The notes below the pieces were generated by a model, which saw nothing but the letters and a program-made list of their open reading frames with translations, ran no database searches and was not told the origin of the DNA. Of a stretch of 54,722 bases of DNA, positions 1-54,722 are shown piece by piece. The position numbers were made by a program, and so were the translations under genes. The DNA is from Lachnospiraceae bacterium (GTDB taxonomy: Bacteria > Bacillota > Clostridia > Lachnospirales > Lachnospiraceae), in NCBI GenBank assembly GCA_024690825.1, contig JAILOK010000116.1, positions 1 through 54,722 of the forward strand, in the 5' to 3' direction. The stretch's first letter is position 1. Each line of letters starts with the position of its first letter.

Positions 1-138
1 TCATTAACGCAGGTTGAGTTGTCAGAAATGATGGATAAGTCCAGAAGAACAGTGCAAATGTTGATGAAGGAATTGCTGGACGAGGGTGTGATAGAAAGAA
101 TCGGATCTAAGAAGAAAGGTTCATGGCTTGTGAAATAG
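1..138 (+). CDS. C-terminal fragment of a winged-helix protein (5' end outside window)
   Basis: Frame 1 is open from the window edge to TAG at 136-138 (45 residues). The visible part reads like a winged helix-turn-helix: LSEMMDKSRRTVQMLMKELL is a recognition-helix-like stretch, followed by a short wing (GVIERIGSKKKGSWLVK). This ending is typical of AlbA_2/RecG-related transcriptional regulators, in which a C-terminal winged helix follows an ATP-binding domain, but only the wing is visible, so the family assignment is an inference. It is separated from the next gene by 54 bases. Confidence 0.55.
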   Translation, partial: SLTQVELSEMMDKSRRTVQMLMKELLDEGVIERIGSKKKGSWLVK

Positions 139-192
139 TAGGGATGTGGATTAAACAATATGAAAAACAAAATGGTAGGGAATATGGAATAA

Positions 193-1284
193 ATGAAACT
201 GATAATCTTTGGTGCACAGGGTTATGCCCTGGGAGCGTATGAAGCAGTCAAAACTTTATATCCCGAGCATGAGATCCTTTTTTTTATGGTCTCTTCGAAG
301 GAAAACAATGCTCCTGTCCTGGCCGGTCTGCCGGTGAGGGAGATTTCGTCTGTTTTGCCTGAGATGTCTGAAGAGGAAAGAAAAAGCGTAAAGGTCCTGA
401 TCGCGACTCCGGACAATGTTCAGCCGGAGATCGTGGAGTTACTTGAAAGATACGGGTTTACAAATAATAAAAGACTTGATTCGGACGGATGGGCGGATCT
501 GATGGAACGATTCCATGCAAAAACAGGAAAGTTTCAGCCTCTGGGTTCATTAATGACAGGACCGGATCTGGCAAAACTATGCGTATTTGCTGCAAGATCG
601 CATAAAGACAAGGCGTTGGGCAGTAGTGCCGTATTGTCGGGATATGTCTGTCCGCTTCAGGTCGGAAAGGCTTTGTGTGACGAAAGTATAGCGGAGCTTT
701 CGGATGATACGGGTGACAACATTTCGCAAAAGAACGGAAATTACTCGGAACTGACGGGGCTGTACTGGATATGGAAAAACCGGCTGTGCAAAGAAGATTC
801 TTCCGATAAAGACGGACATGATTATTTTGGACTGGCCCAATACAGGAGGATGCTTGTATTATCCGAAGATAACTTAAGATGGATGAAGGAGAATGATATC
901 GATGTCGTCCTGCCCTATCCACTGCCCTATGATCCTGATATCAATGCGCATCATGAACGGTATCTGAAGGAGACGGACTGGAATGCACTGTTAAGAGCAC
1001 TAAAGGAAATTCAGCCGGAATATGCGGATGCCTTTCCCGAGGTCTTAAGACAGCGTTATCTTTTTAATTATAATGTGATAACCGCAAAAAGGTCTGTATT
1101 AAACGAATACTGCAGCTGGCTTTTTCCCATACTTGAAAGAACGGAGGAGTACTCCGTTCCCAAAGGATGTGACAGATCGGACAGATATATAGGGTATATG
1201 GGTGAAACGCTGGAAACATTGTATTTTATGAAGAATGCAGAGCGGTTGAATATTGCGCTTGCAGAGTGCAGGATGTATATTTAG
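193..1284 (+). CDS. DUF4422 domain protein, probable surface-polysaccharide glycosyltransferase
   Basis: 363 residues. The first ~105 residues begin with a Rossmann-like strand and glycine turn (KLIIFGAQGYALGAYEAVK), resembling nucleotide-binding or PglD-like N-terminal domains. From about residue 125 the protein matches the DUF4422 pattern: SGYVCPLQVG, then DDTGDNISQKN, then ELTGLYWIWKN, then YFGLAQYRR. DUF4422 proteins usually sit in capsule or exopolysaccharide clusters and are thought to be glycosyltransferases; this is family knowledge and the sugar is not predictable. Fusion of an N-terminal nucleotide-binding-like part to DUF4422 is somewhat unusual. The start is the ATG at 193, with only a weak purine stretch upstream. 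The glycerol-1-phosphate dehydrogenase family gene follows after 58 bases and may be co-transcribed. Confidence 0.75.
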   Translation: MKLIIFGAQGYALGAYEAVKTLYPEHEILFFMVSSKENNAPVLAGLPVREISSVLPEMSEEERKSVKVLIATPDNVQPEIVELLERYGFTNNKRLDSDGWADLMERFHAKTGKFQPLGSLMTGPDLAKLCVFAARSHKDKALGSSAVLSGYVCPLQVGKALCDESIAELSDDTGDNISQKNGNYSELTGLYWIWKNRLCKEDSSDKDGHDYFGLAQYRRMLVLSEDNLRWMKENDIDVVLPYPLPYDPDINAHHERYLKETDWNALLRALKEIQPEYADAFPEVLRQRYLFNYNVITAKRSVLNEYCSWLFPILERTEEYSVPKGCDRSDRYIGYMGETLETLYFMKNAERLNIALAECRMYI

Positions 1285-1342
1285 AAGGCAAAAAGGAAGA
1301 TCCGGATATAAAGCTATACAGAATCAGGAGGAGAACAGATTT

Positions 1343-2401
1343 ATGAACAGATTCAGGCTGCCCTATCATCTCGTGGTAGAGGAGGGTATTTTCAATGATA
1401 TCCCGGAATGCATGAAGGATGTGTTTCCGGAACTTAAAAAATCGAAGACGATTCTTGTCACGGAGGAAAATCTAAAAGGGATCTTTCAGGGGATCCTTGA
1501 TGAGATACAGAAGGATTTTCCGAAAAGTGAACTTTATCTGATACAGAAGGTTGACTACGACAGCGCCGTACAGCTGGCAAAATATATCACGATGAAGGAT
1601 ATCAAGCTCGTGATCGGATTCGGCGGAGGAACGGTGCTGGATCTTGCCAAGTTTGCGGCCTTTGTTTCAAAGACAACGCTTATCTCGCTGCCGACGACGC
1701 TTTCAAATGATTCACTTGCTTCGCCTGTGGCTGTTCTCGGTACGGAAGGAAAGGCCAGAAAGAGCTTCAGGTGTACCATACCGGATGCGATAATCGTGGA
1801 TACAGGTGTTGTAAAAAGCGCTCCCAGGCGTCAGCTGCTTGCGGGCATAGGGGATACGATATCAAAATATACCGCGCTGTACGACTGGAAACTGGCCGGT
1901 AAAAAGACGGGGGAAGCCGTTGATGATTTTGCACGCATGATGTCACACATGGCTCTGGACAGTATCCTTCATTGTGACGGTGAAGAACTGGACAGCTTTG
2001 ATTTCATACGCAGGCTTACCGATGCGCTGGTCATGGGGGGCCTTGCGATGGAGATAGCAGGCTGTTCAAGACCCAGCAGCGGTTCGGAGCATCTGTTCTG
2101 TCACGCGATGGAAGAGAACCATTCGGAAGAGGTGACTGTTCCGCACGGCATCGCTACAGCCATGGGAACATTTCCCGCATGTATCTTCCAGGAAAGGGAT
2201 ACCTCAAAGATCGAAAAGGTCGTAAAACATTTCAACATTCCGATAAAGCCCTCAGCTAACGGTGTCACGGAAGAGATCTTTGTCAGATCCTGGCAGGAAG
2301 CGGCCGCTACCCGCTCAGACAGATATACCATCTTAAATGAGACAGATTTAAGCGATGCAAGGCTTAAGGAGATCTACGCGCGGATGGAAGAGATTTTCTG
2401 A
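1343..2401 (+). CDS. Glycerol-1-phosphate dehydrogenase family protein (EgsA/AraM type)
   Basis: 352 residues from the ATG at 1343, chosen because AGGAGGAGAA lies just upstream; a longer reading frame from 1253 overlaps the previous gene and has no ribosome site. Fold motifs of the iron/zinc-dependent group III dehydrogenases are present: the NAD-binding GFGGGTVLDLAKF and the SLPTTLSNDSLASPVAVL segment, then AGIGDTISKYTALYDWKLA, which is typical of NAD(P)-dependent sn-glycerol-1-phosphate dehydrogenases (AraM/EgsA), and metal-ligand-type histidines (GSEHLFCHAME, VPHGIA). The family reduces dihydroxyacetone phosphate to glycerol-1-phosphate. In bacteria this serves surface lipids or glycopolymers rather than archaeal lipids. 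It abuts the convergent DUF4153 gene with no gap. Confidence 0.8.
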   Translation: MNRFRLPYHLVVEEGIFNDIPECMKDVFPELKKSKTILVTEENLKGIFQGILDEIQKDFPKSELYLIQKVDYDSAVQLAKYITMKDIKLVIGFGGGTVLDLAKFAAFVSKTTLISLPTTLSNDSLASPVAVLGTEGKARKSFRCTIPDAIIVDTGVVKSAPRRQLLAGIGDTISKYTALYDWKLAGKKTGEAVDDFARMMSHMALDSILHCDGEELDSFDFIRRLTDALVMGGLAMEIAGCSRPSSGSEHLFCHAMEENHSEEVTVPHGIATAMGTFPACIFQERDTSKIEKVVKHFNIPIKPSANGVTEEIFVRSWQEAAATRSDRYTILNETDLSDARLKEIYARMEEIF

Positions 2402-4150
2402 TCAGCGCTTAAGCACATAACCTGAGAATCTGATCTCGGTTTTTTCGGGCTCTTCTTCATTATAAATGAAGGTGATCTCTTTTATGTACAGGTCATTTCC
2501 GGCATCTATCTTTATGAGGCTGAAGTTTCCGAGTTCAAATGTGTCTTTTTTCCCTTCATCGTATTGGGAGACAGCATGTTTGACAAGGCCTTCAAGGTTG
2601 ACCGCATATTCCGCATCATCATCATCTGATGTGGAAAAATGAACTTCATACGGATGATCTTTGATATCGCCGTATTCCCAGTTTATATATCCGGTTTCGG
2701 ATATTCTTCTGTAATCGGAGATATCAAGATCTCCAAGCCTGTTATCGTCTCTTAAATATTCCGTTACTGCATATGAGTCGTAACCGTTTTCATCCCAGTC
2801 CTTTATTAAATCCTTTTCCTTTGCCGTAAAGGCAGTTTCTGAAATCTTTTTCCCTTTGTAACCGATATTTCTTATTTCGTGATATGCGCTTGAAAGCTGT
2901 CTTTTTTCCGGAGCTGACGGATCATCGAGGGTCAGAATGTTTTTTGCCCGTTTCAGCTGTGAAGCGATGACTGCATCGTCATAGCAGATGCGCGGAATAA
3001 AGGCACATATCGGGGCTGCGGTCATAAAGAGAAACAGCAGGATAAAGATGAGATCCTTTTTTAATATCTGTCCGCAGGCATAGAGGATGAAATACAGGAT
3101 CTCAAATATGATGAGCACGATCCCGAAGTACCGCTGAGAGGTGAGGCCGTACTGTCCTATCCTGATCCCCAGACTCCAGATCTGCAGAAAGATGAAAGGG
3201 ATATAGATGTAGGGAACAATGAAGGATATTTTCCCGAAACCTTTCCGGTCACTTCCAATATCGTGGGCCATGGTCCATATGGGAACTCCCACGGAAAACA
3301 GACCTGCGAGTATCCTGAATACCGAATTTGAAGGAACATCATCTGTCACGAATATCTTGATCATATAAATATATATGATGGCATATGCGATAAGGAGCAT
3401 CGGAAGAAGGGCATACATCACGCATATCTTTGCAAACCGCCCGCACTTTTCATGTGCCGATGAGACGGCTCTTATAGTCATGGCTGCGATAAAGCCGGTT
3501 GCGAGAAATACCTCGGAGCACTCGAGGAAATCGCCGGTGTCAAAGATGAGTTCACTGAATATGTAGATGATGACTGCCAGACCTATGGCAAAGAGTCCGT
3601 AAAGCACATATGATCTTAAAAGCGTGAGAAAAGACCGGGTGCAGTATTCTTCAAACCCCTGTCCCAGCCGCCTGTATATATGATATATGGCAAGGGCACT
3701 TATTATCGTGCCGTATACGACGCAGACCTTGAGCCAGATATCGGAGAGCATTTCAAAATCAAGTCCGAAGAGGTCACTTCCCTCATAGGAAGCCATAAAA
3801 ACAAAGGCAGAGGAAAAAAGTACGGCAAAAACAAATGAACAGATCTTCGGCAGGAGTTTCTTTCTGAAGATCTCTTCGATAACGAAGCTCTGCGCGCCCA
3901 TCCAGAAGGCAAACTGCATGATCTTTTCGCAGGTTTCCTTCACATCTTTGTCTTTATAGTCAAGGTGAACCAGTATTGCCGCAAAGAGCGCCGCAACGAG
4001 GATCGATGCCATGGTCACGGGATAATCCCTGAACACGCCGGCAAGACTGTCAGTGATCTTTTTGAACAGATTCTTAAAGAAACTCTTTTTTGCGGGTTTT
4101 TCAACAGCTTTCGTATCAGTGTTATCTGTTTTTGAAACGGTTTCTTCCAT
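2402..4150 (-). CDS. DUF4153 family integral membrane protein
   Basis: 582 residues. A short charged N-terminus rich in lysine is followed by many hydrophobic segments through about residue 400 (for example ASILVAALFAAILVHL and FVFAVLFSSAFVFMAS). A hydrophilic C-terminal domain of about 180 residues follows, ending in a beta-rich tail. This layout and the sequence match DUF4153 proteins, common in Clostridia, whose function is unknown. The C-terminal domain is probably extracytoplasmic, since it follows the last transmembrane helix, but topology is inferred. The ribosome site is GGAAGGAATATTTCA before the ATG. On the minus strand an extended -10 (TGTTACAAT, around 4198-4206) lies upstream. 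It points away from the CNB gene and converges exactly with the G1P dehydrogenase gene. Confidence 0.8.
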   Translation of the reverse strand: MEETVSKTDNTDTKAVEKPAKKSFFKNLFKKITDSLAGVFRDYPVTMASILVAALFAAILVHLDYKDKDVKETCEKIMQFAFWMGAQSFVIEEIFRKKLLPKICSFVFAVLFSSAFVFMASYEGSDLFGLDFEMLSDIWLKVCVVYGTIISALAIYHIYRRLGQGFEEYCTRSFLTLLRSYVLYGLFAIGLAVIIYIFSELIFDTGDFLECSEVFLATGFIAAMTIRAVSSAHEKCGRFAKICVMYALLPMLLIAYAIIYIYMIKIFVTDDVPSNSVFRILAGLFSVGVPIWTMAHDIGSDRKGFGKISFIVPYIYIPFIFLQIWSLGIRIGQYGLTSQRYFGIVLIIFEILYFILYACGQILKKDLIFILLFLFMTAAPICAFIPRICYDDAVIASQLKRAKNILTLDDPSAPEKRQLSSAYHEIRNIGYKGKKISETAFTAKEKDLIKDWDENGYDSYAVTEYLRDDNRLGDLDISDYRRISETGYINWEYGDIKDHPYEVHFSTSDDDDAEYAVNLEGLVKHAVSQYDEGKKDTFELGNFSLIKIDAGNDLYIKEITFIYNEEEPEKTEIRFSGYVLKR

Positions 4151-4226
4151 TGAAATATTCCTTCCTTTTGTGTCGCTTTCGATGTTTCCTGTTTTTTATT
4201 GTAACACAACTTAAAGACAAAAGACC

Positions 4227-4255
4227 TTTTTACCTTGATGCGCATGTGATACAAT
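4227..4255 (+). promoter_or_regulatory. Predicted promoter of the 4313-7255 gene set
   Basis: TTTTTA (4227-4232), 17-base spacer, TACAAT (4250-4255) preceded by TG one base upstream (extended -10). A small hairpin, TGCCCC-GGCAAT-GGGGCA (4269-4286), lies in the resulting leader, ahead of the ribosome site GGGGA at 4302. The -35 is weak, so the call rests on the extended -10. Confidence 0.4.
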
Positions 4256-4312
4256 AAACTGCGAAGGATGCCCCGGCAATGGGGCAATTTGCAATGTAAA
4301 CGGGGAATAGTC

Positions 4313-4765
4313 ATGAGCGGCAATGAAAAAAGTCTGATCACTTTTTCTGCGGACAGCGTGATAATAAAGGAAAATGAGATAAATCCCGATATGTTCAAGA
4401 TCCTTAAGGGTAATGTCGAGCTGTATTCGGGATACGGTACCGAAAATGAGGTGTTCCTCGGACTTCTGGGAAAGGATGCCTGTTTCGGCGAGTTCGGCCT
4501 GCTGCTTCATAAGCCGTCGCCCTATACAGTGACCGCATATTCGGATGTGATCCTTTACAGGGTCGTCGAAGAAAAAATGAGCGAGTTCATAAGGGAGAAT
4601 CACACCAGCGTCCTGCAGATGATGAAGAGCATGGCCAATACCATGATGGTCCTGCAGAGCCATATAAACCAGCTGAATGAAGAGCTGAATGAGAGAAACA
4701 GGGTCAATAAACAGATCGTGGGCAAGAACAAGGAAATGCTTAAAAGGTATATATATAACAGGTAA
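4313..4765 (+). CDS. Cyclic nucleotide-binding-fold protein with C-terminal coiled coil
   Basis: 150 residues from the ATG at 4313, supported by GGGGA seven bases upstream; the longer frame from 4268 begins in the leader hairpin. Residues ~10-110 form a CNB (cAMP-receptor-like) beta-barrel: KILKGNVELYSGYGTENEV, then CFGEFGLLLHKPSPYTVTAY. The phosphate-binding-cassette FGE is present, but the arginine normally found before the T/S-A-V stretch is replaced (KPSPYTVTA), so binding of a cyclic nucleotide is doubtful. The last ~45 residues are a heptad-like helix (LQSHINQLNEELNERNRVNK), suggesting oligomerisation. There is no DNA-binding domain. It is 13 bases upstream of the epimerase-like gene and is likely in the same operon. 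Confidence 0.7.
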   Translation: MSGNEKSLITFSADSVIIKENEINPDMFKILKGNVELYSGYGTENEVFLGLLGKDACFGEFGLLLHKPSPYTVTAYSDVILYRVVEEKMSEFIRENHTSVLQMMKSMANTMMVLQSHINQLNEELNERNRVNKQIVGKNKEMLKRYIYNR

Positions 4766-4778
4766 AGGACGGTAGAAA

Positions 4779-5465
4779 ATGGAGGAGATCAGGGAATTTG
4801 AGCTGCTGGCATCAATGATGTGTGCCGATTACGGGAATCTGGCAAAGGAGGTGCATGATCTGGATGAAGGCGGCATAGATTCATTTCATATAGATATAAT
4901 GGACGGGCGTTATGTAGCAAATTTCGCGATGTCTCTTAATGACTTAAGATTTATAAGGTCTGCCACAGAGAAGCCTTTGGATGTTCATCTGATGGTGGAG
5001 CATCCGATCAATACCATTGATCTTTTCATAAAGAGCCTGAAAGAGGGCGATACTATCTATATTCATCCCGAGGCGGAGTATCATCCGTCCACGACTCTGC
5101 AGAAGATAATAGATGCGGGAATAACTCCCGGCATAGCGATAAATCCCGGAACCAGCGTCGATAATGTGAGGATGCTTTTGCGTATAGTAAAAAAAGTGCT
5201 GGTCATGTCTGTAAACCCCGGCAACGCCGGGCAGATGTTCCTGCCCTATATCAGGGAGAAATATACCGAGCTGCTGAAATTAAAGGATGAAATGGGTTTT
5301 GATATCTATTGGGACGGGGCCTGCGGAGCTGACAAGATCAAAGAATATGTTCCTTTGGGAGTGAAGGGTTTTGTTTTGGGAACAACTCTCCTGTTCGGAA
5401 AATCCAGGGCTTACAAGGACACCCTGGCCGATATCAGGAAAATGAAGTTTTCGGAGGAAGGATGA
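4779..5465 (+). CDS. Ribulose-phosphate 3-epimerase family protein (divergent)
   Basis: 228 residues, a single TIM barrel. Rpe landmarks are present: HIDIMDGRYVANF (catalytic/metal His and Asp), the DVHLM histidine, VMSVNPGNAGQMF for the phosphate loop, and WDGACG where classic enzymes have VDGG. Metal ligands and both catalytic aspartates appear conserved, but the last motif and the MSVNPGNAGQ loop differ from housekeeping Rpe. A specialised pentulose- or hexulose-phosphate epimerase is therefore plausible. It overlaps the cytidylyltransferase gene by ATGA, strong evidence of coupled translation. The context suggests it feeds ribulose-5-phosphate, or a related ketose phosphate, to the dehydrogenase and cytidylyltransferase that follow. 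Confidence 0.8.
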   Translation: MEEIREFELLASMMCADYGNLAKEVHDLDEGGIDSFHIDIMDGRYVANFAMSLNDLRFIRSATEKPLDVHLMVEHPINTIDLFIKSLKEGDTIYIHPEAEYHPSTTLQKIIDAGITPGIAINPGTSVDNVRMLLRIVKKVLVMSVNPGNAGQMFLPYIREKYTELLKLKDEMGFDIYWDGACGADKIKEYVPLGVKGFVLGTTLLFGKSRAYKDTLADIRKMKFSEEG

Positions 5466-6178
5466 ACGCTGCAGTCCTTTTGGCGGGAGGTACGGGAACC
5501 AGGGCAGGTTCCGATATCCCCAAACAGTATATAAAACTTTCGGATCATATGATGCTGACCCGGTCTGCAGCCGTTTTGCTTGAATCCGGACATACGGATT
5601 GTATGTATATAGTGGCAGAAGACAGGTGGCGTGACCCGATAATAAAAGATATAAAAGAGGCGGGACTTCCGGCGGAGAAGATCAGGGGTTTTGCAGATCC
5701 GGGAAAAAACCGCCAGCTTTCGATCAAAAACGCCCTTGTCATGATCGTTTCCGATATGGACGGAAAGCCCGGCGAAGATGATACCGTGTTCATCCATGAT
5801 GCCGCAAGGCCGTTTCTGTCGGAGGAACTTGTAAACAGCTGTTACAAAGCCCTTTCCGGCCATGACGGAGTAATGCCGGTGCTTCCCGTAAAAGATACGG
5901 TCTATTTAAGCAGTGACGGAAAAAGGATAGACAGTCTGCTTGACAGATCAAAGGTGTACTCCGGTCAGGCGCCGGAGCTTTTCCTCTTAAAAAAATATCA
6001 TCACGCAAATGTATCGCTTCCGGAAGAAAAGATCCTTAAGATAAACGGATCAGCCGAGTGCGCTGTGATGGACGGGATGGATGTCGTGATGATCCCCGGT
6101 GATGAGAAGAACTTTAAGGTTACGACGGAAGAGGATATGAAAAAATGCAGGATGATCATGGAGAAGGGATTTGCATAG
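5462..6178 (+). CDS. IspD/TarI family cytidylyltransferase
   Basis: 238 residues. The N-terminal nucleotide loop is AAVLLAGGTGTRAG followed by PKQY. HDAARPF, VKDTVY and GQAPELF follow, and the C-terminal GDEKNFKVTTEEDM completes the set of IspD/TarI motifs. The family transfers CMP from CTP to a polyol or methylerythritol phosphate. Its translationally coupled Rpe-like partner and the polyol dehydrogenase immediately downstream resemble the TarI-TarJ pair that makes CDP-ribitol for teichoic acids or capsules, so a surface-polymer role is favoured over isoprenoid synthesis. IspD cannot be excluded from sequence alone, so no symbol is given. The ATG at 5462 overlaps the previous stop. Confidence 0.8.
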   Translation: MNAAVLLAGGTGTRAGSDIPKQYIKLSDHMMLTRSAAVLLESGHTDCMYIVAEDRWRDPIIKDIKEAGLPAEKIRGFADPGKNRQLSIKNALVMIVSDMDGKPGEDDTVFIHDAARPFLSEELVNSCYKALSGHDGVMPVLPVKDTVYLSSDGKRIDSLLDRSKVYSGQAPELFLLKKYHHANVSLPEEKILKINGSAECAVMDGMDVVMIPGDEKNFKVTTEEDMKKCRMIMEKGFA

Positions 6179-6181
6179 GTC

Positions 6182-7255
6182 ATGATGAAGGCATGGGAAT
6201 TAAGAGAAATAAAAGACATAAGCCTCACTGAAAGGGAGATCCCGACTCCTTCACGCGGTGAAGTTCTGATAAAAGTGAAGGCTGCGGGAATATGCGGTTC
6301 CGACATACCAAGGATCTATGAAAACGGTGCTCACAAAATGCCGCTGATCCCCGGACATGAGTTTTCCGGGATCGTTGAAGATACGGGGGAGGATGTAAGT
6401 GAAGATCTTGCAGGAAAGAGGGTTGGTATATTTCCTCTCATACCCTGTGACAGGTGCGCACCCTGCAGGTCGGGACATCCCGAAATGTGCAGGGATTATG
6501 ATTATATCGGATCCCGTCGGGACGGAGCCTTTGCCGAGTATGTTACGGTTCCTGCCTCAAATCTGATAGAACTTCCGGACGGGGTCGGTTTTGAAGAAGC
6601 GGCTATGCTTGAGCCGATGGCTGTGGCTGTTCATGCCATGAGGATGACCATGGAAGAAAGCACAGGTGACCGTGAAAAAAAGATCGTGATCTGCGGTCTC
6701 GGTCCCATAGGCCTGATGCTTTTGATGTTCCTTTCGGAGCACGGATACAGAAACATTTATGTGACGGGTAATAAAGACATCCAGAAGGAGCGGGCTGCCG
6801 CTTTCGGGATACACGGGGATAATTACTGTGACAGCAGGCGGGAATGCGTGCCCGAATGGATAATGCAAAAGACCGGAACCGGAGCGGATGTTTATTTTGA
6901 ATGTGTCGGAAAAAATGACTGTGTTACGGACGGGATAGAATCTGCTGCCCCGGGAGGAACGGTACTGGTTATCGGAAATCCCTATTCCGATATGACATTC
7001 CCGAGAGACATATACTGGAAGATATTAAGAAATCAGCTTACCGTCAGGGGAACATGGAACTCGACTTTCTTAAAAGATAGAACTTCTGAAAGAAATGAAG
7101 ACGACTGGCATTATGTGATAAATAAGCTTAAGGATAAAAAAATCGATCCTTCTGTGCTCATCTCTCACAGATTCAGTATAGAAAACCTTGAGAAGGGTTT
7201 TTGGATCATGAGAGACAAGACAGAGGATCATTGCAAGATCATGATGGTCATATAA
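6182..7255 (+). CDS. Zinc-dependent medium-chain polyol dehydrogenase (TarJ/GatD-like)
   Basis: 357 residues. The catalytic zinc motif is GICGSD with GHEFSG about 25 residues later. The structural zinc loop is CDRCAPCRSGHPEMC (four cysteines), and the NAD(P)-binding turn is VICGLGPIGLMLLMF. The sequence is close in style to galactitol-1-phosphate or sorbitol dehydrogenases and to TarJ, which reduces ribulose-5-phosphate to ribitol-5-phosphate with NADPH. It starts three bases after the cytidylyltransferase stop (ATG at 6182 or 6185). With its two upstream partners it could form an epimerase/reductase/cytidylyltransferase route to a CDP-polyol. Substrate is inferred from context only. Confidence 0.8.
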   Translation: MMKAWELREIKDISLTEREIPTPSRGEVLIKVKAAGICGSDIPRIYENGAHKMPLIPGHEFSGIVEDTGEDVSEDLAGKRVGIFPLIPCDRCAPCRSGHPEMCRDYDYIGSRRDGAFAEYVTVPASNLIELPDGVGFEEAAMLEPMAVAVHAMRMTMEESTGDREKKIVICGLGPIGLMLLMFLSEHGYRNIYVTGNKDIQKERAAAFGIHGDNYCDSRRECVPEWIMQKTGTGADVYFECVGKNDCVTDGIESAAPGGTVLVIGNPYSDMTFPRDIYWKILRNQLTVRGTWNSTFLKDRTSERNEDDWHYVINKLKDKKIDPSVLISHRFSIENLEKGFWIMRDKTEDHCKIMMVI

Positions 7256-7289
7256 ATTCAGGCTAAGCGCTTTGGCGGTTGTTTTTACT

Positions 7290-8762
7290 TCAGTCGGTCG
7301 TGTCGTTTACCGTGCAGTTTTTCTGTGTCACCTTGCGGTTTGAGAACTGATTGTACTGATTGTCTTCAAAGAGACATTTCGTGAAGGTGACATCCGAATA
7401 TTCAGAAAGATCCACAAAACAGGTGTTGGTATAATCGGGGTTAATCCTGTTGTTTTTGAAGGTGCAGTCTTCAAAACCTATCCCGCTTCCGTTCTGGACG
7501 CAGATCATGCTCATATCTTTGCTGTCGCGGAAGGTGCAGTTTTTGAAATTCATTTCGGAAGAGTTGTATATATCGAGGAGTCCGTAGGTGCACTCATAGA
7601 TCTCGCTGTCTTTCACTTCGACATGATCGGTATCGTGAAATTCGATCCCGTAGGTTCCGCAGCCGTAAAGAGAGCATTTGTCCACCTTAATGCCGGAGGA
7701 TCCGTCAAAGCCGATCACGCTTCCGGAGCAGTAACCGGGCTCCACTTCGTGGCCGCAGGTAAGACCTCTTAAAGTCAGATTGTTTGAATATCTGAAATAC
7801 ATGACCGGATCATAGGCTTCCTCGGTACAGATGAGAACTTTTCCGTCTTTTTCCGCTTCGATGCAGAAATTTGAAAGATCGGAGATCGTGTATGTGATAT
7901 ATCCGTTTTCAATCTCATCCGCGCCCAGCAGATGCTTTTTGTGGTCATCATCGATCCGTCTTTTGTCGAGCTTTGAAAAGTTATAGGTGCCGCTCTTCAA
8001 TATGACTTTCTTATTATTGTCCATATTGTTTATGAGTTCCTCAAGAGATGATACAGTGACCGTTTCAAAATATCTTAATTCTTCTTTGTTCTCCATTTCC
8101 GGAGCATCTTTCCTGAGGTAGACATCGATATTCCTGTAGTAATAATAATCGTCCGTTCCTTTTTTTCCGTCTGTGCTGATCGATACGCCTATGAGCTTTC
8201 CGTCATTAAGGAGGGTATATTTTTTTCCTTCGCCTTCTTTTTCAAACGGGTCGGAAAATTCCAGATACCAGTCTTTATTTTCACAGCCCTCATAGGCGGC
8301 ACCGTCTTTTTTTATCAGCTCCGTACCCAGATATTTTAAGGTGCTTTCATAGCCGTCATAAAGGAAGTCGGCGATGATCTTACCATCCTTTTTTTCGATA
8401 TTTAACTCGGAAGAGGCACTGTAAGGGTCATCCGCCATGGTACAGCTGTCATAAGGCTCGGAATCCGAACCGTATTCCGAATGTGAAAGCGTATATGCCA
8501 TTTCCCACTTCCCTTCAATGTCATCTGCGCTGCCGGTCTTTTTTCCGGCCTCTTTTTCTCCGTCTTTTCCGGTGGTCTCATCGGCAGGTTTTTCCGCACC
8601 GGAATCCGGAACCGGTTCTTTTTCCGAAGCAGACTCTTCCGCCGCGGCTGCTTCTTTTTCGGGTTCGTTTTTGCTGCCCCCGCAACCGGCAAGAAGACAC
8701 AAACTTAAGATAACGGATAATAGAGAGCACAGTATTCGCTTAATAAGAACATTTTTTTTCAT
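7290..8762 (-). CDS. Predicted lipoprotein with right-handed beta-helix domain
   Basis: 490 residues. The signal peptide is lysine-rich then hydrophobic and ends in the lipobox LLAGC (Cys ~26), predicting a lipid-anchored surface protein. A low-complexity linker rich in E, A, K and P spans about residues 30-78. A beta-rich domain follows to about residue 225. From about residue 290 the sequence is a series of short strands with inward hydrophobics (for example LTLRGLTCG, IKVDKCSLYGCGTYGIEF, MNFKNCTFRDS, IGFEDCTFKNN), characteristic of a parallel beta-helix of the pectate-lyase/NosD type. Such folds often bind or cut polysaccharides, but no catalytic residues are recognisable. The ribosome site GAGGTGA precedes the ATG. 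No partner gene is evident. Confidence 0.75.
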   Translation of the reverse strand: MKKNVLIKRILCSLLSVILSLCLLAGCGGSKNEPEKEAAAAEESASEKEPVPDSGAEKPADETTGKDGEKEAGKKTGSADDIEGKWEMAYTLSHSEYGSDSEPYDSCTMADDPYSASSELNIEKKDGKIIADFLYDGYESTLKYLGTELIKKDGAAYEGCENKDWYLEFSDPFEKEGEGKKYTLLNDGKLIGVSISTDGKKGTDDYYYYRNIDVYLRKDAPEMENKEELRYFETVTVSSLEELINNMDNNKKVILKSGTYNFSKLDKRRIDDDHKKHLLGADEIENGYITYTISDLSNFCIEAEKDGKVLICTEEAYDPVMYFRYSNNLTLRGLTCGHEVEPGYCSGSVIGFDGSSGIKVDKCSLYGCGTYGIEFHDTDHVEVKDSEIYECTYGLLDIYNSSEMNFKNCTFRDSKDMSMICVQNGSGIGFEDCTFKNNRINPDYTNTCFVDLSEYSDVTFTKCLFEDNQYNQFSNRKVTQKNCTVNDTTD

Positions 8763-9007
8763 GCAGTCACCTCGTATGATTGAAAAGTACCTTTTGACCC
8801 TTACATCATAATCATAAACTGCACCCTGGTCAAATGAACCGGATATACATAAAAAATGACCGAATAATCAAAAACAAGAAGATACATCTTTCTCTTCCAT
8901 GTATAATTATTTTTATGTCAGGGTTAAAAAGTACAAATCCGATTTCGCCTGCGAAAAGAGAATTTGGAACTTGCGACCTGCAAAATATATAAGAGAAAGT
9001 GGATCAC

Positions 9008-9493
9008 ATGCGGGATAATATTGATATCGAAGTAATAATCGATGAAAAATACACAGAGCCAAAGATCACCATCCAGACAAAGGAAAGGACCGGACAGGTA
9101 GAAAACATCATATATGCCATAGAAAACGCCTCCGAAAGTGATTTTCCGCCTGTCACAGCTTACGAGGGAAAGGATAAACTCACTGTCATCTGTCAGAGAG
9201 ATATAATCAGAGCCTACACATCCGGCCGAAAAGTCATTATACAGACCGAAACAGGCGTTTATACTGTAAAAAAGACTCTGTCGGGCCTTGACGAAGAGCT
9301 GAATTCCGGGCGCTTCTTAAAGATATCCCAGTCGGAGATAATAAACCTCTACAAGGTGAAATGCTTTGACATCAACACGGCGGGAACGATCGGCGTGGAA
9401 TTTGAAAACGGCATAAAATCCTGGGTTTCAAGAAGCCGTGTAAAGGCCATAAAGGATCTTCTGACAGGAAGAAAGGAGGAGTCCGATGAATAA
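9008..9493 (+). CDS. LytTR-family DNA-binding regulator
   Basis: 161 residues from the ATG at 9008; a GTG at 8999 is an alternative start and neither has a strong ribosome site. The N-terminal ~60 residues are a small variable domain. Residues ~65-155 match LytTR: RDIIRAYTSGRKVIIQTETG, FLKISQSEIINLYKV and VEFENGIKSWVSRSRVKAI. There is no receiver domain, so this is the stand-alone LytTR type. These are usually paired with a small membrane protein of the DUF3021 family, exactly as here, with an 8-base overlap between the genes. Family knowledge suggests the membrane partner controls the regulator's activity. The preceding 236-base gap holds a short palindrome (TTTCGC-CT-GCGAAA near 8942-8955) and TATAAT at 8902-8907. 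Confidence 0.8.
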   Translation: MRDNIDIEVIIDEKYTEPKITIQTKERTGQVENIIYAIENASESDFPPVTAYEGKDKLTVICQRDIIRAYTSGRKVIIQTETGVYTVKKTLSGLDEELNSGRFLKISQSEIINLYKVKCFDINTAGTIGVEFENGIKSWVSRSRVKAIKDLLTGRKEESDE

Positions 9494-9974
9494 AACCTTT
9501 TCGCAAAAAGTTATCTTTCTTTCATCCATCGGCTTTTCTGCAGGCATGCTCTTCGGAGTGATGCTCACCGCAATTCTTTCCACAGCAAACGCGGGAGACG
9601 GAAGACTGTATGTCTGTGCGCCCGGATTCCTCGAATCCATAGGAAATCCCATTCTTGCGCTCTTTCTTGAGATGACCGTTTCGGGCCTTTTAGGGGCGTT
9701 CTGTACCGGACTTTCGGCTGTCTACTCTATCGAAGAGTGGAGCCCGTTAAAAGCTACCCTGATCCATTATATTCTGTCCATGACCGCTTATTACTGCGCA
9801 GCTTTCTTTCTTCGCTGGCTTTCACCGAAAAATATACGGTACTGCATTCTCTGGTTTTTCCTGGTAACGGCCGGATATGCCATGATCTGGGTAATCGGTT
9901 ATATCGCTGACAGGAAGGAGATATCACGGTTAAACAAAGAACTGAATGTCTGGAAAAGCGGCAAAGTACAGTAA
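9486..9974 (+). CDS. DUF3021 family membrane protein
   Basis: 162 residues with four hydrophobic segments: about 10-30 (FLSSIGFSAGMLFGVMLTAI), 52-76 (ILALFLEMTVSGLLGAF), 91-111 (IHYILSMTAYYCAAFFL) and 121-140 (ILWFFLVTAGYAMIWVIGYI), followed by a basic cytoplasmic tail. Size, four-helix layout and linkage to a LytTR regulator fit DUF3021. Its start overlaps the end of the LytTR gene by eight bases and carries the ribosome site AAGGAGG inside that gene. The pair probably forms a membrane-anchored regulatory module. Whether it acts on the flagellin gene 184 bases downstream is unknown. Confidence 0.8.
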   Translation: MNKTFSQKVIFLSSIGFSAGMLFGVMLTAILSTANAGDGRLYVCAPGFLESIGNPILALFLEMTVSGLLGAFCTGLSAVYSIEEWSPLKATLIHYILSMTAYYCAAFFLRWLSPKNIRYCILWFFLVTAGYAMIWVIGYIADRKEISRLNKELNVWKSGKVQ

Positions 9975-10027
9975 AGATCAGCTCTTTTCACCATGGACAT
10001 AAAAAACAACCGAATATACATTTCGCC

Positions 10028-10054
10028 TAAAAAATGTCTGCTTTTGGACGATAT
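10028..10054 (+). promoter_or_regulatory. Sigma-28 (SigD/FliA) promoter of the flagellin gene
   Basis: TAAA at 10028-10031, exactly 15 bases, then GACGATAT at 10047-10054. The consensus is TAAA-N15-GCCGATAA, so six of eight -10 bases match. Predicted transcription starts near 10061, giving a leader of about 98 bases. Confidence 0.75.
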
Positions 10055-10097
10055 ATAGTATGACATACCATTTCAGCCACAAAATTTAGTATAAAAA

Positions 10098-10113
10098 CCG
10101 GCAAGGATGCCGG
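10098..10113 (+). promoter_or_regulatory. Putative CsrA binding hairpin (site 1) in the flagellin leader
   Basis: CCGGC-AAGGAT-GCCGG forms a 5-bp stem with GGA in a hexaloop. The core GCAAGGATGC fits the CsrA high-affinity pattern (CA-N-GGA-N-G in a loop). It resembles the upstream site known in the Bacillus hag leader. The call is based on pattern matching only. Confidence 0.6.
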
Positions 10114-10143
10114 AAAAACGAATCTTTGACATTCATAACGGAT

Positions 10144-10153
10144 ACACGGAGGT
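10144..10153 (+). promoter_or_regulatory. Putative CsrA site 2 overlapping the flagellin ribosome binding site
   Basis: ACACGGAGGT matches the CsrA consensus ACANGGANGT at every defined position, and its GGAGGT is the Shine-Dalgarno sequence of the flagellin start at 10159. Occupancy here would block translation. The two GGA cores are 43 bases apart. Confidence 0.6.
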
Positions 10154-10158
10154 TAGTC

Positions 10159-12195
10159 ATGAATGTAGCTGCTCATAACCTTATAGCATTAAACTCCAGA
10201 AGAGTATATGGGGAAAACTGGGCCACCCAGTCAAAATCCATGGAGAAGCTGTCTTCCGGTTACAAGATCAACCGGGCGGCAGATGATGCTGCAGGTCTTT
10301 CCATTTCCGAAAAAATGCGAAGACAGATCCGCGGACTGTCACAGGCAAGGGATAACGTTCAGGACGGTATCTCCATGGTTCAGACTGCCGACGGAGCCTT
10401 AGAAGAAGTTCATGACATGCTTCAGCGCGGCAATGAACTTATGATCAAAGCTGCAAACGGCACTCTGTCCGACAGCGACAGGGAAAGCATTTATATGGAG
10501 ATCGAACAGCTGAGGGATGCCATTGACGGGGTGGCTTTGAGTACAAGATTTAATGAGATCGATCTGTTTCCGCCTGCGGGTGCAAGTCCTGAAAGCGCAA
10601 ACATCATATCTTCAAGAAAATATTCGCTTGATTTTAACAGCAGCGGTGTCAGCAGGGTATCCTACGGATCGGGTGAGATCGGAGTCGGCAGTCCTTCCGC
10701 TGTAAACACCGGAAATCTGCTTGCTGACAAGATCGCTTATGAATATGTGCCCAATGCCGTAAACCAGATCTTTTCCAAAATCCCGTCACTTTCAAGCGCC
10801 ATTAATTCCATGTATACGGGAAGCAATGCGGATAAGCTGAAGATGAATCTTGATATAAAGTATCTGGACGGACCAAGCGGGACACTTGCCCGGGTATCCG
10901 GTTCCTTTTATACAAACAACCAGGAGCTTGCCAGTATGAAGCTTGAGGTTGACAGTTCCGATTTTTCGGAAGAGGACATAACGGGAAACAGTCCAAAGCT
11001 CGGCAGGCTCGAATCCACGATAGGACACGAAATGATGCATGCCCTGATGGATGCTGCCATGCCTTCAAGGATGTACGGAAACGGGGGAGCCGAGGATTTT
11101 CCGCTATGGTTCGTGGAAGGCACTGCCCAGCTGACAGGAGGGGGTTATACCACCGGATGGAATGAATATCTGCAGACGGCTTTATCTTCGGGCAAAACGG
11201 ATTCCGAGATCTCGGCTCTTTTAAAGGAGCGTACGGTTGAATCCAATGTATACGGACACGGATATCTTGCAGCGGCCTGGTTAGGACACCTTGCATCAGG
11301 CCAGTCATCCGTGACTGCGCAGAGCATAGCGTCCGGTATCAACAAGATCTTCCAGAGGCTTATCAGTAATCCTTCGGAGAGTCTGGAAGCTGCCGTAAAC
11401 CATGTGCTTCCTTCGGGAACGCTTCAGGGCGTGATAAATGATATCAATAACGGCAGCGCAAACGCTGTTGACTTTGTAAAAAAGCTGACACAGGCCACGA
11501 ACGGAAACGGCGCGGGATCCATAATCGCTTCCGGCGGTCTTTCGGCCACAGGCGTAAATGTGCTTGGAACTTCCTCGACGACGGCAAAGGTATATATTGA
11601 TCCGGAACATATAACGGCTCCCGCAGGGAGCGGAGGCTCAGGCGGCTCGGGAGGTTCAGGAGGGTCAGGAGGGTCCGGTGGTTCGGGTGGATCCGGAGGT
11701 TCAGGCGGCTCGGGCGGCGGCATACCTGCGGCCTCGGGATACCCGGGGACCAGTATTCAGGCAGGTGCCGACAGCGATCTTTCGAACCGTATTTCGCTTA
11801 AGCTCTTTCGTATGACTTCGAAGGATCTTGGCATAGCAGATATCGGAGTGTCCGATACTTCTTCCAAAACGGCAGACGAGGGCATATCCGTGCAGGCACA
11901 TGAGAGCCTCACCATGGAGGAAGCCGAAAGAGGCATAGATGCGTTTAAGAAGGCAATAGAACTTGTAAGCGGTGTCCGCAGTTATTATGGCGCCGTGCAG
12001 AACCGCATGGAACACACGATCGCCAATCTTGAAAATGTCATTGAAAATACCACATCCGCGGAATCACGCATCCGCGATACGGATATGGCAAAGGAAATGG
12101 TAAAGATGTCCATCGGAAAGATACTGCTTCAGGCCGGACAGGCGATGATGGCCCAGGCCAACCATTCAAATGAATGGATCCTCGGTCTGGTATGA
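10159..12195 (+). CDS. fliC: Flagellin with inserted gluzincin metallopeptidase domain (flagellinolysin type)
   Basis: 678 residues from the ATG at 10159, set by GGAGGT at 10148-10153; the upstream ATG at 10126 lacks a ribosome site. Residues 1-~140 are the flagellin N-terminal D0/D1 (MNVAAHNLIALNSRRV, MEKLSSGYKINRAADDAAGL). The ~110 C-terminal residues are the matching D1/D0 half (TTSAESRIRDTDMAKEMVKM). The hypervariable region holds a protease: HEMMH at 290-294 is HExxH, and Glu320 in WFVEGTAQ lies 26 residues later, the gluzincin zinc site. Flagellinolysins are an established family in which such a domain makes the filament surface proteolytic. A linker of GS(GGS)9GGG (GGS units at residues 492-518) joins the protease to the C-terminal half. 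A terminator follows. No other flagellar gene is in the window. Confidence 0.93.
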   Translation: MNVAAHNLIALNSRRVYGENWATQSKSMEKLSSGYKINRAADDAAGLSISEKMRRQIRGLSQARDNVQDGISMVQTADGALEEVHDMLQRGNELMIKAANGTLSDSDRESIYMEIEQLRDAIDGVALSTRFNEIDLFPPAGASPESANIISSRKYSLDFNSSGVSRVSYGSGEIGVGSPSAVNTGNLLADKIAYEYVPNAVNQIFSKIPSLSSAINSMYTGSNADKLKMNLDIKYLDGPSGTLARVSGSFYTNNQELASMKLEVDSSDFSEEDITGNSPKLGRLESTIGHEMMHALMDAAMPSRMYGNGGAEDFPLWFVEGTAQLTGGGYTTGWNEYLQTALSSGKTDSEISALLKERTVESNVYGHGYLAAAWLGHLASGQSSVTAQSIASGINKIFQRLISNPSESLEAAVNHVLPSGTLQGVINDINNGSANAVDFVKKLTQATNGNGAGSIIASGGLSATGVNVLGTSSTTAKVYIDPEHITAPAGSGGSGGSGGSGGSGGSGGSGGSGGSGGSGGGIPAASGYPGTSIQAGADSDLSNRISLKLFRMTSKDLGIADIGVSDTSSKTADEGISVQAHESLTMEEAERGIDAFKKAIELVSGVRSYYGAVQNRMEHTIANLENVIENTTSAESRIRDTDMAKEMVKMSIGKILLQAGQAMMAQANHSNEWILGLV

Positions 12196-12215
12196 ATTCC
12201 GGTAAAGTAAAAATC

Positions 12216-12262
12216 CCGGGGGAGTGCCGTACGCAAATGCGCCCCCCCGGTTCTTAAATTTT
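12216..12262 (+). terminator. Terminator of the flagellin gene
   Basis: CCGGGGG (12216-12222) pairs with CCCCCGG (12244-12250), followed by TTCTTAAATTTT. The U-tract is interrupted, but the position just after the flagellin stop and the 7-bp GC stem make a terminator likely. Confidence 0.7.
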
Positions 12263-12292
12263 AAGGCCTTACTTTTGTCAGGCTTTTACGGA

Positions 12293-13342
12293 TCAGGCAT
12301 TTAATGCCAGGTCCAGATGCTGGATCGTTCCTGCTTCTCCGGTGCTTTCATGAAGAAAGATGCCGGTCGATCTTATCACGCCGTTTCTTTTGAAATCACT
12401 GCCCATTAATGTAAAATCATTTTTTGCAGACTTAAGGAAGATCGCGCCTATATCCGCCTTCTTCAGATCCATCAGTATATCTTCACCGTGATCTCCCTTA
12501 CACCAGACTTTAAGTTTTGAAAAAATCTCATCGTTTTCATCTATCCATCCGTTTTCGTCAAGATCATATTTTGAAAGATCCGAAAAACCGTCACCGCTCT
12601 TTGTTCCGAAAAGTTCGCCTCCGTTGTTTATTATACCGTCGTCATTTAAGTCAAGTGCCAGAAAACCCGATCCCTTCCCGGGCATGGATATCTCATCTTT
12701 CTTTCCATCCGAATCGATGTCAAAGAAGAATTTCTGGTCGGTGAGATCAGTTATTCCTCCGTTCATGTTTATAACAAGCGGATCACAGAGCGCGTCAGTG
12801 ACCGATGAGGTATTGATGCTCATATATTCCATGTAGCTCCTGCTCATCTCGATCCCGATATTAAAATCGATCTTTCTGCCGTCCTCCGTAACTGCCTGTC
12901 CCCTTGCCTGAAAGGATGTTTCTTCATACTCTTCATATGAAGTAAACTGCTGCATGCCAAAACCTGTCATACCCGATGGTGACCCGTAGTTTATCCCGGA
13001 GACCGTCCTTCCGGCAATACCCGCAAGCATAAGTCTCTTTATAAGCAGATAAAGCAGGCCGTACTGAAATTTTGACGCCTGTGTTTCACCTCTTATCTCT
13101 CCTTTTGATACTCTGCTGTAGGTCATCATGCAGAAACAGTTTTCTTCCGTCATGTTTCCTGTTCTGGAAAAAGAGTCACGATTCCGGTCTTTTGTTCCGA
13201 TCTCCTGATCACTTCCGAAATTAAGCGCGTTTTTTATGCTTTCAAATGAACCCTTCTCTGACCCGGAAGAAAACAGTCTTTTTCCCGACTGGTAATAGTT
13301 TCTTTCTGACTGCATAGCAATGCTGTCGTGTGCAATCTTCAT
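12293..13342 (-). CDS. Protein with EF-hand/dockerin-like calcium-binding loops, convergent with flagellin
   Basis: 349 residues, no signal peptide. The C-terminal half has three aspartate-rich loops: DIDSDGKKDEIS, LDLNDDGIINNGGELFG and YDLDENGWIDENDEIF. These fit Ca2+-binding DxDxDG-type loops. Between them GGELFGTKSGDGFSDLSKYD is a motif seen in a bacterial family often annotated only as hypothetical or hemolysin-type calcium-binding. The N-terminal half is polar and serine-rich, without recognised domains. The start is supported by GGAAGGAGTAA on the minus strand. It is convergent with the flagellin gene, and a link to flagellum or filament-protease function is suggested only by position. 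Confidence 0.6.
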   Translation of the reverse strand: MKIAHDSIAMQSERNYYQSGKRLFSSGSEKGSFESIKNALNFGSDQEIGTKDRNRDSFSRTGNMTEENCFCMMTYSRVSKGEIRGETQASKFQYGLLYLLIKRLMLAGIAGRTVSGINYGSPSGMTGFGMQQFTSYEEYEETSFQARGQAVTEDGRKIDFNIGIEMSRSYMEYMSINTSSVTDALCDPLVINMNGGITDLTDQKFFFDIDSDGKKDEISMPGKGSGFLALDLNDDGIINNGGELFGTKSGDGFSDLSKYDLDENGWIDENDEIFSKLKVWCKGDHGEDILMDLKKADIGAIFLKSAKNDFTLMGSDFKRNGVIRSTGIFLHESTGEAGTIQHLDLALNA

Positions 13343-13474
13343 TTACTCCTTCCTTTCTGCACACTCCTTTGTACACGCATGCCTCCCTGCCTAAAAATAA
13401 TCATGTGTTTTAAGGTATGCTTTTTCAATATTCAGTTTTAAAGTTTGTCTCCCTTTCCTCCTTTTTCAAAATGA

Positions 13475-13563
13475 TGCTGCATTCAACAGCAAGGAAGCAA
13501 AAAAAGCATAAAAAAACATACCCGGACCGGCCAAAAACCTGCCCTGAGTATGCCTTTGCTTCC
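13475..13563 (-). other. Structured inverted-repeat region in the 368-base gap 13343-13710
   Basis: GGAAGCAAA (13493-13501) is the exact inverted complement of TTTGCTTCC (13555-13563). Inside, GCATA (13506-13510) can pair with TATGC (13549-13553), or CATAC (13517-13521) can pair with GTATG (13548-13552); the two inner pairings exclude each other. TGCTG/CAGCA forms another small stem at the left edge. It lies upstream of both divergent genes, so it could be leader RNA of the minus-strand calcium-binding protein gene or simply a regulatory DNA palindrome. No known riboswitch class was recognised. Confidence 0.45.
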
Positions 13564-13649
13564 ATGCTGTCTCCATATATGATTTCGGCATAAAATGCGG
13601 AAAAATCAACCCCCCATCAATAAGAAAATCCCTGTTTTAGGTAAAACTC

Positions 13650-13678
13650 TTGATGTATCATTCGGGGAATTGTATATT
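13650..13678 (+). promoter_or_regulatory. Predicted promoter of the esterase gene
   Basis: TTGATG (13650-13655), 17-base spacer, TATATT (13673-13678). The ribosome site AGGGGAGAAG precedes the ATG at 13711. Confidence 0.55.
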
Positions 13679-13710
13679 AAACGCAGTATCTGCAAATAGG
13701 GGAGAAGCAT

Positions 13711-14640
13711 ATGATAAAAAAAGGATCTAAAACAGCAAAGATATGGCTTTCTGCTGCAGCAGTCATCGTTCTGATAATATTGGCAGCGACGGTGGTATTA
13801 AAAACTCATTCAAAAGAGGAACTGCCACAGATAGAAGATGTTAAGGATGAAGGTGACGGCAGATTTACATTCACATATGAGGGAACAGAGCATTATATGA
13901 TCCTTTATCTGCCTAAGGAGCCTTCCGGCGCGCCGCTTGTGATAATGCTTCACGGACAGGGTAATACGGCAGAATCATTCAGGAACACCGTGCATTTTGA
14001 GGAAGATGCGCTCCCCAAAGGATATGCGGTTGCTTATGTGATGGCTGCAGCGGATCCCGATAATCCTGCCTATGGGATCGGCTGGAATTCGGGACTGCAT
14101 CCGGGTAAAAATGATGATGTCGGACTCATAAAGGCACTTGTCCGGTACCTTAAAAGTACTTATTCATTCGACGATGACAGGATTTTTGCGGCGGGCTTCT
14201 CAAACGGCGGCTTCATGATCCACAGACTTGCGATGGAGGCGCAGGATACCTTTTCGGCTGTTGTCAGCGTAGCGGGATTTATGACTGAATATGTCTGGAA
14301 TGAAAAAAACGGATCAAATAAGATCGGCTTATTTCAGATCACGGGGGAAAAGGATAATGTGGTCCCAAAAAACAGTGACGGAAGCGCAAAGTATAACAAG
14401 GCTCCGGCGATAGAGGATGCGATGGATTACTGGGTATCGACTGACGGACTGACCGAAAAGGAAGAGACTGTGATCGGAAAGAAGGACAGCGTGCTCACGA
14501 AATACTCAGGTTCAAAAACAGGAAGACAGGTATGGAATCTTTTTGTGGTCGACGGATATCATTCATGGCCGGATGAAAAACTGACGGGGATCCAAACGAA
14601 TGAACTCATACTGGAGTTCTTCGAAGCACAAAAAAGGTGA
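13711..14640 (+). CDS. Exported alpha/beta-hydrolase esterase (PHB depolymerase/feruloyl esterase-like)
   Basis: 309 residues. An N-terminal hydrophobic segment (residues ~10-30, IWLSAAAVIVLIILAATVVL) after lysines is a signal anchor or signal peptide, so the enzyme acts outside the cell. The hydrolase body has the oxyanion motif IMLHGQGNTAESF, the nucleophile elbow GFSNGG, an acid candidate in ITGEKDNVVP and the catalytic histidine in GYHSWP. The pattern is that of the LpqC/polyhydroxybutyrate-depolymerase family, which includes feruloyl and acetylxylan esterases. In a gut or rumen Lachnospiraceae, plant cell-wall ester hydrolysis is a reasonable guess, but the substrate is not shown. The gene is monocistronic and convergent with the sensor kinase gene, with no obvious hairpin terminator between. 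Confidence 0.8.
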   Translation: MIKKGSKTAKIWLSAAAVIVLIILAATVVLKTHSKEELPQIEDVKDEGDGRFTFTYEGTEHYMILYLPKEPSGAPLVIMLHGQGNTAESFRNTVHFEEDALPKGYAVAYVMAAADPDNPAYGIGWNSGLHPGKNDDVGLIKALVRYLKSTYSFDDDRIFAAGFSNGGFMIHRLAMEAQDTFSAVVSVAGFMTEYVWNEKNGSNKIGLFQITGEKDNVVPKNSDGSAKYNKAPAIEDAMDYWVSTDGLTEKEETVIGKKDSVLTKYSGSKTGRQVWNLFVVDGYHSWPDEKLTGIQTNELILEFFEAQKR

Positions 14641-14663
14641 CTTAAGTCTGATTTGGGGAAATA

Positions 14664-17429
14664 TCATTTCAGATGCCTGCATACATCACGGTAGGCTTCA
14701 AAAAATGAATCGCAGTCAGAGCGTATGAAATCGATATTGTTTTCTTTGACGGCAAATTCATGTTTCCTGGCACGCTCGCTTAAGTCTTTTAATCCGACCG
14801 AGAGCAGGAGACCCTTGATCGCATGCGCTTCTATCTGATAGCCTTCCCAGTTTTCGGAAGAGACATGATTCTGAAGGGAACTGATCTTTTCATCGCATTC
14901 CGATGCAATGATGTCTACGACCTCTTTTAAGAGTTCCTCGTCGTCCCCCGAGTAGTGAAGAGCCATGTCATAATCAAGGCCTTCTACCTTTTCAAGCTTT
15001 TCCCTTAAAGACATCGGTTTATCTGCGGTATTATCCAGTATCGCATCTGCAGGCAGGATCTTTTCATCCGGCAGATATTTTTTTACGGTCTGCTCTAAAA
15101 GCGAAGAATCTATCGGCTTGGTAAGATAATCCACGAAACCGGCTTTGGTATATATTTCCCGGCTTCCCGCAATGGCATTGGCGGTAAGCACGACAACGGG
15201 CGTCTGTCTGTTAAGGGATTTTTCATCGGTCTTTATGATACCTAAAGTCTTGATGCCGTCGGGATCGGGCATCATGTGATCCAACAGTATCAGATCGTAA
15301 TGCTTTGTTCTGCATAGTTCAACTGCTTTCGAACCGCTGTCGCAAAGATCGGGATTTATATGCGCGCGTTTAAGGAAGAGCTTTACGATCCTGAGATTGG
15401 AGTTGTTGTCATCCACAGCCAGCACGGAAGCTTCCGGCGCGGTGTAATCACATCCGGCGCCCGCCGGTGTTGTTTCTTTTGCAGACTGCTCATAATCCTC
15501 CTTAAGAGGTGTTCTGTCCGTGACTTTTACGGGGAGTTCTACGATAAATTCGGAGCCTTCTCCGTAATTGCTTTCAACCCTTATGGTGCCTTCCAGGGAA
15601 TCGGTGATGCTCTTTACTATGGCAAGTCCCAGGCCGGTACCTTCGATATTACGGTTCTTTTTGATGTCGGCACGCGAGAAAGCCTCAAACAAAGCTTCCT
15701 GATCTTCTTTTCTGATCCCGCGTCCCGTATCTTTCACGGACATTTTGAGCATGTACGAGTCTTCTCCGGTATATTGTCCTCCGAGAATGAGCGTGACCGA
15801 ACCCGAATCCGTGTATTTGATGGCATTGTTCATGAGATTTATCAGTATCTGTCTGATCCTGAATTCATCGCTGATCTGTCCGTCCGGAACTTCATTTAAG
15901 ATCACGGTCTGAAGTGTCAGGTTCTTTTCAACTGCGCGTTCTCTAAGCATTGGCATGATGTTTGGCAGCAGGGATGAAAATCTGAAAGGAGCATTTGTGA
16001 TCTCCATCTTTCCTGCTTCGATCTTGGAAAAATCGAGCACATCATTTACCAGCATTAAGAGCATCTGTCCGGAGCTTTTCACGCTGCCGGCATATTCGCC
16101 GATCACGGGGTCACTGTTTTCCCTGAGGATCATCTCGTTCATGCCGAGTATCGCGTTTATGGGAGTACGGATCTCGTGAGACATGCTGGCAAGGAATCTT
16201 GTTTTGGCTTCCGACAGGTCGACTGCCCTCTGTCTTTCCTCATGTACCTTCCGAAGATCGCGGATCTGCTGTACCACTGAAAGTGTCAGCATGAAAGCAA
16301 GTCCGAAAAGCATGGGTATGTCATTGTTCAGCGAAGGCAAAAAGGTGAGGGTTGTGATCTCCACCAGCCCGCAGACCAGGAAACCGGCATATCCTATTGC
16401 GGTATAACCGTATTCCTTTATTTTTCCTTTGACAGTATCATTGATAAGAATGCCCGCAACTGTCACAAGCTCGATCCCCAGAAACAGATCTATATAGATA
16501 AGCGCCTTGGAAAAAGAAAAAACACGAGTGAAATGAAGGATCGGCCAGATGATAAGATTGAGGGCGGCCATGCACAATAAACATTCCATGATCCTGCGGT
16601 ACCGTCCATGCTGGAGGGCATCCAGGTAAAAAGCGAGACTGAAGGGCATCAGAAGGCAGAGCATGTAATTTAAGACACCGTCTACATGATAGTGTCCGAA
16701 TATGAACGGATAAAGAAATGAATTGGTTATGAGCCATCCGGCGATCACAAGGATCGATAACGCGCCGTACAGCATTTCTATCTGACGTTTGTAAAGGATC
16801 ATCATTATGATACTTACGATCACGATGACAACCGAAAAGAGCAGGAGGATCGCCTCGAGCATGAAGGAAAGACCGTAGGAGGACATCAGAAAAGCGAAGA
16901 AATCACCGCTTTCCGCCACAAAGGTATTCTGATAGACATAGCCGTTATGTGTCGTGGTTTTTCGCATCATCTTTACTTCAGCTCCCGAATCAGACGGATA
17001 CAGGGGAACCCGTAAATAGAATCTTTTCACGCAGCCACCGGGTACGATCACATCCCTTGCCGCTATAAAATCCTTTCGAAGCTGTCCGTTGATGTAAACA
17101 GCTACATCTCCTCCGTTTATAAAGGAGAAATACGAATCATCAGTGATATTTTCGGGAAGATTGGAGACCATGGTGAAGACTCCCTTTGAGTATCCCTCGT
17201 TTCTGTAGGAGCTTCCCGCGCTGAATACGGTGCCGTCCGGACTTGTGACGGTCCAGTTCTCTATGAACACGGGTTCCTGGTACTCCATGGGGTCGGAAGT
17301 ATCTATCCCGCTGAACCACAGCAGGCCGGACACGGAAATAATAAGGACGATAAGAAAAAGGATCTTGACCGCCCGGATAATTTTTCCGGATGAATCTGAA
17401 GTTGTGAAATCCGTGATATGATTTTCCAT
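14664..17429 (-). CDS. Hybrid sensor histidine kinase with receiver and HPt domains
   Basis: 921 residues. One N-terminal transmembrane helix (~24-44) precedes an extracellular beta-rich domain of about 150 residues, resembling 7TMR-DISM sensor regions. About seven hydrophobic helices follow to residue ~390. The kinase core has SHEIRTP with phosphoaccepting His418, then a GHKL ATPase (NLMNNAIKYTDSG, VKDTGRGI, GTGLGLAIVKS). A receiver follows with VDDNN, phosphoacceptor Asp717 (LILLDHMMPDPDG) and the switch lysine in YLTKPI. A C-terminal HPt domain has His869 (EAHAIKGLLLSVG). All phosphorelay residues are present, so it can run His-Asp-His internally. The final response regulator is not adjacent. 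The gene ends 23 bases from the convergent esterase gene. Confidence 0.9.
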   Translation of the reverse strand: MENHITDFTTSDSSGKIIRAVKILFLIVLIISVSGLLWFSGIDTSDPMEYQEPVFIENWTVTSPDGTVFSAGSSYRNEGYSKGVFTMVSNLPENITDDSYFSFINGGDVAVYINGQLRKDFIAARDVIVPGGCVKRFYLRVPLYPSDSGAEVKMMRKTTTHNGYVYQNTFVAESGDFFAFLMSSYGLSFMLEAILLLFSVVIVIVSIIMMILYKRQIEMLYGALSILVIAGWLITNSFLYPFIFGHYHVDGVLNYMLCLLMPFSLAFYLDALQHGRYRRIMECLLCMAALNLIIWPILHFTRVFSFSKALIYIDLFLGIELVTVAGILINDTVKGKIKEYGYTAIGYAGFLVCGLVEITTLTFLPSLNNDIPMLFGLAFMLTLSVVQQIRDLRKVHEERQRAVDLSEAKTRFLASMSHEIRTPINAILGMNEMILRENSDPVIGEYAGSVKSSGQMLLMLVNDVLDFSKIEAGKMEITNAPFRFSSLLPNIMPMLRERAVEKNLTLQTVILNEVPDGQISDEFRIRQILINLMNNAIKYTDSGSVTLILGGQYTGEDSYMLKMSVKDTGRGIRKEDQEALFEAFSRADIKKNRNIEGTGLGLAIVKSITDSLEGTIRVESNYGEGSEFIVELPVKVTDRTPLKEDYEQSAKETTPAGAGCDYTAPEASVLAVDDNNSNLRIVKLFLKRAHINPDLCDSGSKAVELCRTKHYDLILLDHMMPDPDGIKTLGIIKTDEKSLNRQTPVVVLTANAIAGSREIYTKAGFVDYLTKPIDSSLLEQTVKKYLPDEKILPADAILDNTADKPMSLREKLEKVEGLDYDMALHYSGDDEELLKEVVDIIASECDEKISSLQNHVSSENWEGYQIEAHAIKGLLLSVGLKDLSERARKHEFAVKENNIDFIRSDCDSFFEAYRDVCRHLK

Positions 17430-17485
17430 AGCAACAATGATACTATAAAAGCCTCCGTGATGCCATATTGATTTATTGCAGATTC

Positions 17486-20400
17486 CTATAGGTCAAACAG
17501 CGACAGCTGGTTTGATTCGGGCATTTCAGACAGAATCCCCAGCTCCACGAAGCGTCTTGCCGTATCCATTGATGCGCCGCTGCGGTTACAGAAATCCTCT
17601 AACGAAAGGAAGGGGGTTTTCTCGAACCGGCTGATCCTTGAAAGCATATCCTCGGCAGCCTTGAGGCCGATCCCGGGCACGGAGCTTAAGTGCGGCATTA
17701 TCTTTCCGTCAACGATGGTGCAGTATTTCGGATGGGCCTTAAAAAGATCGATGGGGGTAAATTCATATCCCCTCGCATACATCTCAAGCACCAGCCTCAT
17801 ATCGTTGAACTCATTTTTTTCCACATCGTTTAATTTGTCCTTTTTCTTGTATTCATCAAAGAGGGCAAGCAGCGTATTTTTGCCCCTGCAGCACTTTTCA
17901 TAGTTAAAGCCCTTGGCTCTGATGGAAAAGAATGCGCTGTAATACTCAAGCGGATAATGAACCTTGTACCAGCCCACACGCAGAGCCATCATTACATAGG
18001 CTGCCGCATGTGCCTTCGGGAACATGTACTTGATCTTTTTGCAGGAGCCTATGTACCAGTCAGGAACCGAAGCATCATTCATCGCCTGCTCCATCTCGGG
18101 AGCAAGACCCTTGCCCTTTCTGACGCTTTCCATGGTTTTAAAGGAAAGCTGCTTGTCCATTCCCTTTCCGATGAGGTAGCTCATGATATCGTCACGGCAG
18201 CAGATACAGGTGGCAAGCTCCGCCGTACCGCTCTTTATAAGCTCTTCGGCATTTCCGTTCCAGACATCGGTTCCGTGGGACAGACCCGAGATCCTTACCA
18301 GATCCGAGATGTTTGAAGGCTTTGCGTCAACCAGCATGTTTATGACAAAGTTTGTGCCGAATTCCGGTATGCCCATCGTGCCGGTGGGTATGCCGTCGAT
18401 ATCCGAAGGTTTTATGCGAAGTGATTCCGTACCCTTAAAGAGTCCCATGACATCCTCATCATCAAGAGGTATCGTTTCATAGGCGATGCCTGTCATATCT
18501 CCGAGCCTTTTGATCATGGTAGGATCATCATGCCCGAGGATATCAAGTTTGAGAAGGTTATGCTCGATAGAGTGATACTCAAAATGCGTTGTTATCGAGG
18601 TTCCTTCTTCTGTCTTGTCCGCGGGATGCTGTATGGGAGTAAAGGAATGTATCTCTTCGCCGTGAGGCAGAACGACTATTCCTCCCGGATGCTGTCCCGT
18701 TGTCTTTAAGACTCCCGTGCAGCCTTCGGCGACTCTGGCTATCTCACAGTCACGCTTGTATTCACCCTTCTTTTCAAAGTAGGTCTTCACATATCCGAAG
18801 GCTGTCTTGTCAGCGACGGTGGTCATTGTGCCGGCGCGGAAGGTATGCCCTTTTCCGAAGATCTCTTCTGTGTATTTGTGCGCCCTTGACTGATATTCGC
18901 TGGAGAAGTTCAGGTCGATATCAGGCTCCTTGTCGCCCTTAAAACCAAGGAAGGTCTGGAACGGGATGTCAAACCCGTATTTATTAAGTTTGTTTCCGCA
19001 CTCCGGACAATCTTTGTCCGCCATATCGATACCGCAGGTGCCCTCCTTCACATAGGCAAGCACCTCCTCGGAATCATATTCACTGTAATGACACTTCGGG
19101 CATACATAGTGGGGCGGAAGAGAGTTGACCTCCGTGATGCCCGCAAGATAAGCTACAAAGGAAGAGCCGACTGATCCACGGCTTCCGACCGTATAGCCGT
19201 CCTCATTGGATTTCCATACAAGCTTCTGGGCTATGATATAAAGATCCGCGTAGCCGTTTCCGATTATGGATGTAAGCTCTGTTTCAAGCCTGTCGGTAAC
19301 AAAGGAGGGGAGATCTTCCCCATATATCTTGTGAGCCTTGTCATAACAGATCTTACGAAGTGTTTCGTCGGAGTTTTCAAGCTTTGGAGAACATTTATCG
19401 GGCCTTGTCGGTGATATCTTTTCGACCATGTCCGCGATCATGTTTGTATTTTTAACCACGACTTCATAGGCTTTGTCCGAGCCCAGATATTCAAATTCCT
19501 TCAGCATGTCGTCAGTGGTGCGAAGATAGATCGGGGGCTGATCATCGGCATCTTCAAATTTCTGCGCATCAAGGATGATGCTCCTGTAAAGAGCATCCTC
19601 CGGTTCAGTGAAGTGCACATCACCGGTAGCGCATACGGGCTTGTCCAGTTTTTCCCCGAGTTCCACTATCCTGCGGTTTATATTCTGCAGGTCTTCGATG
19701 CTGTTTATATTGTTTTCCCTGCTCTTTCCTAAGAGAAAGGCATTGTTTCCGACGGGCTGTATCTCAAGATAATCATAGAAATCCGCGATAGAAGCGATAT
19801 CTCCGTCGCTCTTTCCGTCCATTATCGCTTCATACAGTTCGCCCTGCGCGCAGGCCGAGCCGATGATGAGACCCTCTCTGTGTTTTATGAGCTCGCTTCT
19901 CGGGATCTTCGGTTTCTGATGAAAATACTGAAGATAGGACATGGACACCAGTCTGTAGAGATTGACCCTGCCCGTTTCATTTTTTGCAAGCAGTATCACA
20001 TGGTAGGGATACAGCTTCTTTATGGATTCCTCAGGCATTTTAAGCTTTTCGTCGATCGAACCGAGATCCTCGATTCCCATCTCCTTAAGCATTTCGCAGA
20101 ATTTTATATATATCTGTGCCGTACAGCCTGCATCATCACATGCTCTGTGATGGTTTAAAAGTTCCACCCCGAGTTCCTTTGCGGTGTTGTCAAGCTTGTG
20201 ATGCGCAAGCTTCGGCAAAAGCATCCTTGAAAGGATCATCGTGTCGGTATAGACTCTGTCAAAAGAAAGTCCAAGCCTCTTTGCGTTTTCGGCAATAAAG
20301 CTGACATCAAAAGTGGCGTTGTGTCCCACCAGGGGAGCGTTTCTTGTAAATTCCAGAAATCTTGGAAGCACCGCATCGACGGTATCCGCATCCTTTACCA

Positions 20401-21928
20401 TGTTGTCATTTATGCCCGTAAGCTTCTCTATCCTGTAGGGAATGGGAATCTTCGGATTGATAAATTCGTCAAAGGTATCCACGACCTTTCCGTTCTGGAC
20501 CAGTACCGCGCCTATTTCTATGATCCGGTCATTTTTGGCCGAAAACCCCGTGGTCTCTATATCAAAAACGCAGAAGGTGTCATCCAGCCTGTGTACGGTA
20601 TCTTCCGGCTCGCCCGACACCTTTACTGCCTCGGCAAAATCATCCACCAGATACCCTTCCATGCCGTAGATGAATTTGAAATCTTCCGGCAGCGGAACGG
20701 ATAGTTTTTTTGTCAGCGGAAAAGCCTGGACGGTTCCGTGATCCGTGATGGCAAGAGATTTCCATCCCCACTGAACGGCGTTATTCACCAGATCCTTCAG
20801 CTCACTTACAGCGTCCATCCTGCTCATTTTCGTATGGCAGTGAAGTTCGACTCTTTTTTCCGTGGCGGTGTCGATCCTTTTTTCTCTGAAATCCTCTATC
20901 TGCCGGATCCCGTTTACCGTGCCTATGGTAAGATCCTTTTCAAACTGCGATTCTGAAGCATTTCCGCAGAGCTTTATGAAACCTGCATTTTTAAGTTTCG
21001 GGATCAGTTCTTCGGCATCCTCCGGTTTTTGCAGGATCCTCACTCCGATCGTATCTTCAAAATCCGTCAGATCGAACCTGATGACCACCCACTTTTCGCT
21101 TTTTGTGGGAGCGGCTTCAAAATTTCTGATCATGCCTCTTATCGTTACATCCTCGACAGGACCTATGATATCGCTTATGGGCATTGCCGGTTCAGGCGTA
21201 TCATATCTGAAGAGGACTTTGGGATCATCACTTTTAACCTTCTTAAAGGAACTCTTTTTATGGGTTCCCTCTTTTTTCCTGTACTCTGTGTTTTTAACGG
21301 TCTTTTTTGCGGGATTGTCAGTACTCTCCGACTTTACCGCCCTGCTTGAAATGGCAGCGATCTCCCTTTTTAAGTCGGCGGCTCTTTCAAGATACACCCT
21401 GTCGGGAGATGCCTTCTCATATGAAATGTTAATGGTTGCCTCTATGCCGCATCTTTCGCATATGACACGGTAAAGAAACTTTTTGAGTTCGGATTCAAAG
21501 TCGTGATCTATGCCGTTGTCGGCGATGGTGATATCGACACAGTTATCATCGATCTTTTTTTCAGCGTTCCTGTAGATGGAAAAAAGAATGGGCGATACGC
21601 ATTTAAGCTCATAAAGTATGCTCCTGTCATATTCATTTAACAGGCTTTCCAGATCGTACTGTGAAGACAGCGTGAAAGATTCATGGAGGGCAAACTTCAC
21701 CTTTGTTTTTACCGGCAGCGTCCTTTCAAGTCCCCTTTCCGCTTCGTAGATCTCCTTTTTATGCACCGGGTGGCTGCTGGTGAAATAAACATCGATCCTG
21801 CTTCCGCTTTTATTTTTGACAACCCTGTTTACCAGGGCATCCTCAAACGAAAGCTTTATATCCTGATCCTGCGGCGTATAAAACGGAAATACTTCATAGA
21901 ACGGTTTCCCGTATGATCCATTATCCAT
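17486..21928 (-). CDS. polC: DNA polymerase III alpha subunit, Gram-positive type (PolC)
   Basis: 1480 residues from the ATG whose complement lies at 21926-21928. The longer frame beginning at 22084 is rejected because its extra residues are an antisense reading of tRNA-Val. Order of domains: N-terminal and OB-fold region (to ~350), PHP domain beginning at HCHTKMSRMD (residue 363), and an inserted DnaQ-like 3'-5' exonuclease (FDIETTGF, Asp456; later HNATFDVSF). A zinc site CPKC at ~943 pairs with CPECG about 35 residues on. The polymerase palm has PDIDLNF with Asp1003 and Asp1005, and helix-hairpin-helix-like sequence (SVPGIGLKAAEDML) lies near the C-terminus. PolC is the replicative polymerase of Firmicutes. 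The gene is divergent from tRNA-Val. Confidence 0.97.
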   Translation of the reverse strand: MDNGSYGKPFYEVFPFYTPQDQDIKLSFEDALVNRVVKNKSGSRIDVYFTSSHPVHKKEIYEAERGLERTLPVKTKVKFALHESFTLSSQYDLESLLNEYDRSILYELKCVSPILFSIYRNAEKKIDDNCVDITIADNGIDHDFESELKKFLYRVICERCGIEATINISYEKASPDRVYLERAADLKREIAAISSRAVKSESTDNPAKKTVKNTEYRKKEGTHKKSSFKKVKSDDPKVLFRYDTPEPAMPISDIIGPVEDVTIRGMIRNFEAAPTKSEKWVVIRFDLTDFEDTIGVRILQKPEDAEELIPKLKNAGFIKLCGNASESQFEKDLTIGTVNGIRQIEDFREKRIDTATEKRVELHCHTKMSRMDAVSELKDLVNNAVQWGWKSLAITDHGTVQAFPLTKKLSVPLPEDFKFIYGMEGYLVDDFAEAVKVSGEPEDTVHRLDDTFCVFDIETTGFSAKNDRIIEIGAVLVQNGKVVDTFDEFINPKIPIPYRIEKLTGINDNMVKDADTVDAVLPRFLEFTRNAPLVGHNATFDVSFIAENAKRLGLSFDRVYTDTMILSRMLLPKLAHHKLDNTAKELGVELLNHHRACDDAGCTAQIYIKFCEMLKEMGIEDLGSIDEKLKMPEESIKKLYPYHVILLAKNETGRVNLYRLVSMSYLQYFHQKPKIPRSELIKHREGLIIGSACAQGELYEAIMDGKSDGDIASIADFYDYLEIQPVGNNAFLLGKSRENNINSIEDLQNINRRIVELGEKLDKPVCATGDVHFTEPEDALYRSIILDAQKFEDADDQPPIYLRTTDDMLKEFEYLGSDKAYEVVVKNTNMIADMVEKISPTRPDKCSPKLENSDETLRKICYDKAHKIYGEDLPSFVTDRLETELTSIIGNGYADLYIIAQKLVWKSNEDGYTVGSRGSVGSSFVAYLAGITEVNSLPPHYVCPKCHYSEYDSEEVLAYVKEGTCGIDMADKDCPECGNKLNKYGFDIPFQTFLGFKGDKEPDIDLNFSSEYQSRAHKYTEEIFGKGHTFRAGTMTTVADKTAFGYVKTYFEKKGEYKRDCEIARVAEGCTGVLKTTGQHPGGIVVLPHGEEIHSFTPIQHPADKTEEGTSITTHFEYHSIEHNLLKLDILGHDDPTMIKRLGDMTGIAYETIPLDDEDVMGLFKGTESLRIKPSDIDGIPTGTMGIPEFGTNFVINMLVDAKPSNISDLVRISGLSHGTDVWNGNAEELIKSGTAELATCICCRDDIMSYLIGKGMDKQLSFKTMESVRKGKGLAPEMEQAMNDASVPDWYIGSCKKIKYMFPKAHAAAYVMMALRVGWYKVHYPLEYYSAFFSIRAKGFNYEKCCRGKNTLLALFDEYKKKDKLNDVEKNEFNDMRLVLEMYARGYEFTPIDLFKAHPKYCTIVDGKIMPHLSSVPGIGLKAAEDMLSRISRFEKTPFLSLEDFCNRSGASMDTARRFVELGILSEMPESNQLSLFDL

Positions 21929-21963
21929 GATAAGAGCCTCTTTTAATATCGAAAAATAAGTGA

Positions 21964-21969
21964 TATAAT
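21964..21969 (+). promoter_or_regulatory. Extended -10 element of tRNA-Val
   Basis: TATAAT at 21964-21969 is preceded by TG one base upstream (21961-21962), ten bases before the tRNA 5' end. The -35 position (TTTTAA, 21941-21946) is weak. Confidence 0.55.
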
Positions 21970-21978
21970 CCTTGCATT

Positions 21979-22052
21979 GGGATCGTAGCTCAGCTGGGAT
22001 GAGCGTTCGCCTCACACGCGAGAGGTCACGGGTTCGAGCCCCGTCGGTCCCA
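21979..22052 (+). tRNA. tRNA-Val (anticodon CAC)
   Basis: 74 bases. The acceptor GGGATCG pairs with CGGTCCC with discriminator A. The anticodon stem TTCGC/GCGAG encloses loop CTCACAC, anticodon CAC. The T arm is CACGGG-TTCGAGC-CCCGT. CCA is not encoded. It is followed at once by a run of eight T residues, which probably ends transcription. Confidence 0.95.
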
Positions 22053-22112
22053 CTTTTTTTTATTCTAACACACATCAGATTCAATGTCTTTATATCGGCT
22101 TAATAACACCGG

Positions 22113-22127
22113 GCAATCGCCTGATCA
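22113..22127 (+). repeat. 15-bp copy of the terminal motif of the 32.4-32.8 kb palindromic region
   Basis: GCAATCGCCTGATCA occurs here and, inverted, at 32711-32725. The flanks also share short pieces (CCGGTCC / GGACCGG). It lies in the gap between tRNA-Val and the aldo/keto reductase gene, which otherwise holds no recognised feature. Confidence 0.5.
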
Positions 22128-22175
22128 GTCCGGTCCGTCGGAAAGATGAAAACTGATTATCATCTCGGAGGTAAA

Positions 22176-23363
22176 ATGCGGTATAGAAAGGATAAAAAGG
22201 GAGAAGATGTTTCCATACTCGGCTTCGGATGCATGAGGTTTCAGAAAAAGGGCGGAAGCATAGATATCGATGAGGCGGAAAAAGAGATAATGGAAGCCTA
22301 TAATATGGGCGTCAATTATTACGATACCGCATATATTTACTCCGGCAGCGAAGCAGCTATAGGAAAGATATTTGAAAGAAACGGCATCAGGGAAAAGATA
22401 AAGATAGCCACAAAGCTTCCCCAGTATCTGGTGTCGGGACGGGCAAGCCTTGACAGATATTTCGATGAGCAGCTGGCGCGGCTTCGGACCGATTACATTG
22501 ATTATTATCTGATGCACCTTCTGACTGATATAGCCATGTGGGAAAAACTTAAAAAAGCCGGGATCCTTGAGTGGATCGAAGAGAAAAAAAGATCGGGCGC
22601 GATAAAGAACATCGGCTTTTCCTATCACGGCAATTCCGATGGTTTTATCGAGATATTAAACGACTATGACTGGGATATGTGCCAGATCCAGTACAACTAT
22701 TTCGACGAATTTTCGCAGGCGGGCGTAAAGGGGCTTAAGGCTGCATACGAAAAGGGCATACCCGTTGTCATTATGGAGCCTTTAAGAGGCGGCAAGCTTG
22801 TGAACATGCTTCCCGATTCCGCAAAAAAGGTGATGAAGGAAAGCGGAAGGGATTATACTCCGGCGGAATGGGGATTCAGATGGCTTTATGCGCAGCCGGA
22901 GGTGACTGTGGTCCTTTCCGGCATGAATACCGTTGAAATGGTTAGGGAAAACTGCCGGACCGCGTCACTTTCGGAGACCGAAGAATTTACGGATGCGGAT
23001 AATAAGACACTGAAGACCGTCACCGAAAAGATCAGGGAAAAGGAGAAGGTCGGCTGTACCGGCTGCAGATACTGCATGCCCTGTCCGAAGGGGGTCGATA
23101 TTCCCGGGATCTTTCATTGCTATAACACAATGTTTATCGAATCAAAATCCGAGGGACGCTTTGAATATGCCCAGGCGGTCGGCATGACAAAGGAACCTTC
23201 ATTTGCCACGCAGTGCATTGAATGCGGGAAATGCGAGACCCACTGTCCGCAGAAGATAAATATCCGTGAAAAACTGAAAGAAGCAGACAGAGCTCTCCGT
23301 CCGCTTCCGTTTAAGATAGGAATAAATATCGCAAGAAAATTCATGTTCAGAAAAGTGCGATAA
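22176..23363 (+). CDS. Aldo/keto reductase with C-terminal 4Fe-4S ferredoxin-like domain
   Basis: 395 residues from the ATG at 22176, chosen because GGAGGT lies seven bases upstream; the ATG at 22146 would place that site inside the gene. Residues 1-~285 are an aldo/keto reductase TIM barrel with the catalytic tetrad visible: Asp and Tyr in NYYDTAYIYSG, Lys in IATKLP, His in YYLMHLL. The C-terminal ~100 residues hold cysteine clusters CTGCRYCMPCPKG and CIECGKCETHCP, compatible with two iron-sulphur clusters. This fusion is a known type in anaerobes, where the reductase may exchange electrons with ferredoxin-like carriers; the substrate is unknown. It is tail-to-tail with the PilZ gene, eight bases apart. 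Confidence 0.88.
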   Translation: MRYRKDKKGEDVSILGFGCMRFQKKGGSIDIDEAEKEIMEAYNMGVNYYDTAYIYSGSEAAIGKIFERNGIREKIKIATKLPQYLVSGRASLDRYFDEQLARLRTDYIDYYLMHLLTDIAMWEKLKKAGILEWIEEKKRSGAIKNIGFSYHGNSDGFIEILNDYDWDMCQIQYNYFDEFSQAGVKGLKAAYEKGIPVVIMEPLRGGKLVNMLPDSAKKVMKESGRDYTPAEWGFRWLYAQPEVTVVLSGMNTVEMVRENCRTASLSETEEFTDADNKTLKTVTEKIREKEKVGCTGCRYCMPCPKGVDIPGIFHCYNTMFIESKSEGRFEYAQAVGMTKEPSFATQCIECGKCETHCPQKINIREKLKEADRALRPLPFKIGINIARKFMFRKVR

Positions 23364-23371
23364 AGCAGCTA

Positions 23372-23767
23372 TTACGCATAATTTGTTGTGTTTGAAAAGA
23401 TAAATGCCGTGGTCTTTTTCAGATCAACATATTTTGAATACTCCATTGAACTGTTTCCGCTTTCGTCCACATGGCATCCTATCACAAATCCGTCACCGAT
23501 ATCTTCCTCATGAACTACCTTGACGGTAAGGAGGATATCTTCCAGCCTCTTTTCATCGAAGAGATCGACCTCGTCTATGAACTGGATCAGAAGACGGATA
23601 TTATTACCGGGATCGATCCTGCTGAAATTGTCATAGGTCAGCCTGACAGCGATCCCTTCCTCGCTGATGTTTGCGACACTTCCGGGAACCTCCAGATCAC
23701 CGGAATAAACCGTGCACGGAATATTCATGCAAAGGCGCGAATAGTACCGTTCTTCCTTTGTCACCAT
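23372..23767 (-). CDS. PilZ domain protein, probable cyclic-di-GMP effector
   Basis: 131 residues, a single PilZ domain. The N-terminal arginine motif is ERYYSRLCMNIPC (RxxxR), and the second motif ANISEEGIAVRL fits (D/N)xSxxG. Both are the c-di-GMP binding signature, so binding is likely. There is no transmembrane segment or partner domain. In motile bacteria PilZ proteins often act as brakes on flagella or control exopolysaccharide synthesis; either would suit this window, but neither is shown. The ribosome site is GAGGGGGT upstream of the ATG. It is driven by its own promoter with a perfect palindrome over the predicted transcription start. Confidence 0.85.
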   Translation of the reverse strand: MVTKEERYYSRLCMNIPCTVYSGDLEVPGSVANISEEGIAVRLTYDNFSRIDPGNNIRLLIQFIDEVDLFDEKRLEDILLTVKVVHEEDIGDGFVIGCHVDESGNSSMEYSKYVDLKKTTAFIFSNTTNYA

Positions 23768-23802
23768 ATTTATTTACCCCCTCTTAAAAAACCCCTTAAG
23801 AC

Positions 23803-23822
23803 ACACTGTCAAAAGACAGTGT
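23803..23822 (-). promoter_or_regulatory. Perfect 8-bp palindrome at the pilZ transcription start
   Basis: ACACTGTC-AAAA-GACAGTGT. It begins two bases after the pilZ -10 and covers the predicted +1. It could be an operator, or a 5'-terminal mRNA hairpin. Confidence 0.5.
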
Positions 23823-23823
23823 C

Positions 23824-23852
23824 ATTGTATTATTTTAACTGTTCCCTGTCAA
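23824..23852 (-). promoter_or_regulatory. Promoter of the PilZ gene
   Basis: On the minus strand: TTGACA (23847-23852), 17-base spacer, TACAAT (23824-23829), a near-consensus vegetative promoter. It sits back to back with the tRNA-Ala promoter region (TACAAT at 23865-23870). Confidence 0.75.
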
Positions 23853-23882
23853 ACGAAAGTGTGATACAATAACAGATGATTT

Positions 23883-23955
23883 GGGGCATTGGCGCAGTTG
23901 GGAGCGCGCCACACTGGCAGTGTGGAGGTCACGGGTTCAAGTCCCGTATGCTCCA
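23883..23955 (+). tRNA. tRNA-Ala (anticodon GGC)
   Basis: 73 bases. The acceptor GGGGCAT pairs with ATGCTCC with discriminator A. The anticodon stem CCACA/TGTGG encloses loop CTGGCAG, anticodon GGC. The T arm is ACGGG-TTCAAGT-CCCGT. A -10 (TACAAT) lies 13 bases upstream. No terminator separates it from glgC, which starts 29 bases later, so a shared transcript is possible. CCA is not encoded. Confidence 0.95.
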
Positions 23956-23984
23956 TCTGCAAAGTCCGGGTTTAAGGAGGGGGT

Positions 23985-25259
23985 ATGGTCAAAAAAGAGA
24001 TGATCGCCATGCTGCTTGCCGGGGGGCAGGGCAGCAGGCTCGGAGTACTCACCACGAGGATGGCAAAGCCTGCCGTCCCTTTCGGAGGAAAATACAGGAT
24101 CATAGATTTTCCTCTGTCTAACTGTATCAATTCAGGCATTGATACAGTCGGGGTTCTGACCCAGTATCAGCCGCTCCGGCTAAACACCCATATAGGAATA
24201 GGCATACCGTGGGATCTGGACAGGAATATCGGGGGAGTGACGATACTTCCGCCGTTTGAAAGAAATATAAATACCGACTGGTATACCGGGACTGCGAATG
24301 CCATATATCAGAATATAGAATACATGGAAAGCTATAATCCGGACTATGTGCTCATCCTATCGGGTGATCATATATATAAGATGGATTATGAGGTGATGCT
24401 TGATTATCACAAGGCAAATGATGCCGCTGTCACGATCGCGGCAATGCCTGTACCGCCCGAAGAGGCAAAGAGATTCGGCATAGTGATAACCGACGATGAC
24501 GGCAGGATCACCGAATTTGAGGAAAAGCCCGAGGAACCGCACGGGAATCTGGCATCCATGGGAATATATATTTTCAACTGGAAGGTCTTAAGAGAAGCGC
24601 TCATTGCAAACGCGGACCAGCCGAACCTCGATTTCGGAAAGCATGTCATCCCGTACTGCCACGCAGGTCAGCACAGACTTTTTGCTTATGAATACAACAG
24701 CTACTGGAAGGATGTGGGAACGCTTTCATCCTACTGGGAAGCAAATATGGAGCTTATAGATATCATTCCGGAATTCAATCTGTATGAAGAATACTGGAAG
24801 ATCTATACCAAGTGCGAAACCCTCCCTCCGCAGTTTTTAGGTGAAGGCTCCTTTGTTGAAGGAAGCATCATAGGAGAGGGATGCGAGATCTACGGACATG
24901 TTGAACATTCCGTCATAGGCTGTGATGTCTGTATCGGCCCGGGAACGATAGTGAAGGATTCCATAATAATGAATGCGGCCAGGATCGGACGCGACTGTGA
25001 TATAAACAAGGTCATAGCGGCCGAAAATGTTCTGATAGGAGATAATGACAGGATCGGTGTCGGGCAGGAGGTGCCGAATGAAAGCGAGCCGTCCATATAC
25101 ACGAACGGACTTGTTACCATAGCGGAGCATACAACGATCCCGTCCGGCATAACCATCGGAAAGAATACTGTCTTAAGCGGCAGATTTGAAAAGGATGATT
25201 TTGAAAATAAAGAACTTCCCTCCGGCAGGAGCTTCATAAAGGCAGGTGAGGTATCATGA
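23985..25259 (+). CDS. glgC: Glucose-1-phosphate adenylyltransferase (ADP-glucose pyrophosphorylase)
   Basis: 424 residues. The N-terminal nucleotide-binding and regulatory signature [19 protein letters not shown] is followed by [19 protein letters not shown]. The catalytic region [15 protein letters not shown] and the sugar-phosphate motif FEEKPEEP follow. The C-terminal ~130 residues form a left-handed beta-helix with hexapeptide-like turns ([18 protein letters not shown]). It makes ADP-glucose from ATP and glucose-1-phosphate, the first step of bacterial glycogen synthesis. The ribosome site AAGGAGGGGG precedes the ATG at 23985. It overlaps glgD by ATGA, so the two subunits are probably made together. 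It sits directly after tRNA-Ala. Confidence 0.97.
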
Positions 25260-26374
25260 GAGCGATAGGTATCATCCTTGCGGGAGGAAACAATCACCGC
25301 ATGAAGGAACTTACAAAGAAAAGGGCCATCGCCGCGATGCCGATAGCGGGAAGCTACAGGAGCATTGATTTTGCGCTTTCGAGCATGACAAATTCTCATG
25401 TGCAGAAGGTGGCCGTTTTTACGCAATACAATGCCGGGTCGTTAAACGAGCACTTAAGTTCATCCAAATGGTGGGACTTCGGCAGGAAGCAGGGAGGGCT
25501 ATATGTTTTTACCCCTGCGGTGACGGCTGACAATAATTTCTGGTACCGCGGGACTGCGGACGCAATGTACCAGAATCTCTCATTCCTGAAGAGCAGTCAT
25601 GAACCCTATGTGATAATAGCTTCCGGAGACTGTGTTTACAAGATGGATTTCGGAAAGCTCCTGGAATACCACATAGCAAAAAAGGCGGATATAACCGTTG
25701 TCGTAAAGGAACTGGCTCCCGGAGAGGAGGTTGAAAGGTTCGGCATTGTCAGGATGAATGAGGATTCGCGCATAGAGGACTTTGAAGAGAAACCCATAGT
25801 GGCGCGTTCGAATACAGTATCCTGCGGTATTTATATAATAAGACGCAGACAGCTGATAGAGCTCATAGAAAAGAGTGCAAGGGAAGACCGGCATGATTTT
25901 GTCAGGGATATCCTCATCCGGTATAAATCGCTGAAGCGGATCTATGGCTATAAGATGCAGGGTTACTGGAGAAATGTGGCAACCGTTGAAGACTATTTCA
26001 GGACCAACATGGATTTCCTCAAAAACGATGTAAGGGATTATTTCCTTCACCGGTACCCGGATGTATATTCCAAAGTGGATGATCTTCCCCCGGCAAAGTA
26101 TAATAAGGGATCCAAGGTCGGAAACTCCCTTGTCTCTGCCGGCTGTATAATAAACGGCACAGTACAGGATTCGGTGCTGTTCAAGAAGGTGTTTGTGGGA
26201 AGCAACTGCACGATCAGAAACTCGATCATACTCAATGATGTTTACATAGGTGACAACTCCGTGATAGAAAACTGTATCGTTGAAAGCCACGGGACAATCA
26301 GGGGTAACTCCGAGTACAGGGGAGCGGGTACCGTTGAGATCGTTGTGGAATCAAATGAAAGATATATACTGTGA
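25256..26374 (+). CDS. glgD: GlgD, non-catalytic-type subunit of ADP-glucose pyrophosphorylase
   Basis: 372 residues, a GlgC paralogue with the GlgD hallmarks. The N-terminal loop is [20 protein letters not shown] in place of the GSRL...[13 protein letters not shown] of GlgC, and [15 protein letters not shown] stands in place of the [10 protein letters not shown] catalytic stretch. GlgD proteins in Firmicutes generally have little activity alone and form a heteromer with GlgC that improves or tunes catalysis; this is family knowledge. The C-terminal beta-helix is present ([21 protein letters not shown]). It is coupled to glgC through a 4-base overlap. glgP lies 9.7 kb downstream in the same direction but is not in this operon. 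Confidence 0.95.
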
Positions 26375-26422
26375 CTGACTTAGAACACTCTGTATAAGAT
26401 TGCCCGATAAATGTAAATATAG

Positions 26423-26452
26423 TTGATAAATGTGTTCAGGTTATGATATAAA
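26423..26452 (+). promoter_or_regulatory. Predicted spoVG promoter
   Basis: TTGATA (26423-26428), 18-base spacer, TATAAA (26447-26452) with TG one base upstream (extended -10). It is 37 bases before the spoVG start. Confidence 0.5.
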
Positions 26453-26489
26453 GGATTGGAAGTGCATTACACAGTAAAGGAGTTATACC

Positions 26490-26753
26490 ATGGAAATTAC
26501 CGATGTTAGGATCAGAAAGGTTGACAAAGAGGGAAAGATGAAAGCTATCGTTTCGATCACTCTGGATGATGTTTTTGTCGTACATGACATCAAGGTGATC
26601 GAAGGAGATAAAGGCCTGTTTATCGCAATGCCCAGCCGTAAGGGAGCTGACGGTGAGTACAGGGATATAGCGCATCCCATCAATTCGGACATGAGGACAA
26701 AGATTCAGGATCTCATACTTGAAACATATAACAGAGAGATCGCCGCCGAATGA
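26490..26753 (+). CDS. spoVG: SpoVG family regulator
   Basis: 87 residues. The family core is clear: [11 protein letters not shown], then [20 protein letters not shown], then [11 protein letters not shown] and YRDIAHPIN. SpoVG is a small site-specific DNA/RNA-binding regulator conserved across Firmicutes, affecting sporulation, cell division, capsule and virulence traits depending on species. Presence does not prove that this organism sporulates. The ribosome site AAAGGAG precedes the ATG at 26490. A monocistronic unit is likely, bounded by its own promoter and the strong terminator at 26811. Confidence 0.95.
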
Positions 26754-26781
26754 ACCTCATAAGATTCGGTTCAGGGCAGTA

Positions 26782-26810
26782 TTGAACGAATAAGAGAATG
26801 CTGATAAAAT
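26782..26810 (+). promoter_or_regulatory. Predicted pth promoter placed directly before the spoVG terminator
   Basis: TTGAAC (26782-26787), 17-base spacer, TAAAAT (26805-26810). The predicted start (~26817) falls inside the 5' arm of the terminator hairpin, so transcripts begun here would lack most of that arm. Confidence 0.5.
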
Positions 26811-26845
26811 AGGAAGACCCGCAAAAGCGGAGTCTTCCTGTTTTT
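26811..26845 (+). terminator. Strong intrinsic terminator after spoVG
   Basis: AGGAAGAC-CCGC, loop AAAA, GCGG, one bulged A, GTCTTCCT, then GTTTTT: a 12-bp stem followed by a T run. It ends 17 bases before the pth start codon. Confidence 0.85.
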
Positions 26846-26861
26846 GTCTAAAGGAGTTTAT

Positions 26862-27425
26862 ATGTTTATCATAGCGGGACTCGGAAATCCTGACAGTGAA
26901 TATGAGGGAACAAGGCACAACACCGGTTTTGAAGTGCTTGATATCCTTGCCCGCAGACAGGGCATAAAAGTGAACAGGAGAAGGTTTAAGGGCAAGTATG
27001 GGAAAGGAAAGATCGGCAATACCGATGTGCTGCTCTTAAAGCCTCAGACATATATGAACTTAAGCGGGGAAAGTATCGCCGCGGCATGCTCCTATTACAA
27101 GTGCGATGTGAGCAGGGAACTCATAGTCATCTATGATGATGTCGACCTTGATCCGGGGAGGATAAGGATCAGGAAATCCGGCTCTGCCGGAGGACATAAC
27201 GGCATGAAGAATATCATTGAGCATCTCCATACGCAGGAGTTTGTAAGAGTGAGGGTCGGAGTCGGAAAAAAGCCTGAAGGATATGATCTGGTAAACTGGG
27301 TCCTCGGTCATTTCAAAGGAGATGATATTCCGCTTATGGAGGATGCGAGGATGAAGGCGGCAGACAGCATACCCGACATCATTTCCGAAGGAGCGGACCG
27401 GGCCATGAACAGGTATAACTCATGA
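26862..27425 (+). CDS. pth: Peptidyl-tRNA hydrolase
   Basis: 187 residues from the ATG at 26862, supported by AAAGGAG; an in-frame TTG at 26844 lies in the terminator tail and is rejected. Motifs: IIAGLGNPDSEYEGTRHNTG with substrate-binding Asn9 and catalytic His19, then PQTYMNLSGESI, the catalytic-region aspartate in IYDDVDLDPG, and GSAGGHNGMKNI. It releases peptides from peptidyl-tRNA that drops off ribosomes, an essential recycling step. It overlaps mfd by ATGA, the pth-mfd arrangement common in Firmicutes, so both are probably translated from one message. Confidence 0.97.
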   Translation: MFIIAGLGNPDSEYEGTRHNTGFEVLDILARRQGIKVNRRRFKGKYGKGKIGNTDVLLLKPQTYMNLSGESIAAACSYYKCDVSRELIVIYDDVDLDPGRIRIRKSGSAGGHNGMKNIIEHLHTQEFVRVRVGVGKKPEGYDLVNWVLGHFKGDDIPLMEDARMKAADSIPDIISEGADRAMNRYNS

Positions 27426-30400
27426 AAGCTTTCACGGAACCTCTAAAAGAACTGGGGATCTTTGATGAACTGAAAAAAGCCGTGTCCTTAAAGGGTATCA
27501 CCGATGTGGACGGATGCGTTGACGGCGCAAAGACATTTCTTGCCCACGCCCTTAAAGATGCGGGTGTCTGTGTTTTCGTGACATCAAACGATATCGCGGC
27601 AAGGCAGATCATGGAAGAAAATCTGCTTTTTACCAGAAATGTCTTTTATTATCCTGCAAAGGATATCATTTTTTATCAGTCGAGCTTAAGCGGAAATCTC
27701 CTTACAACACAGAGAATGGCAGCCATACGCGCCCTTCTTGATCACAGAGCAGGCGATGAACTTGTCATCGTTACGACTTTTGATGCGCTGATGGAGAGGA
27801 TGCCAAAGCTTAATACAGTCACTGACGCCGTGATCACCTTAAGGACAGGTGATGTTCTCGATACCGGTGTGCTTCAGAGAAAACTTGTATCCTGCGGATA
27901 TGAAAAGAATGTCGAAGTTCAGTCTCCGGGCCAGTTTGCTTTAAGGGGAGGCATCCTTGACATCTTTCCGCTGACCGATGAAAATCCCGTCAGGATCGAG
28001 CTGTGGGGGGATGAAGTCGATTCGATCCGCGGCTTTGATGCGATGAGCCAGAGATCCATTGAAAAACTTGAGGAAGTGACCATATATCCGGCATCGGATC
28101 TCATAATCAGCGAGGAAGCCGCTCTTGCGGGAAGGGAAAAGATAGGCAGGGAAGCAGAGGAAAGAGAAGAATTCTTCAGGTCAAAGATGAAAACCGAAGA
28201 GGCTCACAGAATAAAATCGGGCATTGCGGAGTTTTTGGAGCAACTTGAGGAATATGCGCCTGCCGCAAATCCGGCCGCTTTTCTTCCTTATTTTTTTGAT
28301 GAACTTGTAACGCTTACCGACCGTTTTCCCGAAGATACGGTCTTCTTTTTAGATGAGCCTTCAAGGCTTGAGGAAAAAGGCCGGGTTACGGAAAAGGAAT
28401 TTGAAGAGAGCATGACCAACAGGCTTTCCGGGGGCTATATTCTTTCGGGACAGACGGAGATCCTTATAAGCACGGAATCGGTATTTGCAAAGCTTTCCCA
28501 AAGAAACTGCATAGCTTTTTCAACGATCAGGATGAGGCATGACAGCTACAGGGAAAGGGAAAGCTTAAGCCTCCTTTCAAGACCGGTATCCGCATATAAT
28601 AAAAGCTTTGAGATGTTATCAAAGGACCTGGCAAAAAAGAGAAGGGATTCCTTCAGAACGGTGATCCTTTCGCCCTCTCATACAAGGGCAAAACACATCG
28701 CGGCGGATCTTACGGAAAATGAGGTGACGGCATTTTACTGTGAGGATCCCCGAAGGATCCTTAAAAAAGGTGAGGTCATCACGGCATATGGAAACCTCGG
28801 AAAGGGCTTTGAGATACCTGACATCGGGTTTCTTGTGATAGCCGAGACCGATATCTTCGGAACGGGAAAAAAGAAAAGAAAAAGACATATCCGCTATGAG
28901 GGAACGAAGATCGCAAGCTTCACGGATCTTACAGTGGGCGATTATGTGGTGCATGAGAATTTCGGCATCGGTATATACAGGGGCATAGAGCATATAAATA
29001 TTGACGGCGTGACAAGGGACTATGTCAGGATCGAATATGCCGACAACAGCTTTGTGAATGTCATAGCGTCAAATCTCGAGTCCCTTCAGAAATATGCGTC
29101 TTCCGATACCGATAAAAAGGTAAAGATCAGCAGGATCGGTACGGGTGAGTGGAAAAAAACAAGACAGAAAGTCAGGACCGCGGTTCAGGGTGTCGCAAAA
29201 AGGCTGGTCGAGCTTTACGCCGAAAGAATACAGGAAAAGGGATATGTTTACTCGGAAGATACCCAGTGGCAGAAGGAATTTGAAGAAATGTTCCCTTATG
29301 AGGAAACGGAGGATCAGCTGCGAGCCATAGAGGATGTAAAAAGGGATATGCAGAGCCGCAGGATCATGGACCGCCTCATCTGCGGGGATGTGGGTTTCGG
29401 AAAGACGGAGGTTGCCATCCGTGCGGCCTTTAAGGCAGTCCAGGAGGGAAAGCAGGCAGCGGTTCTTGTGCCGACGACTATTCTTGCCGAACAGCATTTC
29501 AATACCTTTGTCCAGAGAATGTCGCATTATCCTGTGAAAGTCGAGCTTCTGTGCAGGTTCAGGACCCAGGGGGAACAGAAAAAAACAATTCAGGGTCTGA
29601 AGAACGGATCAGTCGATGTCGTGATAGGAACCCACAGGCTTTTGTCCAAGGATGTTGCCTTTAAGGATCTGGGACTCCTTGTCGTGGATGAGGAGCAGAG
29701 ATTCGGCGTGACCGCAAAGGAAAAGATAAAGGAACTGCGAAAAAATGTGGATGTCCTGACGCTTACCGCAACCCCCATACCGAGGACCCTGCATATGTCT
29801 TTGGTCGGGATCAGGGATATGAGCCTGCTTGAGGAGGCGCCGCAGGACCGTCTGCCGATCCAGACCTTTGTGATGGAATACAGTGATGAAACTGTGCGGG
29901 AAGCAATAAACCGCGAGATCGCAAGAAACGGGCAGGTATACTATGTCTACAACAGGATAAACGATATCGCTGATATCACATCCCGCATCCGCTCGCTTGT
30001 GCCGGAAGCCACGGTTGAATACGCGCACGGCAGGATGGAAGAAAGAAGGCTTGAGAATATCATGCTTGATTTCATCAACGGAGATATAGATGTGCTTGTC
30101 TCCACCACGATCATTGAGACAGGACTTGATATACCGAATGTCAATACCATGATAATACATGATTCCGACAGGATGGGTCTTTCCCAGCTCTATCAGCTTC
30201 GAGGGCGCGTCGGCAGATCGAACAGGACAAGCTATGCATTTCTGATGTACAAAAGAGACAAGCTTTTAAGGGAAACTGCAGAAAAGCGGCTTGCTGCCAT
30301 AAGGGAATTCACCGATCTGGGCTCGGGCTTCCGCATCGCGATGAAGGATCTTGAGATCAGGGGAGCGGGCAATGTGCTCGGCGCCGAGCAGTCCGGACAT

Positions 30401-30934
30401 ATGGAGGAGGTCGGATATGATCTGTACTGCAGGATGCTTGACAGCGCGATAAAACAGGAAAAGGGCGAGGAAACGATACCCGATTTTTCCACCTTTATAG
30501 ATATGGATGTGGACGCTTTTATTCCGAATACCTATGTCAGGAATGAAAACATCAAGCTCGATCTTTATAAGAGGATAGCATCAATAGAAACAAAGGAAGA
30601 GGCCTCGGATATGGAAGATGAGCTCAACGACAGATTCGGACCGCTTCCGCAGAGCGCAAAAAATCTCATAAGGATAGCTCTGCTGCGCTCAAAAGCCCAT
30701 TCGATCTTTGTCGAGAGCATGGAGGTGAGAAAGGATCATATCCGGTTTGATATCTATGTCAATGCCGGGATAGATCCGGCCGCCATAGCGCCCATGCTTG
30801 AAAGCTTTGAAGGGCGGATGTCCTTTAAGACCAAGGGCAGACCGTGTTTTGTGTGTGAGATCAGTGAAAATGAAAAGGATCTCATCGACACGGCCGACGA
30901 GATCCTTGAAAAGATGAAGGTTTTGGTCAGTTAA
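27422..30934 (+). CDS. mfd: Transcription-repair coupling factor
   Basis: 1170 residues. The UvrB-like N-terminal module includes SPGQFALRGGILDIFPL and VRIELWGDEVDSIRGFD. The RNA-polymerase-interacting CarD-like domain is near residues 500-560 (GDYVVHENFGIGIYRGIE). The translocase has Walker A in CGDVGFGKTEVA (~residue 655), the box VVDEEQRFG, TATPIPRTL, and motif VI LRGRVGRS. A TRCF C-terminal domain completes it. Mfd displaces RNA polymerase stalled at lesions and recruits UvrA. The start codon overlaps the pth stop. Its final eight bases overlap the 3' end of the convergent pncB gene. Confidence 0.97.
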   Translation: MKAFTEPLKELGIFDELKKAVSLKGITDVDGCVDGAKTFLAHALKDAGVCVFVTSNDIAARQIMEENLLFTRNVFYYPAKDIIFYQSSLSGNLLTTQRMAAIRALLDHRAGDELVIVTTFDALMERMPKLNTVTDAVITLRTGDVLDTGVLQRKLVSCGYEKNVEVQSPGQFALRGGILDIFPLTDENPVRIELWGDEVDSIRGFDAMSQRSIEKLEEVTIYPASDLIISEEAALAGREKIGREAEEREEFFRSKMKTEEAHRIKSGIAEFLEQLEEYAPAANPAAFLPYFFDELVTLTDRFPEDTVFFLDEPSRLEEKGRVTEKEFEESMTNRLSGGYILSGQTEILISTESVFAKLSQRNCIAFSTIRMRHDSYRERESLSLLSRPVSAYNKSFEMLSKDLAKKRRDSFRTVILSPSHTRAKHIAADLTENEVTAFYCEDPRRILKKGEVITAYGNLGKGFEIPDIGFLVIAETDIFGTGKKKRKRHIRYEGTKIASFTDLTVGDYVVHENFGIGIYRGIEHINIDGVTRDYVRIEYADNSFVNVIASNLESLQKYASSDTDKKVKISRIGTGEWKKTRQKVRTAVQGVAKRLVELYAERIQEKGYVYSEDTQWQKEFEEMFPYEETEDQLRAIEDVKRDMQSRRIMDRLICGDVGFGKTEVAIRAAFKAVQEGKQAAVLVPTTILAEQHFNTFVQRMSHYPVKVELLCRFRTQGEQKKTIQGLKNGSVDVVIGTHRLLSKDVAFKDLGLLVVDEEQRFGVTAKEKIKELRKNVDVLTLTATPIPRTLHMSLVGIRDMSLLEEAPQDRLPIQTFVMEYSDETVREAINREIARNGQVYYVYNRINDIADITSRIRSLVPEATVEYAHGRMEERRLENIMLDFINGDIDVLVSTTIIETGLDIPNVNTMIIHDSDRMGLSQLYQLRGRVGRSNRTSYAFLMYKRDKLLRETAEKRLAAIREFTDLGSGFRIAMKDLEIRGAGNVLGAEQSGHMEEVGYDLYCRMLDSAIKQEKGEETIPDFSTFIDMDVDAFIPNTYVRNENIKLDLYKRIASIETKEEASDMEDELNDRFGPLPQSAKNLIRIALLRSKAHSIFVESMEVRKDHIRFDIYVNAGIDPAAIAPMLESFEGRMSFKTKGRPCFVCEISENEKDLIDTADEILEKMKVLVS

Positions 30935-32393
30935 AGGTCTTTCCCTCAACCGACATTTCATTTAAGAGATTTATCTTTGTATCGTAAAGCTTCTTTGAAA
31001 GATCCACATATACATTGTGGGGATTGACTAAACGCCTGGTCTCGTCCCAGAGCGTATCGAGCTCTTTTTTGCAGAATTCCCTCATTTCCATTACCGAAGG
31101 TGATTCGTATACGCATTTTCCCTCGTCAAATACTTTGATCATTATCTCACGGAGCGTAAACTCTCCGGGGGATAAATGTGTTTTCTTCCAGGGCTCGTGA
31201 GGGTCAAAGAGGAGAAGATCTTCCTTTTCGCTGAAGGTCTCTTCCTCAAGACAGATGAGATCGGCCTTTACCTTTCCTTCTTCATCATATACCCTGTAGA
31301 TCTTTTTGTTTCCCGGATTTGTGACTTTCTCGCTGTTTTCCGAAAGCTTGATCTTCGGAATGAAGGAGCCGTCTTTTGCGCGTATCGCGGCAAGCTTATA
31401 TACTCCGCCGAATGCGGGCCAGTCCTTTGAGGTTATGAGGTTTGTTCCCACACCCCAGCTGGTTATCGTGGCTCCCTGCGCTTTCAGGGAATCTATGAGG
31501 AATTCATCCAGATCATTGCTGGCGGAGATGACAGCATCGGTAAAGCCTGCTTCGTCAAGCATCTTTCTGGCTTTCTTTGAGATATAAGCAAGGTCCCCGG
31601 AATCAAAACGGACACCGTACTGCTTCGGATGGATGCCTCTTTCCTTCAGTTCCTGAAAGACTTTGATCGCATTGGGGACACCGCTCTTTAAGGAATCATA
31701 GGTATCCGCTATGAGGAGGCAGGCATCCGGATAGATCTCGGCATATTTCCTGAAAGCGGTAAGCTCGTCGGGAAAGCTCATTACCCATGAATGGGCGTTC
31801 GTGCCCTTTACCGGAACATCAAAAAGCTGTCCGCAGAGTACATTCGAGGTTCCGATGCATCCGCCTATCATGGCAGCCCTTGCGCCGTATATTCCGGCAT
31901 CCGGACCCTGCGCCCGCCTTAAGCCAAATTCCATCACGCCGTCTCCCTTTGCCGCAAAGCATACCCTGGAGGTCTTTGTGGCGATCAGCGACTGGTGGTT
32001 TATTATGTTCAGGATCGCGGTTTCGACAAGCTGCGCCTGCATGATCGGAGCTATGACTTTTACTATGGGCTCTCTGGGGAATATGACCTCTCCTTCGGGG
32101 ATCGACCATATTGAGCCCGTGAAACGGAAATCCTTCAGATAATTGAGAAAGTCCTCCTGGAAGATCCCAAGCGACCTCAGATAATCTATATCTTCTTTCT
32201 CAAACTTAAGGTTTTTGATGTAATCGATCATCTGCTCGAGGCCTGCCATGATGGCATAGCCGCTCTCGAGGGGATTCGTACGGTAGAACATGTCAAAGAT
32301 GACTGTCTGGTTCGCGTTTTCGTTCTTATAATAGCCCTGCATCATCGTGAGCTCGTAAAGGTCTGTCAAAAGAGTCAGATTTTGTCTGTCCAT
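30927..32393 (-). CDS. pncB: Nicotinate phosphoribosyltransferase
   Basis: 488 residues from the ATG complementary to 32391-32393, preceded by GGAGGATGAG; an upstream ATG at 32405 would overlap this site. Family motifs: LTDLYELTMMQGYY near the start, FDMFYRTNP, the FGLRRAQGPDAG active-site stretch, GTNAHSWVMSFPDE, and YGVRFDSGDLAYISKKAR for PRPP/phosphate binding. It converts nicotinate and PRPP to nicotinate mononucleotide for NAD salvage. The 3' end overlaps mfd by eight bases tail to tail. A near-consensus minus-strand promoter (32436-32464) lies at the edge of the palindromic region. Confidence 0.95.
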   Translation of the reverse strand: MDRQNLTLLTDLYELTMMQGYYKNENANQTVIFDMFYRTNPLESGYAIMAGLEQMIDYIKNLKFEKEDIDYLRSLGIFQEDFLNYLKDFRFTGSIWSIPEGEVIFPREPIVKVIAPIMQAQLVETAILNIINHQSLIATKTSRVCFAAKGDGVMEFGLRRAQGPDAGIYGARAAMIGGCIGTSNVLCGQLFDVPVKGTNAHSWVMSFPDELTAFRKYAEIYPDACLLIADTYDSLKSGVPNAIKVFQELKERGIHPKQYGVRFDSGDLAYISKKARKMLDEAGFTDAVISASNDLDEFLIDSLKAQGATITSWGVGTNLITSKDWPAFGGVYKLAAIRAKDGSFIPKIKLSENSEKVTNPGNKKIYRVYDEEGKVKADLICLEEETFSEKEDLLLFDPHEPWKKTHLSPGEFTLREIMIKVFDEGKCVYESPSVMEMREFCKKELDTLWDETRRLVNPHNVYVDLSKKLYDTKINLLNEMSVEGKTFN

Positions 32394-32435
32394 CTCATCC
32401 TCCATGTATTTTTGCGATCATTTGCTGTGTAATCG

Positions 32436-32464
32436 ATTATGTAATTTCGCGGATATAATGTCAA
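32436..32464 (-). promoter_or_regulatory. pncB promoter
   Basis: On the minus strand: TTGACA (32459-32464), 17-base spacer, CATAAT (32436-32441). The predicted leader is about 36 bases. Confidence 0.65.
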
Positions 32465-32470
32465 TATTAT

Positions 32471-32828
32471 ATATACCCCGGCCGCAGGATGATCGCCTGA
32501 TATCATGTTTTGTTTTCGGCGAATCAAACTGATTTTCAATGCGGCCCACGCTCCGCCGCCGTCGAGTTAACTGCCGGCTGCGACTAAGCCTGCCGGAAAT
32601 TCGGCACTGCCTCTTTCCCGGCGGGCCAAGTCTTCGCAAGCAGTTATCTCTCGTTGCTGCGCTAATGGGCCGCGTTTGAAATATCAGTTTGCTCCGCCTG
32701 TCAAAGATATTGATCAGGCGATTGCGCTGTACCGGTCCCGTGACTGATTGCAGATTAAATGCACTTTCGTAGTATCATAGGCGTGAAAAAACCGGCGCGC
32801 AAAACAGCACCTGCGGCCGGGGTATAAT
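32471..32828. repeat. Nested long inverted-repeat region between pncB and ileS
   Basis: This fills most of the 507-base gap between the pncB and ileS starts. The outer arms are an exact 17-bp inverted repeat: TATACCCCGGCCGCAGG (32472-32488) and its complement at 32810-32826. The inner arms, 32493-32548 and 32666-32722, are an imperfect ~57-bp inverted repeat sharing TGGGCCGC, TGAAA, ATCAGTTTG, CGCC and CAGGCGAT in order. The ~117-bp core is GC-rich and holds further short stems. No open reading frame with a ribosome site is seen. It could be a structured RNA, a palindromic mobile repeat, or a shared control region for the two outward-facing promoters. Confidence 0.7.
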
Positions 32829-32831
32829 TAC

Positions 32832-32860
32832 TTGTTTTTTTAACTGTAAATTGGTATGAT
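32832..32860 (+). promoter_or_regulatory. Predicted ileS promoter
   Basis: TTGTTT (32832-32837), 17-base spacer, TATGAT (32855-32860). A second TATAAT lies in the right outer repeat (32823-32828) without a clear -35. The leader would be about 34 bases, too short for a T-box. Confidence 0.5.
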
Positions 32861-32900
32861 ATTGAAGTGTGTGTGCACGAAAAACTGGTTGGAGGAAGAG

Positions 32901-35900
32901 ATGTACGAAAAGGTCAATACCGATCTGAATTTCGTCGAAAGAGAAAAAGAGATCGAGAAATTCTGGAAGGACAATAAGATATTTGAAAAATCGATGGAGA
33001 TCAGGAAAGGGTGCGACACCTACACCTTTTATGATGGGCCGCCGACAGCAAACGGCAAGCCGCACATCGGCCATGTGCTGACCCGCGTGATAAAGGATAT
33101 GATACCCAGATACCGGACCATGAAAGGATACTTTGTTCCGAGAAAAGCCGGCTGGGATACGCACGGCCTTCCCGTGGAGCTTGAAGTTGAAAAGAAACTC
33201 GGGCTTGACGGCAAAGACCAGATAGAAAAATACGGACTGGAACCCTTCATTAAAGAATGTAAGGAATCTGTCTGGAAATATAAGGGAATGTGGGAGGATT
33301 TCTCTTCAACAGTCGGCTTCTGGGCCGATATGGACGATCCCTATGTCACCTATGAAGATGATTACATAGAATCCGAATGGTGGGCATTAAAGACCATATG
33401 GGACAAGGGCCTGCTCTATAAGGGCTTCAAGATCGTGCCTTACTGTCCGAGATGCGGAACACCGCTCTCATCGCACGAGGTTGCCCAGGGATACAGGAAT
33501 GTAAAAGAAAGATCAGCCATAGCACGCTTTAAGGTGAAGGGAGAGGAGGCCTATATCCTTGCATGGACCACGACCCCGTGGACGCTTCCTTCAAATGTGG
33601 CGCTCTGCGTCAATCCCGATGTTACATATATAAAGGTAAAGACAAAGGACGGCTATACCTATTATCTGGCTGAAGCGCTGGCTGAAAAGGTACTCGGAGG
33701 GGAAGAGACATCACCTTATGAAGTGCTTGAAACCTATGCCGGAAAGGATCTTTGCGGAAAGGAATATGAAGCGCTCTTTGAATGCTCCGCGATCGAGGCC
33801 GGAAAACAGAAAAAGAAAGCTCACTTTGTAGTCGCGGATTCCTATGTCACAACTGAGGACGGTACCGGAGTAGTACATATAGCGCCTGCCTTCGGTGAGG
33901 ACGACGCAAGGGTCGGAAGAGAGAATGACCTGCCGCTTGTGCAGTTTGTCGATGAGAAAGGAAACATGACCGAAGAGACACCGTTTGCCGGAAAGTTTGT
34001 CAAGGATGCCGACAAGGATGTGCTGGTGGATCTTGAAAAAAGAGGTCTTTTATTCTCGGCTCCGAAATTTGAACATGACTATCCGTTCTGCTGGAGATGC
34101 GATACGCCTCTCATTTATTATGCAAGAGAATCATGGTTCATAAAAATGACCGAGGTCCGGGATAACATGATCAAAAACAATGATCAGATAAACTGGATCC
34201 CTCCGACGATAGGGACCGGAAGGTTCGGAGAGTGGTTAAAGAACCTTCAGGACTGGGCGGTATCGAGAAACCGTTACTGGGGAACACCCTTAAACATCTG
34301 GGAATGCCCGGACTGCAAGAAGCGAGTATCGATCGGTTCGAGAGAGGAACTTTATAAACTTTCGGGCAATGAGAAAGCAAAGACGGTTGAGCTTCACAGG
34401 CCTTTCATAGATGAGATAACGATAAAGTGCGATGAGTGCTCCGGCACCATGAAGAGGGTGCCCGAGGTTATTGACTGCTGGTTTGATTCGGGAGCAATGC
34501 CCTTTGCACAGCATCATTATCCTTTTGAAAATGAAGATCTTTTCAAGAGCCAGTATCCGGCATCGTTTATCAGCGAAGCTGTTGACCAGACAAGAGGATG
34601 GTTCTATTCACTGCTTGCGGAGAGCACGCTTCTCTTTGACAGTCCCTGCTACAAAAATGTCATAGTCCTGGGTCTTGTGCAGGATGCGGACGGACAGAAG
34701 ATGAGCAAGTCAAAGGGAAATGCGGTGGATCCCTTTGATGCCCTGGAAAAATTCGGAGCTGATGCGATAAGGTGGTATTTCTACATCAATTCGGCGCCCT
34801 GGCTCCCGAACCGTTTCCACGATGATGCCGTGACGGAAGGCCAGAGGAAGTTCATGGGAACACTCTGGAATACCTACGCCTTCTTTGTGCTTTACGCAAA
34901 TATAGACGGATTTGATGCATCAAAATACAGCCTTGAAAAGGATAAGCTTTCCGTAATGGATAAGTGGATCCTTTCAAAACTTAACGCCTGCATCAAAGAG
35001 ACCGACGAGGATCTTGAAAACTACAGGATCACCGAGGCTGCAAAATGCCTGCAGGAATTTATTGAAAACTTAAGCAACTGGTATGTGAGACGCTGCAGGG
35101 AGAGATTCTGGGCCAAAGGGATGGAACAGGACAAGATAAACGCATATATGACGCTTTATACCTGCCTGACTGACATCTGCCGTGCGGCAGCTCCCATGGT
35201 CCCCTTCATGACAGAGGAGATATATCAGAATCTGGTACGGTCCGTGAATAAGGACGCGCCCGAGTCCATACACCTGACAGATTATCCGGTATGTGATGAG
35301 ACGATGATAGATGAGACTCTCATGAGGGATATGGACGAGGTTCTTGATATAGTGGTCCTGGGAAGGGCAGCAAGGAATGCCTGCAACATCAAGAACCGTC
35401 AGCCAATCGCGAAGATGTATGTGAAGGCCGAAAACGAACTGTCGGGATTCTATAAGGATATCATCACGGATGAGCTCAATGTCAAGGAAGCGGAATTTTC
35501 CGATGATGTCAGGAACTTCACGACCTACACATTCAAACCGCAGTTAAAGACCGTGGGCCCCAAATACGGAAAGGTGCTGGGAAAAATAAAAGAATACCTT
35601 TCAGCGCTGGACGGAAATGCGGCAATGGATGAGCTTGAAGCAAAGGGAGAACTCAAGTTTGATGCGGACGGTACCGATGTGAGTCTTGCAAAGGACGATC
35701 TCCTCATAGAAATGACGAGCAAAGAAGGATTTGTCGAGCAGTCTGATAATAAGATCACTGTAGTGCTCGATACAAACCTCACTGAAGATCTCATTGAAGA
35801 GGGATTTGTGAGAGAACTCATTTCAAAGATCCAGAACATGAGGAAGGAAGCCGGCTTTGAGGTAATGGACAAGATCACGGTCTATTCCGAAGGAAACGAG

Positions 35901-36050
35901 AAGCTGGCCGCATATCTTGAAAAGAATTCGGCGTTCGTGTTAAAGGAAGTAATGGCAGATAATATAGTATCGGGAAGCACTGACGGATATACAAAGGATT
36001 GGGATATAAACGGACAGAAGGTTAAACTTGGAGTAAAGAAAAATGCTTAG
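32901..36050 (+). CDS. ileS: Isoleucyl-tRNA synthetase (long, eukaryote-like type)
   Basis: 1049 residues from the ATG at 32901, with GGAGG ten bases upstream; the frame is open from 32856 without a ribosome site. Class I motifs: PHIGH (His55) and KMSKSKG (Lys600). The editing domain lies between them (AWTTTPWTLPSNVAL). Zinc-type cysteine pairs occur at CPRCG, CPDC and CDEC. The N-terminal style (FWKDNKIFEKS, YDGPPTANGKPHIGH) and length match the IleS2 group, which includes naturally mupirocin-tolerant enzymes; that property is inference here. glgP follows after 15 bases. No T-box leader was found. Confidence 0.96.
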   Translation: MYEKVNTDLNFVEREKEIEKFWKDNKIFEKSMEIRKGCDTYTFYDGPPTANGKPHIGHVLTRVIKDMIPRYRTMKGYFVPRKAGWDTHGLPVELEVEKKLGLDGKDQIEKYGLEPFIKECKESVWKYKGMWEDFSSTVGFWADMDDPYVTYEDDYIESEWWALKTIWDKGLLYKGFKIVPYCPRCGTPLSSHEVAQGYRNVKERSAIARFKVKGEEAYILAWTTTPWTLPSNVALCVNPDVTYIKVKTKDGYTYYLAEALAEKVLGGEETSPYEVLETYAGKDLCGKEYEALFECSAIEAGKQKKKAHFVVADSYVTTEDGTGVVHIAPAFGEDDARVGRENDLPLVQFVDEKGNMTEETPFAGKFVKDADKDVLVDLEKRGLLFSAPKFEHDYPFCWRCDTPLIYYARESWFIKMTEVRDNMIKNNDQINWIPPTIGTGRFGEWLKNLQDWAVSRNRYWGTPLNIWECPDCKKRVSIGSREELYKLSGNEKAKTVELHRPFIDEITIKCDECSGTMKRVPEVIDCWFDSGAMPFAQHHYPFENEDLFKSQYPASFISEAVDQTRGWFYSLLAESTLLFDSPCYKNVIVLGLVQDADGQKMSKSKGNAVDPFDALEKFGADAIRWYFYINSAPWLPNRFHDDAVTEGQRKFMGTLWNTYAFFVLYANIDGFDASKYSLEKDKLSVMDKWILSKLNACIKETDEDLENYRITEAAKCLQEFIENLSNWYVRRCRERFWAKGMEQDKINAYMTLYTCLTDICRAAAPMVPFMTEEIYQNLVRSVNKDAPESIHLTDYPVCDETMIDETLMRDMDEVLDIVVLGRAARNACNIKNRQPIAKMYVKAENELSGFYKDIITDELNVKEAEFSDDVRNFTTYTFKPQLKTVGPKYGKVLGKIKEYLSALDGNAAMDELEAKGELKFDADGTDVSLAKDDLLIEMTSKEGFVEQSDNKITVVLDTNLTEDLIEEGFVRELISKIQNMRKEAGFEVMDKITVYSEGNEKLAAYLEKNSAFVLKEVMADNIVSGSTDGYTKDWDINGQKVKLGVKKNA

Positions 36051-36065
36051 AGTGGAGGGAGCGAA

Positions 36066-38531
36066 ATGTTGATCAACCAGACTTTTGACAAGGAAGCTTT
36101 CAAGAAAGCGGTCAAGGAGAATGTGAAGGTCCTTTACAGAAAAAACCTGAACGAAGCCTCGCCGCAGCAGGCTTACGAAGCCGTGTGTTATACGGTGAAG
36201 GACACCATCATTGAAAAGTGGATGAACACACAGAAGGCCTATGAAAAGGAGGACCCGAAGACGGTCTACTACCTTTCCATGGAATTTCTGATGGGCAGGG
36301 CTTTGGGAAACAATCTCATAAACCTGTGTGAGTACAAGGAAGTAAAAAAGGCACTGCAGGAGCTTGATCTTGATCTTAATATGATAGAAGACCAGGAGCC
36401 CGATCCCGCGCTCGGAAACGGCGGTCTGGGGAGGCTTGCGGCATGCTTTCTTGATTCACTTGCAACTCTGGGTTACAGCGCATACGGCTGCGGCATCAGA
36501 TACCGTTACGGAATGTTCAAGCAGAAGATCAGGGACGGATATCAGATGGAGGTTCCCGATGACTGGCTAAGAGAAGGAAATCCTTTCGAACTTCGGAGAA
36601 GAGAATATCAGAAGGAAGTCAAATTCGGCGGCTATGTGAGAGTTGAGACCGGAGAGAACGGAAGGAACAAATTCATCCAGGAGGGATGCCAGACTGTAAT
36701 GGCAGTTCCTTATGACATGCCGATAGTCGGATACGGTAACGGCATAGTGAACACTCTCCGTATCTGGGATGCGGAACCCGTGGAGTGCTTCCAGCTCGAT
36801 TCCTTTGACAAGGGTGATTATCACAGGGCAGTAGAGCAGGACAATCTGGCGCGCAACATCGTTGAGGTCCTTTATCCCAATGACAATCATTATGCAGGAA
36901 AGGAACTGAGACTTAAGCAGCAGTATTTCTTCATATCGGCATCCGTTCAGGAAGCGGTTGCAAAGTATATGCGCAAACACAGCGATGTGAAGAAATTCTA
37001 CGAAAAGAATATCTTCCAGCTGAATGATACCCATCCTACGGTTGCCGTAGCGGAGCTCATGAGGATACTCATGGATGACTACGGACTTTCATGGGATGAT
37101 GCGTGGTCAGTGACCACAAAGACCTGTGCATACACCAACCATACGATCATGTCGGAAGCTCTGGAAAAGTGGCCGATGGAGCTCTTCTCAAGACTTCTGC
37201 CGCGTATCTATCAGATCGTCGAAGAGATAAACAGGAGATTCTGTCTCGAGATAACCGCAAAGTATCCCGGAGATCAGGAAAAGATCCGCAAGATGGCGAT
37301 CATTTACGACGGACAGGTGAGGATGGCAAATCTTGCTATCTGCGCAGGATTTTCAGTAAACGGCGTGGCAAGGCTTCATACCGAGATCCTCAAAAAGCAG
37401 GAGCTTCGCGACTTCTATGAGATGATGCCCGAGAAGTTCAACAACAAGACTAACGGTATCACGCAGAGGAGATTCCTGCTTCACGGAAATCCCCTGCTTG
37501 CCGACTGGGTTACGGATCATATCGGAAATGACTGGATCACCGACCTTTCAAAGATCAAAGGCCTCAAGGTCTATGCCGAGGACAAGAAAGCTCAGAGCGA
37601 GTTCATGAACATCAAGTTCAAGAACAAGGAAAGACTTGCAAAATACATCATGGATCACAATAAGGTCGCTGTAGATCCCAGATCGATCTTTGATGTGCAG
37701 GTAAAGCGTCTGCATGAATACAAAAGACAGCTCTTAAACATCCTGCATGTCATGTATCTGTATAATAAGATCAAGGCAAATCCCGACATGGAGTTTTATC
37801 CCAGGACATTCATCTTTGGAGCAAAGGCGGCAGCGGGATACAGGAACGCAAAGCTTACGATCAAGCTTATCAATTCCGTTGCTGATGTGGTAAATAATGA
37901 CGCGTCCATAAAAGGAAAGATCAAGGTTATCTTTATCGAGGACTACAGGGTATCCAATGCCGAGATGATCTTTGCGGCTGCAGATGTATCCGAGCAGATA
38001 TCAACTGCTTCAAAGGAGGCATCCGGAACCGGAAACATGAAGTTCATGTTGAACGGAGCGCTGACGATCGGTACCATGGACGGAGCAAATGTCGAGATGG
38101 CAGAGGAAGTCGGAGCGGAAAATATGTTCATCTTCGGTCTGTCCTCGGATGAAGTCATAGGATTTGAGAACAACGGCGGTTACAACCCCATGGACATCTT
38201 CAATAATGACCAGGAGATCCGCGAGGTCCTGATGCAGCTCATAAACGGCTTTTATTCCAAGAACGATCCGGAGCTTTTCAGGGATCTGTATAATTCACTG
38301 CTCAATACCCAGGTCACCAGCCGCGCGGACACCTATTTCATCCTGAAGGATTTCAGGTCATACGCGGCTGCCCAGGAAGAGGTTGAAAAGGAATACAAGA
38401 ATACACAGGAATGGGCAAGGAAGGCCATACTCAATGTTGCTTCAAGCGGCAAGTTCTCATCCGACAGGACCATAAAGGAATATGTGGACGAGATATGGCA
38501 TCTTGACAAGGTAAGGTTAAGAAAGAAATAA
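36066..38531 (+). CDS. glgP: Glycogen/starch/alpha-glucan phosphorylase
   Basis: 821 residues, normal for the family. Motifs: YYLSMEFLMGRALGNNL near the N-terminus, EDQEPDPALGNGGLGRLAACF, and the PLP-lysine region EASGTGNMKFMLNGAL with Lys659 as the Schiff-base lysine. It phosphorolyses alpha-1,4-glucans to glucose-1-phosphate, the opposite direction to the GlgC/GlgD route encoded 10 kb upstream. GGAGGGAGCG precedes the ATG at 36066, 15 bases after ileS, so read-through from ileS is likely. The pairing with a tRNA synthetase gene looks fortuitous. Confidence 0.97.
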   Translation: MLINQTFDKEAFKKAVKENVKVLYRKNLNEASPQQAYEAVCYTVKDTIIEKWMNTQKAYEKEDPKTVYYLSMEFLMGRALGNNLINLCEYKEVKKALQELDLDLNMIEDQEPDPALGNGGLGRLAACFLDSLATLGYSAYGCGIRYRYGMFKQKIRDGYQMEVPDDWLREGNPFELRRREYQKEVKFGGYVRVETGENGRNKFIQEGCQTVMAVPYDMPIVGYGNGIVNTLRIWDAEPVECFQLDSFDKGDYHRAVEQDNLARNIVEVLYPNDNHYAGKELRLKQQYFFISASVQEAVAKYMRKHSDVKKFYEKNIFQLNDTHPTVAVAELMRILMDDYGLSWDDAWSVTTKTCAYTNHTIMSEALEKWPMELFSRLLPRIYQIVEEINRRFCLEITAKYPGDQEKIRKMAIIYDGQVRMANLAICAGFSVNGVARLHTEILKKQELRDFYEMMPEKFNNKTNGITQRRFLLHGNPLLADWVTDHIGNDWITDLSKIKGLKVYAEDKKAQSEFMNIKFKNKERLAKYIMDHNKVAVDPRSIFDVQVKRLHEYKRQLLNILHVMYLYNKIKANPDMEFYPRTFIFGAKAAAGYRNAKLTIKLINSVADVVNNDASIKGKIKVIFIEDYRVSNAEMIFAAADVSEQISTASKEASGTGNMKFMLNGALTIGTMDGANVEMAEEVGAENMFIFGLSSDEVIGFENNGGYNPMDIFNNDQEIREVLMQLINGFYSKNDPELFRDLYNSLLNTQVTSRADTYFILKDFRSYAAAQEEVEKEYKNTQEWARKAILNVASSGKFSSDRTIKEYVDEIWHLDKVRLRKK

Positions 38532-38554
38532 GGTACAGTGAGGATATATCATAT

Positions 38555-40840
38555 ATGTCATCAGCAGTTGATAAATGTGTAAAAGTAAAGGACGAAGGGG
38601 TTTTCATAAAGGACGGACTTACGATCCTTGAGGACACCTCGTCCTTAAACAAAGACGAGGCATCAAAGAATACCATAGCCTACGGGATCCTTAAAAATCA
38701 TAATACGGCTCCCGATATGGAAGACCTGAAGATAAAATTTGACTGTCTCACATCCCATGACATCACCTTTGTCGGGATAATACAGACAGCAAGGGCTTCG
38801 GGATTAAAGAAATTCCCGCTTCCCTATGTACTGACGAACTGCCACAATTCACTCTGCGCAGTCGGAGGGACCATAAATGAGGATGACCATGTATTCGGTC
38901 TTTCCGCCGCAAGGAAATACGGCGGGGTCTATGTGCCGCCTCATCAGGCAGTCATCCACCAGTATGCAAGGGAAATGCTTGCAGGCTGCGGGAAGATGAT
39001 CCTCGGTTCCGATTCGCATACACGCTACGGAGCTCTGGGAACCATGGCTGTCGGAGAGGGCGGAGGAGAGCTTGTAAAACAGCTTCTGTCACAGACCTAT
39101 GACATCAAAAGACCGGAGGTGGCTGCGATCTACCTCACCGGAGAGGTGCCCTACGGGGTTGGTCCCCAGGATGCGGCCATAGCTCTCATAGGAAAACTCT
39201 TTGAAAAGGGCATAGTAAAGAACAAGGTCATGGAATTTATAGGCCCCGGAGTGAAAAATCTCTCTGCCGATTTCAGGATCGGGATAGATGTCATGACCAC
39301 AGAGACCACCTGCCTTTCATCCATATGGCAGACCGATGAAAATATACATGAGTGGTATGAGATACACGGCAGGGAAGGCGAATACAGGGAACTTAAGGCA
39401 GAGGGCGTCGCTTATTACGATGAACTTGTGACTTTGGATCTGTCGAAACTCAAGCCCATGATAGCAATGCCTTTCCACCCTTCAAACGCTTATTCGATAG
39501 ATGAGGTGAACGAGAACACCGAAGAGATACTTGCGCTTACGGAAGAAAGGGCAAAAACATCCTTCGGAGACAAGGCAGAGTTTGATCTTCATTCAAAACT
39601 TAAGAACGGTAAACTTTTAACCGATCAGGGCATCATAGCAGGCTGCGCCGGAGGCGGATTTGAAAACATCTGTGCCGCAGCGGATATCCTTGACGGAGCG
39701 GATATAGGAAACAGGGAATTCACTATGAGTGTCTATCCCGCTTCAATGCCTGTCTATGCGGAGCTTGTAAAGAACGGATCATTCACAAAGCTTCTGGATG
39801 CGGGAGTTGTAATAAAGACCTGTTTCTGCGGTCCGTGCTTCGGTGCAGGAGATACGCCCGCAAACAATGCATTCTCCATCAGGCATTCAACGAGAAACTT
39901 CCCCAACAGGGAGGGTTCCAAAGTGCAGAACGGACAGATATCGTCGGTGGCCCTGATGGATGCAAGATCCATTGCGGCAACGGCTGCAAACAAAGGAATA
40001 CTTACAGGGGCGGATAAACTTGATGTTAAGCTCGGAAAATATAAATATTTCTTTGATTCTGCGATCTATGAAAAGAGAGTCTTTGATTCAAAGGGCACGG
40101 CGGATGAAAACGAGGAACTTATTATGGGCCCCAATATCAAAGACTGGCCGGCAATGCCGTCTCTTACCGATAATCTGCTGTTAAAGGTTGTATCCGAGAT
40201 CCATGATCCGGTTACAACGACCGATGAACTCATTCCATCCGGGGAGACTTCTTCCTTCCGCTCGAATCCTCTGGGACTTGCGGAATATGCGCTTTCAAGA
40301 AAAGATCCGGAATATGTCGGAAGAGCAAAACATATCCACGGATTTGAAAAGGCAAGAGAGGAATCGATCGAAAAATGTGAGGAACTTATGGCCGGGGAAA
40401 GCTCTCTTAAAGAGGCATGGGAAGTCATTACGAAGGAATTCCCGGGTACAGCGCTTTCCGATACGGGCATCGGATCCACGATATTTGCGGTAAAGCCCGG
40501 CGACGGCTCTGCAAGGGAGCAGGCGGCTTCGGTTCAAAAGGTCCTCGGCGGATGGGCAAATGTGGCAAACGAATATGCAACAAAGCGTTACCGCAGCAAC
40601 CTCATCAACTGGGGAATGCTTCCGTTTTTGATAAAGCAGGAAGACCTGCCGTTTGCCAATTCGGATTATATCTTCATACCGGACATCAAAAAGGCTGTGC
40701 AGGAAAAAACGGAGGAGATAAAAGCGTATACGATAAAGGACGGTAAGACGGTTCCGTTTGTGCTGACATTGGGAAGCCTTACCGACAAGGAGAGACAGAT
40801 CATTGTCGACGGATGTCTCATAAATCACAACAGAGCATAG
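38555..40840 (+). CDS. Aconitase-family hydratase (substrate uncertain)
   Basis: 761 residues. Aconitase-superfamily features: GSDSHTRYGALGTMAVGEGG, GCAGGGFENI at the place of the first cluster cysteine, and CFCGPCFGAGD for the other two cysteines of a 4Fe-4S cluster. HSTRNFPNREGSKV is substrate-binding, and a C-terminal swivel domain ends with VLTLGSLTDKERQIIVDG. The protein is a single chain with swivel, but its sequence differs from AcnA and AcnB, and members in Lachnospiraceae are usually named only hydratase. Citrate/isocitrate or a related hydroxy-acid isomerisation is plausible. The gene starts 23 bases after glgP. A hairpin terminator follows. Confidence 0.85.
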   Translation: MSSAVDKCVKVKDEGVFIKDGLTILEDTSSLNKDEASKNTIAYGILKNHNTAPDMEDLKIKFDCLTSHDITFVGIIQTARASGLKKFPLPYVLTNCHNSLCAVGGTINEDDHVFGLSAARKYGGVYVPPHQAVIHQYAREMLAGCGKMILGSDSHTRYGALGTMAVGEGGGELVKQLLSQTYDIKRPEVAAIYLTGEVPYGVGPQDAAIALIGKLFEKGIVKNKVMEFIGPGVKNLSADFRIGIDVMTTETTCLSSIWQTDENIHEWYEIHGREGEYRELKAEGVAYYDELVTLDLSKLKPMIAMPFHPSNAYSIDEVNENTEEILALTEERAKTSFGDKAEFDLHSKLKNGKLLTDQGIIAGCAGGGFENICAAADILDGADIGNREFTMSVYPASMPVYAELVKNGSFTKLLDAGVVIKTCFCGPCFGAGDTPANNAFSIRHSTRNFPNREGSKVQNGQISSVALMDARSIAATAANKGILTGADKLDVKLGKYKYFFDSAIYEKRVFDSKGTADENEELIMGPNIKDWPAMPSLTDNLLLKVVSEIHDPVTTTDELIPSGETSSFRSNPLGLAEYALSRKDPEYVGRAKHIHGFEKAREESIEKCEELMAGESSLKEAWEVITKEFPGTALSDTGIGSTIFAVKPGDGSAREQAASVQKVLGGWANVANEYATKRYRSNLINWGMLPFLIKQEDLPFANSDYIFIPDIKKAVQEKTEEIKAYTIKDGKTVPFVLTLGSLTDKERQIIVDGCLINHNRA

Positions 40841-40853
40841 TTTTTGGATGACC

Positions 40854-40885
40854 AAAGCCGGTCCTCGAAAGAGGGTCGGCTTGTT
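40854..40885 (+). terminator. Hairpin after the hydratase gene
   Basis: AAGCCGGTCCTC, loop GAAA, GAGGGTCGGCTT (with a small internal mismatch), followed by GTT. The stem is strong but the T tract is short, so termination before carA may be partial. Confidence 0.55.
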
Positions 40886-40911
40886 AACAGTATTCTTAAA
40901 GGAAGACAGAT

Positions 40912-42006
40912 ATGAAAGCATTTTTGATCCTTGAAGACGGCACCGTATTTACGGGTATTTCGATCGGAGCCAGAAAAGAGATAATAAGCGAGATAGTCTT
41001 TAACACCTCGATGACGGGATATCTTGAAATTCTGACAGATCCGTCCTATGCGGGGCAGGCAGTATGCATGACCTACCCGATGATAGGAAACTACGGGATA
41101 TGTTACGAGGATATGGAATCGATCCGTCCGTGGGTTGACGGATATATCGTAAAGGAGCTGTCGGAAAAGGACAGCAACTTCAGATCCGAAGGAACCATAA
41201 GTGATTTTCTCATAAAGTATGACATCCCGGGTATTGCAGGTATCGATACCAGAGCCCTTACAAAGATACTCAGGGAGAAGGGCACGATGAACGGGATGAT
41301 AACGACAGACGAAGACTATAGCATGGAAGATATCATACCGAAGCTTAAAGCCTATACCACCGGAAAGGTAGTGGAAAAGGTAAGCTGTACCGAAAAGAAG
41401 AGAACACCGGGAAGTGGATACAGGATAGCACTGCTTGATGTGGGAACAAAAAAGGACATCGCGTTAAATCTTGTGAAAAGAGGATGTGAAGTAACGGTAT
41501 ATCCCGCACTGACAAAGGCTTCCGAGATACTCTTGGACGAGCCTGACGGGATCATGATATCAAACGGACCGGGTGATCCGAAGGAGTGCGTGGAAACGAT
41601 AGAGGAGATAAAAAAGCTCTATGAGACGGACATACCGATCTTTGCGATCTGTCTGGGGCATCAGCTCATGGCTTTGGCGACGGGAGGAGATACGCACAGG
41701 ATGAAGTACGGACACAGGGGAGCAAATCATCCGGTGAAGGATCTTTCCACCGGGCGTGTTTATATCACATCGCAGAACCACGGTTATGTGGTGGATGAAA
41801 AGAAGATACCTCCGGATGTGGCAAAGCCTTCGTTTGTTAATGTAAATGACGGCACACTGGAAGGTCTTGATTATATAAATAAAAAGATATTTACGGTACA
41901 GTTCCATCCTGAGGCCTGTCCGGGTCCTGTGGATACGGGATTTCTTTTTGACAGGTTCCTTGCGATGATCGGGGGAAAGGAGACAGCAGACCATGCCAAA
42001 GAATAA
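40912..42006 (+). CDS. carA: Carbamoyl-phosphate synthase small subunit
   Basis: 364 residues. The N-terminal CPSase small-chain domain (FLILEDGTVFTGISIGA, FNTSMTGYLEILTDPSY) is followed by a class I glutamine amidotransferase domain. The nucleophile is Cys247 in FAICLGHQ, and the His-Glu pair is in VQFHPEACPGP. It hydrolyses glutamine and passes ammonia to CarB for pyrimidine and arginine synthesis. AAAGGAAG precedes the ATG at 40912. It overlaps carB by 14 bases, indicating coupled expression. No PyrR-type attenuator is evident in the 71-base leader. Confidence 0.97.
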   Translation: MKAFLILEDGTVFTGISIGARKEIISEIVFNTSMTGYLEILTDPSYAGQAVCMTYPMIGNYGICYEDMESIRPWVDGYIVKELSEKDSNFRSEGTISDFLIKYDIPGIAGIDTRALTKILREKGTMNGMITTDEDYSMEDIIPKLKAYTTGKVVEKVSCTEKKRTPGSGYRIALLDVGTKKDIALNLVKRGCEVTVYPALTKASEILLDEPDGIMISNGPGDPKECVETIEEIKKLYETDIPIFAICLGHQLMALATGGDTHRMKYGHRGANHPVKDLSTGRVYITSQNHGYVVDEKKIPPDVAKPSFVNVNDGTLEGLDYINKKIFTVQFHPEACPGPVDTGFLFDRFLAMIGGKETADHAKE

Positions 42007-45000
42007 AGATATCAAAAAGGTACTGGTGATAGGATCCGGCCCGATAGTCATAGGACAGGCTGCCGAATTTGATTATGCGGGAACACAGGGCTGCCGGGCG
42101 CTTAAAGAAGAAGGCGTCGAGGTGGTACTTATTAATTCCAACCCCGCAACCATAATGACTGACGGGGATATCGCCGACAGGGTCTACATCGAACCGCTGA
42201 CGGTAAAGGTCCTTGAAGAACTCATAATAAAAGAAAAGCCGGACAGCATCCTGCCGACTTTGGGAGGACAGGCGGGCCTTAACCTCGGAATGGAGCTTGA
42301 AGAGTCGGGATTTCTTTCAGAGCACGGCGTGAAGCTTATCGGGACTACTTCGCAGACCATAAAAAAAGCGGAGGACAGGCTGGAATTCAAGAATACAATG
42401 GAAAAGGCCGGTCAGCCGGTAGCGCCTTCACTTGTCGTTGAAAATATAGACGACGGCGTGAAGTTCGCCCGTGAGATAGGATATCCGGTAGTTCTCCGTC
42501 CTGCCTATACTCTGGGAGGATCGGGCGGAGGAATTGCCCATAACGAGGAAGAGATAAGAGAGATCCTAAGCAACGGACTCAGGCTTTCGCGCGTGGGTCA
42601 GGTGCTCGTAGAAAGATCCATAGCGGGCTGGAAGGAAATAGAATATGAGGTGATGAGAGACAGTGCGGGAAATGTCATCACCGTATGTAATATGGAAAAT
42701 CTCGATCCGGTCGGCGTGCACACCGGGGATTCCATAGTCGTGGCTCCCAGCCAGACGCTTTCGGACAAGGAATACCAGATGCTCAGGACTGCCGCGCTGA
42801 AGATCATAGATGAGTTAAAGATCACTGGCGGCTGCAATGTGCAGTTTGCTCTTCATCCGTCATCCTTTGAATACTGCGTGATAGAGGTGAATCCAAGAGT
42901 ATCAAGGTCGTCGGCCCTGGCATCAAAGGCAACCGGCTATCCGATCGCAAAGGTAGCGGCAAAGATAGCGCTCGGTTATACGCTTGATGAGATCAAAAAC
43001 GCGATAACGGGAAAGACTTATGCAAGCTTCGAACCGGCGATCGACTACTGTGTAGTCAAGATCCCGAGGCTTCCTTTTGACAAATTCATAACAGCAAAGA
43101 GAACTCTTTCCACGCAGATGAAGGCTACCGGAGAAGTGATGAGCATATGCGACAACTTTGAAGGGGCGCTGATGAAGGCGATCAGATCACTCGAGCAGAA
43201 TGTTGACAGCCTTCTTTCCGTGGACTTTTCGAAATATACCAGGGAGGAACTTTTAAGAAAACTCGAGATCGTTGACGACAGAAGGATTTATGCCATTGCG
43301 GAAGCGATACGCAAAGGCATAGATACCAGAAAGATCAACGAGATCACACATATAGACAGATGGTTCATAGACAAGATCGCATCTTTGGTAGATACGGAGC
43401 AGAGGCTCAAAAATGAAGAGCTTACTCCGGAACTGTTAAGAAGGGCAAAGAAGCAGGAGTTTCCCGATCATGTCATCGGAAAGCTCACCGGTAAATATAA
43501 GGGAAAGATCAGGGAGCTCAGAAAGGAATACGGCATCAGACCCGCGTTCAAGATGGTCGATACCTGTGCCGCGGAATTTGAGGCGGAGACTCCCTATATG
43601 TATTCGATCTACGGCGGTGAGGATGAAAGCGGGCTGATCGCTCCTACAGGAAAGGACAGGAAGGTCCTTGTCCTGGGGTCGGGTCCCATAAGGATAGGAC
43701 AGGGAATAGAATTTGATTACTGCAGCGTTCATGCCACCTGGGCCTTCAAAAAGGCGGGCTATGAGACCATCATCGTAAACAATAACCCCGAGACGGTATC
43801 CACTGATTTTGACATAGCCGATAAGCTTTATTTTGAACCTCTGACGGAGGAGGATGTTGCAAACATAGTGGATGTCGAAAAGCCTGACGGAGCTGTTGTG
43901 CAGTTCGGCGGACAGACGGCGATCAAGCTGACACAGGCGCTCATGGAAATGGGTGTGGAGATACTCGGCACCTCTGCTGAAAATGTCGATAAGGCGGAGG
44001 ACAGGGAACTCTTTGATGAGGTCTTAAACGAAACGGGAATAAGGCGTCCTGCGGGACATACCGTCTTTACCGCGGCAGAGGCAATAAAAGCTGCAAATGA
44101 CTTAGGATATCCCGTGCTTGTCAGGCCTTCATACGTGCTTGGCGGACAGGGCATGAGGATAGCCTTTAACGATGATGAGATAAACGAATTCATAGGCATA
44201 ATAAACAGAATAGCGCAGGACCATCCGATACTTGTCGACAAATACATGATGGGCAAGGAAATAGAGGTGGATGCGGTCTGTGACGGAAATGACATCCTGA
44301 TCCCGGGTATAATGGAACATATCGAAAGAGCGGGCATCCATTCCGGAGACAGCATCTCCATTTATCCCGCGCCGACGATCAGCGAAAAAGCAAAGGAGAC
44401 CATAGCTGATTACACCGCAAGGCTAGCAAAGGCACTCTGCGTTAAAGGCATGATAAACATACAGTTCATAGCCATGGGCGATGAGGTATACTGCATAGAG
44501 GTAAATCCCAGATCCTCGAGGACTGTGCCGTATATCAGCAAAGTTACCGGGATCCCGATAGTTGAGCTTGCTGCGAATGTCATAACCGGAAAGACCATAA
44601 GGGAACTGGGTTACGAACCCGGGCTTCAGAAGCCTGCCGAGTATTATGCGATCAAGATGCCCGTATTCTCCTTTGAAAAGATCCAGGATGCGGAGACAAG
44701 CCTGGGACCTGAGATGAAGTCAACGGGAGAATGTCTGGGTATCTCAAGAGACTTAAACGAAGCTCTGTACAAAGCTTTCCTCGGCGCAGGCATAAGTCTG
44801 CCGAAGCACAGGCAGGTGATCATAACCGTAAAGGATGCCGACAAGCCGGAGATCGTAAATATAGGAAGGCGGTTTGAGGCGCTGGGCTACAAGATCTACG
44901 CGACAAGGAGCACAGCGAAGTTCCTCGTAAACAACGGTGTAAATGCCCTCAAGGTCAACAATATCCATCAGGAATCGCCGAACATCGAGGACCTGATCTT

Positions 45001-45202
45001 AGGACACAGGATAGATCTGGTGGTCGATACGCCGACCCAGGGCTTTAATAAAAACAGGGACGGTTTCATAATAAGGCGTCTTTCCATAGAAACGGGAGTA
45101 ACATGCCTTACCGCGCTAGACACGGTAAGCGCTCTTCTGACCGCCATGGAAACGGAAAATGCCGAAAGGGAACTGGAGCTTATCAATATAGCTGATATAT
45201 GA
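41993..45202 (+). CDS. carB: Carbamoyl-phosphate synthase large subunit
   Basis: 1069 residues, full length. Two homologous ATP-grasp halves are present: the first begins with KKVLVIGSGPIVIGQAAEFD, the second near residue 560 with RKVLVLGSGPIRIGQGIEFD. Each has the GGQxGLN/GGQTAIK loop and the paired ENLDPVGVHTGDS or IERAGIHSGDS motif. The C-terminal ~130 residues are the MGS-like allosteric domain (ALGYKIYATRSTAKFL). It assembles carbamoyl phosphate from bicarbonate, two ATP and ammonia from CarA. It overlaps carA by 14 bases and queH by 4 bases. Confidence 0.97.
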   Translation: MPKNKDIKKVLVIGSGPIVIGQAAEFDYAGTQGCRALKEEGVEVVLINSNPATIMTDGDIADRVYIEPLTVKVLEELIIKEKPDSILPTLGGQAGLNLGMELEESGFLSEHGVKLIGTTSQTIKKAEDRLEFKNTMEKAGQPVAPSLVVENIDDGVKFAREIGYPVVLRPAYTLGGSGGGIAHNEEEIREILSNGLRLSRVGQVLVERSIAGWKEIEYEVMRDSAGNVITVCNMENLDPVGVHTGDSIVVAPSQTLSDKEYQMLRTAALKIIDELKITGGCNVQFALHPSSFEYCVIEVNPRVSRSSALASKATGYPIAKVAAKIALGYTLDEIKNAITGKTYASFEPAIDYCVVKIPRLPFDKFITAKRTLSTQMKATGEVMSICDNFEGALMKAIRSLEQNVDSLLSVDFSKYTREELLRKLEIVDDRRIYAIAEAIRKGIDTRKINEITHIDRWFIDKIASLVDTEQRLKNEELTPELLRRAKKQEFPDHVIGKLTGKYKGKIRELRKEYGIRPAFKMVDTCAAEFEAETPYMYSIYGGEDESGLIAPTGKDRKVLVLGSGPIRIGQGIEFDYCSVHATWAFKKAGYETIIVNNNPETVSTDFDIADKLYFEPLTEEDVANIVDVEKPDGAVVQFGGQTAIKLTQALMEMGVEILGTSAENVDKAEDRELFDEVLNETGIRRPAGHTVFTAAEAIKAANDLGYPVLVRPSYVLGGQGMRIAFNDDEINEFIGIINRIAQDHPILVDKYMMGKEIEVDAVCDGNDILIPGIMEHIERAGIHSGDSISIYPAPTISEKAKETIADYTARLAKALCVKGMINIQFIAMGDEVYCIEVNPRSSRTVPYISKVTGIPIVELAANVITGKTIRELGYEPGLQKPAEYYAIKMPVFSFEKIQDAETSLGPEMKSTGECLGISRDLNEALYKAFLGAGISLPKHRQVIITVKDADKPEIVNIGRRFEALGYKIYATRSTAKFLVNNGVNALKVNNIHQESPNIEDLILGHRIDLVVDTPTQGFNKNRDGFIIRRLSIETGVTCLTALDTVSALLTAMETENAERELELINIADI

Positions 45203-45816
45203 ACAAACGCAATTATCAGAAAGAACTTGATGAGATAATAAAAAAGAATGAGGCTTCAGCTAAAAGGCCGTCGCTTTTACTGCATGTATGCTGCGCTCCG
45301 TGTTCCTCCTACTGCATGGAATATCTGACGAAATATTTTGACATGACACTTCTTTTTTACAATCCGAACATGGATGAGGCATCTGAGTATGAAAAGAGAA
45401 AGAATGAACTCTTAAGGCTTGTAAAAGAAGCGGGATTTCCTGTAAAAACCGTAACGGATCCCTACGAACCGGATGAATTTTACAATGCCGTAAAGGGCAT
45501 GGAGGATATCCCCGAAGGGGGAAAGAGATGTTTTGCATGTTATGAACTGCGTCTTGGGCGCGCCGCGGAATATGCGGCAAAGGAAGGCTTTGATTATTTT
45601 ACGACATCGCTTTCGATCAGCCCCTATAAAAATGCGGAAAAGATAAATGAGATCGGGGAGAGGCTTGCACTTAAATACGGGATAAAACATCTTCCCTCGG
45701 ATTTCAAGAAAAATGACGGATATAAAAGATCGATCGAGCTTTCAAAGAAATATGAGCTTTACAGGCAGGATTACTGCGGGTGTGTGTTTTCCAAAAAAGG
45801 GAGAGATGACAATTGA
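45199..45816 (+). CDS. queH: Epoxyqueuosine reductase QueH
   Basis: 205 residues. The QueH (formerly DUF208) signature is complete: HVCCAPCSSY with Cys31, Cys32 and Cys35, then GGKRCFACYELRL, TTSLSISPYKN and YRQDYCGCVFS. The cysteines bind an iron-sulphur cluster and metal in the founding member. The enzyme performs the last step of queuosine synthesis in tRNA, replacing QueG. ATGA overlap with carB and a 4-base overlap with argS place it inside an operon with two tRNA/nucleotide-metabolism genes. Confidence 0.95.
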   Translation: MNKRNYQKELDEIIKKNEASAKRPSLLLHVCCAPCSSYCMEYLTKYFDMTLLFYNPNMDEASEYEKRKNELLRLVKEAGFPVKTVTDPYEPDEFYNAVKGMEDIPEGGKRCFACYELRLGRAAEYAAKEGFDYFTTSLSISPYKNAEKINEIGERLALKYGIKHLPSDFKKNDGYKRSIELSKKYELYRQDYCGCVFSKKGRDDN

Positions 45817-47534
45817 AAAAAATACTTGATATTCTCACAAACGAGGTGGCGCGGGCATTTGAAAGCGCCGGATATGATGAAAAATACGCAAAGGTGACAG
45901 TGTCGAACAGACCGGATCTTTGTCAGTTCCAGTGCAACGGAGCGATGGCTGCCGTAAAGGAATATAAAAAGGCTCCTCTTGTGATCGCGCAGGATGTGGC
46001 AGATAAGCTTGCAGGGTCTGCTTGTTTTAAAAAGGCCGAAGCCGTAAAACCCGGATTCATAAATCTGGATCTGGATGATGAAGCGCTTAAAAGCTATATC
46101 GAGGAGATGGCAGAATCTCCGAAATACGGTATCGAAGCGCCTGCAGAAAAGGAAAAGATCATCGTTGACTACGGCGGACCAAATGTCGCAAAGCCTCTTC
46201 ATATCGGTCATTTAAGGGCTGCGATCATAGGCGAGAGCGTAAAGAGGATCGCAAACTATGCCGGACATGATACCCTGGGTGATATCCATCTCGGCGACTG
46301 GGGTCTGCAGATGGGACTCATCATCGCCTATATGAAGGAAAACGATATGGATCTTCCGACGCTTTCGGAACTGGAAAAGATCTATCCCGCAGCTTCCGCA
46401 AAGTCCGCAGACGATGAAGATTTTAAGAAGAAGGCCATGGACATAACATATGAGCTCCAGCACGGAAATGAGGAATATACGAAGATCTGGCAGCATATCA
46501 TGAAGATCTCCGTTGAGGATCTGAAGAAAAATTACGAAAAGCTCTCCGTCTTCTTTGAGATCTGGAAGGGAGAGTCGGACGCCCAGCCTTTCATCGACCC
46601 GATGGTGGAAAAGATGAAGGAAGATGGATTTGCGCATGAATCCCAGGGAGCTCTGGTCGTGGATGTAAACGAGGAGAGCGATACAAAAGAGATACCTCCC
46701 TGCATGATATTAAAATCCGACAATGCATCACTTTATACCACAACCGATCTGGCAACCCTTGTACAGAGGATGAAGGATTATGATCCGAAAAGGGTCATCT
46801 ATGTCGTTGATAAAAGGCAGGATCTGCATTTCGTGCAGGTCTTCAGATGTGCGAAAAAAACAGGCATCGTGCCTGAGGATGTAAAGCTGATATTTTTAGG
46901 CTTCGGAACGATGAACGGAGCCGACGGTAAGCCCTTTAAGACAAGAAGCGGCGGGGTGATGAGGCTTGAGACCCTGCTTTCCGATGTATATGATAAATGC
47001 TATGAAAGAATGAAGGAAAACGGCGGTGAGATGTCCGAGGATGAAAGGAAGGATACTGCCTCAAAGATAGCTCTTGCCGCGATCAAATACGGTGATCTTT
47101 CAAACCAGGCTTCAAAGGATTATATATTTGACATAGATAAATTCACATCCTTTGAGGGTAATACCGGACCTTATATTCTCTATACCATCGTAAGGATCAA
47201 ATCGATCTTAAGAAAATATGAAGAAAACGGCGGAAAGACTGACGGATGTAAATTTATCCCTCCCGTATCCGACTCCGAAAGGGGACTGCTGCTTTTGCTT
47301 ACAGGGTACAATGCCATGATGCAGGGCGCTTTTGAAGAGACCGCGCCCCACAGGGTATGCGCCTATATCTATGAATTGGCAAACGCCTTCAATCATTTCT
47401 ATCACGAAACAAAGATTCTGGCCGAGGAGGATGAGAAACGAAAAGAAAGCTATATTTCCCTGCTTCTGCTGACAAAGGGGATACTCGAAGATTCGATCGG
47501 TGTCCTCGGCTTTGAAGCACCGGAGAAAATGTAG
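45813..47534 (+). CDS. argS: Arginyl-tRNA synthetase
   Basis: 573 residues with a TTG start at 45813, chosen because it follows GGGAGA with an eight-base spacer and overlaps the queH stop as TTGA; the only nearby ATG is out of frame. The N-terminal Add-1 domain precedes GGPNVAKPLHIGHLRAA (the HIGH signature begins at His130). Like most ArgRS, the canonical KMSKS is not obvious; the corresponding region is DGKPFKTRSGG. The C-terminal anticodon-binding helices include APHRVCAYIYELANAFNHFYH, a typical ArgRS stretch. It charges tRNA-Arg. A terminator follows at 47574. Confidence 0.96.
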   Translation: MKKILDILTNEVARAFESAGYDEKYAKVTVSNRPDLCQFQCNGAMAAVKEYKKAPLVIAQDVADKLAGSACFKKAEAVKPGFINLDLDDEALKSYIEEMAESPKYGIEAPAEKEKIIVDYGGPNVAKPLHIGHLRAAIIGESVKRIANYAGHDTLGDIHLGDWGLQMGLIIAYMKENDMDLPTLSELEKIYPAASAKSADDEDFKKKAMDITYELQHGNEEYTKIWQHIMKISVEDLKKNYEKLSVFFEIWKGESDAQPFIDPMVEKMKEDGFAHESQGALVVDVNEESDTKEIPPCMILKSDNASLYTTTDLATLVQRMKDYDPKRVIYVVDKRQDLHFVQVFRCAKKTGIVPEDVKLIFLGFGTMNGADGKPFKTRSGGVMRLETLLSDVYDKCYERMKENGGEMSEDERKDTASKIALAAIKYGDLSNQASKDYIFDIDKFTSFEGNTGPYILYTIVRIKSILRKYEENGGKTDGCKFIPPVSDSERGLLLLLTGYNAMMQGAFEETAPHRVCAYIYELANAFNHFYHETKILAEEDEKRKESYISLLLLTKGILEDSIGVLGFEAPEKM

Positions 47535-47573
47535 GAAACCGGTTTTTGTCAAAAAACAGGTTACCGTATCTGG

Positions 47574-47598
47574 CAGACGGCTTTGGCTGTCTGTTTTT
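47574..47598 (+). terminator. Terminator of the carAB-queH-argS operon
   Basis: CAGACGG (47574-47580), loop CTTTGG, CTGTCTG (47587-47593), then TTTTT. The 7-bp stem has one G-U pair. Confidence 0.75.
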
Positions 47599-47622
47599 GT
47601 ATAGTTTCCGGCAATTTTTTTG

Positions 47623-47652
47623 TTCACAGTATAAACACATTTGTGTTATACT
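47623..47652 (+). promoter_or_regulatory. Promoter with overlapping palindromic operator for the MacAB-like operon
   Basis: TTCACA (47623-47628), 18-base spacer, TATACT (47647-47652). The spacer and -10 are covered by a near-perfect palindrome, AGTATAAACACA-T-TTGTGTTATACT in essence (47628-47652, one extra A on the left arm). A repressor bound here would block RNA polymerase. Confidence 0.5.
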
Positions 47653-47705
47653 ATATCTTGTTGTGCGATTTTTTATCATACAAGATAAAGGAGTTTTTTC
47701 GTAAT

Positions 47706-49532
47706 ATGGAACTTACTGAGAAGCAGAAAATGCCGAATTTCTTTTCGAAACATAAGAAACTTTTTATTTTTCTGATCATACTGGCAGTACTTATCATTCT
47801 TTTCTTTACCCTGGTATTTCCGAAGATACTTGCAATGAAGAGCGGACCCGTCGGGTCCTCGCAGAATTTTGAAGAGATAGAAAGACGAGATATCAGCAAT
47901 ACGGTGGCTGTGACCGGGACTGTGGCAGCGAAGGAAAAAAGAACGCTTTCCACTCTTGTCGCAAATACGAAGGTTATGGAAGTCGATGTGAAGGTCGGCG
48001 ACAGGGTAACAAAAGGACAGAAGATCTGTGTCTTTGATTCTTCAAGCATCGAAGAAAAGATGGCCAATCTTGAAAAACAGATGGACATCGCGTCTACCCG
48101 GACAAATGAGTCGGTGACAAAAGCCCAGACGAATGTAAACAAAGCCAATACGAGCATGGCAAATGATTATGTGGACAATACAACAAATTCGGCAAGACTT
48201 AAGCAGAACTATGACGATGCCATGAGAGATTATTATAATGCCTGCGACGGCTTTTCGGATGCCAAGACTGCAAGGGATGACGCAAAGTCCGCATATGAAA
48301 GCGCACAGAGTTCATATGACAGGGCAAAGTCAGACTATGACAAGATCCCTGACGGTTACAAAGCCGGAACGGTAAGCGCCGATGAACCGACTAAAACGGA
48401 ATGGGATAACTGGATAAAGGAGTACAATTACTGGTCACAGGTTTACAACAGCGCAAAGACTGCATATGATACGGCAGCAAACAAGGTTACCTCATATGAA
48501 AACAATATCCAGAATGCCGAAAAGTCGGTAAGGACAGCAAAACAGAATCTTGATGACGCAAATATAAAGACAGACAGAACGCTGATCTCTGATTATACAA
48601 GCGTTGCGGAAGCCGAGCTTTCACAGACAACTACAAATGTGGAGGCAAGGGCTACAAATGACTCCAACAAGGAACAGATGGATGATTATCAGAATCAGCT
48701 TGACAATACCGTGATCACTTCTCCGATCGACGGAATAGTGACCTCGCTTTCGGTTACGGAGGGAGATGAATTCGCAAACAGTACAAAGAGTGAGGTGTGC
48801 GTGATCCAGGATGATTCGGGCTGGATAATCAACGGGAATGTGGATCAGTACGACATCAGCAATATCAGGGAAGGAATGAAGGCTGTAGTAAAGACCGATG
48901 CAACGGGAGATGATGAGATGGAGGGAGTTGTGACCTTTGTTTCACCCGTACCGTCGTCATCTACGGCATCAACAGCCGGGCAGGGTTCATCTTCATCATC
49001 ATCCGCGTCATATCCGATCGAGATCACCTTAAATGAAAGAGATGACAGGATAAGGATCGGAATGACTGCCGAGACATCGATAGTGCTTGAGCAGGTGGAG
49101 AATGTTCTGGCTGTACCCTATGACAGCATAAAGGAGAATGACGACGGAAGTTTTTATATCACCGTGGCTGATGAAAATGGCGGATCTCCGGCTCCCGGCA
49201 AAGATGAAGGAAAGCCTTCCGCTTCCAACGGAACCTTTGGAAAGCCTGTGAAAGACGGGGACTTTGACAAAGAAGACTTAAAAAAGAACGGGCCGCCTGC
49301 AGGATTCGGGAAAAAATCCGGTGCCGGTTCAAAGGAAGGATCGGAACTTCCCACAAAAGATATAACCGTGAAGAAAGGGCTGGAGACCGATTATTATACG
49401 GAGATCATCTCTGATGAGGTGAAGGAGGGCATGCAGGTTCTGATACCCGATTCGGATGACTCATCAGACGGCATGTTCCCCGAAGGTGATTTCATGATGG
49501 TTGGCGGACCCGGTCCCGACGGAGGATTTTAA
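47706..49532 (+). CDS. Membrane-fusion/adaptor protein of a MacAB-like exporter
   Basis: 608 residues from the ATG at 47706; the frame is open from 47583 but the upstream part is the argS terminator. One N-terminal transmembrane anchor (residues ~18-42, FIFLIILAVLIILFFTLVF) is followed by a biotinyl-lipoyl-like hairpin half (VKVGDRVTKGQKICVFD), then a long helical hairpin (~residues 115-325) rich in A, K, D and Y. The second lipoyl half (SPIDGIVTSLSVTEGDEF) and a beta-barrel domain follow. An atypical polar tail rich in G, P, S, K and D (residues ~490-608) ends the protein. In Gram-positives such adaptors work with MacB-type ABC transporters to export peptides or drugs. The ATPase gene follows after five bases. 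Confidence 0.85.
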   Translation: MELTEKQKMPNFFSKHKKLFIFLIILAVLIILFFTLVFPKILAMKSGPVGSSQNFEEIERRDISNTVAVTGTVAAKEKRTLSTLVANTKVMEVDVKVGDRVTKGQKICVFDSSSIEEKMANLEKQMDIASTRTNESVTKAQTNVNKANTSMANDYVDNTTNSARLKQNYDDAMRDYYNACDGFSDAKTARDDAKSAYESAQSSYDRAKSDYDKIPDGYKAGTVSADEPTKTEWDNWIKEYNYWSQVYNSAKTAYDTAANKVTSYENNIQNAEKSVRTAKQNLDDANIKTDRTLISDYTSVAEAELSQTTTNVEARATNDSNKEQMDDYQNQLDNTVITSPIDGIVTSLSVTEGDEFANSTKSEVCVIQDDSGWIINGNVDQYDISNIREGMKAVVKTDATGDDEMEGVVTFVSPVPSSSTASTAGQGSSSSSSASYPIEITLNERDDRIRIGMTAETSIVLEQVENVLAVPYDSIKENDDGSFYITVADENGGSPAPGKDEGKPSASNGTFGKPVKDGDFDKEDLKKNGPPAGFGKKSGAGSKEGSELPTKDITVKKGLETDYYTEIISDEVKEGMQVLIPDSDDSSDGMFPEGDFMMVGGPGPDGGF

Positions 49533-49537
49533 GCTTC

Positions 49538-50260
49538 ATGGATGAGTCGGCAGGAAGAGTCATAATAGATGCCAAGAATATAATAAAGAGATTCTATGTG
49601 GGTCAGCCAAACGAGCTGGAGATCCTTCACGGAATAGATATCACGGTAAGGGAGGGTGAGTTTGTGGCTGTTGTCGGAGCATCGGGTTCCGGCAAATCCA
49701 CTCTGATGAACATAATAGGAGCTCTCGACAAGCCTACGTCAGGCGAGTATGTGCTTGACGGTGTAGATGTCATGCAGGCAAAGGATAAGGAACTTTCGGG
49801 CATCAGGAACAGAAAGATAGGTTTCGTTTTTCAGACCTACAATCTGATAGCCAGGACAAACGCGCTCAAAAATGTTGAGCTTCCCATGCTTTACGCAGGT
49901 ATGGGAAGAAATGAGCGTGTCAGAAGAGCGAAGGAACTCCTTGACATGGTCGGGATGGGTGACCGGATGAATCACAGATCCGATGAACTTTCGGGAGGTC
50001 AGAAGCAGCGTGTTGCCATAGCCCGCGCCATGGCAAACGATCCGGCCATTATCCTTGCCGATGAGCCTACGGGAGCTCTTGATTCAAAGACCGGAAGGCT
50101 TATCATGGATATCTTTCATGATCTCAATAAAAAACAGGGAAAGACCATCGTCCTTATTACCCACTCACCGGAGCTTGCCTCGGAAACAGGCAGGATCCTG
50201 ACCATAAGCGACGGAATGATCACAGGAGAAAGGAAGGGCAGCGGTAATGCTGATAATTGA
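49538..50260 (+). CDS. ABC transporter ATP-binding protein (MacB/LolD type)
   Basis: 240 residues. Walker A is GASGSGKST, the Q-loop is [20 protein letters not shown], the ABC signature is [16 protein letters not shown], Walker B is [13 protein letters not shown], and the H-loop is [10 protein letters not shown]. The [20 protein letters not shown] and [10 protein letters not shown] stretches are typical of the MacB/LolD/SalX subfamily. These ATPases drive mechanotransmission-type export together with FtsX-like permeases. It overlaps the permease gene by 14 bases and is preceded by the adaptor, giving a complete three-part exporter. Confidence 0.95.
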
Positions 50261-51536
50261 AAACATACTGCTTGCCTTAAGCGCGCTCAGGGCAAACAAG
50301 ACGAGGGCATTTCTTACCATGCTCGGTATCATCATAGGAATATCTTCGGTTATCACGATCATGACGATAGGTCAGGCCATGACGAATGCCTTAAATGATG
50401 AGATGGGGGGTCTGGGTGCGACCAATATCACGATCAGTGTTTCGCAGAGAAGAACCAAGACTGAAAGGTCCGATTCCGGTTTCATGTTCAGAGACGGCCC
50501 GAGAAGAAATGACATGAAGGATGAGGATAAGATAACCCTTGATATGGTGGAGGCGCTGAAGGAAGAATTTAAGGACCAGATAGACGGCGTAATGCTGAAG
50601 CAAAGCATCGGAAACGGTGAGGTCAAACATCTGAAGGAATATGCCAATGTCAGCGTGGCAGGTCAAAACGACATTTCAATGAAGAAGGAGGATCTGACCA
50701 TGCTTGCAGGAAGGCAGTTTACCGCAATCGATCAGAAGGAGGGCAGAAAGGTCTGTGTGGTCTCCGATTATATGGTCGGGAATATGTTTGATGAGGATAA
50801 TGAGGGCGCTTTGGGACAGCAGATCACCGTTGTTATCGACAACAAATTCTATCACTATACCATAGTAGGTGTATATCAATACAATAAGAACGATCCCTAT
50901 AACAGTGATGATCATTATGACACATCCACGACGCTTTATCTTCCGCTTGAAACGGCGGTCAGACAGGCACATTCAAAAAACAGATTTACGGAGATCACAG
51001 CCATAGGATCTACTGGTGAGGATATCGATGCCCTCATGAAGGAGATCAAGAGTTTCCTGAATTCCAAATACTACAGAAATAATGAAAATTATGAGATATC
51101 CTGCATGTCACTGGCATCCATGATCGAATCCCTGACAGAAATGATGAATACGATGTCTCTTGCGATCTCCTTTATAGCAGGTATCTCTCTTCTGGTCGGA
51201 GGCATAGGAGTCATGAACATCATGCTGGTATCCGTAACGGAAAGGACGAAGGAGATAGGAACGAGGAAGGCCCTGGGAGCCACGAATTCCTCAATCAGGC
51301 TGCAGTTTATAGTGGAATCCATAACTCTCTGCGTCGCAGGCGGTATCATCGGTGTGGCATTCGGTGTTCTTCTTGGCAATATTATTTCAAAGATCATGCA
51401 GTTTTCCGCTGCGGCGCCGATCGGAGGCATAGTGATAGCCGTTCTCTTCTCAATGGCCATAGGAGTGTTCTTCGGTTATTATCCGGCAAACAAGGCGGCA
51501 AAGATGAATCCGATAGATGCGCTGAGATATGAATAA
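50247..51536 (+). CDS. MacB-type ABC transporter permease (FtsX/DUF214 fold)
   Basis: 429 residues with four predicted transmembrane helices: one near residues 20-45 (FLTMLGIIIGISSVITIMTI) and three in the last ~130 residues (FIAGISLLVGGIGVMNIMLVS, a central helix, and IVIAVLFSMAIGVFFGYYPA). Between them is a large extracytoplasmic domain of about 240 residues. The ERTKEIGTRKALGA motif and the C-terminal NPIDALRYE are typical of MacB permeases. Export is powered from the periplasm-facing side by the neighbouring ATPase. Its last gene position is followed 90 bases later by the GG-leader peptide gene, a possible substrate. Confidence 0.95.
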   Translation: MLIIENILLALSALRANKTRAFLTMLGIIIGISSVITIMTIGQAMTNALNDEMGGLGATNITISVSQRRTKTERSDSGFMFRDGPRRNDMKDEDKITLDMVEALKEEFKDQIDGVMLKQSIGNGEVKHLKEYANVSVAGQNDISMKKEDLTMLAGRQFTAIDQKEGRKVCVVSDYMVGNMFDEDNEGALGQQITVVIDNKFYHYTIVGVYQYNKNDPYNSDDHYDTSTTLYLPLETAVRQAHSKNRFTEITAIGSTGEDIDALMKEIKSFLNSKYYRNNENYEISCMSLASMIESLTEMMNTMSLAISFIAGISLLVGGIGVMNIMLVSVTERTKEIGTRKALGATNSSIRLQFIVESITLCVAGGIIGVAFGVLLGNIISKIMQFSAAAPIGGIVIAVLFSMAIGVFFGYYPANKAAKMNPIDALRYE

Positions 51537-51625
51537 ATAGTGGATTTTAGCCTTTTTGGACAGTTGATTCGTATACCTTCATGAGCAGATTTTTTTATGC
51601 ATGAGTTTACTTAAGGAGGCATGAT

Positions 51626-51904
51626 ATGATGGGAGATTCAAAAAACATAAATATACTTGACGACGATGTGCTTGATAATGTTTCCGGCGGAGTGATGAAT
51701 TATAATACTCAGAAACTTAACGAGGCAGGTGTTGATGTGCAGTATGACAAAAATGGAATACCGCATTACTATGCCGTATTATCAACCGGCAAAAGAAAGC
51801 CGATCAAAGAGAATGTGGCATCTTCCATGGCAGATTGTTATGCTGTTTCCGGAAATAACAGACTGACGGACCAGCAGATTATGGATCTGATCAGGCAGTG
51901 CTGA
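51626..51904 (+). CDS. Small protein with double-glycine leader, candidate exported peptide
   Basis: 92 residues. The first 22 residues match a double-glycine export leader: ILDDDVLDNVSGG has Leu at -12, acidic residues, Leu at -7, Val at -4 and GG at -2/-1. Cleavage after Gly22 would leave about 70 residues (starting VMNYNTQKLN) containing two cysteines, DCY near the middle and QC at the very end. No known bacteriocin or RiPP family was recognised in the tail, and no modification enzyme or C39 peptidase lies nearby. AAGGAGG precedes the ATG at 51626; the ATG at 51629 is an alternative. It directly follows the three-part exporter. Confidence 0.7.
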   Translation: MMGDSKNINILDDDVLDNVSGGVMNYNTQKLNEAGVDVQYDKNGIPHYYAVLSTGKRKPIKENVASSMADCYAVSGNNRLTDQQIMDLIRQC

Positions 51905-51928
51905 TGTTCTTTCAGGGTCAGTGTTTTA

Positions 51929-52942
51929 TTATATAGTTTCTTTCAGGTTTTCCAGGGCATCGATCACCCTGTCGCACCAGGCGTCAAATTCGGGATCTTC
52001 AACCTGACATTCGGGATGGGAAAGGACATATTCCAGGGAACGCCGTACACCTGAATGAAAGGGTACGGTTGTCTGCATCTGCGGGACGAGCGCCTTGATT
52101 TTCCTGTTGTCAAAGACAACGGAGTTTGATTTGTCACCGATAAGTGATCCGGTAAAGTCATATTTTTCGCCGACTGCAGCGAGAAAATCTGAAGAAACAT
52201 GGTATGCTTTCAGTTTTACGCCAAGAGCATCTGCTATCGTTTCATAGATCTGGTTCCAGGTCAGGGTTTCATCTGAAGTGATCTGAAATGCTTCTCCTAT
52301 AGCATGACGGTTTCCCATGAGTCCCGTAAATCCAACTGCAAAATCTTCATTGAAGGTCAATGTCCAGAGGCTTGTTCCGTCACCCTGGATGATCACGGGC
52401 TTTTCTTCCCGCATTCTTTTGATAACCTGCCAGAAGCCTTTTGTACCGTGAACTCCAAGGGGGATATTTCTTTCGTCATAGGTGTGTGAAGGACGGACTA
52501 TGGTCACCGGAAATCCTTCCCCGGAATACTTTTTCATCAGGAATGCTTCGCATTCTATCTTGTCCCTGGAGTACTGCCAGTAAGGGTTTGAAAGAGTGGT
52601 GCCCTCATTTATTATATAGCTGCGTACAGGTTTGTGATAGGCAGAGGCGGAGCTGATATAGATATACTGGTCCGTGATGTCCTTGAAGAGCCTGTAGTCA
52701 CGTTCGATCTGATCTACGGTAAATCCTATGAATTCGCATACGGCATCAAAGCGCAAGCCGGACAGTTTTCTGCGCACATCCTCTTCGTTGTTAATGTCGG
52801 AAATGATGGAGTTTACCCCGTCAAGAATATCGTTGTTTCTGTTTCCGCGGTTTAAGAGAAAGACATCCCAGCCATCCTTTACAAGTTTTTTTGTAATTGC
52901 CATGCTGATCTGTCCCGTGCCGCCGATCAATAATGCTTTCAT
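51929..52942 (-). CDS. NAD-dependent epimerase/dehydratase (extended SDR)
   Basis: 337 residues. The N-terminal dinucleotide motif is KALLIGGTGQISMAITKKL, with NRGNRN after the second strand. The active-site serine region is YISSASAY, and the YxxxK pair appears as YSRDK. FVITIVRPSHTYD-type sequence (VTIVRPSHTY) marks the substrate-pocket strand. The family acts on nucleotide sugars or small carbonyl compounds; substrate is not predictable. GAGGAAAT precedes the start on the minus strand. It lies 69 bases downstream of the Gfo/Idh/MocA gene, also on the minus strand, but each may be separately transcribed. Confidence 0.85.
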   Translation of the reverse strand: MKALLIGGTGQISMAITKKLVKDGWDVFLLNRGNRNNDILDGVNSIISDINNEEDVRRKLSGLRFDAVCEFIGFTVDQIERDYRLFKDITDQYIYISSASAYHKPVRSYIINEGTTLSNPYWQYSRDKIECEAFLMKKYSGEGFPVTIVRPSHTYDERNIPLGVHGTKGFWQVIKRMREEKPVIIQGDGTSLWTLTFNEDFAVGFTGLMGNRHAIGEAFQITSDETLTWNQIYETIADALGVKLKAYHVSSDFLAAVGEKYDFTGSLIGDKSNSVVFDNRKIKALVPQMQTTVPFHSGVRRSLEYVLSHPECQVEDPEFDAWCDRVIDALENLKETI

Positions 52943-53010
52943 TTATTTCCTCCTATACAAAACGGTTCATAATCTGTCAGGGTATGTAATCTGATGTCCG
53001 GGTCCCGGGA

Positions 53011-54003
53011 TTATTTTTTTCTGATATCATAATACCCGGTTTCGGCGAATATGCTGTCCATCAGTTTTGAATTCCTGATCGAAAATTCAGGAGAGACAAG
53101 AGGTTTTTCACCGTTTAAGATACATCTTCCAAGCTGTTCGGTCTCAAGGCAGTAGTTCTGCTTTACCGTAAGTTTTTTCTCTGTTACTTTGTTGTCAGTG
53201 TATATCCTGTAGTTTACATCACCGTCCTGATTATATTCTACATCGGATCTGATCGATCCTTTTTCGCCGTAGATGTAAAGCGAATCATATCTGGCATCAG
53301 TATCGGTTCCCAGAATCATACCGACATCAAACGACGCGCGGATGCCATTTTCAAAGCGTATGACAGCCGATGTCATCATGTCAACACCCTCGTCTGAAAA
53401 CTCGGAGGAGGCTTTAACAAAGACAGGATCTGAATCTGTTAAAGAGAGGATCATGGTAGTGCAGTAGCATCCCAGATCATACATGGCACCACCGCCCTGA
53501 TCCCTGTGCAGGCGGATGTCTTCACTGTAGCCCTGGGTGATAAAGGAAGATCTGATGAACACCGGATTTCCGATAATGCCGCCTTTTATTTCATTTTTAA
53601 GGCTTTCGACATAGGAACTGTGGAGATAGGCATAGGCTTCCATAAGAAAAACACCGTTTTCTTCTGCTGTCCTGAACATTTCCGCGGCATCTGCCGAATT
53701 CAGTGCCAGGGGCTTTTCACAAAGAACATGTTTTTTCTTTTCAAGCGCAGCTTTCACCCACTGAAGGTGCATACCGTTCGGAAGAGGTATATAGACTGCC
53801 TCGACTTCATCATCATTAAGCAGCTCATCATAGCTTCCGTATGACTTCTCAAAGCCGAACTCCTCTTTGAATGCCCTGGCTTTATCGGGATTTCTGCCGG
53901 CAATGGCAGCAAGATGGCAGTTTTCAGCCATCTTCATTCCCGGAATAGTGCAGTTTTTTGCGATGTTTGCGGTTCCAAGAACACCCCATCTGACTTTTTC
54001 CAT
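53011..54003 (-). CDS. Gfo/Idh/MocA family oxidoreductase
   Basis: 330 residues from the ATG complementary to 54001-54003, preceded by AAGGAGAC; the longer frame from 54105 lacks a ribosome site. The N-terminal Rossmann motif is WGVLGTANIAKNC, VYIPLPNGMHLQWV is the inter-strand segment, and CEKPLALN holds the conserved EKP lysine. The C-terminal alpha/beta domain includes GGGAMYDLGCYC, typical of dimeric dihydrodiol/glucose-fructose oxidoreductase-like members. It probably oxidises a sugar or inositol derivative with NAD(P). The neighbouring SDR gene suggests joint carbohydrate metabolism, but no specific pathway is supported. Confidence 0.9.
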   Translation of the reverse strand: MEKVRWGVLGTANIAKNCTIPGMKMAENCHLAAIAGRNPDKARAFKEEFGFEKSYGSYDELLNDDEVEAVYIPLPNGMHLQWVKAALEKKKHVLCEKPLALNSADAAEMFRTAEENGVFLMEAYAYLHSSYVESLKNEIKGGIIGNPVFIRSSFITQGYSEDIRLHRDQGGGAMYDLGCYCTTMILSLTDSDPVFVKASSEFSDEGVDMMTSAVIRFENGIRASFDVGMILGTDTDARYDSLYIYGEKGSIRSDVEYNQDGDVNYRIYTDNKVTEKKLTVKQNYCLETEQLGRCILNGEKPLVSPEFSIRNSKLMDSIFAETGYYDIRKK

Positions 54004-54212
54004 AAATATGTCTCCTTTTCTTTTTGAATAATAAGAAATACAGAGTATATGAGTTGTTTTAATTGATAGCGGCCAAACTTCTACATTCGGATGTGATCTG
54101 TTCAATATATTACTATGCAGATGCGGTTAAAGTAAATGCCTTACGAAAAGAAAAAAATCGGATCTTTCAAAAGAATTGGATATCAGCAGGATCCGGTGGA
54201 CTTTCATCGCGC

Positions 54213-54242
54213 TTGACAGGTCTTGGATCACGATAGTATAAT
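54213..54242 (+). promoter_or_regulatory. Strong promoter of the tRNA-Met locus
   Basis: Perfect TTGACA (54213-54218) and TATAAT (54237-54242) separated by 18 bases. Transcription would begin near 54249, just before the broken tRNA half at 54263, so both the broken and intact copies would be on one transcript. The gap between the Gfo/Idh/MocA start and this promoter (54004-54212) shows no gene or recognised element. Confidence 0.8.
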
Positions 54243-54262
54243 AATTGAGTTGTTTTTGGAAA

Positions 54263-54360
54263 GGCGAGACAGCTCGGCTGCATGAACATCCGGTGGATGT
54301 TCATGTGGAGCGTAATGAGCGCGATGCGCGAATGCGACCCGTACTAGAGCACACGGTTCA
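54263..54360 (+). pseudogene. tRNA-Met 5' half interrupted in the D loop by a hairpin insert
   Basis: GGCGAGACAGCTCGGCTG (54263-54280) matches the intact tRNA 5' end at 16 of 18 bases. CTAGAGCACACGGTTCA (54344-54360) matches its next segment exactly, up to the CA of the anticodon. Between them is a 63-base insert starting with an 11-bp perfect hairpin, CATGAACATCC-GGT-GGATGTTCATG, followed by GC-rich sequence. The copy ends inside the anticodon. It lies 12 bases upstream of the intact tRNA. Confidence 0.8.
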
Positions 54361-54372
54361 GAAAATGAATAA

Positions 54373-54446
54373 GGCGAGATAGCTCAGCTGGCTAGAGCAC
54401 ACGGTTCATACCCGTGGTGTCGAGGGTTCGAGTCCCCCTCTCGCTA
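54373..54446 (+). tRNA. tRNA-Met (anticodon CAT, elongator type)
   Basis: 74 bases. The acceptor GGCGAGA pairs with TCTCGCT (G1-U72 wobble) with discriminator A. The anticodon stem CACGG/CCGTG encloses loop TTCATAC. The stem lacks the three G-C pairs of initiators, so this is elongator Met, although tRNA-Ile2 with a modified CAT is not excluded by sequence. The T stem GAGGG/CCCCC has an A-C mismatch at positions 50-64. CCA is not encoded. Confidence 0.9.
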
Positions 54447-54454
54447 CACAAAAG

Positions 54455-54477
54455 AGAGCCCGAAAGGGCTCTTTTTT
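54455..54477 (+). terminator. Terminator after tRNA-Met
   Basis: AGAGCCC, loop GAAA, GGGCTCT, then TTTTT. The flanks extend the symmetry outward: TCTCGCTACACAAAA on the left (including the tRNA 3' end) is the exact complement of TTTTGTGTAGCGAGA on the right. Confidence 0.85.
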
Positions 54478-54480
54478 GTG

Positions 54481-54514
54481 TAGCGAGAAAAGAATCAAAC
54501 CGAAGACAGCACGG
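54481..54514 (-). pseudogene. Degenerate inverted copy of the tRNA-Met 3' half
   Basis: TAGCGAGAAAAGAATCAAAC and the following bases to GCACGG align with the reverse complement of the tRNA 3' half (TAGCGAGAGGGGGACTCGAA, continuing to ACCACGG). The first eight bases are identical and the rest is diverged. It is placed head-to-head with the intact tRNA across the terminator. Confidence 0.55.
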
Positions 54515-54526
54515 AGTGGTGGAGAG

Positions 54527-54600
54527 GGCGCTGGACGTCCAGTGGACGTCCGCTTAGCGCCGACCGGAGCGGAGCGTAGACCGAGTCCCCCTCTCGCTAC
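54527..54600 (+). repeat. Hairpin plus 19-bp direct repeat of the tRNA-Met 3' end
   Basis: GGCGCT (54527-54532) and AGCGCC (54556-54561) enclose two copies of the self-complementary GGACGTCC. After GC-rich sequence, CGAGTCCCCCTCTCGCTAC (54582-54600) repeats bases 54429-54447 of the intact tRNA exactly. The organisation (hairpin, GC-rich tract, tRNA piece) mirrors that of the upstream broken copy. Such a tRNA 3'-end repeat is also what an integrative element attachment core looks like. Confidence 0.65.
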
Positions 54601-54607
54601 TAATTGA

Positions 54608-54650
54608 AAAATGGCTGGAAGTCAGTAAAATCAAGACTTCCAGCCATTTT
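54608..54650. terminator. Bidirectional terminator-like hairpin near the right end
   Basis: AAAATGGCTGGAAGTC (54608-54623) is exactly complementary to GACTTCCAGCCATTTT (54635-54650), a 16-bp stem ending in A/T tracts on both sides. Beyond it, a minus-strand frame is open from the window edge to a TGA at 54650-54652 but is too short to identify. Confidence 0.7.
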
Positions 54651-54674
54651 CATTTCTCAAAAAACACCCAAATT

Positions 54675-54694
54675 TTTGGGAACATTTGGGAACA
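54675..54694. repeat. Tandem 10-bp repeat at the right edge
   Basis: TTTGGGAACA occurs twice in tandem (54675-54684 and 54685-54694), next to the small palindrome CCCAAA-TTT-TTGGG. Function unknown; the window ends before its context can be read. Confidence 0.5.
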
Positions 54695-54722
54695 ATAGAC
54701 AAATTTAAGAAATTTATCTATT

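Follow-up and report, generated by a model that had tools for sequence, protein, structure and literature searches.

A flagellinolysin gene in a Lachnospiraceae bacterium and a repeat element, shared with an adjacent LytTR/DUF3021 gene pair, that suggests switched expression

The window, by which we mean the whole 54,722-nucleotide stretch analysed here (Lachnospiraceae bacterium, assembly GCA_024690825.1, contig JAILOK010000116.1), contains a gene in which a metallopeptidase-like zinc site is framed by the two ends of a flagellin. This arrangement raises the question of whether the product is a proteolytic flagellin and what would govern its production. The features of the locus are collected in Table 1. 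Comparisons with published systems draw on excerpts of the papers cited.

Table 1. Features of the flagellinolysin locus, in window coordinates
Feature	Position	Strand	Basis
9-12-9 direct repeat ACCGGATAT-12-ACCGAATAA upstream of LytTR gene	8838..8867	+	layout as in PMC6193735 (excerpt)
LytTR transcription regulator, 164 aa	8999..9493	+	Pfam LytTR E 1.2e-19, residues 60-155
DUF3021 membrane protein, 162 aa	9486..9974	+	Pfam E 8e-21; 8-base frame overlap with LytTR gene
Candidate element upstream of flagellinolysin: weak half TCACCATGG, 12 bases, ACCGAATAT (10009-10017)	9988..10017	+	lies past DUF3021 stop codon
Promoter-like TAAA-15-GACGATAT, sigma-28-like	10028..10055	+	pattern search
Flagellinolysin (proteolytic flagellin), 678 aa	10159..12195	+	translation, Pfam, NCBIfam
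Flagellin N-terminal helical region, residues 6-137	10174..10569	+	Pfam PF00669 (Flagellin_N) E 5.4e-41
Inserted gluzincin-type peptidase domain, about residues 186-470	10714..11568	+	predicted model; alignment A3
Asp265, likely calcium-site acid	10951..10953	+	D in 51/52 rows; site described in PMC5595980 (excerpt)
HEMMH (HExxH), residues 290-294: zinc ligands His290 and His294, general base Glu291	11026..11040	+	roles by homology
WFVEGTA, residues 317-323: third zinc ligand Glu320, 'basement' Ala323	11107..11127	+	roles by homology, PMC5595980 (excerpt)
YGHGY, residues 365-369, conserved motif past glutamate helix	11251..11265	+	Y365, G366 and G368 in 52/52 rows
Gly-Gly-Ser linker, residues 490-521, from peptidase to C-terminal core	11626..11721	+	translation; model
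Flagellin C-terminal helical region, residues 594-675	11938..12183	+	Pfam PF00700 (Flagellin_C) E 3.1e-22

Translation of positions 10159-12192 gave 678 residues without a stop. Both the Flagellin_N and the Flagellin_C match exceeded their Pfam cut-offs, in agreement with a preliminary description of the locus that had called both flagellin ends intact. The NCBIfam flagellinolysin profile NF033876 aligned with residues 113-610 over profile positions 3-384 of 384 (E 8.5e-58); its score of 196.6 bits is 8.4 bits below the curated cut-off of 205, though the match is full-length, and this cut-off is an annotation threshold and not a biological trait. The cut-off was exceeded in four of 397 family genomes, and a genome of the same genus (G380) scored 256.4. 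Judged by sequence, the two end matches together with the full-length profile match are far beyond a chance HExxH. The protein is thus very probably a flagellinolysin with a collagenase-like zinc peptidase placed in the flagellin surface region. By the same profile evidence it is a further member of an already described family, reported in 2017 (PMC5595980), of which the enzymes from Clostridium haemolyticum (PMC5595980) and Hylemonella gracilis (PMC7643111) are active in print; the earlier characterization of flagellinolysins as established but rarely studied agrees with this literature, in which the term flagellinolysin occurs in six papers. Membership in the collagenase family Peptidase_M9 itself was rejected (Pfam E 0.18, 11.5 bits against a cut-off of 26).

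A close comparison is FliA(H) of C. haemolyticum (PMC5595980), which likewise has flagellin N- and C-terminal ends with the peptidase in the hypervariable region and shares, compared without pairwise alignment, the HExxH motif, the third-ligand glutamate, the basement alanine and a conserved acid before HExxH. The window protein differs in its long Gly-Gly-Ser linker and its gene in having LytTR and DUF3021 neighbours. The C. haemolyticum gene lies inside a flagellar cluster (PMC7643111), whereas none was seen around the window gene: among 26 window genes compared with Pfam at varying E limits, a set that leaves aside other window genes including a large polymerase gene, the flagellinolysin alone matched a flagellar family. 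The H. gracilis flagellinolysin is alike in architecture and in lying among non-flagellar genes, but these encode a NUDIX hydrolase, a MarR-type regulator and others (PMC7643111) in place of the regulatory pair found here. A comparison of positions 10500-11700 with 72,556 plasmids, bearing on a plasmid origin, returned zero matches. The linker is a near-perfect natural Gly-Gly-Ser stretch encoded by a 9-base repeat that has diverged (76% matches). It is absent from the related loci L037, L038 and L039, and among 52 aligned rows long Gly/Ser/Thr runs at the linker position occur in the window protein and in L095, L096 and L108.

As described for the family (PMC5595980), the flagellinolysin site combines the two histidines and the general-base glutamate of HExxH with a third-ligand glutamate, a basement alanine and an acid belonging to a calcium site. 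Re-reading of positions from the translation placed HExxH at residues 290-294 and the further glutamate, Glu320, in WFVEGTAQ, 26 residues after His294 and in an EGxA context, as had been noted earlier, and the zinc-site residues named for the family were all found, which bears out the preliminary statement that every visible catalytic residue is kept. Asp265 probably corresponds to Asp206 in FliA(H) of C. haemolyticum, as its position suggests: it stands 25 residues ahead of His290, against a gap of 27 calculated from residue numbers in FliA(H). In an alignment of 52 rows, W317, E320, G321, A323, Y365, G366 and G368 were invariant, as was HExxH. To enter it, a locus had to have HExxH and the flagellin landmarks, start at a usable codon and stay below 800 aa (51 of 80 loci), and the collection scan had used both motifs as patterns, so that this conservation is partly by construction. 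On the strength of the conserved residues and the two characterised relatives, His290, His294 and Glu320 would hold zinc outside the cell and Glu291 would activate water, leading to peptide cleavage.

A catalytically dead domain that gives the filament a surface for binding or shielding is highly improbable, given that every zinc-site residue listed in PMC5595980 is there and that, even allowing for the selection of rows, W317, E320, G321, A323 and Y365 are identical throughout. In its favour, activity of the window protein is a prediction and the motif is altered in some relatives, such as L074, which has HGLMH in a shortened frame.

In structure prediction the full-length model reached a mean pLDDT of 79.0 (pTM 0.52) and the peptidase-only model 91.1 (pTM 0.91). 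Helix 279-300 of the full-length model carries HExxH and helix 316-327 carries Glu320, with three strands before them; this is the order seen in gluzincins, and the prediction is confident around His290, His294 and Glu320. Residues 490-527, which include the Gly-Gly-Ser stretch, fell below a pLDDT of 50. The best PDB match of the full-length model was a Roseburia hominis flagellar filament (E 7.8e-8). A Foldseek search of the PDB with the peptidase model gave zero matches at E <= 0.001. Its top row was leishmanolysin (E 0.19, probability 0.82) and its second an aminopeptidase N family protein (E 0.22), both of which belong to the zinc metallopeptidases, and collagenase was absent from the best 50 of 65 rows. 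A profile of 14 regions searched against the PDB did find the clostridial collagenase ColH (E 4e-4), aligned across HExxH and the third-ligand glutamate. The ColH peptidase domain (family M9) thus resembles the window protein in its HExxH...EG.A zinc site; the window protein differs in its flagellin ends and in the lack of a significant Peptidase_M9 match. A single-sequence phmmer search of the PDB was set aside, its top rows falling on the Gly-Ser linker end.

Flagellinolysins recur among Lachnospiraceae. NF033876 gave 22 matches at E <= 1e-20 in 20 of the 397 genomes drawn, and 19 of these matches held HExxH within a frame longer than 220 aa. The 19 include L026, whose match contains a stop at another point, and three without flagellin ends (L032, L035 and L036); L021 and L033, with internal stops, fall outside, as does L022, seemingly the same gene as L074 (HGLMH, 534-residue frame). 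Within the genus, the peptidase region was found at E <= 1e-30 in 13 of 48 genomes. A scan of named genomes yielded at least 189 confirmed loci, the best 80 of which were taken further; their titles mostly read Lachnospiraceae, the remainder including Butyrivibrio, Roseburia and Eubacterium, and many come from rumen or gut. By profiles built for this analysis, 71 of these 80 loci have both flagellin ends. The nearest named relative among the loci listed is from a Lachnospiraceae bacterium of water buffalo rumen (70% identity over the aligned protein), and such kin suggest that the window, too, comes from a rumen bacterium.

Several relatives depart from the standard architecture. The same type of peptidase occurs in L032, L035 and L036 in secreted-looking proteins; a type I dockerin (E 2e-10) is present in one of them, L032. 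This protein stands among flagellin forms in the tree, where L035 and L036 pair on long branches with unsure placement; these non-flagellin proteins bear on the origin of the flagellin insert. Flagellinolysin frames of about 960 to more than 1800 residues were seen in L028, L030, L034, L110, L112 and L116, and in the first three the extra stretch sits between the peptidase and the C-terminal core. L142 has two divergent neighbouring flagellinolysin frames, at about 7624-9396 (minus strand, 630 aa) and 9796-11610 (plus strand, 639 aa), both with HELMH and WFIEGTA.

The make-up of the filament depends on the other flagellins of the genome. Flagellin_N gave seven matches, the flagellinolysin included. 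Three are HExxH-free flagellins: C61 (271 aa), C25 (cut at a contig end) and C28 (474 aa), identical to the flagellinolysin in the N-terminal core at 84 of 134, 91 of 131 and 54 of 130 aligned residues, respectively. Of the rest, C22 and C137 resemble FlgL by reading, and C95 is short and flagellin-like. A FliD_N match above cut-off suggests a capped flagellum. The search proposed earlier for a second, protease-free flagellin is therefore positive three times over. C. haemolyticum is similar, with a protease-free flagellin in the same cell and protease subunits making up at most 10% of its filament (PMC5595980). With three protease-free flagellins in the genome, a filament of both kinds of subunit is more probable than one of protease subunits only, and by the C. 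haemolyticum analogy together with these flagellins the protease is probably a minority subunit here. The earlier picture of the filament as a multivalent protease is supported as far as a protease subunit is concerned and becomes less likely as far as it implied a filament of nothing else. The flagellinolysin would be exported through the flagellar channel and built in beside ordinary flagellins by way of its intact core helices. A second flagellinolysin in the same genome was considered and rejected, since the seven remaining NF033876 matches come from three ordinary flagellins and from a fragment on contig C101. This fragment (L013, positions 1-441) is a stand-alone HExxH...EG piece at the contig start with a weak match to the flagellinolysin profile.

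How the gene is switched on was approached from its upstream region. The pattern TAAA-15-GACGATAT, built on the sigma-28 consensus, occurs three times in the window against 0.21 expected, the other sites being 4365 and 38692. The strict sigma-28 pattern was found upstream in 8 of 50 relatives against 5 of 843 controls. A looser GCCGATAT-like -10 core within 300 bases upstream outperformed it, with 32 of 50 relatives against 85 of 1696 control stretches. Among the ordinary flagellins of the genome, CCGATAT stands upstream of C61 and C25, and none was seen for C28. On the basis of the window pattern, the -10 core in relatives and CCGATAT at C61 and C25, the flagellinolysin gene fits the flagellar sigma-28 set as far as promoter sequence can indicate. 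The same promoter also reads as a -35 TAAAAA and a -10 GATATA placed 10 bases past the candidate repeat element. An ordinary flagellinolysin, transcribed by the flagellar sigma factor only and lying by chance beside the LytTR and DUF3021 genes, with a shared 20-base sequence that does not control it, would agree with the sigma-28-like promoter and with the core in relatives; we regard this as somewhat unlikely in view of the comparisons of the element below.

The two genes upstream are predicted to make up a LytTR regulatory system (LRS), that is, a LytTR regulator with a membrane inhibitor, DUF3021 being named among the inhibitors (PMC6193735). In such systems two 9-base repeats, mostly 12 bases apart, precede the -35 of the operon by about 10 bases (PMC6193735), and the membrane protein is described, with reference to other work, as keeping the regulator at the membrane (PMC13384398). 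The window pair shows these features: a LytTR protein in which a receiver domain was not found (LytTR was the sole Pfam match at E <= 1, and the NCBIfam response regulator LytR matched weakly and partially at the LytTR end, with 39.5 bits against 375), a membrane gene directly downstream, and 9-12-9 repeats about 10 bases before the -35. Following 8838-8867 there are 10 bases, GAAGAT and then TATAAT at 8902-8907, the -35 and -10 being assigned by eye. The genome has one DUF3021 match and three LytTR matches. The HdrRM and BrsRM systems (PMC6193735) are alike in the receiver-less LytTR, the membrane gene directly downstream and the spacing of the repeats; they differ in their half-repeats, which in these and related systems are mostly ACCNCTTAN against ACCGAATAN in the window, and in that the second window element precedes a flagellin gene. 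A second LytTR-like pair, ACCTCGTAT-11-ACCTTTTGA, lies at 8769-8797 beside the start of a divergent beta-helix gene, and it outscores the 8838 pair with the published repeats.

The element ahead of the flagellinolysin resembles the one ahead of the LytTR gene. It contains ACATAAAAAACA-ACCGAATAT at 9997-10017, 10 bases ahead of TAAAAA, and the two window 20-mers have 18 of 20 bases in common, a score unmatched in 300 dinucleotide shuffles. A 20-base pattern written from these two sites occurs exactly at both of them, upstream of the LytTR gene and the flagellinolysin only, in the 2.95 Mb genome, the next best site having two mismatches; up to three mismatches there were five matches against one with the reversed control. 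The similarity of the two sites and their exclusiveness, within the limit that the pattern derives from both, argue against a chance neighbour under the flagellar sigma factor only. That account gains from a motif made of the published repeats, which under letter shuffles did not pick out the flagellinolysin site (P 0.7), where the first half-repeat is weak. Upstream of the LytTR gene none of 200 shuffles reached the score of the same motif; the pair picked there was that of 8769, not that of 8838. It also gains from the distribution of the regulator: by tblastn, the window LytTR had a neighbouring relative at 3 of 101 flagellinolysin loci, all in one small clade, flanks being short at many loci.

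Conservation of the element in relatives speaks again for control by the LytTR regulator. Five of them carry, ahead of the flagellinolysin, an element laid out in the same way: TTCATTTAA-12-ACCGAATAG in L037, TCCACTTAG-12-ACCGAATAG in L038 and L039, and ACCAAATAG-12-ACCGAATGT in L040 and L041, each lying, by reading, about 10 bases before what appears to be a -35-like hexamer. Because L038/L039 and L040/L041 are near-copies, this amounts to about four independent lineages including the window, or about three further ones. The window and L037-L041 fall in one clade (100/99) with L042 and L044, which have short frames (376 and 312 aa) and no such element. LytTR and DUF3021 genes are adjacent in L037, L040 and L041, where the LytTR gene is divergent and the intergenic stretch is common to both genes; beside L038 and L039, on short contigs, neither was found. 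Upstream of the flagellinolysin, the published-repeat motif gave P values of 0.505 (L037), 0.145 (L040, where a different pair scores first), 0.14 (L041), 0.015 (L038) and 0.03 (L039), and facing the LytTR gene 0.49 (L037), 0.93 (L040) and 0.98 (L041). When the two promoter stretches of a locus were compared with each other, shuffles equalled the observed score in 0 of 300 cases for the window, L040 and L037, the best match in L037 being a different inverted repeat, and gave 0.07 for L041.

These divergent loci, and the two further LytTR proteins of the genome, also leave room for an element that is bound by another regulator or that serves the LytTR gene only where the genes diverge. We consider this unlikely. 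In the window both genes run in the same direction and the element lies past the DUF3021 stop codon; each of the two genes in L037, L040 and L041 is faced by a readable pair, with a regular expression written after looking; and in L038 and L039 the element remains where no LytTR gene was found beside it.

With the shared element and its conservation as the grounds, transcription of the flagellinolysin is probably LytTR-dependent and restrained by DUF3021 through the direct-repeat element upstream of the promoter, a reading we hold with fair but limited confidence. The LytTR regulator would act on the element just upstream of the flagellinolysin promoter, and the DUF3021 membrane protein would restrain the regulator until release.

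Sister genomes extend the picture. In six genomes of the genus the 20-base pattern gave 30 matches up to three mismatches, against five with the reversed control, and downstream genes were inspected at 17 of the 30. Among the matches are the promoters of the flagellinolysin genes in G411, G405 and G409; the flagellinolysin elements of G439 and G404, with four mismatches each, were missed. Exact twin repeats stand at the LytTR promoters of G398 and G439 (LytTR proteins 64% and 60% identical to that of the window), and in G439 the LytTR gene is followed by a small membrane-type protein. Another match in G405 faces a secreted-looking protein. In G398, elements (L190, L210, L211 and L199) face genes that by reading are for short GG-leader peptides, exporter-like and HPt-like, a possible LytTR regulon of bacteriocin type, and further matches face small membrane and transposase-like proteins, also named by reading. 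Two matches had no gene found and a few are chance-like. A DUF3021 relative (E <= 1e-10) was present in 12 of 48 genus genomes; seven of these are among the 13 with a flagellinolysin, adjacent to it in four. At this threshold DUF3021 was not found in six of the 13, one of which, G439, has the LytTR gene with its membrane-type neighbour. Eight further pair regions were fetched, including L178, L181 and L182; a scan of L178 and L181 with TIGR03796 found an NHLP bacteriocin exporter, above cut-off, no more than about 5 kb from the LytTR/DUF3021 pair in each, and a frame in L182 begins like the L181 exporter frame. In the remaining five regions, outside that scan, no exporter was noted.

The biological function of flagellinolysins was called unclear in 2020 (PMC7643111), and the 2017 discussion lists possible roles (PMC5595980). 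LytTR regulatory systems drive bacteriocins in S. mutans (PMC6193735), and the H. gracilis enzyme cleaves flagellins of another species (PMC7643111). From these two reports and the exporters near sister pairs, we tentatively propose that a proteolytic flagellin has been recruited into an LRS regulon, so that the protease would be armed for competition upon DUF3021 release and not for routine nutrition. With some of the element tests weak, the locus suggests a proteolytic flagellin that would be turned on in the manner of a weapon for competition.

Neither the LytTR/DUF3021 pair nor the promoter element shared by the two sites figured in the preliminary description. A link between an LRS and a flagellin was not found in the open-licence literature: the main text of PMC6193735 has no word beginning 'flagell', and the available parts of PMC6193735, PMC13384398, PMC2914790 and PMC5320581 contain no such link. 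If true, this would be the first LRS link to flagellin as far as that literature shows. The two-gene switch and its mapped element offer a handle by which the signal and the co-regulated genes could be found, making the purpose of a protease filament testable.

Past the flagellinolysin, at 12293-13342 on the minus strand, the window encodes a 348-residue protein with calcium-loop-like stretches that matched no Pfam family above cut-off, and a relative of this protein (65%) also lies near the L037 flagellinolysin.
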